Shown here: in pieces, positions 1-64,000 of the stretch
Numbering within the stretch: position 1 is the stretch's first letter
Layout of the letters: every line of letters starts with the position of its first letter
Assembly (NCBI RefSeq): GCF_963855985.1
Contig: NC_087092.1
Coordinates: 5,208,001 to 5,272,000 of the forward strand
Reading direction: 5' to 3'
Origin: Ostrinia nubilalis
Taxonomy: Eukaryota > Arthropoda > Insecta > Lepidoptera > Crambidae
Length of the DNA: 64,000 nucleotides
Notes under the pieces: generated by a model
What the model saw: the letters and a program-made list of their open reading frames with translations, nothing else
Database searches by the model: none
What the model was told of the DNA's origin: nothing
Program-made: the position numbers and the translations under genes

Positions 1-1584
1 GCAGCGACCCAGCGTCTTAGTAGCTTTTGTTTTAGTGCTAAAACGACCACAGAAGAAGGCAGACGTGTTATCGGTTGTTTTGCACGTAAGTTATACGAAT
101 TAGAAAATCGATCGTAGCCTGTGAGGCTACATGTCCCTAGTTGTCATACAAAAACTTTTACACTCTATTTTTTATTTTAAGTGCAAAATGGCAGAAAAGA
201 CTAGGAAATGATAACTCCAGCCCACGAATTCATCAAAGAATAAAATATTACGAACGGTCAGTCAATCGTTTGAACCTTTTGAACCTCGTCAAGGTTCAAA
301 CGATGGACCGTCTGTTCCATCCTGAAACAAGTCAAGCCAAGCAAAGGGCATGCAGTATTTGTCTGCCTAAACTACACAAAATGACAGTGTACACAGCGGA
401 CAGTGGCGGAGTAAAGGGGGGGGGGGGGGGGGGTGTCCGCCCAGGGTGCCAAGCATCAGGGGGTGACAACGGAGTGACAACTCAGTCGCGAAGATTAGTG
501 CCCACAGGTGCATCTGCATGACAAGGACGTCGCGCATCTGATATGTCATGATAAGGGGGTGCATGCGATTGGTATCATCTCATCATAATAATATAGCTCA
601 TGACTTAGTACTAAAATCTTTCGGCTTCAAATCGGTAACCCGAAAATTCTGGGGGACACCAGACTATTCTGGGGTGCCTTAGCCCCCCGCAATATGAACA
701 TCCAACTTATGGTCTTATGAGGGGTGAGGAGGGGGGGGAGGGGTCGCCCCGGGTGCCAGGCGACATAGAATTTATATAACGTCTATTAAAATGCTAAAAA
801 AGGACCTCATATCAATTGAGGCTGAAAATTACCACTAATTGGTAATTATAGTTTTTTTCTATGTAATTATAAAAAAAATGATTGAATTCATTTACATTTG
901 TTTTATTGACATACCAATAGTTAAATACAAATACAATTTTAAAGTAATCCACATGCAATTTTGTCATTTTTTTGATTTCGAAGTAGTAGCCTATGAGACG
1001 TCATGTCCCTTATAGTGTTATAAAATAGTCATGTCACTGGTTAAAGGTTATCGTAGAGTGTAGTCAGCTCAATTTATTGTAATCGACCTCTAATTCCCAA
1101 AGCTGTAATCAGTTTTAATATCAATGTAATCTGTGGTTACTATCAAAAGCTACTCTCGTGAAAACAGCGTTACTACGGCTACAAATCCTCTCGTACAATT
1201 TCACTTCACGTTAAGTCCTCAGCATTCGCTCCATGGTATCAATACGATACCCTATCGATATAAATCGTCGAGCAGGCGTGTTAATTGAGTGGGTGCGGTG
1301 TATCGCGACGAGTGGACACTCGCTGGATGATAATTGCTAGGACGCCGCACGGATTCCGGCTATCGGCGTGGAATTGAATGGATGCATGCACAGCCCGTAC
1401 GTGATGTCCTGGATCTAGGTGGTTTACTGGATGTGAAAATTTATGGAAAACTGGACTTTGCTGGTTTATTGGCCGTTCAAACTGATTATGGTTATATTTA
1501 TTATTTATTTATTATATATTTATGTTATTTTTATAATGTTGAGAAGATCAGAAAGGCAATTAGGATGTACTCGCATGTACTATA
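1..1584. other. non-coding stretch with G-rich patch
   Basis: I see no convincing gene here. The stretch holds a G18 homopolymer at 416-433 and a second G-rich patch near 719-745, both followed by a similar 'gggtgcca' phrase, so they may be two pieces of one repeat. A short hairpin lies at 264-304 (arms ATCGTTTGAACCTT and AAGGTTCAAACGAT, 13-base loop). The phrase 'gtagcctgtgaggctacatg' near 113-132 recurs in degenerate form near 986-1006 ('gtagcctatgagacgtcatg'). Together they could bracket an old repeat of about 0.9 kb. Confidence 0.4.
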
Positions 1585-1792
1585 TCTAAATATATAAAAG
1601 GAGAAACTGACTGACTGACTGACAGATCAACGCACAGCCTAAACGGCTAAACGTAGGCACTTGAAATTTGGAAGGGACGTAGCTTAGGTACCGTAGAGGT
1701 GCACTAAGAAAGGAATTCCCGAAATTCCCACGGGAACGGGAATTAGCGGGAAAAACGGGATTCACGCGTACGAAGTCGCGGGCGGCCGCTAG
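1585..1792 (+). mobile_element. non-autonomous Helitron-like element, copy 1
   Basis: This 208-bp element starts with TC directly after an A (TCTAAATATATAAAAGG), carries a CTGA tandem run near 1606-1621, and ends in GTCGCGGGCGGCCGCTAG followed by T. A TC start, a CTRR end preceded by a GC-rich short palindrome (GCGGCCGC), and insertion between A and T are the known hallmarks of Helitrons. No Rep/helicase coding sequence is present, so it would depend on enzymes supplied elsewhere. Related copies lie at 20278, 21641 and 61468. Family assignment is from terminal structure and my recognition of the lepidopteran consensus, not a search. Confidence 0.7.
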
Positions 1793-4700
1793 TAGTCTAT
1801 AGAGTAGAATATACTCCCTAATTTGATTGATAAGATTAGGTTTTGAATTTGTAAAGTTTTTCTGGTACAAATACTACATTCCACTACACGTGCGATCGGC
1901 AGCTACGTCTTGCAGGTTTTGAAATAACACCTTAAAGTTAAGCTTCCCTTTCAAAAAATCTTAATCTGCAGAACGAGGATAGGAAGGGATACTTACCTAC
2001 TATTTACATACAAATAAAGACTGACTTTTCACGTTACCTATATCCCTGTCCCAGCCCGAGCGGCCAGTGCATACGGGCAGAGATAAACGCATACGATTAC
2101 ACCGCTCCACAGGTGGCGCATAACATTTTTCAGCCGTGCTCACCCGGCTTAATTCCACCTCTTCTGGCCGATTTGCGCAGTTTGTTTTTATTGAAAACCG
2201 TGGGAACGTGTGGAATAAGCTTTATTTAGATAGCGGGTTTGGTTAGCGAGGTAGGTATGATTTTTTGAGTGAGCAGTCAACGTGAATTATTTAGTTGGTT
2301 ACGGCATTGTTTGATGTAATGGTTTTTTGCTTTAATTTTTTGGAATTTTTATTTGAATGGCGGTGAAATAGAGCTTGGTTCAGCTGAAAATCTTAACTGA
2401 AAAATGTTGTCGTCGCTTATATTGTTTCACTAACGAAATGATTTTAGTAGTTGTCCTGGCAGAATCTAGGTATATCTCGAATAAGATAAGTGGTTATTTA
2501 ATAGGTTTGTTTAACAATATCGTGAAATGTGGCAAATATTTAAATTTTCCATGTCAAAGCTCAGTCCCAAATGACTTCATTCTCCCACAGTGTACAGGCG
2601 AAGTGGGACCTCAAAATAATTATTGCTTGACAAATTGCCGCACCCACGTGTCGCAATTTGATACAATTTTCGACGCCTTTCCTCGCACGGGACGCGAATT
2701 TGCATTCTCTATAGCGGGGTTTATGCAAATATTTTTTTACGTGCTGTTTACGTACGGAAAAGCGTAGGGCGCGTTTTAAAAAGATTTACGCGCGTTGTCG
2801 GATCATTAAGTGCGGAACTAATTCGCTTACCTTTGAAATGTGTTGGCATTGTCCCGGGTAATTATGGGGGTGGCCGTTCCCGGGACGTGATATGCAGATT
2901 TCCTATGCGGCCCGTTGGTTTTTCCTGGTGCCGTTTACGGTGTGCACCCTTTGCTTGAAGCGAATTATTTCGCAATTTATTAAGTTAATTAGTTTTATCT
3001 GATCTTTTTGTAAGTGTTTGCTTTACAATTAAGCCCGTATTCACATGTTGAAGAAAGAACCCCGCTGTTAGGTTGTTTGTTTTGTGTGAGCTTATTCCTG
3101 TAGCTTTTTAACTGATATGCAGTACTTAGGTAAGTACTCTTTATTTTTTTTTGGTACTTCATATAACAAATTGATTACTTATGTGAGTAAACTAAGCAGT
3201 ACCTATGATCTAAAAAAGTTACAAATTAGCTCACTACAAGTAGTAGATCTTTTTTCCAAAAATAATTTAGCATAATCCGGCGTTATTCATCAACGCAGCG
3301 TCAATAAAAACGTAACTTCTTAGCAATATTGAGCATGTGGGAATCGTGAAAATTAAATTTTCTTTGTTTTCCTCCGGCTGGCTGGCGTTATTAAATTTCC
3401 CTGTGTTTTTTAACACAGCCGTATCATTAGATTGAGGGTTTCCGTCAAGAGGAAATTGTGGCTAGGGGAGCGCTGAGCACATAAACATATTGAAAAAATA
3501 AAAATCCTAGCTACTTACTGTGAGCACGCGTCTAAAGAGGCTCTACTAGTGAATATTTGATTTAAAAATTTGGTGCAAGATGTCATCGTTATTTTTTTCA
3601 TAAAAAATCATTTTTAAATCCTAATTTAGGATGCTTTGCACTGCCTTAGAATCAATCGTGAAAAGAAAAGGAAAAAGCTATTACTGTCCATTTATATCTA
3701 AAGTTTGGGAGAATATCCTTTTGCTGTAGTAGTTGAAACCACCTTAAAACTACTTAATATTCTTAAAAAACCTTTTTAGACCGCAAAATTGTGAAGGTAC
3801 CTTAATCTGACCTAACGACAACCTGATGAACCTGATCTGACAAAAACAACGTAGTTTATTCATACAACAGAGAGCAGGTATCCTTTTTTCAACCTCAGAA
3901 GCAACTCTGAATGCGAATCTAAAAGTCTAAGTCCTTCTAACCGCAACTAAGTAGAGTCACTTTCCCCGCAAGCTAAAGACGTTTGAAGTGGCTCGTAATA
4001 AGCACCGCGACAGACCCGGTTTCGGAAATACCACCTTAAATATACATATTACATTACGTGAAATTGCCCATTTTTTCCACTCTCCACCCCAGCGATTAGG
4101 TCGTGTATAAATATTGCAAGCGTTCATTAATGTGCGTGTTCGGTTTAGTATATTTTTATGCGGCTAGGAGCGTTGTTGTGATGAATAATTAAGAGCACAA
4201 GTCGCTTTGGAGATACGGTGTAAAAGTCTTAACACACTTTGTTGTCCTGAAGAATTTAATCTGTTTTAGGTACGGTGCCTATTTTAGTGACGTTCCATTA
4301 ATTTGGGGAACAATGACTACTTTGAATACAAATAGCATTGAATGGTTCTTGGTTATTTTAACTCAAAAAAGTAAAAATGTGACACTGATTCTTGGAAAAA
4401 TGTAGTAGTTAATTGATTAACTTTACATAACAAATATGATGTACTTACTTCAGTTTATTTTTAATTTCTTGCTTGTGTTAATTTTTTTAAATGTCTACCT
4501 ACTATTTCCTGAAAATATACGGGCCCCTACATCAGAAGCAAGTCTACACCCTTGGCAATATCTTAATTGGCTCTAAGACGAAGGACTTGTAGATGGTTGA
4601 TGTTTTACGGCTTACCTTGGTCTGATGATGGCATCCGCTGCCGTAATGAGGTCTGAAACAAACAAGATGTGGTTTTAATATACAGTGGATTTAATTAAAA

Positions 4701-6691
4701 AGAGTGTGCATGGATTTAAAAGATAAAAGAAAGAAAGACATAATTTCCTTTAAAAACGTTAATATGTGGAAAACGTATAAATAATTACAATCTTTGGGGA
4801 TATTTTTATACATAAAATCACTTAATAAACTAGAAATTAAACCTAGACCCTATTGACATCCGCAAAATCAAAAGAATTGTTGTAAAGGTAGTTTATTTTG
4901 ACGTTTTTCATAAGCCACTATAAAATGTAAGTAAATGTTTTTTTTTAAAGATATTTTGTAATTTTTGCATTTGAAATTTTAGTAAATAAGTCGAGTCTAA
5001 CTACCTTTTTGGTATTTTCATTAATTTATTTCAAACAAACCTTTTTGTTTCTAATGAAAACTGACAAAGGCGTCTATTCCCTAAACGTAGACGGCATCTT
5101 ATTGAAATTCATTAATCAGCCCCCAAAAAATCTTAGCACCTCCAAATTAAAATATGACGCATTTGATAGATTAAAAAGGCCCTCGCCGAGATTGCATTTC
5201 GACAATTAACGCATTAAGACTCCGCTCCAATAAAGATCTGCTCTGTTAATTAACGGTCCTGTTAAAAATTGAGTACAAATTCGAGTTGCGGATCTCCCCC
5301 AAGGATTTAGTGAATGGCCTGTAATATTTTAGTTTGGTCGAGACAAAAACTGGGAAGGAGGGTTAGGTGGGAGCTGTCACGTCGACACAGTAAGCCTTTT
5401 AATTCGATCAGGCAGCCGGAGACAAAGAGCGGCGTTATCATTCAATGGGGCACTCCTGCCTTTCTTATTACTTCACTACGGTTTTCTTGGGAGCTGGACT
5501 GTGACCGCTGGGCGAGAGACGCTTCTGAGGATAGATCTTGGGATAGTATGAACTTTGAAACATAGAGACACAAGATTCATTTATTCATATTCATTTATTT
5601 GCTCACTAAGTGCAGGTACATAAGGTCTTATAACTAAATACAGTGCTTAAAACTTAGTAACCTAGATCTGCAATGATACTGACATGAATTGATTGCTTAT
5701 AACACAGCCTCATGTTCTTCTGTGGATATTTATTAATTTATGATTAGAAAAGTTTTGATATTAAAAAAGGTATTTGTTGTGATATATTTAATCTTCAGTT
5801 TATATAGGTAATTACGAATTATATTATAAAAATTTAACGAATTTGTTTGTGATTTTTGACTACACCTGGTACTATAATTAATCCTCTTCCAAAAATATAT
5901 TTCTTCAAAAACTATTCTTTCTTCCGAAAGATTCCAAAATGCATGGCGCAAAATATCTCCACACGTGTCGTCTCGTGTGCACCGGCCACTGCACTTGATC
6001 CGCTCCGTGACCCGACTGCCGATCGGGAGCTAACAGCTTTATTTGTTGCCGCCACTCTTTAAAACTAGCTATCGCGTGTCACTTTGGATTTTATTACTGG
6101 AAAACAAATGACGGCTTGGAAAATAAATTGAAAGTCCGTTTCACAGTAAGACATACAAAATGTTGGGTACTTACACTAATCACTATTGAAAATGTAAAAG
6201 TTTGTGAGGATGGACATGGATTATCGGCAAAAGCTAGTTAGTACAATACAATAAAACCGTTTAAGCCGTCTACACACATGTCATCAACATGATTCTTTTA
6301 AAATAAAGCCGCCGACACCAAGCCTCCGGGCTTGGTGTGTAAGTCCTTACGCTAACATTTTGGCAATATAAAATTAACTATCTTTTAAGTCAATTTTAAT
6401 TACTTCTATGAATATTTTAATGTATGCATCTGCCCTTCTTATAACATCATCATCACCAATTCAGCCATGGATGATCCTACTGATGGACCATAATATGCCT
6501 CCCTCCCAAAAATTTCCAGTTGGAAGCTTTTATGTACCAAAAATATTTCGCTTCTGACTGACAGTCAGTGACTGTAAAGTACATTTCGGATTTATGAAAC
6601 AATCAGCCGTGTTAATCATAAATAAGTGTGTCTGTTAAAAGATAACACTTTAATTACACTAATGGCATGCTGTTAATTTCTTGATAGGCCG
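1793..6691. other. non-coding stretch
   Basis: No recognisable gene. The longest open frame (2375-2767, 130 codons) matches no family I know and has no clear codon bias. A GC-rich stem of 10 bp with a 4-base loop lies at 6315-6338 (ACACCAAGCC and GGCTTGGTGT). A short run rich in TTCATTTATT near 5576-5600 resembles the tail of a reverse-oriented retroposon, but its body is not identifiable. The rest is ordinary AT-rich DNA. Confidence 0.4.
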
Positions 6692-8650
6692 ATCCCAAGT
6701 AGCATTTTACTCCATTTAAGAGTTCACATTTAGTTCCAATGTGTACTTAAAGCATTAGTACAGTTCACTCGTGATGTATAAGCTGTATTATTGCAATTAA
6801 TTACACCTATACCTGTCTAAGGGACTTATAGGAGTGTAGACTAGTGTAGAGTTATACTTTTATACGATTGTTGGTGTTATAATACTCTAACAACTATCCT
6901 TTAGTCAGCCGTCTGACTAAGAGCATTATAGGATGGTAGAGATACGGCAATCGCTGTTTAACGGCCTACTTGTACGATGTTATAGAGCTAGCATTTTAAT
7001 AGAACACACGTGGTCATTTATAAAGCCAAAGGCTGTTATGTTTACTTGTTTTAGACTGTTATACAGCTAGTAGCTGTAGTAGGACTTGTTTGTGATAATT
7101 AAATAACCTTTTTTACTATCTGTACAAAAGTGTTTCAATGGTTCGCATGTGCACTGTAGGCTGTTAAAAGGACTATATGTGTTGTCCATTAACATCAATA
7201 GCAGTTTATTTGTCCACAAGTACTACTCTTATTTGCTTTAAGCTGAACATGAATGTGAATGTGATATTCTATTACACTTTTCCCCAAGCCTGTTTTTAGT
7301 TGTTCATGGTGGTTCTGTACATGATGCAGAGGAAAATATTATGCCTGAACCTCAAAGTTCCCTTCAAAATATACAGATATCAGAGTGTGATGATTGCAGT
7401 TCTAGTGATAGTGAATACAATTTTGATTTGGACAATTATTTATTTAACCTTTCGCAAAAAAATAAGAACATGGGCTATTGAAAATTGTATTCCTCATTCC
7501 GCTTTGAATAAATTGTCAGGCATAATAAACGAATTTAAACCGGGAACACTACCGTCTGATGCTTTAGGTATTCATACTTGACTATTAGTAGCTGGGCTAG
7601 GCGATTTAACGGACATTAATAATTTTTATTGCGGATCTCTAAAATTTCAGTATTTGAAAGAATTAAAGATACACAATTGACCTGAACTAGGTACATCTTA
7701 AAGCTGTACATAAGTTCACATTAGAATAAATTTATAGACATTAGCGCTGTAGTGGTACAAATGTGGAACTTCATATAGATAACAGCATTCTAACAGAACA
7801 CATGTGAACCTAATATACGCTCACCGCATTAAATCGGAGTTATAACAGTTCACATAGCCGTATTTCATTTCCACCATTTTGTTCTACATAACCTAAAATA
7901 TTTACCAAATAAATCTCCAAAATTAATGCAGATTTATTACAAAATTCGCAGATAGAGCGATTGAGTTTTGGTTTCATGTTATAATTAATTACCGTAATAT
8001 AATTATAATGCCAATACTATATCAAAAACTGAAAATTGTAGATTTCCTCTCAGCCAGATTTAAATATTTTAAAATGAATATCGCGTTTTTACAGAGGCGC
8101 GTAAATATTTTAGCTGTAAATATGTATACATTTCACGATAAAGTTGCATTCCCAATGGCATTAACATTATTAAGTATTTAAAACCCGTGTTATTATTTGC
8201 ATAAATGATTATCCGCCCGAGTTGTTTCCCTCTTGGCACTCACGTACAAATACCAAACTAATATTAAAATGTGGAAATAATTTAGGACACACGTGAACTT
8301 TATGTAGCATTGGAGTACTTTTGTCGGACTTTATAACTTTGAAAGCTGTGCATTTAGCCACTTGTTACTCTTTATTACACTCACGTACGTTGTATGGTTC
8401 ACACTGCGTCCCATATAGTGCCGTAAGTCAGCCTTAAGTCCGATGTTACTACTTAAACTGCTATTATAATGCTATTATACTGCTAATGTACAGCCATAGT
8501 GAACTTAAAGCTGTCTAATTTGTGCCCAAACTGGTTCTATAAAAGCATTATAGCAAGCTATACAGCTCGTATACAGCTGACATACACAGCTTGTGGAGTA
8601 CATGTGAACGACTAGTGAACTCTTAAATGGAGTAAAATGTTACTTGGGAT
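6692..8650. mobile_element. DNA transposon with 35-bp inverted ends, decayed
   Basis: The outer ends are inverted copies. ATCCCAAGTAGCATTTTACT begins the left end, and the right end (to 8650) is its reverse complement with one mismatch over about 35 bp, continuing through a CTCCATTTAAGAGTTCAC-type phrase. The 1,959-bp interior is AT-rich, has many short subterminal motifs (AGCTGT/ACAGCT and GTGAAC/GTTCAC), and contains the broken coding fragment at 7300-7670. Many subterminal repeats are typical of transposase-binding regions in several cut-and-paste superfamilies. I could not fix a target-site duplication, so the superfamily is left open. It is probably inactive. Confidence 0.65.
7300..7670 (+). 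pseudogene. frameshifted transposon-encoded protein fragment
   Basis: Two overlapping frames give one plausible protein piece. The first frame (about 7300-7481) has an acidic, serine-rich section ending at a TGA. The second (about 7460-7581) carries RTWAIENCIPHSALNKL, followed by a short 'LPSDA' phrase and a stop. A third short frame near 7608-7668 may continue it. The WA..(N/C)I.H.AL..L pattern is one I associate with proteins encoded by insect DNA transposons. A polypyrimidine tract and TTTTTAG directly before 7300 look like a splice acceptor, so this may be an exon relic. Frameshifts and stops make it non-functional. The exact family is uncertain. Confidence 0.5.
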
Positions 8651-11600
8651 GACTGCGCAGCCAAGTAATATTGTCACAGTTTTAGCTCATTCGAAACCTC
8701 TAATTATACTAAAAACAAATACAGATTAATACAATTACAAAAGTATTTTTTGTTAGTTCTTTAGGTAGTTCGTTTGAGTTATTTGTTTATCAATTTTTTT
8801 ATATTGTTTTAATAAGATTTGTTTCTTGATGCTAATGGATTAGTGTTTTGGAAGCTATTCTAATTATCTTGATCAAAATTATAGTACCTAACCTAAACTT
8901 TTAATTTAAAAATTTAACTGCCTGAGTTGAGACTACGGTTCGCCGGGCAATTTAAATATTACTAAGTTACAAAATATATTTAGTTTTATTAATTTTGTGG
9001 TAATCGACTCTCTTACAACTAATGACAATCTAAATAAAATTTGTGGTCATCGACTCTCTTACAACTAATGACAATCTAAATAAAATGTTTTAAACAGTAA
9101 TCTTACACCAAACAATGTTATGACCTACATAAAACAAATGACAATCTGTCATTAAAATGGTTGTCCCTAAATAATTTCGCAAACAAAGCGTGTCATCTTG
9201 AAAATTATCGCGTTAATTATTACATAAAAAATATTAAACGGCCATTAAATCACACTAATTGCGCCTCGTGGCTTTGTTTTTATTTCGGCCATTTTTTGTC
9301 GTGGCAAAGGCTTGTTTTGAATGGAATTCCTTTATTTTCAAACAGCCTGTTGGTAAACAGGCGACAAAGGAGGTTTAAAAATTATGAACGCAATAAATTT
9401 GACAAAATTAATGGTGAATACTTTGGATGAACAAAAAGGTTATCATAGATTTTGAAGCTGTGATGGAATTAGAAATAATTATCGTATTAGAGTAGAGATA
9501 TTAATCAATAAACCCGAGTCCAATGTGTCCCTTGACATTTTATGTTTCTGTTACTGAGGGCCCATACAAGGAGATAAAAATAAATTAACTACCTCTGATG
9601 TACCTAGACCTTCATTGTTATTTTTTTTTTTTTTTTTTTTTATCCTTAGACATCCAACATTTATACTGCGCATTTAATCTTTAAATAGCTCTTTGATCGC
9701 GCCGCACCGGAAGCTGTCTCCTGCCCACTGTGCCGTGACGTCACGCGTCACCCTACTCATCTTCTTAATTGTTTTCTTTGACGCACTCACCGCACAGTGG
9801 GCAGCTTTGATCTGCGAATAGCTGGTGAGACATGTATGTGACAATGGACGCAATTGAGACATGTGGATTAACTCTAGAATGGGAAACAAAAGACGAGAGC
9901 TGCTCTTTTGGGGAAAAATAGAGGAAAAACTAAAGAGAGGTATTTTTTGGAGACAATATTGTGATTATATTTCAATAGGTCTTGCTAACCATTTTATTGA
10001 TGCTCATAATACACAATTAAGGTATAATAGTCACGATTCTATTCAGCAAAGCCTTTGTAACTTATCCAGGCACGTAGGTCGAGGACACGTGACATTTCGA
10101 GAACATCGGGCACAAAACAAAACACGAATTACGAGCGCGGTGTGTGGGTGGCGCGCGAGTGTGTGCGTGCGCCTGAATTAGACGCGAAACTTTCAAAGTT
10201 TTCCCAAATTTGTGCCCCTCCCGGCTCCCCCCACGATCGATAGCGGGCGCGCACCGAGCGCCGACTCGCATCTCATGAAAATACCGGACAACACTTCGCC
10301 TCAGTATTTACCATGACGTGTTTTGCGGCTAGGATTTCGGTCTTTGCCAGGATTTTAGTGAGCACCCGTGTGATTTGATACCCGTGTGTTTGTAGCTTTG
10401 AATTTAGTTGGCGAATTACGTGCTCCTGGATACATTATTAAACCACTCAAATGTTACCCATGCATTGTTGCTTTGCCTTTCTACTTTATGACTTGTTCTG
10501 TATGTACCTAGAATATGTGGATTTTTGTATTAAAACTTTGTAGTTAGATCATCGAAGAGGAAACGAAGCCGCCTCCGGATTGCCTTCGTTACCGAAGTTA
10601 ACTCCGGCAGCTCTGGGAATACGATAAGAACGTTGCGTGAGGCCGACCCGTGCCAACTGTCACCGCGCAAAACGGGAGCGACAACTGAAAATTGGGCGCG
10701 TGAAGGGCATTGTTTGTCATTAATTGAGGGCTTTGCGATGATCTTCGAGCTGGCCCTCTAGCCAAGGGCGCACTCCAGGGAGGCCCGCGCTGACAGCGAC
10801 CCTCGCTCGAGTGGACGAGGTGGGAAAAACTACCGGCTGACACTACTTAACGAACGGGTCACCGCTCGGGAATTTTCTTGAGTGCTTGTTAATGTTTTAT
10901 GGGCGGAACTTTTCTAAGTAGTGCGTAGATTGACGCGCTAAGTGTACCTACATAATTCAACGTCCCTCAGCTGTCAATGAATCGATGCAGTCGGTTTTTT
11001 ATCGGAGCGCCGCGGCGGGCTAATTCCGTCGTAATAAAAATCCAATTTCGAGAGCCGGTATAAAAGCGTGCCGGGAAAGTTTTCTGATTTATAACAATTA
11101 ATATTTGAAATATTGACAATATTAAGGGAAATGGCGGACAGCCGACAAATCATATGAAACCGCCCCGGAAGGAGGAAGCTGGCCGGTCGCTGAGGGACTT
11201 TATTTGGAAATGGAAAGTCTGAAAAAAATAAACGACAGCGAGTGCGGGGGCTTGATTTATACGGAGCGGCTAGTGCGCTCGATTATCGGAATGATATTTC
11301 TCGATATTAAAGTGTTGCCAAGAGGACTGCGGACAATATGACCCGAGGAAGATTTATCGGGTAATTCGATGTGACGTCGACGGCCGTTACGATTATTTCA
11401 TTATATTGTCGGCGCCGTAAAAACGGTTAGCTTTTTATTTTATTGCCTGTTCGCTGGTGAATTTTTATTTGAATATTTTATTGCGCTGTAAAACGGCTGC
11501 AGTTGGTTTTGCTTTGACAAATTCGAGCATCGCCGCTGGAGGCGAAAGTTGGGCCGCACTGCTGATAATAAACGACATGGAATTTGTGGGAAATTGTAAT

Positions 11601-12509
11601 TAGTGATGTTAATGCAGGTTTTAGATTAGAATTAGATGTGATGAAATTCCTCTAAACGTATATTCTTATCATAAAATATGTTTATATTAATGTAAAAAGC
11701 TACTACTTACGGTAATAATTACTATTATAATAGTAACTAAAATAATAATCGACGAGTCAGGCACTACAGTTCCAAAGAATTAAAAAATCGTTTTAGTCAG
11801 ACTTTTTTTTTGTTTCGAAAAGTTATTGTTTGATTGGTAACTAATAATACTGACTCTAAATCAATAAAGAACACCTACGTAAAGGTCCCAAAGTAAAAGG
11901 AACTGTAAGTCCATGATTTGTGCGCGCCGCGACCCGCGTCGAACCCACGTGCGGTGTCGCACGCCCCAGGAGAGTCAAGTAGCCGATGGAAAAATGTATT
12001 TGTTACTTAAAAGGAAATGATACAAAAGAAAAAGCTATCTCAACAATAGTTCTTAAAAGTTACAACAAAATAATATGCGCTGCAATTAGTTTTCATTGAT
12101 TGATTGAATTTCAATATTTTTTTTAAATTCATGTTTTTTGTGAATAGATTTGTATCTTGTAAATAATATCAGAATTCAAGTTTTTATTTATTTTTCCTTT
12201 TCCAATAGGGACAATGGGACATACTTTTTATAAACTTTCAAAACCGGACTCTACTTAAATAAATAAATAAAGTCCTTTATTGCTTCCACAACTTACTTAG
12301 CTAGTACATAATGTTGATTGATTGACATAGTATAAGAACGCAATTGTATTGCAATTACTTGGACCTTGTATTGCAAAATGACTACTATCTTGGTAACTCA
12401 ATTAATGTATTTTTGTGCCTTGAAATTATGAGCATGTACGAGTATAGACTAGCTAGAGCATTTCTGTGTAATGTAACATTCTTACTAATGGTACAGGTAA
12501 AATGTACGG
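8651..12509. other. non-coding stretch, possible regulatory block
   Basis: No gene recognised. It contains a 46-bp tandem duplication (8994-9085), a long T homopolymer near 9621-9641, and a 13-bp inverted repeat (CTGCCCACTGTGC at about 9725 and its complement at about 9794). A reverse-oriented AAATAAATAAATAAAG tail lies near 12258. Between about 10050 and 11560 the DNA alternates CpG-containing GC-rich patches with homopurine and AT-rich words and has no long frame, which is how conserved regulatory DNA often looks. I cannot test conservation. Confidence 0.35.
8994..9085 (+). repeat. 46-bp tandem duplication, two copies
   Basis: Two adjacent copies begin TTTGTGG(T)(A/C)ATCGACTC and end TCTAAATAAAA. 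They differ at one base. The copies are head to tail with no spacer, indicating a recent local duplication. Confidence 0.85.
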
Positions 12510-12683
12510 TGCAGTCCTGTTGTCCCCCCTGCTTGGCCCCCCTGGGGGAGCCAACAGGATTTCGAAATCCTGTTGTCCCCCCTGGCTAGGGGAGACAACA
12601 GGACTAGATTTTTAATCAATGATTTGAGGACTGTTGTCCCCCCTGGCAAACATTGGGTATTTAGAAGCCATATATTTTTGTAA
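12510..12683 (+). repeat. left inverted arm of fold-back element
   Basis: Begins TGCAGTCCTGTTGTCCCCCC and ends TATATTTTTGTAA. It pairs base for base with 13757-13930 except at 12606, 12613 and about 12656. Confidence 0.85.
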
Positions 12684-13756
12684 TATATATTATTTAAAAG
12701 CAAGTAAAGCAGATTTTGGAATAGTCAGAAATATTACCGGTACCAACAACTTATATTTTTTTCGTTAAGAAAATGTTAATTATTATTTAACAAACGTTTA
12801 GGTATTCACTCAGTTTGGGAATTTGGCATTCAGTCAAGTACTTTAGTATTTTACAATATGTTATAAAAATACAGGGCTTTTAAATAACAACTGTCTACAG
12901 CATTTTTGCGCACGGGTTATGCATAGCTTATTTTTATTGCTTTATGACCTAGAATTAAGAATAACAACAAAAAATTGTTCTGAATTTGCTTTTATGAGTA
13001 AAAAATAGAAAAATTCATATCAATGAATGTATGAAACATGAACATAGAGATGATTCAATTTGTTGCCAAATATATTTTTTTCTTTCTTTCTTTCATTCTT
13101 TCTAACTATTAAAACATACCAAACATCCATTTAAGATTCATTCTCACAAGAGAAAATTTAAAATAGAATCCAAATATTTATTAAAAATGAAAAGTTCTAA
13201 TTTCCTGTCACGTTCCATAGAAGATTTTTCGCATAAAAATCTAACCCTATCATGCTTTCAGTATACTGGCCTTGGTAACGTCGTCTCTCAAATCTCACTA
13301 TATTTTGATGAAAGCGTGCCCCTTGTTCTTGCGAATAAGCCCCCATAATTATTTATAAATATATCCCAATGAGAATGGGACGTGCATCTTTAGAGACATT
13401 CTACTATGAAGATGGAAAATTCAAATCGCTATAACTTCTTAAAAAGCAAATATTTTCGATTTGTAATCGCACTTTTTTATATAAATTTGCTTATATAATC
13501 AGAATATAATAAGTAAAATCCATGCGCAAAAAAAATTTTTTTTTTGTTGACCGGTGTAATGTTTGCCAGGGGGGACAACAGTCCTTAAATCATTGATTAA
13601 AAATCCAGTCCGAGATTTTGGAATAGTCAGAAATATTACCGGTACCAACAACTTATATTTTTTCGTTAACAAAATGTTAATTATTATTTGACATACGTTA
13701 AGGTATTTAGTTTGGCAATATGGCATTTAGTCAGGTACTCCAGAACTTCTTAAATG

Positions 13757-13930
13757 TTACAAAAATATATGGCTTCTAAATACTCAATGTTTGCCAGGGG
13801 GGACAACAGTCCTCAAATCATTGATTGAAAATCAAGTCCTGTTGTCTCCCCTAGCCAGGGGGGACAACAGGATTTCGAAATCCTGTTGGCTCCCCCAGGG
13901 GGGCCAAGCAGGGGGGACAACAGGACTGCA
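13757..13930 (-). repeat. right inverted arm of fold-back element
   Basis: Reverse complement of the left arm with three mismatches. It ends GGGGGGACAACAGGACTGCA at 13930. Confidence 0.85.
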
Positions 13931-16900
13931 TCAAACGTTTGGTTCATGAAACGTTTCACTTAAACATTTTCATAGAGCGGCTCGTTGCTTTGTTACAAGT
14001 AAATCCTCTTTTAAATTGTATCTATAAGCTGACTTCATTTATATTAGCTAAAAGCCAAGGGAACATCCCTTAGTTTGGTGTTTCACGGTGCCGAACTTAC
14101 TGAATACGGCATGAATCACCCGCCACGCTCCGATGCGCGTGCGTTCCGCGAACGCGGAGTCTTCAATACTTTTCCGGTGACGGTTTTAGTGATCCGTACG
14201 AAAATCCGGACAATAAAATCTGGGGGAAATAAGGTTTGCTTGTGAAGGGTGAATTGTAAAGATTGTGAAACTGGATATCTTTTGTGCTCTTGGTTAAATG
14301 TAATTTATCTAGCAATTTACTGATATTTGCTCTTTATAAAAACAACAAAATAATAACAAGTACAAATGGTAAAAGGCAAACAATACGATGTATTCATAGC
14401 ATTTTGTGATGAAGTAGTTGTTAATTTTGTTTCATGCAAATAAAATTAAAAAGAAACAGCCACTAAAATGTACGGAATTCTTATGTACGAATGACGACAC
14501 GTGGAGCAGTATTTTACTTTATCACTAACAGGAATACGTATGATTTTCCTACAAATGTGTGCAACTGTATATTAAATTCCGGATATATTTCTGTAAAGCT
14601 ATCTCTATCACTAATGCGACTGGCGACGTCTTTTCGAGCTTTGTTATGATTATGACTCGAACGCTGCACGGGCAGTGATTCCGATGCACCAATAGTTCGC
14701 TTTAGCGTTCAAAGTGCATTAGTGGCTAGCCATTGGAAAACGGAGATAGTTTCCAAGCGTTTTAGCTTATTTACTATTCAATATTTGTGTTTACCCAAAA
14801 GCTATTCAAAATTTTATGTACTTATACTTCACACTAATGACCTCTTCTATTAATCATCCCACGCTATCCCAAACAAATGAAGCTCGTTTTAGACAAAATA
14901 CCGCCTGAACTTCACACAAAAACGAAATAGAATGCTCAGGATGATTAAGAATTCGCTCACGTGCCGCGTAACAAAAAGTAACAACTAAATATTTCGGAGA
15001 CGACCGATCGAGCCCGGGTGCGGATAACAAAAAGAGGTCCGACCCACCCACACCCGCGCAGATATGATAATCCCAAGTATGTAAAATAGTGAAATTTAAG
15101 GTCTCTCCATGTGAAGAATTGTGCTCGTTCGGCAGGCAAATTATTCAAATTCAAGCCCTTTTATTCGAGGCACACACGGGTCGCCGCGCGCGCCTCTCAC
15201 TCATTTGTATTTTAATAAAATTCCCGAACTAGCCCTATCTAAACACGGCTCGCCATTATAACATCGCACGAAACAACGCCTAAAATTAATAGATTGTTAT
15301 TACAACGTTTTCAGTCCGAGTATTTTCACAAGCCATCCATCAATCGGTTCTCGATGAATCAATTTGAATACATTTTGCCGAGCGAACATTCGTCGAAGTT
15401 TACATAAAGTTGGCTATAAATACCTACCGAGCGCAAACAAAAAACAGAGCTGGTTCGATTACAATGACTCCCCCGATTCGTGGATTCGATTGTGGCTCGT
15501 GGATGACGTGGTATCGGAATCTGCAGGGGATCCGGCGTCCGATTTGCATGGCGTCCAAAAGTTCACAATCGCATTTTCCTCATCAGCCCGCGGGAACGTC
15601 ATCCATCCATCTGCCGTCTTCCTGTGTCCCTACCTCTTTTTGCCGGTCCAGCCGCCGGCGCTGTTCGCGATACATAAATTTTCACGATCGGTCATCCCTT
15701 AAAAACAAGTTTAGCTCTTTATCCGTGGGAGTAAGTTAAAGAATGGCACGACCGTACGTTACCCTCCGATTCGTTACGTATTCAAATTATTTCGCCGTCC
15801 TGTTTTTAGGTCCGTTTGTGTTGCTTTGTGTACCTACGCATTTCGTTCTTTTCAGAAACTCGGCCATTGAATTCGATTGATTAATGTCGTTTCAATATTT
15901 AGATTTAAGCCTTTTGTTTCGGTTTTGGGGACGATTTTATTTTGGAATGGCTGTTCATTCTATAAAGCTAATTATGCTATATCCCCGGCTAGCCTCCAGG
16001 AACAATATCCTATTTAGGTGCCCGGCGAAGTTGGCCTATGCGTAATTAATTGGCACGTCATGCGGGGGCCCAAGGAGCCCTAGCGTCGTAGCACAATGAG
16101 AAACGCCAGATTACCTAGCTCTATTATTAAAAATTCTAATCTTCACTGACTTCTAGAACAAGTTTATAAATCTCCGGCAACTAGAGCAATGTGACCAGGA
16201 TATCGGTGACTGTAAAATACTCAACTATTCGTACATACTTCTTTCTACATCTTAAACGTATCTGAAAATCTCTTAAAGAACACTCACTGTTTCGTGATAT
16301 TTGCAGGAATTTTATGTCGATTCAAACTCTGTCATGTTTAAGCTGAACAGCTAGCTTTTCTCCACTTTTCTCTCGGAATATATGAATCAGAATCAAGGTT
16401 CTCAGTCAGCCTAGTTTGATATGGATTGTCTGCTATCCTTGTTCTGTGGCTGACGGCCGCAGACTACCGGCTAGGAGCGACTTGCGACGCCGCGTCAGGC
16501 CGCGTGTGCTCCTCGGGGATAATTCAATAATGAGCGGCTTAAATCCATTCTGCGACCACGTACCTACCTAAAACTATTTAGTGGCTGTATTGTGTGTGAA
16601 TTTTGGCATCTATTATGCAAAAAGAAAATACTACTTCAAAAATCCCTTTAGAAGGTAGGTATTATTTGGAACAGACTTGTGATAAAACTCCGAAAATAAC
16701 GCCAAAATGTAATGTGTCATTTTTCATATTGATCTTAAATAATATTCTAATTGAAGACAAGCTGTTGTGCTTAAAATATAACAAACTTAAAGTGGTCTGG
16801 TGAAGTAAAGCTTACTTGAACCACGATCTAGTAAAGGTCGCGGAGAGCCATATGTAGTGTGGTAGGTCTGCCTTCACTACATCTTCCAGTCCGTGCTCGC

Positions 16901-19072
16901 TAAAGAACTATTCTACTACAACTTTATACGAGAAAATTGGCAAATACGATAAAACAAAGACGCATCTAGAGTTCCTCAGAATATTATTGAATCTGAAAGA
17001 CCAAGCGGATAAGATATTGAAGTAACAAGAAAGTTTGAGGCACGTTCCTTTCGAATCCACATGACATCGGGATGTGCGATTTCCATAATCATCTTCGTGT
17101 AGTATTCAGTGGTCCATAGTGGAAACTTGCGAGATAAAGGCGGCCGCATACGTGCGTCTTTACAAATCGCCTCGGTGGGCGGTGGAGTGGTACAAAGTTT
17201 CTTGGAGAATAAAGCACTTATGAGTAGATTGGGTACAGTCACCAGCACATTAAATTGTGTAACACGTTTTGTGTTACTTATTAACTAATGTCTACAACTT
17301 CATAAAGAACTTAGAATATTTAGCTTAATTATCACTCATAGAACAAGTTATTAATACTACGCAGTTATGTAGAAGATTTTTTAGTTTGTGTTTTTAAAAT
17401 ACTGTTTTTATCTGACAATGTTCTAATGAACATTTTCAATTTTTCTCAAATCAAAAGCTGTTAATTTATGAAAGAAAGTATTTCTGGTTTAAAAAATCCA
17501 GAAAGACGTTTGTTCATACGTTTATGTTGATTAGATGAGTTGATAATGTCCTTAGCGTTAGCCCTAGCATCTAAAATAAACCCTCATGTCCACATTGAGC
17601 CGGTATTCACCGGTCGAAACCAACTTGACGCAAGATAAAGCCAGTCTCCCACGTACGACACACTGCTTTACAAAAGCGGTGACGTGCACATTCACACGGA
17701 TAAGTTTCACCGCTAGACGGACTGAGCGTTGATAAGTCGCGACAATGAGACCGTGATTTCGAAATGCGCTCGTGTGTGGTACGACTATTCTTTTGGAGTA
17801 TAAGTGATAATATGGTAAATGAAGTAAATGAAATTAAATGACAAAGCCTTATTAAGATTAAAGTACTTTAGACGAGTAGGTAATTAATTGGAGATTTAAA
17901 CTATGACACGTATAGGTACTAAATTAATAAATAAAGCTGGTTTATTTTGTGTAGGTTTTCTCTCAGCACTAACCCCACCTTATCTCTCAAATCAGTGGTA
18001 GGGTTATATTATAGGGATGCGTAAAAGCGCTATTAAAAGCTTCTTTGCAGTAATTAAATTACTTTTATTTATGACTATGACTTTAACTAATGAAGTACAG
18101 ATTTCGGCATTTTTTTGAGACACAAACATACTAATGTTTTCATAACAGGTAGGCAACGAATGTAAAATTTTGTAATTAAATATGTAGTAACAAAAGCTCG
18201 TAACTCATTAACATCCGTCATTAAACCATTGATGTGCTACAAAAACACAGAGGGTGCTTTATTTACATTAATACGCACATGAAATCGCGTCTCTGTGTAC
18301 ACATTTCCGCACTTAGAGCGTGTTAATTTGGCAATGACTGTGACGCCATCCGTCATGCCCCAGGCCCGTGACGTCTAATTGTGTGATCATCCTGTAAAGG
18401 GGTGACTGATTATGCGAAGATGACGCGCGTTTTCGACTCAAAAGTGGCAACTTGACAGAAGTGCCACTTTTATGCAAAAATGAGCCAGCGGAATTTTTGG
18501 GTGTTCATCAATCGGCGTTAAGTCGAACTTGGAAAATACTCCCTCACTCTTTTTATGATAGCTAGTGTAGGTACTATTTTTAGTGCCCGAGGTAATAACA
18601 CGGTATTATAATAAAAATGATTTATGTATTTTCTTAAATCTTTATAAAGTCTATCTACGTAAGGATCAATACATACATATTATTATTTATTTATTAATTA
18701 ATAAAACTGTGGTATAATAAGAAATGTAAACAACGTGGTAAACAAAGAATAATATTGTAACATAAGTAAGTAAGTAAGTAAGTAAGCATTTATTTGCTGC
18801 ACACAAAGTCATATACATAGTTTAACACGATTACATAATTCAATATTTAACATGCACATTCAAAATAAAAAACAAAATAAATAACAATGAAAAATGAAAT
18901 AATGTGAGCAGAGTTGCGGCAGCAAAAGGTCTCCGTCTCAGCATGTGTCACAAGCTAATGCCTGGACGCTGATTTTCAGACGGCGGCCGACGAAAGTGGA
19001 GAGCGGCGGTAATCGCCTATACACAACATAATAATAAAACACGTTCATAGCGTTTGTTTCCAGGAAGAACTA
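13931..19072. other. non-coding stretch
   Basis: No recognisable gene. Overlapping plus-strand frames at 15364-15739 lie in a GC-rich patch open in two frames at once, which argues for composition rather than coding. A hairpin of 10 bp (AAAAGTGGCA and TGCCACTTTT) spans 18439-18472. An AAGT tetranucleotide run (18763-18786) is followed by about 230 bp of repeat-like sequence to 19020 that resembles the reverse-oriented 3' end of a non-LTR retrotransposon with a CTTA tail. Confidence 0.35.
18763..19020 (-). repeat. probable truncated non-LTR retrotransposon 3' end
   Basis: An (AAGT)6 run is followed by GCATTTATTTGCTGCACAC and a moderately GC-rich body. Read on the minus strand this is a body ending in a CTTA microsatellite, a layout common for CR1-like or related LINE tails in insects. 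There is no open reading frame. Assignment is by general appearance only. Confidence 0.35.
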
Positions 19073-19393
19073 ATCCCATCAAAACCAATACTTGTCAAAA
19101 AAACCAAGTCTCGCAACTCAGTTGTTCTACGGTAAAAAGTTGTGAGATCCATGTAATACCAAGTCCAGGCCAGGAAATCTTTAACGTTTTACATAAATAT
19201 ATTGACTTGGCCATCGCACTAAATAATTTAATTTACACGTGTTTTCATGCGATGGCCAAGTCAATATATTTATGTAAAACGTTAAAGATTTCCTGGCCTG
19301 GACTTGGTATTACATGGATCTCACAACTTTTTACCGTAGAACAACTGAGTTGCGAGACTTGGTTTTTTTGACAAGTATTGTTTTTGATGGGAT
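19073..19393. repeat. near-perfect 146-bp inverted repeat, 29-base loop
   Basis: The left arm 19073-19218 and right arm 19248-19393 are reverse complements with one mismatch (19085 against 19381). The loop is 19219-19247. The inner ends read GGCCATCGCA and TGCGATGGCC. The sequence right of the structure continues as repeat-like DNA with GTGAGTCA tandem units, so the right arm probably belongs to a dispersed repeat and the left arm is an inverted duplicate of part of it. A plus-strand frame (19054-19371) runs through both arms and is a by-product. A transcript would form a long double-stranded hairpin. Near identity of the arms means the inversion is young or kept uniform by gene conversion. 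Confidence 0.9.
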
Positions 19394-19466
19394 CTCATTT
19401 CTTTTTGTATTTTGTAGACAGCAGTTATGTATCTAGAAAACTGGACCGAAATTGAAAAAATTTACT

Positions 19467-19890
19467 CGACTTGGCGGTTGCACTACCGTGCCCCCAAATA
19501 TTTTAGTTTTTCCTTGATTCATACACCAAACACTACTTATATTCCAAATTTGAAGCTTCTAGGTCTGCTAGAAGTGCCTTAGAGTTTTGATGATCGGTGA
19601 GTCAGTGAGTCAGTGAGTCAGTGAGTCAGTGAGTCAGTCAGTGAGTGACAAAATTAAGTAACTTTGACCCGTTATAATTCTTAAACTACTAGTTCAAATT
19701 GAATGAAATTTTAAATATACCGTGTCTTTACAATGCCTGCATAGCTAATGAAAATTCAGCCTTCTAGTTTTATCCACAACGAAGTTACAGGCGGTCGAAA
19801 ATGGCCTGAATTGCTTCGAGAAAAGGATGGTACGGCCGTGCCGCTTTTTTGCTCGACTTGGTGGGGGCACTGCCGTGCCCCCAGATAATA
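19467..19890 (+). repeat. dispersed repeat bounded by related ends, with GTGAGTCA array
   Basis: The phrase CTCGACTTGG(C/T)GG followed by GCAC, CCGTGCCCCCA occurs at about 19468-19498 and again at 19854-19883. The second copy contains a perfect stem GGGGGCAC/GTGCCCCC. Between them is an 8-bp tandem array of GTGAGTCA (about six units, 19597-19649). The repeated ends suggest one dispersed element or two related ends. No coding sequence is seen. Confidence 0.5.
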
Positions 19891-20277
19891 TTGAGTTCGG
19901 AATAGTTACCTACAACCTGTACTCTATCTAAAACATTCCGAGCAAAACCTTGAAGTTCAAACATTTCACTTTCAACCCTCTATTCAATACTAGACTTAAT
20001 TAAATATCACATTTCACAATATACACTATCTAGAACAAAGCATTTTCAATTTAACGTGGAACAATGTATTTATTAATTAATTCTCTTCACTATTGAAAGG
20101 ACGAAGAGTCAAATGTCTTTATCCATAGAATACTATTAAAATGCATTTCAGCTGAAGCGGCCAGAACAGAAATAAGCTGTAAAGATCTTTACCAAATCCA
20201 GGAACTTGGAAAGCGAAGCCTGCCAACGTGATACAATTTATAGTACAGGGGTGGCAACCTTTATCTATCTAAATATA
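19891..20277. other. short non-coding stretch
   Basis: AT-rich DNA between two repeats. I see no gene or ordered structure in it. Confidence 0.4.
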
Positions 20278-20420
20278 TATAACTCAAACGTGACTGACTG
20301 ACTGACTGACATAGTGATCTATCAACGCACAGCCCAAACCACTGGACGGATCGGGCTGAAATTTGGCCATCGTGATGGCGATCTGCACGCGTTGGAGTGG
20401 TTGAAGTTTAAGCCATTTAC
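20278..20420 (+). mobile_element. Helitron-like element, 3'-truncated copy 2
   Basis: Starts TCTAAATATATATAACTC after an A and carries CTGA repeats and the phrase ATCAACGCACAGCCCAAACC, which also occurs in copy 1 (1625-1641, slightly changed). The expected GTCGCGGGCGGCCGCTAG end is missing, so the copy is truncated. The right boundary given is approximate. Confidence 0.5.
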
Positions 20421-21640
20421 TCTAAAAGATGTTTCAAGTAGACATACACCGTCTTTTGCTATTTTATCAATACCTTTTGCTATCAATTCAATCTTCATAT
20501 CCTAAAAAAATAATTCGTAGTGAACTTTATGATTGGTGGCGTGCCCAAAATCTTGTGTCACATGCCACCATAGGCCATGCCATTGGTTCGCCATCCCTGC
20601 TAGTACCAGTATATCGGTGGGCGCAGAAACAAAGCTACCCGCGATAATTGGATGTGGCCGCCGTGAATACGCTAGACGAGACTTAATTGAGGTTTTCGAG
20701 TCGGGTCTAATTCGCCCACCTTCGATCTGCCCTCGTGGGGCTTCGTCTCGACAATGCGCGGGTTAACTGAGGTCTACCGCGACCCGTTTGCCGTGTTACA
20801 GCCATAATTCGTTTGGGTTTTCTTATTATTTTGATTGATAATCTTTTTGGAATTATGGTCTGGGGACAAATTGACCCTTAGTGAGTTTTTGGAATGTCGC
20901 TTATTGGGTTACGTATGTCTAATACATAGAGTGAGAGGGTTAATTGAGCTTTATCACAGACAAATTAGATTTTAAATTGGGCTCAATTATAACTTTAAGT
21001 ACCTAGTCTTATTTTGTTTAAAGATTTTGTTAATAGCCCTTGTGCGTGCTCATTTAAGCTTGTAGAGTTAGGACTATTTATTATGTAAGATTCGATCGGT
21101 CATTCATTTGTTCGATTTCAGTGTCCAGGTAGAGTATATAGATTATTTAATATTTTGTATACTTTGTTACCAATAAGTACTACAAATCCAAATACCACTA
21201 GGCCAACTCTACAAAAGCCAGTTTGGCCAAAAGTTTTCGTTAATAATTATACCGTTCTTTCACAAGACGCCTGTACATTACCTACCTATTGTCTAGGCAT
21301 CCAGCCATCCAAATACCGGTATTAACCGAGGCACGTGGGTAATTGTGCCTTAATGTGGCTCCTTTCACGCCGCGCTGTCTAGAGAGCAAATTATCTTCAC
21401 CATAATATTGCTATTTATCTAAATTGACTGCGCGAAGAATAAATCAAGCTGAGCCAGAGACGTTAATCAAATTTGGCGGTTGCCGCATTGCATTTTGCGG
21501 GCTAATGATGAATGGTATTGTTCGAGGACCTATAGATATAAATGTTGCTAATAAATAAAGTTATAATTACTGGCTAGACAGACGTTGAAGGGTGTTTGTG
21601 TTTTGTTTTCAGTCGTCTTCTAGTCTTAAAACTCCTAAAA
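20421..21640. other. non-coding stretch
   Basis: Short overlapping frames (20429-20647, 20533-20766) have no recognisable motifs and overlap each other in different phases. I see no gene. Confidence 0.4.
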
Positions 21641-21828
21641 TCTATATTTATAAAAGCAAAACGTCACTGATTGACTGACTCACTCATCACAAAATCTTAG
21701 AAACTACAAGTGCTAGGTGTCTTAAATTTTGCATGGGGGGTTCCTTTTAGAACGTAGGCTCACTAAGAACGGATTTTACGAAACTCCACACCGGGTAAAA
21801 CGGGTACGAAGTCGCGGGCGGCCGCTAG
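21641..21828 (+). mobile_element. non-autonomous Helitron-like element, copy 3
   Basis: This 188-bp copy begins TCTATATTTATAAAAGC after A and ends GTCGCGGGCGGCCGCTAG before T. A CTGA/CTCA-rich section follows the start, as in the other copies. It is the cleanest example in the window of the TC...CTAG structure inserted between A and T. No coding capacity. Confidence 0.75.
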
Positions 21829-22524
21829 TAATCTAATTAGATATTATGTACGTGGTACGTACTTACCTACTTTTGATTTTTTCAATAGTAATAAGCTTTT
21901 TTCACTATCTATGATTAGCTTTTGCGTAACTAATGTAACTATACTTAAACTTTAACTATTATTAAATTATATAAGTATTATAATGGTTGTTTAATCGATG
22001 CCTTCAACTCTAGTATTAAATAAAGTAGGCATTACTTACGAAATGGAGGCTAAATTCGAAAACAACACTTACACCTATTACCGTAATGGCCGTACCTTAC
22101 TAACCTTTTATAAACATGAACCCCGCTGTAATGCTAAGTAATTAGGTGTTCTTGTCTAATTCGCGATGTTGCCAGTGATTAATTTTATTTTCCCCGCCTC
22201 CGGTGTTGCCAGCGCGGAATTTCTCCCAGTAATTGGGAAATTTATGGCGAGGTGCACACTACGCCGTGATGTTTCACTTTCCCACCAATGATTTATTGTC
22301 TTCCGAAACAATTTTAATTGCTCTCAGTGACACAATGTAAACAACTATTCGATTAAGTTAATTCCATTATTCCGCGGGGCTGGCAATTAATTTAAAAGCG
22401 CCCGGAAAACTGTAGGTAAAGCGGGTTTATGTTTACATTTAGATCTAATTAATCAACTTTTAGCTGATTAGTGTTTTAAGCACAAATATACATAATAGAA
22501 ACGCGCTGATCTATTTATGGGTTA
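21829..22524. other. non-coding stretch
   Basis: AT-rich, with short GC patches near 22180-22260. No gene or ordered repeat recognised. Confidence 0.4.
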
Positions 22525-23915
22525 CCCAAAGTGGGTGCCCTCTCAGACGCATAAAATTTTTCATCATAATTTAGTTTGGCATAACAGTATTTGCATAAAG
22601 TTTTTTCGCATAAACTTTGATATGCATAGTTTTCTAAATGCATAATGGTTTCTTAGGCATAATAATACATTTCTCTAATTTTCAATACCATAATTTAAAT
22701 AATCATAAATGTAAAGAACATAATTTTTATATACATAAAGTTTGTTTTTAATAAAATACTATAAACATAATGTAATTATTTATAACATTTAAAGTCATAA
22801 ATATTGTCTATAAGAGCAACAACATTGAAGAGTAAATAATTATGTATTTGTGATGTTGCGAACGATCCTCCTTCCACCTTTTTATACTCTTTCGGCCTAT
22901 AGATTTGCAAAAACTAAATTATCTGTATCATTGTCATTTTTGTTCTTAATTTTTGACCTGTCTCTTAGAAAACTTAAGCTCGTGAAAATACATTCTGTTT
23001 GATCTCGAATCCCTCTTATCTATCATAACGCACATATTATACAGTCCACATTTCTTTTACAACATTAAGCTTGCCTGGTCTGAAATTATGTTGATCCCGA
23101 CTGGCCGTGGTCTCTTCCACGTGGTACTAGTCTGCCCTATACTAGAGTGTAATTTAAAAGCCGGAGGCGCGGAGGGAGTGCGGTCCTCGCTCGCTGTAAC
23201 ATATATCCGGCAGCCGTGCGAGCTGGAGCGGCTGAGGCTGGTCGCCGACGGCGACGCCAGAGCGGAAGGACCGCTTCCCGCAGCGCCGGAGATAAGGCAA
23301 TCCTAATGCTTGCTTGCATGCTTGCTTGCTTGCATCCTTGCTTGCATGCATGCTTCCTTGCTGCTTGCTTGCATGCTTGCTTGCTGCTTGCTTGCATGCT
23401 TGCGTGCTTGCTGCTTGATTGCATGCTTGCTGCTTGCTTGCAGGCTTGCTTGTTTGCATCCTTGCTTGCATGCATGCTTACATGCTACCTTGCAGCTTGC
23501 TTGCATGCTTGCATGCTTGCTGTTTGATTGCATGCTTGTTGCTTGCTTGCATGCTTGTTTGCATGCTTGCTTGTCTATTTATATTTGTTAACTTATATTT
23601 TATATGTTTAACATTTTTATATTTCATATTTGTTATAATTATGGTATTTTGTATAATTATGAATGGTAATATTTATGGCATTGGTTTAGATGCCAATAAA
23701 TGTTATGCCTAGAAATCGTTATTAAAAAAACAAGAATACAGAAAAAATATATACTAAAATATTATTATAATAAAAGTGGTTATGGCAAAAAAATATATGC
23801 CTTATGATTTATTCTGTATGAACGTTATGCGAAATGATGAGTATGCCAAAAAACTTTATGCACTCTTAAATTATGACAATATTTTTTATACAACCGAATA
23901 TGGACCCACTTAAAG
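22525..23915. mobile_element. imperfect long inverted-repeat element with GC core
   Basis: The left end (from about 22527: AAAGTGGGTGCC then CATAAAATTTTTCATCATAA) and the reverse complement of the right end (TAAGTGGGT, then ATAAAAAATATTGTCATAA) align over roughly 50 bp with many mismatches. Further in, GCATAAAGTTTTTT is shared in inverted orientation (about 22593 and 23860). Both flanks, 250-300 bp each, are full of GCATAA or TTATGC words. The core (about 23090-23300) is GC-rich and is followed by a GCTTGCATG minisatellite. The structure suggests an old element with long inverted ends. Superfamily unknown, boundaries within about 10 bp. Confidence 0.5.
23306..23573 (+). repeat. GCTTGCATG-type minisatellite
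   Basis: About 270 bp are built almost only from GCTTGCTTGCATG, GCTTGCTGCTTG and GCATCCTTGCTTG variants. Because the unit lacks stop codons in several frames, both strands show long artificial frames (leucine-alanine-cysteine on plus, lysine-glutamine-alanine-serine on minus). These should not be read as proteins. Confidence 0.9.
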
Positions 23916-24265
23916 TTGCCTGTAGCTTCTCTTGGGTGATCAAAGAAATTCATACGGAATAACAACATAATTATGTGTAATTCTGATATGTCATTGCAAA
24001 GTTGTAATAGTGATATGCAGGAGTGGCATAGAACAAGAATAGATGTAGGTACTTACGTGTAAACGTTTAACGAACTCTATTTTTTTCACGATAAAGACAG
24101 CATCCCGTCACACGGACTAAATAGGTAACCTTTGTGATAGAAATATGTGAATAGTTACTAAAATTAAACAAAATCACACATCACATGAGTGCTTAAGAGC
24201 ATTTCACATGAGTTGCAAAGCGCGCGCTTATAAGTAGACCTAGATCGCATGCTCACATATCTTCA

Positions 24266-24661
24266 AAAAGTCGTAGCATGTAAACGGTCTTCTTCCTAAA
24301 AATGCTTACCAGAGACGTTTCGCTTAGTGCAAAACCGCAAAAACAGCTTAGAGCTCGCATTAGTAGTTAACATCGCGAGCTGAGGCCATAAGGTGTGCCG
24401 CGGAGCGTGAAATTAGAAATAAGGCTCTACGCATCTCATGATCGTATTGAACTGTGCGATCATGGCGCTTGACAATCGACTTCATCGCTGCAAAAAATCG
24501 TATAGTGAAAACGGTTTTCCACCTAAAAATGCTTACCAGCGATGTTTCGCTTAGCGCAAAACCGCAAAAACAGCTTAGAGCTCGCATTAGTAGTTAACAT
24601 CGCGACCTGAGGCCATAAGATGTGCCGTGGAGCGTGAAATAAGGCTCTACACATCTCGTAT
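24266..24661 (+). repeat. 227-bp spaced direct duplication, two copies
   Basis: Copy one (about 24266-24440) and copy two (about 24491-24661) share long identical runs such as CCGCAAAAACAGCTTAGAGC and GCATTAGTAGTTAACATCGC. Copy two lacks a 6-bp piece near its end. The period is 227 bp, with roughly 50 bp of less similar DNA between. Confidence 0.8.
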
Positions 24662-25020
24662 GAGGTCGAGCCCGCTCATGCGGATACGCTTTGCGTAGTC
24701 CTTGAGCCAGCGGAGTATAATTTTTGACGGGATTAGGATTAAGAGCCATCTCCTTAATGTAATTTCATCCTGCCTTTTTAGTCTGATGATATTTTTATAA
24801 AGAAGCGACTAGCATCTATTTGGTTTAAACTTCATCTATGTACTATATTAATACCTTGAGTACTCCTACCTACATCTTGAGTACCTATCTATATATGAAC
24901 AAAATATCGTATTTGCATCTCACTTAACATCAGGTGCGATTGCGGTCAAATACCTGCTTTGTTCAGCATAATAAAACTTTGTGAGTAACATAGTTATGGT
25001 TTTCTTTCAAATAAAATGTA

Positions 25021-25330
25021 AATAAATAATAAATAAATCTTTATTAATTTCTTCACAAGTAAGTTTTCAATTACATGTATATTGTTATATGACGCATTTT
25101 TAAACAATATTACTTATGGTGAAGACTGGTGCTTGATATGGGTTGAGACAACCTGTAATACAAGACACCAGGTCTCCACCTCTTAAACCGAAAATAACGC
25201 AATAGAAAGAATGCTTCTAAACTAAAATAACATGGCAGTGCAAGAATTAATATAGGGATGAAATTGAACTACACCAATTCAGATTGAGCAAAGCCGAAAC
25301 TTATGTATAGCAAAAGTATTTTGTAGATTA
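25021..25330 (-). repeat. possible truncated LINE 3' end
   Basis: Starts with AATAAATAATAAATAAATC, which read on the minus strand is an AATAAA-containing tail. It is followed by about 300 bp with no frame. The layout is typical of 5'-truncated non-LTR copies, but I cannot name the family. Confidence 0.3.
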
Positions 25331-25750
25331 AGGACTGTACTGAAGTACCTAATATTAATATTTTTAAAAACAGAAATTACAAATTCAGTCAAGGCCGCTC
25401 ATGCGAACTGCTTTATGCTTTGGCTTAAGGTCCTTGAGTGATCCAAGGCTACTCAGACTTACCCGAATTCAGACGTGATGCTCAAGAGGGCTCTGTGTTT
25501 GTTTAACGTACCTTAACGGACAGGATTAGGTCCAACTTCTTGATTTTATGAGATTCAAAAACGTGCGGTGCTTGGGTATGTTTAGCTAATTACTAATTCT
25601 GGTCATTCGACAAGTGGTTTAGAAGTGGAAATAGGAAAAGCCTTTTTAAGTATTTTTAAGAAATAATATTTTTGTTCATTTTAAAAGGGTGCTAGTAACT
25701 GTTGAGCTAATTGGACATACGAATTAAACAATCTAACTAAAACACGAACT

Positions 25751-26040
25751 CTTAATTTCAACCCGAAGGTCGAGTGGAAGAATACCATAGCTCATGAAAT
25801 TCGCCTTTTTATGTAAAGAACGAAGATGAGTTCGATATTATCTGACAATAAAAATGGCCATCTTTCACCTACTACCTCTTTCAGTTTATAGCCGAAACCT
25901 GTACCCTTAATTTCGGCCCAAAGGTGGAGTGGAAAAATACCATAATTCATGAAGTTCGCCTTTATTTTTAAGAACGAGAGAGGTATCCTCTGACAATAAA
26001 AATTACCATACCTACTACCTCTCGCTTAGTTCATAAGCCC
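25751..26040 (+). repeat. 155-bp tandem duplication, diverged
   Basis: CTTAATTTC(A/G), GAGTGGAA, AATACCATA and TCTGACAATAAAAAT occur in the same order twice with a period of about 155 bp (first copy from 25751, second from 25906). The copies differ at many positions, so the duplication is older than the one at 8994. Confidence 0.75.
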
Positions 26041-29000
26041 GTATACTGCAAGCACGATATGCCATTAGCATGGCATAAGTACGTAATGTGTCGCGTTGTG
26101 TTTGTCGTTGACGTAGGACAACGCGTAAGCTAAACGGCCGAGTGGATAATGAACTCGTGATTGCTCATCTCTGTGATCTGACCGTACATAACGTGTCGGT
26201 AACGTACTACATCTCAAAGCGACGTGCTCAGTAATTTCGCCGGCAAAATTCATGCGCGCGGCACTAATGCCTCAACGGATATGAGATAGTTTGTCAGTCC
26301 GTGGCCTGAACGCACAAAGGCTTTGCTTGTACGATCGTAAAGGAGTTTAAATTACGTTTTATATAAAACTATTAATTTTCTTGTAATGTCTACTAAATAT
26401 TTAGAATTTTAGGAGTCGGTCAACTCTCGGTATACTTTAGTGTTACAGTTTACCAATATCCTGTGGTATTCAGTGCAAGCAATTTTCTAAGCATACTTTG
26501 CTAAGTAGGTACAGTTCACAGCTATGTTTATTAAACTGCTATTCAATAACTGATCTTATTGCGACTAGAAGAAACTTTCAGCTTTTGTACCAAAATATTA
26601 ATGGCAGGTCATGAATATAATATTATTTATTTATGTATTTATTAAATCACTTTTATAAAACTTTCATTCATAACATTATGGAAATCAATAGTAGTGGTAG
26701 AGAATCTGCCTTTACATTAAATCGTCTCTATACTTAAAATAAAATAATAATATTCATAAATAGAACAGTATGCCAAACAGTATAATACCTATCTCCTTTG
26801 TATTCTGTCTGCCCTCAGAAACCTATTACGAGAAAACGGATCAAATAAGTGAAATTAATATACTAGCGATGTTGAAAACACGAAATCGTAGACATATTTT
26901 AACGAGGTAGTCTCGTCTCATTACCGCGATCGCTTAGAATGGAATTAATTTCCAAGCCAGTCTAGATTTTCGTGTTGCAGCCCGCTTTGATATTCAGACT
27001 ATTGTTAATCGATTGTTGTATTCGATTTTAGGTATCGAGTTTCGAAATCCGAATGTTTGAATTCGGATCGGTTTACAATCTTTGCATTGGGAGTCTTTGT
27101 GCCTTTGAAGATTATACTTGAACTGAAAGCAAATGATATTTTGTTGAGAACGTTGAATGTTAGAATTGTTTGTTTAGATTGGGACTGAAGATGACATGTG
27201 AACTCATTTTATTACTATATGATTGTTTTTTGTAGTAAGAATAAGTTTTTGACGCGTTTATAAGATGATTGCAATATTTATTTGTGTGGTGGAGCGTAAT
27301 GATTATGGTGTCTTAATTTAAAGTGAAAAATTACAAGAATAATATCTTGAAAATAAGGAATATTCGTCTCTAAGAAACGCCTACGATTCCAGCAGATTTC
27401 AACCAATCGAAAACGGGTTCAATAAGGCGGAAAATTCTAGCTATCGTGTTACCGTTTTGGATTCTGATTTATTCCTTGGCTGGGGTGGACGAGACCTTTC
27501 CGATTTGGATGTGAACCACCATCTTAAGTTGGTCTCCCCAACTTTTCTTAGTGTACTTAAAATAGGACGCATCTTGGTGGTTGAGGGGTCAGGGAAACCT
27601 GGTCGTATTGTAGCCTTAGGAAACAAAGATTGTTCGGTTCGGCCGATTGGGCGCACCTCGTGTACTAACTTCCCCCCCATTTAACGCGGATCTATGCAAC
27701 AAAGGATCTTCGCGTGAAATAACTATAGTATCGTATGAGTGAGTAACGATTTATCTCTATTTACAGTTTATAGGGGGAAGAAGACTGCTGGGTTATTGGT
27801 GAGCAACATGGGCGAATTCGTACAAAAAATAAAACAATTTCACCTTTTCAATCTTGAGATTAGTAGGTAAGCTTCAATGACATGAATTCTTGTCACTTAG
27901 AATAAAAGAAGAGTTACTTCATTAATATCGACGTCTTTATTTTGTAGCCGCGCATGTAACATACAAGACACTAATAATTTCTTACGAAATCCTGAAGTAA
28001 GTAGAGTCAAATAAGCAGTCTTTTGCTATACTCAATCATATTCAACGCAATAAACATTCAACTCAAGCCCACAATATATCAGACTATTTATTAAGTACTC
28101 TCGAAATATCCAGTGAAATTGCCCAAGGCCCTCTATTTGCTGTATTCTTAATAATTACTTCTTCCGATTTGTTTGCGAGCGAGGGGCGAAGTGAAAAGTG
28201 AATCCGGGGTCGACGGAGTCAATAAATAATAATACTAAACGGCCTGCTGACCGGGGGAGGCCGGTGCGTTCCCAAACGCCACCGTCCGATCGGGAACAAT
28301 GGATGTAGCTGTAGAATGTTTAGTGGAATGGAGAATTAATGTCTAGTTTGCAACGAGGGCCTATCTATATTCACTGGAATTTATTTTTTAGATAAAAAAA
28401 AATGTAAATCAATGATTCTGATATTTTAAAAGAGAGTTACCTACCTACATTGAAGCAATAAATGAAATCACAAATCCATTGCCACGTTCCATTTCGATGG
28501 TTAATCGATGATAATCATTGTATTGAGTCGTGTTCGCAGCTGTTGCACATATTAAACTATGACATGTTTTATAAGTTTTCCTAATTGTTTCTGGGGCAGA
28601 AAGTTGTAGTACCCTGTCGTAATTGTTAGTTTTCCCAAACTGAGCTATTCAAAGCAAGACTAACCCCACAAGGCTAATTATTTAGGATATATTTTGTTAG
28701 GACACTGGACCCTCTGGACGAACTGGTTTTCGCTCCATTCGCTCCGCCATTCTCGCTTTAATAACCAACGTACAGCGTTCAAAGGGTGACTTGATTTTGG
28801 GTTAGAATTAAAAGTATAGACGATTTGCATTCTTAATTGTCATGACGTTGAAGCGAGACTTTAAGGCCAATAATTGTTGCAGTACTTTGTACTGATTAAA
28901 ACCCTGGCCAATAGAGTTTATGTCTTGTTTTTACGTAATTAAGATGTGTAGATTGTGTGTTTTGTTTTCAGAGTTAAGAAGTATTAATTAAGTGGTAGAG

Positions 29001-29168
29001 CTCTTTCATAGGATGTTTTGAGCATTACGTTAGTCTTCCCTTTTGCAGGACCGCACGCGGAAAATTCTGTGACAACTACTTTGGAATAAAAATGACAGTA
29101 ACCAACAGCTAATAGAATAGAATTAGATCTTCTTGCGACTCTCCTTCAACTCAATTCTTTTCCCTCTA

Positions 29169-29710
29169 AAATTGAAAGACAAATGTCTATTAAAAGGTGT
29201 TCCCTTTCAATTCAGTGTTGGCTCGTAAAATACGGCGTGTATATCTTTTGCCCGCGAATGACGCGATCGTTACGCCTTATCCAGTGCCATCTCTAAATGG
29301 CTCCTTGGAACCCATGGTGCCCACGGCACACGGGTGCCGTGGAGCGTATGCAAATTTGACAATACGAAACACTGGCGATTGAGTTTTAGTTTTGTTTTCT
29401 TAATTTAGAAACCGTGTTTTGATTTATAACTATCAAAAATCAATTAAGGGCACTCCCTTCCCTACGACACATTGTATGGAAAGTATTCTTGAGATATGTT
29501 GTGTCATAGAGGTTTTAATAATGAAATATCAATATTTTATGCAAGTCTCCTTCATTCTTTTTCTTTACACTCTGAAATTGAAAGACAAATGTCTATTAAA
29601 AGGTGCCCGCGAATTACGCGCTCGTTCCGCCTTATCCAGTGCCATCTCTAAATGGCTCCTTGGAACCCACGGCGCACACGGCACACGGGTGCCGTAGAGC
29701 GTATGCAAAT
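29169..29710 (+). repeat. 406-bp spaced direct repeat, two copies
   Basis: Copy one (29169-29355) and copy two (29575-29710) share AAATTGAAAGACAAATGTCT, CCTTATCCAGTGCCATCTCT and an ending with GCGTATGCAAAT. Copy two lacks about 50 bp present in copy one between TTAAAAGGTG and CCCGCGAA. Each contains a small GC-rich stem (ACGGCAC...GTGCCGT). No coding sequence. Confidence 0.8.
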
Positions 29711-31959
29711 GGCACGAGTTTTGTGCAAGGTGTGGCTGTCGTTTTAAGCAGCTCTATTTAATGTGTCTGACTAGGAGATCACCTTTGCATGGGTAATTTA
29801 GTGGCGGTTGAAAGTGAGTTAATAAGTAGGTATGTTGGTTATTTTGTAAGAAATGAAAGTAAGATTAGCTAAACGAAAATTTAATAATACGAGTATTTCC
29901 CTAAATATTTGGTACCAAATGTGGCTAAATTTTTTAGACTTGAAGTTTTTAAAATATAAAATACAAAAGCAATCACAACAGACTGCTGAATATACGTATA
30001 CTCTTAGAAGTTCTTAGTGCTATTACAATGCTATGAAAGGTTGCGACATCTAGCTGAGCTGTTGAAAAATAGCAATAGCTATCACTTTCAAATTCAGCCA
30101 CTACTAAATTATACATTTCCTTCATCTAGAGCCTATTTGACATAAAACGTTTCCAAAAAAACTTTAAAACGTCATCTCCACCGCACCCCTGTGCCAGTCC
30201 GGCGCCGTTTGTCTCAGGCGCACCTCCGCGCGTCCGATTTATAGCACAGTTTTGTGAACTCTTAACCGTTACGTGATCTGCTTCCGAATCCAATTTATGC
30301 CCTCCATGGGAAAAGTTGGCCCGCGCCGCCTATTCTTTACGACTCATCGGCATGTCTTGCGCGATTCAATTGTTTTATACGAGTACAGGCTGCACTGTCG
30401 CTGTAAATACGCTCGCTGTAAAGCTGAAGTATGTATAGAGGTTATAAGAAAACCAGATGTGTTGCAAGTACTCGTATCAGTAATGAATATTTTTAACGCA
30501 ATTGTGATACAGGGCGATTTGAGTAGAGTTCACCACAGATAGTAAACAAAACACTTGTAAGTATTCTGCATCTCCAACTCCCATAATACGTGTGTTGGTT
30601 AGGCTCTGGACTGGTCATGTTTTGATGCGATCTATTTTTTTTAATTTTACATAGACCGACGTAAACATTGATATTGATGGAAACATACATACCTACTTGC
30701 CGGTTTTCGGGGTCCAGTAAAGCAAATTTTCTCAAGAAGTCGTCCTTTAGAGAATTACGTAAGACAGAGCTGCTGAATACGTCATTTCCCCACAGGGCTA
30801 CGTTTAAAAACGACTTCCAAGTTTCAGTACGCCAGCTACCAATAAATAGGTACAAGTTACAAAGGCCACGAAGGCGGTGGAGCGAGAAACGAGCGCATAA
30901 TTCTCCGCCAGGTGGCGCGGCGACGCTGTGGTTTGTCTCGGCGGGGGCATAAACGTCGGTTAATTCATGTAAATAGCTTCTTCGGTGTGGCCTTCGATTT
31001 TTGAACTCGAAATTATGATCGGGTTTTTTTAATGACTGCGATGGCATTTGTTTTATTTGCAACTAAGCAGACGTTGCACTGGCTGAAAAACAAAACTAAA
31101 AAAAAAGCAATTTATTTTAATTTTAGGTAACTTTTGCAGGCACTGGTCGAAAATAATGCCAATGTTCTTTTTTTACATGGTAAAAAAAATAAAAATAAAA
31201 TATGTATGTTAATAGATTGCATTGAGAAAGAATGCTTTAAAATGCTAGTTATAGAGTAGTATAGTGCCAAATTTTCCTTTTCATTTTATCAACAATTTAT
31301 TGATACCCTCGTCAAAACTGCTTGTTCCATGCACATTATCGACGTATTTACCACCGTCCAAATCAAAAGGCGTCTATACAAACATCTTAATTATCAAGAC
31401 GCCCTTCCGTCATAGCTGAGCTGCCGAATTCTATTAATACCGAGTCAGCACATTCATGCCTATGTGCGCAGACCGCAGCCCTAGGAAATCCTATTTGCCA
31501 CGTCTAATGCAAGCCCTTGTTTGGCTATATTTGGAGGTCGGGGGCAATCTAAGAGGCATTCAACCTAGCTGAGACAAGTCGCCGGTGCCCCACGGTTTTG
31601 GTTTCCCAAGGGGTTGGGGAGGTGAGAAGGATCATTTGGAAGTGGATGAGGTATTTTTGGTGCATGGAACCTGTAATGTACAATTTTAGAAGAAGTCGTC
31701 AAAGAATTCATTAAAAAAATGAAGTGCGATAATGTATATTTTAAAAGTAAGAAAAACACACATGTAGGGAATGAAATAAAAAACTTTTTTTAATGAAAGT
31801 ATCTAAGAAAAAGTAAATAATTATTATTTATGTACGTTACCGTGTTGTGAAATTAAGAATCTATAATGAATGTCAGATACAAGCCAGTGATTTGATATTG
31901 AAATCCTCAATCAATCATGGACTATGTTTGCATTTGAATCAAGTTTTATAATGTGGGCC

Positions 31960-32048
31960 TTAAGTCATTGAACGCCGAGACGCTAGACACAATGGAAATT
32001 GTATTATTCGAGGCTCACCGGTGAGCCGCGTGGCGTCCAACGTGTTAA
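31960..32048. mobile_element. 81-bp TTAA-flanked miniature element, piggyBac-like
   Basis: TTAA at 31960-31963 and again at 32045-32048 bracket 81 bp. The inner ends are imperfect inverted copies (GTCATTGAACGCCGAGACGC against CACGTTGGACGCCACGCGGC), and the middle contains a perfect 16-bp palindrome GGCTCACCGGTGAGCC. TTAA duplication is the known signature of piggyBac-type elements. The very small size means a MITE or deletion derivative. Assignment is inferred. Confidence 0.5.
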
Positions 32049-34274
32049 TCCCATGTCAATAAAAACCTGTATGTATATTCTTCACTAATCCCTGTTCCGC
32101 ACATCCTTACCACCAAGGGCTGCCCTCTCATTATTTACGAAGGGCCGATAGCTGAAGTGTGGGACAGGGCACGTACGGCCTCTAACGAGACGCTTTGTGA
32201 CCATCTTCACTGCGGTCAACGGCTGTTGATTTTTTTAATGGACAAATTATATTTGGCCAGTATCCCCAAGAGTGCATTGTGGCCTTTTAAAGTCAGGGGA
32301 CACGCGAGAGTTGCATGCGAACTGTTGAAATGGCACGAAGTGCTTTTTATTTGTAGTCACGTGTTTGGAACTCGAATAGGGCTGGGGAAGCTATGAGCCT
32401 CACCTTTTTAAAGTGGATTTATAGTTATTTATTTGTAGACAGGGGTCCTTTACTGCAGGCAAGTGACGTCTTAGTACAATTAAAGCTAGCCTTAACTCTA
32501 TATTCTAAAATCAATTTCCTATATTCAAAAAATACTAGTTTAAGCTACCAATTCATTTACATTAAATAATATACGTACCTACTTCTAACTACGTAACATT
32601 CATAATATGAATAAAGCTAGCCAATCTCACTTGCAAGAAGTTTTGGATTTTAATCACAAACTGCGCTCCTTCGCAAAATTCTGTAATATAGTAATCCCAG
32701 ATGAATCACAAATAACTAGCGTAACCATTTTGCAAACTAATAATTCCATCTCCGAAATCCCGGCGCAAACATAAAATCACATTCCGACCTTTCCACGCCG
32801 CGACTATAAAACCGAGTAGACACTGCTAAAAGCGTTTTCCTCCGATTTGCTCTACAATAGCTCATTTGTTATAACCTGATAGCGTAGCGGTATTACGCCA
32901 AACAAATTGAGTCGAGCCTTCGCCACCTCAGACTAATGTAATTCCGGAGTGCGCCCAAGAACAGATATTTAGAGTGGATTGTTTTCGACAGAGCGTAATG
33001 AAACTCTGATGCCGGGCCGAAATCAGTTTCGGAGGTGAGCGCGCCGCAGGGGAGCGGCTACATTGTAATAAGACGGAATAACCTAAAATAAACCGCGTAC
33101 GCACAAGATGGACACGGGCGGGGGCCACTGCGGCCCCTTACTGCTTAATTTGCCTACCGTAATTACTGTCCTCTCGGGTTGGGGAAAGACCCGGGGGCTC
33201 GACCCAGCCGTCTTCAGGTTATATTGCTCGTGCGGGCGCGTGTGTACTTCGCAAATACTATACCCCCAGTCGTTAAGTATGAATACGAATACGGGTGTGG
33301 ACAAAATGTATTAGCTTAGGCTGAGATTCGGACCGTGTTTGCTCAGCGATGATAGATTTATAGTAATTGTGTTATTAACGTTATGGGATAAGGGTTTTAC
33401 GGACTTAAGTAATGAAGGCTTTTACCTAATGCCGGGATTTATAGTGAGTTTGCACACGTGGTGCACTGAGTAATCAAGTTAGTTTCGGGCTGCCGTAAAC
33501 GGAGTTCGTTTATTAGTAGGTATAACCTGGACTGAGGTATACGTATTAGTTTAAGGCCGGGTAGCAGAGAAAATGGCGAAAATGAGGTTTTCATTTTTCA
33601 TTTTTGAGGTACTAAACAGTAAAATTAAAGGCTAAGATTTTTATTGGGCATAGTTGAGGATATTTTCTAGGGCTATTAACGGATAGAAACACGATTTGAT
33701 GAAGTTGACTCGATAGAATAAATTCCCAAAGTTACCTCTATTCGTTTTCTATTTATGGTTTTATTTTTAAAATAAGCGATTTGAGATTCCAAATCTTTTA
33801 CTAAACTAAAGTTCAGAAATAACTTGAGGGCTTTTAACGGATGAATTTTTTATATTGCGTCTTATTTAGTTACTATGTTAAAAAATGTGGAAAAAATCGT
33901 CCATAACGGCTTGGACAATCTCAATCAGTCGCGCGGTGGCGCTTACGGAGGACGGACGCGTGTCAGTTTTTTGGCCGTGACAGTTCGCGATTTGTCAATA
34001 TTTTTGACAATGATGACTTTGATGAGTCACAGTATAATAATATCAGTGTTACTGGAGAAAGCTTAAATTTTTGATAATTAAGAATTATCAATTTTGTCTA
34101 CCTATTGAAATTTAAATCGTTCGCATCCTTTTAAACGAAGACTCTACTCATGATACATAGTAAATTCCTCAAATATGAGACAAAACCAATGAGTTAAAAT
34201 TACATTTTCATATTACCTACATACAATCGTCTTACACTCTTTAGAAGAGCACACTGACACAAATAAATAATAAA

Positions 34275-34912
34275 AAATACTGTCTAAGGTCTGTAGCTAA
34301 AGGTCTAAGCTGTAAGATAGAAGAATCTTCTAGCCAAAAAGATGGCAGATGCAACAGATGTCAACGGATTTAAAACTGGAGTTCATATGACTCCTTGTAG
34401 AATTGAGTCTCTAGAGCGTCCCTTCCTCCACCATGCGTAAGAATGTTTCAAAAATACTGTCTAAGGTCTGTAGCTAAAGGTCTAAGCTGCAAGATAGAAG
34501 ATCTTCTAGCCAAAAAGATGGCAGATGCAGCAAATGTCAACGGATTTAAAACTGGAGTTCATGTGACTCCTTGTAGACTTGAGTGTCTAGAGCGTCCCTT
34601 CCTCCACCATGCGTAAGAATTTTCATAAAAATACTGTCTAAGGTCTGTAGCTAAAGGTCTACGCTGCAAGATGGAAGAATCTTCTAACCGAAAAGATGGC
34701 AGATGCAGCAGATGTCAACGGATTTAAAACTGGAGTTGATGTGACTCCTTGTAGACTTGAGTGTCTAGAGCGTCCCTTCCTCCACCATGCGTAAGAATTT
34801 TCACAAAAATACTGTCTAAGGTCTGTAGCTAAAGGTCTAAGCCGTAAGATAGAAGAATCTTTTAGCCAAAAACATGCCAGATGCAGCATATATGAACGGA
34901 TTTAAGACTGGA
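34275..34912 (+). repeat. 177-bp satellite, about 3.6 copies
   Basis: Units start AAATACTGTCTAAGGTCTGT at 34275, 34452, 34629 and 34807, giving periods of 177, 177 and 178 bp. The fourth unit is cut short near 34912. Units differ at scattered positions (for example AGATAGAAGAATCTTC against AGATAGAAGATCTTC). A minus-strand frame at 34659-34889 is a by-product. Period and head-to-tail order suggest a small satellite array or the tandem core of a transposon. Confidence 0.9.
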
Positions 34913-35621
34913 CTGGCACCACCTTGCAATGTCATCCTCTCATTGTTATCTGTAATGTAAATTATTTTTAAAATGTATTTAAAAAATAAAATTTTAATGT
35001 TCGTTTTATTATTTCAATAATCTGACCTCTCAACTCAACTACACTACACAAACACCTTTGTTCGCAACTGTACTGACGAAACCTCGATATTATACCGTTC
35101 ATTTAAGATGGCAAGCCTAATGTATGGAACGGTCGCTTTTTTGTAACCTTTATAATTTGGTCGGCTTATAGAAGAATTAACAGTTCGATAACTTTTTTAT
35201 AAGTCGTAATATGAAGCTGAAATTAACAGGATAGCTTATTCAAGGAACATTTTAATTTGTCCATTGTATGCCATGTTCCCTTGTTATAAGGGAATCGCGT
35301 ATTCGGCCACGAAAGTAAGACTGTTAAAATAAATTCGATTTCTTGAAATCTCTCCTTTGCGCAAAGCCACATCATTTATATTTACTGTGGTTATAAAGGT
35401 GTACCAGGGGTACATGCTACATCTTTTTATTCGATTGTAAGAGTACTGGTTTACTCACAAATCCGTTTTATCTGATTTTCGAAATCTTTTAATTACACTG
35501 GTGTTTATCATTCAAATCAATGATTAATGTTTGAACTAATTTGGACATATCAAGGTCTATCATTGGTATTTTTTTAAAACTTCTGCGTTGAGCAATTTAC
35601 GAGATCTGGGGCATCACAAAA
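34913..35621. other. non-coding stretch
   Basis: AT-rich. No gene or ordered repeat seen. It may include the flank of whatever element carried the satellite. Confidence 0.35.
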
Positions 35622-35944
35622 CATTACCCCAGCAAAATTCTAAATAACTTGAGAACCGGAACACGAAAAAATTTTGCTATTCGTGGACAAATTACTACGC
35701 AACAAGAGCTATCTATCCATGTATTTGGTTCCGGGATAAACGACTTTCAAAAAAAAAATTTGCCAGGATAATGTTTGAAACGTTACCCCAGCAAAATCTG
35801 TTTTTTCCTAATAACTTTAAAACTATAATTTGAACGAATTTTGCTATTAGTGGACAAATTTCTGCTCACGATGGACTAATTATTATCTGCTATACTCTCG
35901 ACTCTCTAAAGCACAACATTTATAAAAATTTTGCTGCGGTAATG
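35622..35944. mobile_element. 323-bp MITE-like element with 18-bp inverted ends
   Basis: Left end CATTACCCCAGCAAAATT (35622-35639) and right end AATTTTGCTGCGGTAATG (35927-35944) are reverse complements with one mismatch. Inside, TTACCCCAGCAAAAT recurs 159 bp after the left end (35783), and the phrases TTTTGCTATT and GTGGACAAATT also occur twice, so the interior is a diverged duplication. No coding capacity. Superfamily unknown. Confidence 0.6.
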
Positions 35945-38900
35945 CACTCCAGGTATCCGTGTGTGATGCTCATTGCTCATAGTGATTTTCGATACAGAGC
36001 CCCGTACATACGTTATACATAAATTATGGAAAGAAAACACCCAGACCACAAACAAATATGTATGCAATTTTAGTATGATATTTTTATTTATTAATAAACA
36101 AAAAGACTGAACAAAATTGATGCGTGTACTGATTAATGTAATTAACCTCATGCAAAGTTTCGTGAATTGCAACAACTATAATTTATTATCCAAGCTCTAA
36201 ATAATCGCTACTACGAGTAACTGATCATAAAATGTTTTTCCAATCGCTCAAGCTCCCGAGGATCTACCGATAGGTCGAGTGACGTAATCTTGAAATTCTT
36301 TTAGCCGGCGCGGAACTTCCGGAAGGTCGGGTGTTTACTTTGGCAGTTATATTCTATATTTATTCGATTCTAAAATATATTCCCAAAAATTTTGAAAGTT
36401 GTTTTAATTTGTATCACTTGGATATGATTTGTATTAGAAAGTGCTGTGAGTGTGACGCTTGAACGGAAGGAAGTCAACCTAACCTAACCAACTGCGTTTT
36501 CTATACTGTGTAGCCGCGAGAGCTCTTTGGCGCGCTGTCTTCGGCGAAGTATTGCGCGCGCAGATTTTGACAGCGCGAAATACCTACTTTAGCAGAAATA
36601 CCAAGCCTTAAGCTTTTGCATCGTACGCGAGTTTATTGGAATTGCTTGGACTGTACGAATCGAGGTTTAATTTAAATTGTTGAGCAATTTGAAATACATT
36701 TCCAACTGTATAGCGTAGAGCCATAATTAAATTACGATGTGTCACTTTCTGCAAATGTTTTTTAAACGATAGGCTAAGACTAGAAACAAGAGAGAGAAGA
36801 GACACCTTCCAGAATGTCATATTTACTGTAGTTTGTTAAACATACACTTACCAAACATCTAAAGAGATTGCATTTAAATAAAAAAAATATAGAACCTATG
36901 TCAGTAAAATTTAATGATCATTTAATGATCGTATTGCATCTTTAACATTTTGTTTACGATCAAAAGGTTTGTTATATCTTTTCGTTTTTGCATAATTAGT
37001 TAAATGTAGGTATACTTATTTTTAAGTCTCTTCGTAACGAGTGGCATGCAAAATCTTTTCCAAGTCATAATGATGAGGACACTTTCTTTTGTTTTGGCGG
37101 GAGAGGCAATTGAATAAAACATTTATGTCAATGGAGTCCATTAGGAATCGGCGAAGTTAGACTTTCAGCTATGTGTATAGCCTGAGTTTGTCTGGTAAAC
37201 AAAGCTAATTATTTTAGCACAAACTAAACTAAAAATTGGTTTAAAACCTGAAACTTTGCTCGGTGTAATTAACTTTAAAACTATGAAGGAATAAGTAGCA
37301 TAAAAAAAATATGCTTCATGTAATCTAAATGAAGAATGAGCTGATAATTAAGAAAACTATGGGAAAATTTTAGGTTTCGAAATATGTATAAGTAAATTGT
37401 TTTAAAATAACTTTTGCAACTTGTTCCTGACACTTTAACCCTGTTGACCTTTTATTACACCTTATGTGCGTAATGACAGTAGTAGATAATAAATTATGAT
37501 ATCTGCGTGCGTATTTAAATCTGTGTAAAATGTTACAATTAACTTTAATCAAATAAACAGCAGTTTGAATATTTCAAATGTAGCAGAATTTGCAGCTACG
37601 AGTATAAAGTCAGAAACAAACTCTCTTCTTCGATGAGCATTTCTGAAAATCATACGAGATCGTTGCTCCCTATTAACGTTTCTGGAAAATTCCCAGTACT
37701 AAAATACCAGCAATCAGTCACACTCAACATTTTCAGAAAATGTTTACTCATCTCAGCACACACGACACATGTTCCGCTGCTTCAATTATGTCACATTCAA
37801 CCGCGAATGAGCCTTAATTCGTTGACAAATCAAATTTTTGCACGGCCATACGTCACGTTAGTCCATTTTCTGTAACATAATTAACACTTTTACGGCGCGG
37901 TTACTCGGGATCATCCCATAATAACCTTGTTAACCCTGGCGCACCGGGCGAGTTGGCTAGCCTTTTAACGGGCTTGTACATGCCCATTAATCCGAAAGCT
38001 ATCGCCTTTTGTCTCAGTCACACTCGTCTATTTACGTATGTTTCGTCTCGCCGGTCTCCACGGGTCCAGTTGGGGATCGTGCCTTTTAGTGTGAGGTTTT
38101 CGCTCGCCTTAACGAAAGGGAAGCAGTGCAAAGGTCGTCATTAGGCCAAGCGCGGTGTAAACAAGGTCCGAAGCGCCCGCTAATGGCCAATCGGCCTTCT
38201 AGAGGTGACCCCAGGTCTGTCTCGGTCCGTAAATGGGCTTTTAATTGCAATTTTGATAGAACGCGCCGGATTAGTTTTGCTATGTTCGCGTAAGTGTGCA
38301 GTTTGTTATAGCAGCTATATTATTTCGGGCGGGTAGTTTTGATTTAGTAACCCTTTCAGGGTTAAAATATGCTCAGTAGAGCGTGTATTTAGAATACTCA
38401 GCGTTCTGTGGGCTTACGTATTTAGTTGCGGCTTAACTACGAAATTGGCAAGGAATTACCTAGAGTTTATGCTGATTTGCTAATTTTTCAATGAATAGGG
38501 TTAAAAATATATACGCTCCCTGTAAGGAAATAAATTAAATAGTGTTACTAAGACTAGACCACAAGATTTTTCTGAGAATGTTCCCCAGGATCGAGACCCA
38601 ATCAGATTGTTAGTAGATCTTTTTCTTCATTGAAATAGGGTGACCCATAGATTTTATTCCTACATTGTTAATTTCCCTCTTGTCGTTGCTGCACTGCAAG
38701 CAAATAACCAAAAACAACATATAGGTAAGTATCTAATCGCCCAGCACGTCATAGTGTTCGTATTTGCGTCCAACTTCGTAAACTTAGCGTGCATTATCCT
38801 GAAACCTCAACAACATGGTATTAGCGTAATTTGCAATCAATCTCTATCTGATATGACGCGCAACATCACCGCGAGTGTCGCGCAACGTAACGTGTAGCGT

Positions 38901-40805
38901 TCTTGTTCTGATGTGAAATTTAATTTCCGTTACGGGGATCCGTCGGGGGGCACGGGGGCAGAAGAAATATGCCCCGCTCTAAACTTTGTCAATTTGTTTG
39001 TGGAGTGAAATTAACTCGATCCGATCTGAGTGCGATGTCGCAGCGTCATATTTTCGCGATCGTCGCGGTGGGCACTCGTTTACGTTTGCCGATAAGATAA
39101 GAAAAGGTAGAGTGTAACCTCAATTACGCCTTTATTTAAATTTGTACTTATGATTTTGCAAGTGAGCTTTCCAAAGCACTTATTTTGATAACTTGAATTT
39201 GCAATTTAGTCTTGTTTTATTTAATTCAAAGGGTTTTTTTGTCTCTCGTCGATTAATACCTACTCTGCATATCAATAATTACAAAAAAATACAATAGTAA
39301 AGCATAGTCTATTTCAAACGTTTTTTTATGCTCAATATTCAAATGCCTACCTAAATAAAATAAACAAAAGAAACCCTACGACAGACGGTGTCGTAAAAGC
39401 ACTCTTAATTTAAAAGTTTAAATGAACGAGTGCGCAACTCGTCCCGAAATCAACAGCATCTCAACAAAATGGTCAGTTAAAATAATGACCCAAAAACGTA
39501 CCCTCATAATCAAGGAGGCGCGCTAACGCAAATTTATCGCTGAATTTTACTTTAAATTACAGGAGCGAAGTAAAAATACGCATTCCAACTTCGTTATCCG
39601 TATCACTGGCGTCTCCTGAGAGTGCGTTATTAAAATATATTGTACACCTACGTACCGAGTCCCGCCTAACAGCGAATAAATTAGTTATGCCCAATATTTT
39701 CACCCTAAATGTTATTCGAAGCCGAGTGAGGTAGGGATGTGATTTTGGTTGGTCTCATTCTTTGGTACCGATTAGGAAAATCCGATATCATATCGATTTG
39801 AAGACGTGAAAAACTGTCTTTTTGCGGATGGAAATACAAATATTTAAAATTAAAATTCCTCAAAAACTAACATAATATTTTGCAAATAGATGGGCTCTAC
39901 TCTAACAAGACAACTAATAGAGAAAAGGAAAAAACAGCTATCAGGCGTTCAATCTAGATGTTACGGCTATTTAAACAGAATCGATTTGTTGACAGTCTTC
40001 ATAAATCGATTACACCAAGTCTCGATCATCGGAAATCGGCGCACCCCTTACAAGGAAATTGGAAGGGCCTACTTATCAGATGAGACCGTATCTTGCGTAC
40101 TTTAGCATTCTTATTACGAGGTGCAGAAAATTTCCGATCTAACTTGTATTTGCATAGCCTCTTTCACAGGTGACGCCCCTTAATTACATTCGAGAAGTTT
40201 CGGCAAGTTTATGGAGATTGCGCTGTCGTCGGTGCGGTACCCGGCTACTTATTCAATAACGAAATAAATGTATGGTGTGTGCTGCTGTTGTTGTTATTTA
40301 GCATTTTCTAGTAATTTTTGTAATTTTTTTTTTCTTTACAGATAGTATATTTGCGTAACAATATCTCCAGTGAGAGACAAAAGAAAGCCTGTTTAAGATT
40401 AAGTTCGAGCACAGAATGAAGTATAAGTCAATCATTGATATTTTCATTATGGCTTGAGACACCAAGGCCAAAGTAGCTGTTGTTATCTTTTTTGCAGAAT
40501 CGATATTCCTTGTTATTAATAATCTCTGGTTTATGTTTACAGGAGGAAATGCTAAGTGAAAAGAGAAAACAGCACATCAGACTATCCATTTAAAATGCAA
40601 AAGCGAACTTAAGATGCCACAGTAACTTGACGTGTCGTCATTTATACAATGAAGAGTCATACTAATCATGATTATAGCAATGTAAGAGCACCCCAAGTTA
40701 ATTGTGTAACGTGTCTGCGGCCGCAGCGTCTTACGGGACACGTAGCGACGCGTGCTTCCCGACCCGCGTCACGTGGTGTGATGAGCGAGGGAATGCGGTT
40801 GGATG

Positions 40806-41080
40806 AAACAAATGAATGTAGCGATCGGATTTCAAACTTTAAATTTAATATGGAATCTTTTTAGCCTACCAGGGACAAAATCTCAAAAAACAAATGAATG
40901 TAGCGATCGGCTCGGCATTCTTTAAATATGGAATCTTTCTAGCGTTTTCTTTTTTATTTCTGGCCAGCGCCAAATCTGAGTGTGGAAAATTGAAACAAAT
41001 GAATATAGCGATAGGCTCAGCTTTTTTTAAATGTGAAATCTTTATTAACCAGCCAGCGTTAAATCTGATGAACATAAAAA
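40806..41080 (+). repeat. three diverged tandem copies
   Basis: AAACAAATGAAT(G/A)TAGCGAT begins copies at 40806, 40888 and 40993, each followed by a variant of TTTAAAT and a TG(G/T)(A)AATCTTT phrase. Spacing is 82 and 105 bp, so copies have gained or lost sequence. Short frames over this region on both strands are by-products. Confidence 0.75.
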
Positions 41081-41822
41081 ATTGATAAGACAACAAAACT
41101 ATTGGTAAAGTGTTACACTAACCCAAAATACGGAACCCTAAAAAATCCGATGCACAACTTTTCCTAAAAACATTATAGCCGTGACAAATAACTTTTTTTT
41201 TAACATTCTTCTTCTTTAAGCAAATAAAATCACTATGGAATCCGAGCATACCTACTATTGATCGTAGCCTGCAATGCTACTTAGAGATACCAGCGTTTCA
41301 CAATTAAACAGAGCCGTACCCCAGCAAGACATCCGCTGGCGCTTCCTTGACACTTCTAGCGCGTTAAGAGTCGCGAAGTTGACAAAGACTCGAGAGGAAA
41401 CCATTATGGCTCTCGACGTCGCCGCGGCTGCTTCATTAAGAAAGGGGGCTATTTTCATATCTGTAGTTGAGATTCTACGGGAACACAAGAAAATTAAATG
41501 CTAGAGCGGATTAGCGGTTGTGCGATTGAGGTAGGTACATTTTTAACCGACTTCAACAATAGGAAGAGGTTCTCAATTCGGTTGGTATGTTTTTTAATGT
41601 ATCAGATTCAATGGAGATACTTTGAAGATCAGTCAATACACTGTTTCTCCATAGACCTTGCTGGAAAATTCTCATTTTTGACGACACCAACAACTAAGCC
41701 AAGGGAAGTATAATATTATTATAACTTTCATACTACATGACTAAGGAGGCTGATTATTTGAAAACGTAACTCATTTTTATACATTTCGTTGTTAACGATT
41801 CTGTTTTTTATATACAATAGTA

Positions 41823-41874
41823 AAAGAAAAAAGCCAAAGGCCAGTAAAGTACTTGGCCTTTGGCTTTTTTCTTT
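41823..41874. repeat. perfect 21-bp hairpin, 10-base loop
   Basis: Left arm 41823-41843 ends GCCAAAGGCCA and right arm 41854-41874 begins TGGCCTTTGGC. The arms are perfect complements with a loop of 10 bases. Perfect pairing and a short stem fit a simple inverted repeat better than a microRNA precursor. Confidence 0.8.
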
Positions 41875-44800
41875 ACTAAAATATAGTTTTCAGTTATTTG
41901 AAAACTAATCAGAGCTATCTTGTGCATCGATTTTTCTTAACAACCAATAATGACTCCTTTAAATGTATTCTAAAAACCAATCCTTTGCATGTAAATACAT
42001 TTAAATATACCTATCCAAACGCACTCATTAACATTGAAGTGAAAAGTGTCCCAGTTTAAAACAAACGAGCCTCCTATCCACAATCCTTTACACATCTCCT
42101 CGTGCAAACAAACATTGGCTTCGTATAGTTTCTTAAGACTTCTTCCATTTCCCCACAACGAACGGCTTAAGGCACCCCTGTTTGCGTTCGAGTAATTAAG
42201 ATGCGTCGCGCTCAAAAGAAACTCTGCACTTATTAATTTGTACACAAATGTTTACTTTTAATAACCGATGAGGCTTGGGTTTCAGTTGATGTTAATGATG
42301 GGTAAATATTATGGTGTGTGATTGTGGTTTGGGGTAAATAAGGCTCTTGAGTCAGTTGAGAGCAAAAAGATGTCCTATCAAACCAAGGGAATCAAATCTC
42401 AGAGAGTCTTCTTTCTACAAGTAAATAAATTAGTGAATTTGTAAATGAATATTGAAATAAACTGCACTACACATTATCTTGCTTCTAGACAGGAATATCT
42501 TTTTCATATTAGCTGTGGTATTAATTTTTAGTGCACTCAATAGCACATCAAATTGTAGGCACATTTTTTTGTTTTGGAATATAGCAACTATAACATACAT
42601 TTTCTACAGTGCTTAGCTTGTGGCATGTGTTCTCGTCTATACAAGTAATATCTGTAATCTGGAAATTGTTTTACTGAAAGTACCACTTTCAAATGAATTA
42701 TTTTGTATTGGTCATAACTTTCAATCAACTCTATTCCAACATCTATACCAGCGTCTTGCGCAACCGATGCATCCGTCATTAAGGTCACACAACTCGGCGT
42801 CTCACCACCGATCTGTCAAATTAGTCCGGCCTACCAAGAGCCCTCAGGTGCAAGACGGCTTCCCTAACAAAGCCAATCAGAGCATACGTCTGCCCTAACG
42901 GATAATCTATCATAATGACATCGATTTCCCATCTACCAGGGGTTACTTGACAGACGTGTCAAGAGCCCCGTCTTATGGCAGTCTGTGATCTCACGATGCT
43001 TTAATGGTGACGACAGTTATGTTATTAGTCTGATTTGAGTTGTAGTTTGGAATGAGCGCCGGATATTACGATATTATTGACACTGAAATGGAATATCACT
43101 TGCTGAAAGGTACGTTGATAATGGTTCCTCTATTAATAGTTGTAAGCAATTCATGCATCCACGTATTGAGTAACGTACTTTTGGAAACGCGTCTTAAAAA
43201 TATTTTTGAGTATTACAAAATATTTCTGTTTATTATAAGTCTTTCCCTCCCTTTACAATTACGGAAAATAGCTCCATAAACTCGAATATGCGGTAACGCT
43301 TGATTGCATGCAAATTATGACACACGGAAACGTCAAATTTGTTCGCGAGCTAAGATACTTCGAATTCGGCACACCCTTCTGTTCGCCCTTATTGGCCCAC
43401 AAAAGGCTGGCCGACTAATGAACGCTGGGCCTGTGGTGAATACATTTGAGTTGCCACTTCGCACATACGGGTAAGCAACAAAGACAACTAAGTGTAAGCT
43501 CGGGGATACTTTATATGCAAAGATACGTTTTATTAGACAATTCATGACTTTATTCATTGTAAAGCTATGCCAAATACGCCTTCTAATTAAGAAAAAGGCA
43601 AAAATTAGTTTTTCAGACTTCAAATTATTGTTTTAATTAACCTTAACCAAAGGCAAAATTAGTATTCTCTCTTATCAACGTAATATAAATACCTGAAAAC
43701 TGTAACGCAGTGATTACGGCTCTAAATTAAATGAGACGAGTTCACGTGCCATATAAAACCGAGTTCTGTGGATACAACGTAATTTTACTGCGAAAGTTGC
43801 CTGAGTTCCAGTTGCGTATCAGTAGTTGCACAGTAAAAATTAGGAGTAATTCATCTTTATAATAGCAGCTCGATTTTGCAAAACTAAAAGCACTTTCTTT
43901 AGAATGTATCGAGTGATGTTAATGATTTTCCGCGCTATACAAAACCATTCTTTTCTTGTCGTGTCGACAACAAACCTGTGTGTGTGTACACAGTGTCAGC
44001 CCAAAACTCCGCTACGAGAGTGCTACAAGACCATTTTGATCTGTGAAAACATTTACAGCCAACTATTAAATGAATGTGGGTAAAATTGAAGCTATGAAGA
44101 TGTCATACCATACGTTTACACTATGGTAGTTGCATTGCCCCACTCAGCGTTACGAGCGTGCAAATTAAACGTGTTTCATCTTGGCATTTTCACGGGAGCT
44201 TGTCACTGTCAAGCCGTACGTCTGTTTATTAACTTTTTGCTAATTAGACAGGCTGAGGCATGTCTGCGAGTGTGTTGGCATTTTTAATTACAAGCGATAA
44301 TTCCGTCTGGCGAAGCGCTGCGCCACTGGGCCTGGTAACGAGTTACAAACACACAATTACCACTGCTGTCTAATTCTCGTTTGCTTAAGTGTTTTATTGA
44401 GGTAAAAAGAATGAAAGATATGAGTGAAAGGAAGACAGCCGCAAATTCAAAAGGTAAACGTAGCATCAACAAAAAAAGCTTTGCGTACTTTTTACATTCC
44501 TTGTACCTAAAACCTTATTATATTTATTGTACCTAGAGTCTAATTTTAAAATGAAAAACTTTAACGATCATGAAAATAAATTCGCGTCCTCTTCAATTTT
44601 AAAATCCACTGCAACCCCAATCGCATGTGTGAAGAAAAATGTCACAAATCAAATTACGCCGAATCAAAACAAAAGGAAGGGAACTCTACGCTATATTGTA
44701 ATCACTTTGGTCTGTCAAACACACTCGCAGGTACGGCCGGAGCGTTTAAGTTAAAATTTTCACTCCCCAGTAGCTTTTTACTAATTTGCCAAGTGAAAAG

Positions 44801-47464
44801 GGTTCCAAGCAATACAGTTTACTGCTTATTCAGTATTTATACGATCGGGGGGCCGCTACTCGTCTCAGACGGCCGGTGTAAGGAAAATTTGTAAAATTTG
44901 CAACAATTAGCAGCGAACCCTATTAACTCGTATATCACTCATTTATGGCGGAGTTGGATTCGATTTTGTTTTTCTTATGTAGGCATTAGCATGTTGATTT
45001 ATTTGGCAGGTTTAAATAATTTGTTACTTCTATTTAGCTTAATTATGATGATGATTCACGTACTACATTTCGTCAGATGAAATGATGTGTGATAATTTAT
45101 TTTATCTAGAGTAACAAATATTAGGCAATTCAAGTTTTTGGAGGTAATAAAAATTTAATTCGAATGATTGAAGTAATACGAAAGCAAGATTCACATGTCT
45201 ATAAATCGGTTTAATAATGTAGCAAGCACATCAAAAACAAATTGAAATTTAAGACTGGAGCTATCAACTAGAGCATAATAGAGTCGACGCAATGAACGTG
45301 AAATAATATTAAAAAGCGGAAAGTTAGATGGGGTATAAAGGGTTGAGCGCACCGTGCGTTGTTTACTACCCGGCTCACTTATCCAATCGCGCGTAATGTA
45401 TTTATGATTATTGTCAAAGTAAAGGAACTGACGTACGTCCTATAATGATTCTTACGTCTATCTCATTTAGACACAAAATAGCTCCATCCAACCTGTACTT
45501 TCGTAGAGCGGATGCTACGAAGGTCTACGACGTAGCTTCGTAGCAAATATTTTCGACTAATGACAGTTGACGAAAAACAGCCACATTGTGCCAAAGGAAT
45601 AAGGTTTTGGAACTTTAGTTACATATTTTTATAGAAAAATATGATATTACCATGAGTTTAGTGTAGGTACTCAATAAAATATTTTATGTGGAAATACATA
45701 AACTAAAATAACATTTTGGAAATGTTGTTTGTACTCGTTTATGAAATATTATTACGAAAATTTGGTTTTATGTCACAAAAAAAGTAATAAACTTGCCTGG
45801 GGACTGAAATTACATGTCGATATTAAATTGGGATTAGAAAAGATCGGACCGATCGGCTTACGCCTCGATTCGTCTCGGCTATACACTTTAGCGGTGTACC
45901 TCCATCGGAATACATATTTCGCCATTATTCCCGAATACTTAAGCCGTCCAACCTTACATCCGAGCCAGAACATCGGCATAATCCGCCGGTGGTTCGTTCG
46001 TAGCGTTCTTAATCCATCACGTAACGGCGTCGAGAAATCGTGTTACATCAACGAAAAATGTATTATAGGAGGGGTACCCCCCGATCGGACAAACTTTGCT
46101 AATACCACCCCCCACATAATCGGAGCCTTTACGAGGGAGGCCTCCTCGTATTTATAGCGAACGTGGCTGTTGCTAGTTAATTATGAGACGTAAAAACTCT
46201 TGATGGCTCCCGATGGCTGCTTGTTTGCGTATCTAAATATGTAATATGTTGGCTATGAGTTCTTTGAGATATTTAATATTCCTCTTAAAGGTATACAAAG
46301 ATCTTGATTTCAGAAAATGAGCTTGTCTTTTACTAAGAAAGGAGCTACAAGTTACGAGTATAATACAGTTCATTCACGTCGTAAGTTATTTGTGAATTAT
46401 TGAACATTTTTAATAATATCGTAAGGTTTGACTTTTGACTTTTCTTCTTATTACATGTTAACCTTAGAAGTTCAAGGTTGTGATTATGAGATTTAAAGAT
46501 TATTTTACATTCCCTTTCTCAAACGATCTTTTGTACGGCCTCTTACAGCCTAATAACCACATATCTACAGATCTGTAGTAGTACGTTGTATAATTTATAA
46601 AACGTTTGTGAGTTAAGTAACCAATCTAAAAGTAGTACGGTATTATGATTATAGCATAACTGATACAAAAATCTAACTGTCCTACCCAACTCATTAATAT
46701 CTAAGAAAATTTTCAATGAAAGATGTGGTTCAAGATCTTTAACTATTCTCTTTTGAAACTAAAGAGATAAGTTTATTCATATTACAAGAGACACAAGTCG
46801 CGCTTATTTATAGCACAACAGCTGTTTCAATTATTCTATACTTAGCATTAAACCTCAAGACTGCTCATAGTGCTCTACTCGCCACTTCAACAACAATAAG
46901 ACATGTCACGCCAAGTTGCTGAACAAAGCCGCAACTCGTCCGCCACTCATACAAGCACACCTATTGCATTGTCGAAATCACTTATACAGCCATGATGCCG
47001 CGACACACGGCGCTTGTGGTTGAGCAACAAATTATAGCTCTAGATAGAGTCGCCGCAGGATTCACTATGTCAGTGGAAAATACTAGAAATCATAATTATT
47101 CGAAAAAGAGCGAGATTATTTTCATTTCATGAGTTGTGAACTCTTTTGAAATTGAAAATTTATATGACGTGAGCAAAAGTTTAACGTTGAGACCCGTCTC
47201 AATTTTTAAAAATATTTCGTTATATTTAACATGCATGATACATGATAATTGACAATTGGCTACAAATTAATTTGTGGTTAGTAACTAACAAACAACAGTG
47301 TCAGTTATGTAGAGCTTTAGATTGAATTATGGTGAAGGAGACAGTTATTTAGAGATCTCTATAAGATGCAATAGTCTTTTTCTCATTCATCGTTGACTTT
47401 GAATTCCTCTCTTTTATACCTGTCATGTAGTCATTTAAAAACCTGTCAGATAGTCTATCGTACA

Positions 47465-47638
47465 CTGAAAAAAATGTTTGGTTACTGCTTACACAACAAA
47501 AGTGACCACCGAACTAAGTGTCAACTATAACCAAACTACAGAATTATTTGTTTAATTTACAGAACATTTTGTTCCTCATAACCAAAGTGTTCGGTGGTCA
47601 CTTTTGTTGTGTAAACAGTAACCAAACATTTTTTTCAG
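47465..47638. mobile_element. 174-bp MITE with 50-bp inverted ends
   Basis: Arms 47465-47514 (CTGAAAAAAATGTTTGGTTA...) and 47589-47638 (...CCAAACATTTTTTTCAG) are reverse complements over 50 bp with one mismatch at 47488. The 74-base centre adds partial pairing (ATAACCAAA in both orientations). There is no coding capacity. The size and long perfect ends are those of a young MITE. No target duplication could be fixed. Confidence 0.75.
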
Positions 47639-50600
47639 AGTAGCGTTTATTTTTCGTAGTTTTCACTTCCCGCTTGTCATCCGCACCACCCGTGTGTGCT
47701 ACATGTTAGCATGCAGCATTATTGGCTCGCGGGCAGCGTCTCGCTCGTCTCGCCGGTCGCTAACACATTCTCACCTGGGGCCCGGACTTGCTAAGACTTC
47801 GCAACTCTGACGGCCTCGATGCGGGCTCGAATTACCGAGACCTCACTCGATGCCTTCCGAATACTAACCACGGGGAACTACATTCACTTGTTTCTCATCG
47901 TTATTAACGTAAACAGGCCCCCAATTAAAATCGCAGCTTATACGCTCTCGTTTCAGTTTAAAGAGCTAAAAAGTTTTGTAATGTCAACATTGAAATTAAC
48001 TTGCATTTAAATCGACTACCTTCATTAAAATAAGGTCTGTTCTCACAGTTTTAATCATCTAACATTTTAATGGAAAAACTATTCATAAAATAGTGAAATT
48101 TAAATGGTGTGAGAATAACGTCGCGTTTGACAATAAGCTGAGAGAAACACGAACAAAGCTTTTCCCTAATAATAAACACCTTGTTTTATCAATAATGAAA
48201 ATTGTAAAATACTCTTTCAATCCCAGCATCAAAGGAACAAAACTTTCCTCCAGTTTATTTATCGAAATTAAAAATACAACGGCCCAAAATTAATTATCAC
48301 TCAGAACCGAAGCCGAGTCAGCCTACACGAAATTTTCACGGCTCAATTGGTACAGTTTATGGCGAAATTAATTACTGGCTAGAGAGGATCGACTATAATA
48401 GTTTCAGAAATTATTATTGTGGACCCTCCAGGCGGGAGATTGTCCGAACAAGAAAATTACTGAGCGTAAACCGGGGTGTGAATTTTGAAATCAAAGAGAT
48501 TGGGACTTGTTCGGGTCTATTGTGCAGCCATCATTTACATGGGACGGCACCTATACACAATTCGCTTTTAGGCTTTTGATTGGGCTAAAAGCGGTTGGCT
48601 TCGTAACTACGGTGATGGGAATTTGCGTATTCATATAAAGTTGTTTCGTACTTCTGTGTATTAATGCGATGTAGGGTGAACGTGTATCGTTACTTGCTTG
48701 GCTTCACTTTGCAGAAATATGGAACACTATTTATAGAAATAGTGTTCTATATTTCTACAATGTGAACGCTATACGTTAATAACGTCTTACGTTATTAATT
48801 TTTCATCACAAATCTCTTTTGAGTAAAATGTACTGATGTATGTTGTGTAGTTTTCTCTATACACAATAAATTACCAAAATCAGTGTAAATTAAAGATTTT
48901 TTTCTTTAACATTATCTTAGTGATATTCAACAATACAACTAGGCACTATTTATATTTCGCAGAATGTGCAAGCCAGACATCCTCGCAGATACGTCTGGGA
49001 GTCAAACCCGGCACCGCCGAAGCCACGATAATGCGATATATGGGTGCCAGGGGAGAGTACAGCTGAGATTCCAAAACACAAGATTTATGGTTTGCCTTCA
49101 AGAATATTAATCAAGCCGTCTACAATTTGAAATATGTGGGGAAATATCGAAGCAGTTTGAGGAAAAATCTGTCGTCGATATGGCAAATGAGATGATTTTG
49201 TGGTAAATTGATCCAATTTACCAGGATTTGGGGAACAATTGATTGTTGAGTTGGGTGATTCTCGACCTTTTGAGTATGTAGAATTAAATGAGTAAGAATA
49301 AGATGGCATTTCAAGACCAGGCAAGTGTGATTTGTATTTTGACAGATTAGTTTGTGACAAATGTGATTTTATTAATAAAAGCTAGCTTCTGCTACTGACT
49401 CTGCGTGCATAGAGTTCAATCGACCGATTGTACGTCAATTATAAGCTGTTAGAAATTTAATATTTGTTTGTGTAGAGTACCTGTACCTATACGTCATATA
49501 AACGTAAATAATACCTAACGCGTGGCAAGCAGTTCAGCAAGGTTTAGCAAAATTAAGCTAGGTAAGTTATAATTGCTCTAGGTCAGAGTAGCTTAACGGC
49601 AACTGATTAAATTCTAGTATTTACTATTATTGGCCAAAAATTATTCTTCTTTAGGTAGGTCGTCGATGATACATGAAGGTTGTATGCGATGTATTTAAGT
49701 AACGCTCTCCTTAAAAATATACGAAAGTTAAGTGATGTTTCATAAGATATAAATACAAACAAGTAACTCTGTCTGTCTGGTTACTTCAATTTTGATGAAT
49801 TTTGTAATATGCACAGATAGAAGAAACTTTTACGCTTTTTGTCGCCAAAAGTAAATTATGTTGTTATTAACAAATTAGGTAGGTACGTACAAAGGAATCA
49901 ACAATTTCTAAAGGTAAGCGATATAAAATTCATAAATTATTATGTATGTAAAAATCGGGCGCACGGGTCATACTGCAAGTACAAATTATAATTTTGGTAT
50001 AAATTCTCGTCTCTGAATAAAAAATACCGTCCAAAAACACAAAGGGAAGACAAAATCGAATCTCAGTCAAAAACTGTGGGTTCGTAAACCAACAAGGAAT
50101 CTCCATAACGCGAAAGAATTAAGTATGAAATATGCGCTCCTCAGGCGCACTGATTTATAGCGAGGCGATCTGGCTTAAATATTGTTCCCTGCGCGTTAAA
50201 CACTGTTTAAGGGATGATGTTGTAAGGAACAAGATGTTGTTTTCCATTACATAAACATGGTTTGGAAGAAAAAGTAAGGTTTCGAAAAATTGTGCAATGA
50301 CTGAAAAATTATTGAAATATTTTGAAAATAGCGCATATTAGGGTCATTCGTTACAAACTCTATTATTCGTTTTTGCATTCACAGTAAAAAATATGATTTT
50401 ATCACTTGAAACAAGTGACTGACCCAGCTTAAAAAACTGACGCAAATGTAGGTTCGTAAAAAGTAGTACTCATACATACCACTATAAAAAGATATGTCTA
50501 GTAAAGATGAGCTCAGTATTATGTCGACTTCATTTGTTTATTTCGACTAAAACAAACATAAAATTATACAAACCCCTTAAGTCATTAAACTGGACATTAT

Positions 50601-53139
50601 TATACGACGCACCTCATCAGCGCTCTAGTCATACATTATCCACGGGGATTAACTCCCCGTCTCTTTCCCACGCCCACACATAATATACCCCTCTCCTTCA
50701 AACTTTCACGCGAATGTGCAAAAACTACACTCGGACCAGATAAGTGATGATTCATGCTCTCTTGAATGCACTATCTGCAGTAAAGTTACGCCTTTTTAGC
50801 ATACGATGATAAAAAGGTATGGCGCAAAAACATATTCCCATGCCTGAAGTGAAATTTTGACGATTACGGAACTACAAACGGTTCTCCCCGTGGGTTCACT
50901 TTGACAGGCGCTTTTTATCTGAAACTAGTTTTTGCCGACGGCTTTTCTAGTGCCGATTTGTGTGTGGCGATGTGTCCTGTGACATACACATAATGTTAGT
51001 TGGTAGATAGAAATTAACTTATCGAAGGCCTAATAAAAATTCACTACGAATTTTTTCAAGTATAAAATTAAATTCTACAACTAGAATATTCGCTCGCTAC
51101 CTATCGAGTATTATGAGTACAATCCCAATAACTAAGTGCTTTTCCGGTAACTTAGTGTAAAATCTATTAAATAACTGAATAGAGCGTCCGAGCTAGATTT
51201 TAGATTGCTTTGTTGGATTATAACTGTCCAAACTCTCGTAGTCCATTATTATTATAAAATGTGACATTATTGATATCTTTACAACTTAACAACTTTAGAT
51301 TTTTACCTGCAAATAGTATTAAGGTTAAGGTAAATCTAGAATCGTTACCAATGGGTTCTGAGTTAACTTTACTAAGTTCTGACGTAACGTAGAGTTAAGT
51401 AAATGCAGTTTTCGTCTTCGACTACACATCTTGAGGTACGACCGTTAAAACTGGCAACTAATTTACGCGAGCATTCGCTAAGTTAATTTGAGTATTCACT
51501 GTCTTAACTTAGTAAGGCTTGGTATGCAACAGCGATTTTTATGACTGCTCAGATATACTAATTAAGAGTAGATTCGACCCAACAGAATTGTCAGATTTGA
51601 CATAATTTCCCATACTGAAACTGTCAATGTGCCAGTTATACCAGGAGTTATTCTCGAATCGGGCCTAAGTGGCTGATTTTTACTCAAAAATGTTCAGCAA
51701 AGGACTTTTTTCTTGGGCCGTGCGGCATTGGATGAGACTCGAGTCGGCGTATGGCATATCTGTATGAGTCCTATGGGAGTAGATTAATGATTTCTCGAAT
51801 GTTTGTTAATAGATTCCAGCTAGGAATGCTTTGTTTCTTGCAAAATGTCGTTGTACTTCAGCCAAGCGTAATGCATGCCGTTTTGCAGTACAATGTTGAA
51901 AAATCGCGGATGCAAGCGCAGCCTATCAACTCCGTAAATCCCACCAGACAACTGCCTCACCTGCCCTCATTATATTTACGCCGCAATAATAAAACTTTCC
52001 AACTCCGAATATTGAATTCGTTGCGGCGAGAGGCGACCGCCTTACTTATTGCCGTCAGCTATGCAATATGCTGGGCTTTAATAAAAGGCCGCCATTCGGA
52101 AAGTTTTCGTTTCGAAGGCAGCCATTGCGCAATGAACGCTAAGCTGAGCGTGTTTGAGTAATGCACGCGTTCATATGACGTTGTCTTTTTGCTGAAAGTT
52201 AGAGCCCGAAATGTGGTTTTTTGGCCGTTTTGCAGGACGTTAGAGCCCAAATTCGTGGATATCAAGACTGGTAGCTACCGTATTTTGGGTTTTGTCTTTT
52301 ACTAAAAAAGTTCGTGGGGTCCATACACTGAGAAAAATATCGACTGGCGATTTCATTAAAGCTTGAGGCTTTTGAATGAAGGATATAAAAATGCACTTGT
52401 TGGTGGCGGTACTATAGTTAGTAGATATTAGTGTTAGGTTTCTAGGTTTGTGTAGTTAGTGTTGGATAGTCTATTATTTATCCAGACATATAACCCTACA
52501 GCCAATATGGGGCGGAGCAGTAAAGAAAAATGTTGCAAAAATGGGAAATATTATTCAAACTACCTAGTATTGTGTATGAATTGGCGAATTTGAAAATATC
52601 AAAAAATTCCAACCTAGAACAAGTGCAATAAAAAGCTGCGTTTTTAATCTGTCTAGGAGTATCAATATCACCAACTTCCAAACCACCTAATCTGTTATTT
52701 TGTACTTCAGACACGATACACATCTAAGCCGCACAGTTGAACATGCAAACATTAGGAAGGTTATTGATTGAGACAAAGTTACGGCGTGAGTGAAAAGTTG
52801 GGAACATCCAGAAACAGGATAACTCACGATCCCGTCAGAGAAACGGGATGTGAAAGAGTGCATCTGCTAGCTAAATGCAGATAAATTCGATGCAGGTAAA
52901 ATGTGCAGATACACTTTTAAGGTAGCCTCTTTCAGTTACACTCTTTCCATGTCTATTTTGTTGGTCATTGATTCTTATTCTGATGATTGGCCAGAACGGT
53001 CATGTGGCTTGTTACTTACTTAACTTAAGAACTTTTCCAAATAATTACGATATCGAATTAGAACACACTATATTGACTTATTTTTGTATAGAGGCACAAT
53101 TTGGGATCGATTTTTCGAAAAACATGACTAGAGAAAGTT
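47639..53139. other. non-coding stretch
   Basis: No gene recognised. It holds a near-palindrome at 48703-48766 and a serine-proline-rich minus-strand frame at 49085-49360 that starts only at a non-ATG codon and matches nothing I know. The plus-strand frame at 51751-52161 (136 codons) also lacks any recognisable domain. Confidence 0.35.
48703..48766. repeat. 64-bp near-palindrome
   Basis: The two 32-base halves (TTCACTTTGCAGAAATATGG... and ...CTATATTTCTACAATGTGAA) are reverse complements with four mismatches and essentially no loop. Likely a cruciform-capable inverted repeat or the remains of a small element. Confidence 0.75.
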
Positions 53140-53302
53140 AACTCCATAGGTTTTTTTTTTTTTTTAGTCTGGTAGTTTATTACCAGATAATTAGAGATAA
53201 ATGTAGATGTTGACTTTCTTAAATAGTTTTTTTTTTTGAGAGAGAGTGGAATAGTTTCTCGCTATTTTGTACGAGCAAACTGTAAAAGTACGTGAGTCAA
53301 TA

Positions 53303-53307
53303 ATATT
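53303..53307. repeat. copia target-site duplication, left
   Basis: ATATT immediately before the 5' LTR. The identical 5 bp follow the 3' LTR. Five bp is the usual duplication length for Ty1/copia integrases. Confidence 0.9.
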
Positions 53308-53490
53308 TGTTATTATATCTATGGAATAATTCTAAGTCAATGTAATATTGAGTTAAAATATGTTGGTAACACTGATCGCTTCCGGTTAGGAAGCCATTAC
53401 ACTTTTCTAAAGCTCTGTACGCTCTCGTTTGTCCTAGTACAATAAATAAAACTACACAAGTTTATAACCTGCGTTTTACTCAAGATAACA
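53308..53490 (+). repeat. 5' LTR of copia element
   Basis: 183 bp, starting TGTTA and ending TAACA (a 5-bp inverted terminal repeat around TG...CA). It contains an AATAAA polyadenylation-type signal at 53441-53446. I see no clear TATA box. Identical to 58467-58649. Confidence 0.95.
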
Positions 53491-53504
53491 GGTTATGGGC
53501 CCAG
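53491..53504 (+). other. primer-binding site, initiator tRNA-Met internal type
   Basis: GGTTATGGGCCCAG follows the LTR directly. It is complementary to the anticodon-arm part (CTGGGCCCATAACC) of eukaryotic initiator tRNA-Met rather than to a tRNA 3' end. Drosophila copia is known to prime from such an internal tRNA half, so the same mechanism is inferred here. The site contains an ATG (53495) opening an 8-codon frame that stops at 53521, the only ATG upstream of gag. Confidence 0.9.
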
Positions 53505-53667
53505 AACACCCAGACTCATAACGCTGGTATTGAGTAAACAACAATAGGGTCAGAAACTGCATCGTCGAAAATAATTGCCGGCGCGACGCAACGTGTTGGC
53601 GTCCATTACCGGTGGGAAGGGAAGAATATTACTTGCGAAGCAAGGAAGGGACGATCAGGAAGACAGC

Positions 53668-56600
53668 ATGGCGATGGAGGACAATACTAAAATGCCTGGC
53701 TTACACATTAGGCTGGAAGGTGCATCCAATTGGAATATTTGGAAATTTCAATCCGCCATATTGTTACGAAGTCAAGACTTAATGGAAGTTGTCGAAGGAA
53801 CTTGTGTGAAACCAGAGAATGCTGATGGCAAGGCAGCATGGGAAAGGAAGGATGCAAAAGCCCAAACATGGCTAGTAACAAGAATGTCAGAAAATGCAAT
53901 GATGCATATAATAACCTGTACTACGTCTGCTGAAATGTGGAGAAAATTGGCCAGTGTTTACGAGCAGAAGTCTGAGACGAGTATTCACATCATTCAACAA
54001 CGTTTCTTTCAATATGCTTACGAAGAGGGAATCGAGATGTCTACATTCTTATCTAAAATAGAAGAATTGAAGAACCAGTTGAAACAGATGGGAGAAGATA
54101 TGTCAGAGAGGTTCGTCATAACAAAAGTGCTCATGTCGCTACCAGAGTGTTACAAGCACTTTGTATCTGCATGGGAGTCGGCACCGGACGATAAACAGAC
54201 GTATGATAATCTCGTGGCCAGACTGATGATAGAAGAGGAGCGGCTGAAAGAGAGAGGCGAGGTGCAGCAAGCATCATCATCGGCATTTGTTATGAAGAAA
54301 GTAAACAAGAAAAATATCAAGTGTTTTAAGTGTAACAAGATGGGACATTTTCAAAGTGAATGTCATAGCAACGTAAACAAACGAAACGGAAATAATTCGG
54401 ATAGTGACAGTAAACAAGTTAAAAAGTGTTACTACTGCAAAAAGGTGGGACATCTAAAAAGTGAGTGTTGGTTCAAAAAGAATAAGGACAAAGACGGTAA
54501 TTGTGTTAATGCGTTCGTCATGGTGAAGTCTAGTGGACAGTTTCAACAATCGTGTTGGCTAGTGGACACTGGGGCAAGTCAACATATGTGTCGAGATCGT
54601 AGTTTATTTACAACATATTCGCCGTTGTCAAATAAATCTGTTGTAATCGGAAATGGCAGTGTCATTAGTGCGCATGGTTGCGGGCAGGTGGCGCTCGAAG
54701 TCTATGATGGCTGCAAATGGGTAAACACGACCATAGACAACGTTTTGTATGTGCCGGAATTAAAAACAAACTTATTCTCTGTCAACTCAGTGACAGTTAG
54801 AGGTTATGTCATGACTGTAAATAAGAACATTTGCAAACTTTACAAAGGGAATAAAGTGTGCGCGGTGGCAAATTGTAACGGCGGCTTATATTACATGAAT
54901 GTGCGCTACAAATTTGAAGAACAAGTAAATGTAACATGTCTGAAGGAGTGGCATGAAAAACTCGCACATCAAAACGTCAATCATTGCAAAACAGTGCTGA
55001 AAAATAATAACATCTCTGTAAATGACGACTCGAGTATGACGTGTGAGAGCTGCCTGGAAGGCAAAATACATCGTCTGCCTTTCGGTGCGAGCGAAACGAA
55101 GACAACCAAGCCTTGTGAACTCATACACGCTGATGTGTGCGGCCCCATGGAGGAGCTGTCAGTCGGGGGCTCCAAATACTTCTTGCTATTGAAGGACGAC
55201 TACACAAAGTATCGCGTGGTTTATTTCATCAAAAGGAAGGACGAAGTTAAAAGTTGCGTTGAGGACTTCGTGAATAAATCACAGAATGTTACTGGATACA
55301 AAGTAAAAACATTCAGGAGCGATAATGGTTTGGAATTTGTCAACAAAGAGATGAAGGAGCTGTTCCGGAAGCATGGCATTACACATCAAACAACCGTTGC
55401 TTACACCCCTGAGCAGAACGGCAAGGCAGAACGAGAGAACCGGACTTTGGTTGAAGCGGCAAGGACAATGCTGTGTGCTAAAGGATTACCTAAAAAGCTG
55501 TGGGCAGAGGCTATACATACTGCAGCATATGTGTTGAATAGAACCAGCAAGAGCACCGTGATTGGAAAGACCCCGTACGAGATATGGACAAACAAACACT
55601 TTGACATAACCGAGTTGAAAACTTTTGGTACCCCTGTTGTTGCTCATATTCCTAAAGAAAGGAGAAGAAAGTGGGACTCAAAAGGACAGAAAGGAATGAT
55701 GGTTGGTTATGGAGAAGATGTCAAAGGTTATAGAATATTTTTCCCGGAGAAGAACAGCGTTGAAGTAAAGAGAGATGTGGTATTTGTAGAAAAGGAGAAA
55801 GAAAAGGTAGTTATGCTGGAATATGATACTAACACCACGGAGAAGGTCAGTGAAAGTGAGGAAAAACCCAAAGAAAATGAAGAGAAACCTAATGAAGGGG
55901 AGAGACACTCCAACGGCAGTAATGAACAAGTGAGTGAGAGGGAAGAGTTGAGCAAGGACATGGAGGATGACTCTATGGAAAGTGATGGTAGTTTATATAC
56001 ACCGGGCTCGAGTGATGAGGGATCGAGTGATGGAGAAGCTGATGCTACATTACCACGCCAGAGAAGTACCCGCGTGAGGAAGCAGACTTCATTCTACACC
56101 TGTCATCATGCCTATGTGGAAGGAAATGAACCTAGAACCTACAAAGAAGCAATGCAAAGCAAAGATGCTGATAAATGGCAAGAAGCTGTCGAGAAAGAGC
56201 TGGAAACCCTGAAAGAAAATAACACCTGGGAACTGTGTGAGAAACCTGAAAAGTCTGTAAGTAGTAAATGGGTATTTAAAATCAAAACTGCAAATGATGT
56301 AATTCAGTACAAAGCAAGGTTAGTAGCAAGGGGTTTTGAACAAAATGATTTGATTGATATGTGTGACATCTATGCACCTGTTGCAAAATTGGCAACTTTT
56401 AGGTTATTTGTCTCGGTAGCTACAAAATTAAATCTTCCTATTTTTCAAATGGATGTCACAGGTGCCTTTTTATATGGAAATATTGATGAAACTGTGTATT
56501 TAGAATTACCAGAAGGGGCATATAGTGGGGATAATAAATATTATGTCAAATTAAATAAATCTTTATATGGGTTGAAGAAATCTCCAAAGTATTGGAATGA

Positions 56601-57627
56601 AAAATTTAATTCTGTAATATTGAAACAAGGTTTTATAAGATCTCCTAATGATTCTTGCTTGTATACAAAATGTAATGGTAATTACAGAACTTATGTGTTA
56701 TTGTATGTAGACGACTTGTTATTTTTTGGTAATAATGATTCAGAATTAAGTGAACTTAAATCAGCTTTGAACAAAGAATTTAAAATGAAGGATTTAGGGT
56801 TGGTGTCAACTTTTTTGGGTATACATGTAAAACAAGATTTAGAGAAGGGAATAACTGAATTAAATCAAACAAAATATCTTAAAAATGTTTTAGAAAAGTT
56901 TAAAATGCAAAATTGTAAGGAAATGTGTACTCCAATGGATGTAAATTTTAATGCTAAAATATTAGATGGAAATAATGAATCTTATGATGAAAATATTGAG
57001 AAAGAGTGTAGGAAAATAATAGGTTGTTTGTCTTATGCTGTATCAGGAACAAGACCTGATATTTGTGTAGCTTTGTCAATTTTAAGTAGATATCAAAATA
57101 AAGCAAACAGTGCCCTGTTATCAGCACTTAAAAGAGTATTGAGGTATATAAAACATACTATTGATTATAAACTAGTGTACAAGTGTAATGATGACATGTT
57201 GGTGGGCTACTGTGATGCAAATTGGGGGGGAGATTTGCAGGATAGGAAATCCACAACAGGCTATTGTTTTATGTTTGCAAATTGCTTAATATCATGGTGT
57301 TCGAAAAAGCAAACCTCTGTGAGCTTATCTTCTACAGAGTCAGAGTATATTGCAATAAGTATGGCTGCATGTGAAGCCTGCTGGCTAGTAAGTTTATTAA
57401 AGGATTTCAATATTAATAATACATGTCCTGTGAATATTTATAGTGACAATCAGAGTGCCATTATGGTTGCTAATACTGATAGCATCAAACGTCTGAAACA
57501 CATAGACATTCGTTTTCATTTTATTAAGGATATAATTAAGAAAGGAAAATTGTTATTAAAGTTTATTAAAACAGAAGATCAGACAGCTGATATGTTTACA
57601 AAGGCATTAAATAGAACCTTGTTATAG
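53668..57627 (+). CDS. copia-type gag-pol polyprotein, 1319 aa
   Basis: Encodes the polyprotein that makes the particle, processes itself, copies RNA to DNA and integrates it. The first in-frame ATG is at 53668, with A at -3 and G at +4. The frame is open further upstream to 53575 only through a non-ATG start. Domains by residue: gag capsid-like region about 10-200; two CCHC zinc knuckles starting at C219 (CFKCNKMGHFQSEC) and C254 (CYYCKKVGHLKSEC); aspartic protease DTGA with D300; integrase zinc finger H429, H434, C459, C462; integrase core D489, D552, E588 (35 residues between the last two); acidic linker; reverse transcriptase with YVDD (D1015, D1016); RNase H acidic residues D1183, E1224, D1260. 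All expected catalytic residues are present and there is no frameshift. The stop codon is supplied by the DNA transposon at 57625, removing 11 codons of the older frame. Base composition drops sharply in G+C after about 56220. No separate gag stop or frameshift site is seen, so gag excess would need splicing or processing, as in Drosophila copia. Confidence 0.95.
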   Translation: MAMEDNTKMPGLHIRLEGASNWNIWKFQSAILLRSQDLMEVVEGTCVKPENADGKAAWERKDAKAQTWLVTRMSENAMMHIITCTTSAEMWRKLASVYEQKSETSIHIIQQRFFQYAYEEGIEMSTFLSKIEELKNQLKQMGEDMSERFVITKVLMSLPECYKHFVSAWESAPDDKQTYDNLVARLMIEEERLKERGEVQQASSSAFVMKKVNKKNIKCFKCNKMGHFQSECHSNVNKRNGNNSDSDSKQVKKCYYCKKVGHLKSECWFKKNKDKDGNCVNAFVMVKSSGQFQQSCWLVDTGASQHMCRDRSLFTTYSPLSNKSVVIGNGSVISAHGCGQVALEVYDGCKWVNTTIDNVLYVPELKTNLFSVNSVTVRGYVMTVNKNICKLYKGNKVCAVANCNGGLYYMNVRYKFEEQVNVTCLKEWHEKLAHQNVNHCKTVLKNNNISVNDDSSMTCESCLEGKIHRLPFGASETKTTKPCELIHADVCGPMEELSVGGSKYFLLLKDDYTKYRVVYFIKRKDEVKSCVEDFVNKSQNVTGYKVKTFRSDNGLEFVNKEMKELFRKHGITHQTTVAYTPEQNGKAERENRTLVEAARTMLCAKGLPKKLWAEAIHTAAYVLNRTSKSTVIGKTPYEIWTNKHFDITELKTFGTPVVAHIPKERRRKWDSKGQKGMMVGYGEDVKGYRIFFPEKNSVEVKRDVVFVEKEKEKVVMLEYDTNTTEKVSESEEKPKENEEKPNEGERHSNGSNEQVSEREELSKDMEDDSMESDGSLYTPGSSDEGSSDGEADATLPRQRSTRVRKQTSFYTCHHAYVEGNEPRTYKEAMQSKDADKWQEAVEKELETLKENNTWELCEKPEKSVSSKWVFKIKTANDVIQYKARLVARGFEQNDLIDMCDIYAPVAKLATFRLFVSVATKLNLPIFQMDVTGAFLYGNIDETVYLELPEGAYSGDNKYYVKLNKSLYGLKKSPKYWNEKFNSVILKQGFIRSPNDSCLYTKCNGNYRTYVLLYVDDLLFFGNNDSELSELKSALNKEFKMKDLGLVSTFLGIHVKQDLEKGITELNQTKYLKNVLEKFKMQNCKEMCTPMDVNFNAKILDGNNESYDENIEKECRKIIGCLSYAVSGTRPDICVALSILSRYQNKANSALLSALKRVLRYIKHTIDYKLVYKCNDDMLVGYCDANWGGDLQDRKSTTGYCFMFANCLISWCSKKQTSVSLSSTESEYIAISMAACEACWLVSLLKDFNINNTCPVNIYSDNQSAIMVANTDSIKRLKHIDIRFHFIKDIIKKGKLLLKFIKTEDQTADMFTKALNRTLL

Positions 57628-58367
57628 CCTGACCAGGAACATAAAAACCCTGGCATAGAGGCGCGTCAATTGCATTTGATAGTGCAACACTGAGTACAGT
57701 CGTACCTGTGTTAAAATAATAGGCTAACTTTATGTATCAGGATTCAGGATTACGGGCTAATTTGATATTTTCATAAATTAACGAAAAAATATTATTATAG
57801 GTAACCTGATTTAAATAAATTAAATGAAACCATCAATCGAGCTAGTAAATTTATTTTATTATTCATCAATAATCAAATTCAGAACTTGAATATTCAACTG
57901 CAATGTCTGCTCATGAACGCTTCAAACTCGGTACTTCTTTCCCAATCCCATAAAATTCAACACTTAGAAAGTGACAAAATTTTTAAAATAGGTAGTTGAA
58001 ACAAACCACAGCTAATTTTCATAGTGGACTGTACTATACGATAAACATGTCAATCAATTTGACAACCTTTGTCGGAAACATTATTCAATGAAAATATTGT
58101 CCGAACCCTTAGTATTTCTCTTCGACAAATACTTTAACACATTGTGAACCACTTTTCTTTCACGACTATAAAAATATTTTAGCAATATAATTCATAAAAC
58201 CAATTGCGCACATTTAAAATAAAGTTTGTTTACACTTTGACAGCAATAGACTGACATGCAAGGTGACCTGTCAATGAAGTTTTCAGTTACTGTTGCCATT
58301 AAAAGAAATTAGTACCATTAGTTTTCCGCAACATGGCGAGGGTTTTTATGTTCCTGGTCAGGCTATA
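57623..58367. mobile_element. TIR DNA transposon (non-autonomous) inserted in copia
   Basis: TA at 57623-57624 and 58366-58367 flank a 741-bp element (57625-58365). The ends are perfect 27-bp inverted repeats beginning TAGCCTGACCAGGAACATAA. Inside them lies AT-rich DNA without a transposase frame. A TA duplication is the known habit of Tc1/mariner-type elements, though the TIR is not one I can assign. The insertion sits at the last codons of gag-pol: the first bases of the element, TAG, are the current stop. Copia sequence resumes at 58368. Confidence 0.85.
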
Positions 58368-58457
58368 CTTAGGTTTATAGATAAGTGTGGTTTACGCAAG
58401 TAAGTTTAAGTTATTTAAGTTTAAAGTAAATGGGTAGTAGAGTTATAATATTACATT
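58368..58457 (+). other. displaced gag-pol tail and 3' untranslated part of copia
   Basis: If the DNA transposon and one TA are disregarded, the gag-pol frame runs on for 11 codons from 58368 to a TAA at 58401-58403. The remaining bases to the purine tract are 3' untranslated. This is a description of the break, and the tail is not translated in the present arrangement. Confidence 0.75.
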
Positions 58458-58466
58458 GAGGGGGGG
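58458..58466 (+). other. polypurine tract of copia
   Basis: GAGGGGGGG directly before the 3' LTR, the position expected for the RNase-H-resistant primer of plus-strand DNA synthesis. Confidence 0.9.
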
Positions 58467-58649
58467 TGTTATTATATCTATGGAATAATTCTAAGTCAAT
58501 GTAATATTGAGTTAAAATATGTTGGTAACACTGATCGCTTCCGGTTAGGAAGCCATTACACTTTTCTAAAGCTCTGTACGCTCTCGTTTGTCCTAGTACA
58601 ATAAATAAAACTACACAAGTTTATAACCTGCGTTTTACTCAAGATAACA
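58467..58649 (+). repeat. 3' LTR of copia element
   Basis: 183 bp, identical by eye to the 5' LTR. AATAAA at 58600-58605 is the likely polyadenylation signal for the element's RNA. Confidence 0.95.
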
Positions 58650-58654
58650 ATATT
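58650..58654. repeat. copia target-site duplication, right
   Basis: ATATT directly after the 3' LTR, matching 53303-53307. Confidence 0.9.
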
Positions 58655-58834
58655 TAAAAAAATGATGATGATAGTTATATATACAATGTTTTTTTTATAC
58701 ATTTTTGTTTTTATATATTTTTTTTTTGTTTTTAGTGTTATGTTTTTATTTTTTATTTACACATGTTTTGTTTTTTATAAATTTTTTTTTTACATATAAC
58801 ACTAAAAACAAAAAAAAAAAAAAACTCCATAGGT

Positions 58835-61327
58835 AGCAAGATGCATCATCACAATCAGGGGATAGTATTGGGAGTACATACTGCGTAAAATTCAAGTTTT
58901 ATTTCAGTTACTTAATCTCGCACTATGTACGAGTAGATACCTATCTACGGTATGATTACAACGCATTCTAGCAACTTTGCAACCAAAGCTTTTATCGAAT
59001 CTTACTTTATAATTACAAACACATTTTTTTCTGTAACCTTACTCTACAACCATGTACCTACGTCATATTAAATTAAGTGCCTTTATCGAGCCGGCTCTCG
59101 CATCGCTTGCGCCGGCACTAAAACTTTGATAAATGTACTTTAATGTTATGAGTGGTGTGCGATGACGCGCATTATCGGGGCACCTGCAGGAAATTGCATT
59201 AGCGCAGGTTGCAGCTACACTTAGGCTTTTCTAGTTATTTACACATGCGTTTAGGGGATGTAGACGAGCGGTTGAAACGCTAGTTTTATACTGTTTTCCT
59301 TTATGTTATTCATTATGATCACTTTTAAAATTTTCTTGGAATGGTTTTTTGGTTTGATGATTACCATATAATTAACTATTTTAATGACAAGAAACTCTAT
59401 GCGCATACGCACTACCCTCGGAGCTTGTGGGTTGTGATCTCTTTCCACTAAAATACATCGTCAGGTCATCCCCCGGTTCTCGGTAAATTTTCATTAATTA
59501 ATCACCGGGCATCGCTGCATAGAAGTGAGCGCATTGCAGTGTAGCGTAGTGCCGTTCAAATCCGACCCGAATCTAAATTGATATACCAGTGTAAAACGCG
59601 GCGTTTGCACGCTCGTCTGTATACCATTAGACGATAGCCTATTTGCTAACGGGCAAGAGCGCACAGGCGCATAGGTGCATCGGATTCCAGCGAGTTGCTT
59701 TCAAAAGTTGCGCCCGCGACGCGCGCCGGATGCTGCATCGCTCACAGGAAATTGAAGTCACCTCAACGTATTCAAAGTACGAACAATGCTTTGTGAAAGA
59801 AGCTCTAATTTATATTTGTTTTGAACCATTTAAATTGAATATTGATTTCGCTGCTCCGTTTGTTGTGATGCCCGTGTGGGTTAGGAAATGAAAACAGAAT
59901 AGAATATTGGCTATTTCAACTGTTGTTCTATTTAAGAATGTGATCAAAGACAGAGATACAAGTAAACATCATCATAACTGAAGGACTTCATAAATTTTTG
60001 ATGAAAATAAGTCTAGCTTCAGTGATAAATATTCACATGTTACTATAATCTCTTTTTGGGTGATTGAGATATTTGAGACTTGACCTAAGTGATTTATAAA
60101 AAGTTGATCAGAATTGGAAAAAACATCAACAAAATAAATATGTGCCAGTGCTGTAGCTGTTTGTTTTATTTCACAACCTTCTTATAATTAATCCTTCCCG
60201 GATCGAAGTATATTTACACTTGATTAAACAGCGCCTTATGAGACACGTTCCGAAAGATAATCCCGCGACCGCAGCCAGGTGGGTGCACGCCTCCATTGTA
60301 AATATTAGTTCGCGAAACTCATCAATTCCGCTCCAACTTAATAAAATACTTGGCGCTTAATTGAAAATGAATACTCGGATCGATAAAATATTCCAGTGGC
60401 TTAATCCGCGATAATGAAGCGCCCCCGCGAAGGGTTCGAGGGCCCCATAATAAATGTTGCGTCCCAAATTTAAAATCAAAGTGCGGAATAAATTTTGATT
60501 AAGCGATTAGCTGGCCTGAAGTGTAGGTGTTTGTGTTCTTGGGACGTGGTGATGCTGTATAGCGGTCGCAAGCTAAGGGTTAAGATGATTGGCTTCGGAG
60601 ATTGAAAAAGTCACATGATGCTTGATTTATTAATTAAAGTAGACTTTATTGTTACAAACTTGACCTTCACTGGTTGGGTTTTTATTGGCGGTCAAGCTGT
60701 AGACCCTGGCTACACAGGAGTTGCAGCGGTGGGAACGAGAGGTGGAAATAGACCGATGTTTTGAACGTAATGAATTGAATGGCAGTCTTCGTGCTAAAGT
60801 GATTTGATGTTATGTTTTAAATGGAACTTATTTTCCTGAGAGTGAAATGTAATTTTTTCTCGATCGAGAAGAAAATATCAAGATCCTTACATCTGCGTAT
60901 ACGTCTCAATGATCGAAAAATAACAATACACGATCAACTAATGCGATGCATTTCTTTTGTCATTGTTCTTTCTTCAATGTTGGAAAGATAATCGGAGAAA
61001 TACTTACTGGTACCTACTAACTTACTTTGTTAATCAAGAACGTACGAGAAACCTCTAATGGCCAACACGTATTTTGCGCACGTCAAACTACAGTAAATTA
61101 AACTATGCAAACACAAATCTCTTTCTAATGCATTTCGGCAGATGAAAACACATATTTATTCTGATTCCGACGGCATCTTTGCATACGCGAGTGCGCCGTA
61201 GGTAATGCATTATAATTTTATTCATGCACCCGCGTGGTTGGGTTTATTAGTCTCCAGACTATCAGCTCTAAGATCTACAATGTTATACTGTCTGTAATGA
61301 ATGAGAGTTCCTTAGCGTTTTAATAAG
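58835..61327. other. non-coding stretch
   Basis: No gene recognised. GC-patterned, CpG-containing blocks without a long frame lie at about 59080-59220, 59460-59740 and 60200-60500. Their texture is that of regulatory or conserved intronic DNA, but conservation cannot be tested here. Confidence 0.35.
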
Positions 61328-61747
61328 GTAGGGGAGATCGAGGTGAGTTGTAACAAAGATTGACATTGTCGATTTTTGGAAACCTATTACTATCAGGGAC
61401 CTCGTAACAGCGCGCATTTGGTAGCTCGAGAATTCGAAAACGCGCACTGTTACGAGCTCGCTAGTAGTCTAAAGCGAAAGGTCACTCTGATTCACTATTG
61501 ACACTATTGACTGACTCACTCACTCATTCCGAAATCTCATAAATTACAAGTGATAAAAATCTCTAATTTTGCTTTTAGAACGTAGGTGCTCACTAAGACG
61601 GGATTTTCAAAAAATCATTTCCTAAAGGGGTAAAACGGGGTCCACGCGTTCAAAGTCGCGGTCGGCCGCTAGTAGTTAATAAGTTCTAAAAAATCGACAT
61701 TGTCACAACTCTCCTTTGTTACTACAACTCACCTGGGTCTCCCCTAC
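61328..61747. mobile_element. inverted-repeat element with nested Helitron-like copy
   Basis: The left end reads GTAGGGGAGA, then AGGTGAGTTGTA, ACAAAG and GACATTGTCGATTTTT. The right end carries the same words in inverted order (AAAAATCGACATTGTC, CTTTGT, TACAACTCACCT, TCTCCCCTAC). Short gaps separate the matching blocks, so the ends of 45-60 bp are diverged. The interior contains a 15-bp GC-rich hairpin (61401-61415 with 61442-61456) and the Helitron-like copy at 61468. No coding sequence and no obvious target duplication. Confidence 0.6.
61468..61672 (+). mobile_element. non-autonomous Helitron-like element, copy 4
   Basis: Starts TCTAAAGCGAAAGGTCACTC, has the CTGACTCACTCACTCA section, and ends GTCGCGGTCGGCCGCTAG before T. 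The base before TC is G rather than A, so the start is less certain than for copies 1 and 3. A second CTAGT at 61461-61465, just after a GC-rich hairpin, could be the 3' end of another Helitron lying immediately upstream. Confidence 0.6.
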
Positions 61748-63745
61748 ACGTTGAACAATGTTGGCTTTACGAGGATATGTGGTTTCACGAAGCGTTTGAT
61801 GCTTCAGTGAAGTTTGGTTGTTGATTGGAGAAATGACTTCTCTTATCAACATCGCTTTTAATCTACTCTGTAATTGATTTTGATGAGGCCTGTTTGTGTT
61901 GTCTGGGTGAATGGGAGTGGGTTCGATTCTTTGGTAAAGATTAAAGAGCATTGCTATCGGCGGTAAAGCTTTTCAAAAGTTTGTTAAAGCTCAAAGTTAC
62001 ATTAAAGATGAAATTCTAAAGCAGTTTAACGATGCAGCAGATTTATATTTTGCTCGAAGTAGTGCTATAATTGAATCGCAAATAATACGCGTATTCAATT
62101 TTAGAAACTTTTGCTATTCCTATCAGCCAATTGAGAGTTATTTTATATTTCACTGAAGCAAAAAGCAAACAGCAAACAAAAATATATGTCATGTCAAAGT
62201 TAAACTTTACTACCTTTTACATCCAAAATACAAACAAACGATATATCTAAGGTCACTAAAAGAAATGAAAAAATCCTGTCCTACTGAATGGAGTCGGCCA
62301 TAAATTCCGTTGCAATAGTTGTAGCGAAAACAAAACATTTTTCATTCAACCCGCTCTTAATCCGTGGCGGGGTCGTAACGACGTTAGCCGGTCCATTTCT
62401 CAATTTTGGCCCGGTAAATACAGGGTGTAATAAGTGAAGATATCCGGAAGGTGCAACAAATAGCAAAAAAATATTGAAGATACTACTGTATTAGGATTGT
62501 AACTCTAGATTATCTTGTGATTTTATTTTATGAAGGAATCGAAACACTAATTGGCGTCTAGAATCAACTTTAATCGTATGAATTGCATTTGATTTAAAAC
62601 AAAACGTCAGTTTTATATTGCCTAAAACTCATACTTGGGTGGAAATGTACGAATCACGTCTAATAGGTATATCAAATGTAGCATTGACAAATCAGTAAAG
62701 TAAAACATGGAAATATTGTAAGAAAACAAAATCACTCTTGAAATTTGTTTACTATTGAACTATTTTTTTTTACTTTAACACGTTGATATTATGCTCAGGT
62801 ATTTATCAAATGTTTAATAAAAAAACCCCTAGTCTGATTATCTCAGATCTCCAAATTTCTAATGACTCACCCTGTATATCAAGCCCCTTTATTCTTAGCG
62901 GTGGACGCAGATAACCCTTCGACAGCCCGCGGCTCTGCGTGCCACGAGTCAGAAACTGTGCTGTCTAATTTTATTGCTTTCTGAAGTATTTGAGGGTTCA
63001 ATTTTATCTTAACACTGTAGCGAGACTTAAAATGGGTTATTTATACTAGAAAGATACTCAGTTGCAAGCAGGATACGTGATTGGGAACTACTTGAGAGCA
63101 TTATTGGGAAGTATTGGTATTGAAATAAATAGTACGTTAAGTATAATATGTTTGTGGTACAATATTGGCTTTAAAATCTTAGTCTTAATCTTATCTTATT
63201 GAACAGACAAACTGTTCAATTTATTATTCTGATGTCTCGATTGTTATAAGTAGTCTTTCTGGGATTAAATAGACTGGTAGAGTTATTTTTGAAAATACAA
63301 CTCAAATATTACTGTTTTAAACACAATAACCTCAGAATCCTTTTCTGTATGGCTATTTCGATTTATTTTTAACAGTAACTAACATTTTTTATAAGATTTT
63401 AAACTTTCGCGTTCCATTTCAACTAAAATAGAGAAACATGCGTCTCAACGCGACATTCAACGCGAAATGTCAAGCTGTGAGTACCTACATAAGTAACTCA
63501 TATAAAAAATGACGCGTTGAGACCCATGGTTCTCTATTTTACTAAAATTTTCTTAAGGTCACCATCTCAAACCAGCATAAGACAAATAAACAACGCCATA
63601 ACCATATAAATCACATACAAAGTAATGTAATCCACACATAAAGCGCTCGTAATCCTCTCCCGGTCCCGTCATCAACGGTAGTCGAAATTTTAATCACCCC
63701 AGCCTCGGGGATGGACGGTGCTCCTTACACGATATTCCCATTACT
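61748..63745. other. non-coding stretch
   Basis: No gene recognised. It contains an imperfect inverted repeat at 63424-63541. The minus-strand frame at 61703-61951 runs into the neighbouring inverted repeat and has no known motif. Confidence 0.35.
63424..63541. repeat. 29-bp inverted repeat, 60-base spacer
   Basis: Left arm 63424-63452 (TAAAATAGAGAAACATGCGT...) and right arm 63513-63541 (...GGTTCTCTATTTTA) pair over 29 bp with two mismatches. Possibly the ends of a 118-bp miniature element. Confidence 0.7.
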
Positions 63746-64000
63746 TAGTCCGCGGAATAATAAAATTTAATACAACCAACCGGTTTTAAAGCTGGAAGGA
63801 AAATTGTGAGAGTGCGATGGCGGGATAATTTTTGACAGTTTATTTTTTAATTCGTTACGCCTTACGTTGAAAAAAGCTAGGATAGGCTAAGAGCATAAAT
63901 ATGCAGTCTAGTAGTAACGTAGTCCGCAGAATAATAAAATTTCATACAACCAACCGGTTTTAAAGCTGGAAGGAAAATTGTGAGAGTGCGATAGCGGGAA
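63746..64000 (+). repeat. 174-bp spaced direct duplication, cut by window edge
   Basis: TAGTCCGC(G/A)GAATAATAAAA followed by ACAACCAACCGGTTTTAAAG and GAAGGAAAATTGTGAGAGTG occurs at 63746-63827 and again at 63920-64000, with very few differences. The second copy continues past the window. Confidence 0.85.

Follow-up and report, generated by a model that had tools for sequence, protein, structure and literature searches.

A long palindrome at one end of a multicopy, probably Helitron-like transposon family in Ostrinia nubilalis

Long TIRs are carried by foldback elements and MITEs, and the terminal palindrome of parvoviruses has a loop that occurs in two orientations. Replitron and Crypton are examples of HUH or tyrosine-recombinase classes, and DINE/HINE elements combine an internal tandem unit with a microsatellite, in which they resemble the element described here. 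For the Helitrons, a preference for A|T without duplication is given as the canonical target (PMC4778049, PMC5148889); Helraiser goes between A and T and otherwise mainly uses TT, AC or AA (PMC4778049).

Our element lies in a 64,000-nt stretch of DNA (the window; C5:5208001-5272000) and shares features with several of these systems. Like the canonical Helitrons (Helitron1 and the insect Hel-2, Csup_Hel1 and silkworm families), it has an A|T target, no target-site duplication (TSD), a 5'-TC start, a short hairpin near one end and non-coding copies, and Hel-2 likewise has an internal tetranucleotide microsatellite (PMC4344730, PMC3789558, PMC6544945). Unlike them, it lacks a 3'-terminal CTRR whichever way it is read (the ends are CAGA or GGGA). 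Its 9-bp terminal hairpin sits 2 nt from the element end, versus 11 nt in Helraiser (PMC4778049), and at the other end stands a 320-bp palindrome, whereas the palindrome described for Helitrons measures 16-20 bp (PMC6544945). Hairpins at both termini are also found in Helitron2/Helentron, one end of which begins with T or TC and has an almost terminal hairpin, as here (PMC3627910, PMC5148889). However, the target of those elements is TTTT|T/C or within TT (PMC3627910, PMC5148889), one hairpin is far longer in our element, and the asymmetric terminal inverted repeat described for Helitron2, with its 5' copy 0-2 bp from the end, is missing, there being only a 12/14 subterminal match. Foldback elements and long-TIR MITEs likewise have a long, near-perfect palindrome around a short loop, but here it occurs at one end only, without a consistent TSD and without TIRs at both ends. 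Parvovirus terminal hairpins have the two loop orientations in common with the element, but the loop is only rarely inverted here, and no linked virus-like gene was found.

The palindrome and its place in the element

The near-perfect hairpin of 146 pairs with a 29-nt loop reported in the initial annotation was recovered in an arm-to-arm comparison (Table 1), with a single mismatch at 19085, where the left arm has C and the right arm implies A; the repeat search returned the identical arm pair as 151-nt arms at 98%. Folded as RNA, the 321 nt reach -258.8 kcal/mol, compared with a mean of -62.75 (sd 4.39) for 100 dinucleotide shuffles, and chance is excluded as the origin of the hairpin because of this difference (z = -44.66), in agreement with the earlier judgment. 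An assembly accident is unlikely, since the same structure was found at many loci with differing flanks. Within the window, no Rfam family was found at gathering thresholds, and no tRNA in a search with bacterial settings.

Several other repeats were seen in the window. A copia-type polyprotein with gag, zinc knuckle, integrase and reverse transcriptase domains is encoded by one uninterrupted frame of 1350 aa at 53575-57627 (+), and a 178-bp unit is tandemly repeated 3.6 times (93% matches) at 34272-34912. Inverted repeats comprise a 190-nt pair, perhaps a long-TIR element (12500-12689 and 13751-13940; 95% complementary, 1061 nt apart), a second, smaller hairpin with 54-nt arms (47461-47514 and 47589-47642; 96% complementary, 74 nt between) and a TIR-like 51-nt pair (6692-6742 and 8600-8650; 86% complementary, 1857 nt apart).

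Table 1. Features of the element copy in the window.
Feature	Position	Strand	Basis
Base -1 of insertion site, A; assigned to target by A|T rule	19073	+	A in 26/27 complete copies
Whole non-coding element copy, 812 bp, TCCCATC...CCCCCAGA	19074-19885	+	flank switch in 27 copies; nested empty site
Distal (outer) arm of terminal palindrome	19073-19218	+	repeat search, arm pairing, fold
29-nt loop	19219-19247	+	arm pairing, genome-wide loop pattern, loop orientation
Proximal arm; outer end abuts body	19248-19393	+	arm pairing; junction at 1311 genome sites
106-bp unit, TCTCATTTC...CCCCCAAA	19393-19498	+	alignment of copies
(GTGAGTCA)n microsatellite	19597-19648	+	repeat search; length varies among copies
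TTGCTCGACTTGGT adjoining short hairpin	19849-19862	+	12/14 complementary to arm 19103-19116
Short terminal hairpin, TGGGGGCAC-TGCC-GTGCCCCCA	19862-19883	+	fold z = -3.19
Base +1 of insertion site, T	19886	+	T in 25/27 complete copies

The right arm had been thought to run on into a dispersed repeat, and copies at other loci do share the body that follows it. On the plus strand of the window, the element reads palindrome, 106-bp unit (one or two), body with the variable microsatellite, and short terminal hairpin, its two ends being the TCCCATC palindrome and CCGTGCCCCCAGA. Family members measure about 0.8-0.9 kb, with a palindrome terminus of 320-321 bp, and no open reading frame of at least 110 aa is listed inside the window's copy. 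The 106-bp unit is single in seven of 25 copies, including that of the window, and present as two tandem units in 18. It terminates in a degenerate version of the short hairpin that ends the element. A|T is also found at the internal borders, between palindrome and unit in 26/27 complete copies and at the unit borders in 44/45. From these borders and the degenerate hairpin we infer what looks like modular assembly, with the parts of the element joined end to end. The terminal hairpin itself was found in the aligned copies except L015, the end of which is truncated. Together with the arm, TTGCTCGACTTGGT forms a weak subterminal inverted repeat, 29 and 23 nt from the ends, a match computed on copy L032 with the positions transferred to the window.

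Some individual copies deviate in structure. One family member (L083, C1:14338300-14339000) has a longer interior without a long open frame, and at C1:714855-716363 (L036) two element copies of like orientation are separated by about 26 bp. The palindrome at C1:679608-682029 (L034/L035) is apparently split by an insert of about 2 kb with near-identical, inverted ends, and a hairpin arm of a copy on C22 contains an insert of about 550 bp (L013, 4287-4836) with a CTTT-type repeat end and TAAT at both borders.

The genome searched comprises 495 Mb in 52 contigs. A similarity search of its DNA, in which only the best candidates were scored, identified at least five further loci, among them a complete hairpin on C9 that is 99% identical to that of the window. 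With at most two mismatches, a 24-mer from the outer arm end matched 2800 genome sites (1407 + 1393), compared with 0 for the reversed control, and 30-mers matched 1311 sites for the junction of arm and body, 1546 for the loop and 1269 for the middle of the body. The opposite terminus (33-mer) was found at 1857 sites with at most three mismatches, a looser pattern for which the count is not comparable with those of the 30-mers. Seven copies can be aligned with the element, and for five of these the alignment covers nearly the full length. The exact arm and body patterns had no matches in viral contigs.

Arm pairing was scored on the first 100 listed arm sites, all of which are exact matches on C1. 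Of these sites, 74 belong to inverted pairs, 37 in number, and the other 26 are single. The spacing is 296-298 in 31 of the pairs (297 in the window) and 289-304 in three others, while the last three are short, with spacings of 151, 175 and 229. In the exact-match list, the identical body is joined to exactly one side in 36 of the 37 pairs; it is absent from the list for the last pair, the own sequence of which (L074) has the junction within a few mismatches. Seventeen of the 26 unpaired sites have the body and nine have no listed body; among those with full sequence are palindromes interrupted by an insert (L034/L035) and truncated ones (L018, L022, L025).

The palindrome is a built-in terminal module of a mobile family with more than 1000 copies. 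The initial annotation had interpreted it as part of a transposable element duplicated in inverted orientation at this locus. Membership in a transposable element stands, but a duplication of one element part here is ruled out by the recurrence of arm, junction and loop throughout the genome, as seen in the 2800 arm ends and 1311 junctions. The annotation itself had named, as a refutation, the case that every copy shares the inverted structure in the form of an ordinary TIR. The findings come near to this case: the inverted arrangement does recur, with the body on one side in nearly all pairs scored. It is not an ordinary TIR, however, because one terminus holds the whole palindrome and the opposite terminus is different.

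A related suggestion was that the locus gives rise to endogenous siRNAs, as a hairpin gene formed by local inverted duplication. The near-perfect 146-bp stem with its short loop has the shape of an hpRNA precursor, and the Drosophila hpRNA/endo-siRNA loci (PMC10317233, PMC10292708) resemble it in the shape of the possible transcript. Unlike those loci, it belongs to a dispersed mobile element, with the palindrome at the same element position across the genome and the full hairpin, almost unchanged, on another contig. We therefore give hardly any credence to a local hairpin gene. A putative Dicer-2/siRNA role for a read-through transcript, which would contain the 146-bp duplex, is physically plausible.

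Insertion site and transposon class

The flanks of 27 complete copies have A before the element in 26 cases and T after it in 25. Matches of at least 3 nt that resemble target duplications occur in 13 of the 27, compared with about 8.5 in shuffled pairings, and they have no common length: eight span 3 nt, four span 4 nt, and the remaining one, in the simple ATG-rich flanks of L066, spans 7 nt. No consistent TSD was found among the 27 copies. One copy on C1 (L019) is nested within another family member, at an A|A target. When its flanks are joined, 300/300 bases match uninterrupted copies, gap-free and at up to 99.7%, and the insertion therefore added only TCCC...CAGA, or the same segment shifted by one base. 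“AT” as a 2-bp TSD was rejected for this copy, whose uninterrupted target lacks the “T” that stands at the palindrome end. The A|A target suggests that the usual flanking T belongs to the target, and the border A could partly be element sequence. Insertion of the family is thus between A and T and leaves no target duplication, and the element starts with TC in both reading directions, TCCC one way and TCTG the other.

We consider it probable that this is a young, non-coding and non-autonomous Helitron-like rolling-circle family of more than 1000 copies, with a palindrome at one end and a short hairpin at the other. It is Helitron-like, not a proven Helitron. No published description of such a family was found at the level of titles and abstracts, which does not prove that there is none.

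The Helitron_like_N profile has 62 matches in the genome, many within open frames of more than 1000 aa. Three RepHel loci on C18, C15 and C5 (L077-L082) were compared with the family over partly covered flanks, where the best shared match has an E value of 0.018 over 18 or 15 bases. Over the parts covered, these flanks share nothing convincing with the family. The missing CTRR and the lack of a tie to RepHel at these partly covered loci would also fit a non-autonomous element belonging to a different HUH or tyrosine-recombinase class. Yet A|T without duplication is the canonical Helitron target (PMC4778049, PMC5148889), and we regard another class as quite improbable.

Two observations were made on the profile matches themselves. 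Twenty-three of the 62 are on C31, many with near-identical scores and long open frames, and this contig is perhaps a sex or repeat-rich chromosome. Downstream of the RepHel match on C15 (L079, C15:3849000-3851000), weak mirrored matches to the element were seen at about 170-400 versus 1450-1690, and this region may carry a long inverted repeat of its own.

Could the arms instead be the long TIRs of an ordinary DDE foldback element or MITE that inserted beside another repeat? Both arms start with the same outward sequence, pieces without the body occur (L016, 8273-8499; L022), and the nine unpaired arm sites without a listed body, among the first 100 listed, could be of this kind. However, the same body is joined to exactly one side in all pairs scored but one, the complete copies have no consistent TSD and the nested empty site is free of gaps. 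The one-sided body and the absence of a consistent TSD disfavor a DDE foldback element, and we find it very unlikely.

Age of the copies and exchange between the arms

When 25 copies are compared with the majority sequence, the arms differ at 23/7272 positions and the body at 66/8831. The family is young, as judged from these body differences and from arms only about 0.3% from the consensus. The lower divergence of the arms is not taken as proof of conversion, as the copies were chosen by exact matches to arms and ends and the body alignment crosses the microsatellite. The hairpin alignment had 31 rows, which were reduced to 27 by dropping L012-, L019+_319 and L074- (other strand) and leaving out L014 with its deleted arm. 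Three of these 27 copies have an identical change at mirror positions of the two arms, one change being shared by L026 and L063 and another present in L064.

Loop orientation was scored on C1, with 100 listed exact junctions and 93 of 100 listed exact loops, the other seven being on C2. A listed loop was found at 90-175 nt from 69 of the junctions, in the usual orientation in 65 and inverted in four as scored from coordinates, not letters; the remaining 31 have none listed. Three inverted loops are of full size with an offset of 156, which equals a scripted inversion of the majority length class (the window's class gives 157), and the fourth, with an offset of 96, is shortened. No loop is inverted among the 27 hairpins seen in full, a set that partly overlaps with the 69 junctions. 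Three copies (L014, L015 and L016) have a central deletion of one arm and retain both outer ends.

The mirrored substitutions and inverted loops, although from few copies, suggest that the arms appear to exchange sequence. Taken together, conversion, inversion and deletion indicate that the arms interact, as expected of a cruciform-prone palindrome. One hypothesis is that the palindrome works as a terminal hairpin of the parvovirus ITR type, at which replication is primed or resolved, with flip/flop of the loop and one arm templating the other. The loop does occur in both orientations, arm changes are mirrored in a few copies, and the palindrome is at the very end in all 27 complete copies. 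On the other hand, inversion affects about 6%, versus the roughly equal mix expected if the loop flipped in each cycle, centrally deleted copies exist (the three above and the three short pairs), and rare recombination between the arms accounts for the same data. We consider this hypothesis unlikely. The same doubt applies to an active part of the palindrome in transposition, in which a hairpin-tipped single-stranded DNA intermediate would provide a priming or stop structure, with arm copying and occasional loop inversion. If true, this would be a eukaryotic rolling-circle transposon with parvovirus-like flip/flop termini.

Proposed mechanism and significance

For the Helitron-like family, we propose that the source element already carried the palindrome, which was copied along with the element, as its recurrence shows. 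Insertion takes place between A and T and does not duplicate the target; most likely, the element is moved in trans by an HUH transposase of the RepHel type. The mirrored changes and occasional loop inversions indicate indirectly that information may pass between the arms, the simplest route being conversion or crossover between them through a cruciform or hairpin, for which the enzyme and the timing are a matter of inference. Double-stranded RNA may be a by-product of read-through transcription.

A striking hairpin at a single locus can be an ordinary trait of a family, and caution is needed in its interpretation. A near-perfect palindrome with a short spacer is usually considered to be unstable, and this one has nevertheless multiplied to more than 1000 young copies as the end of a transposon. 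The many copies in one genome represent a natural experiment in palindrome deletion, loop inversion and conversion from arm to arm, and they also bear on the role of the terminal hairpin in rolling-circle transposons.
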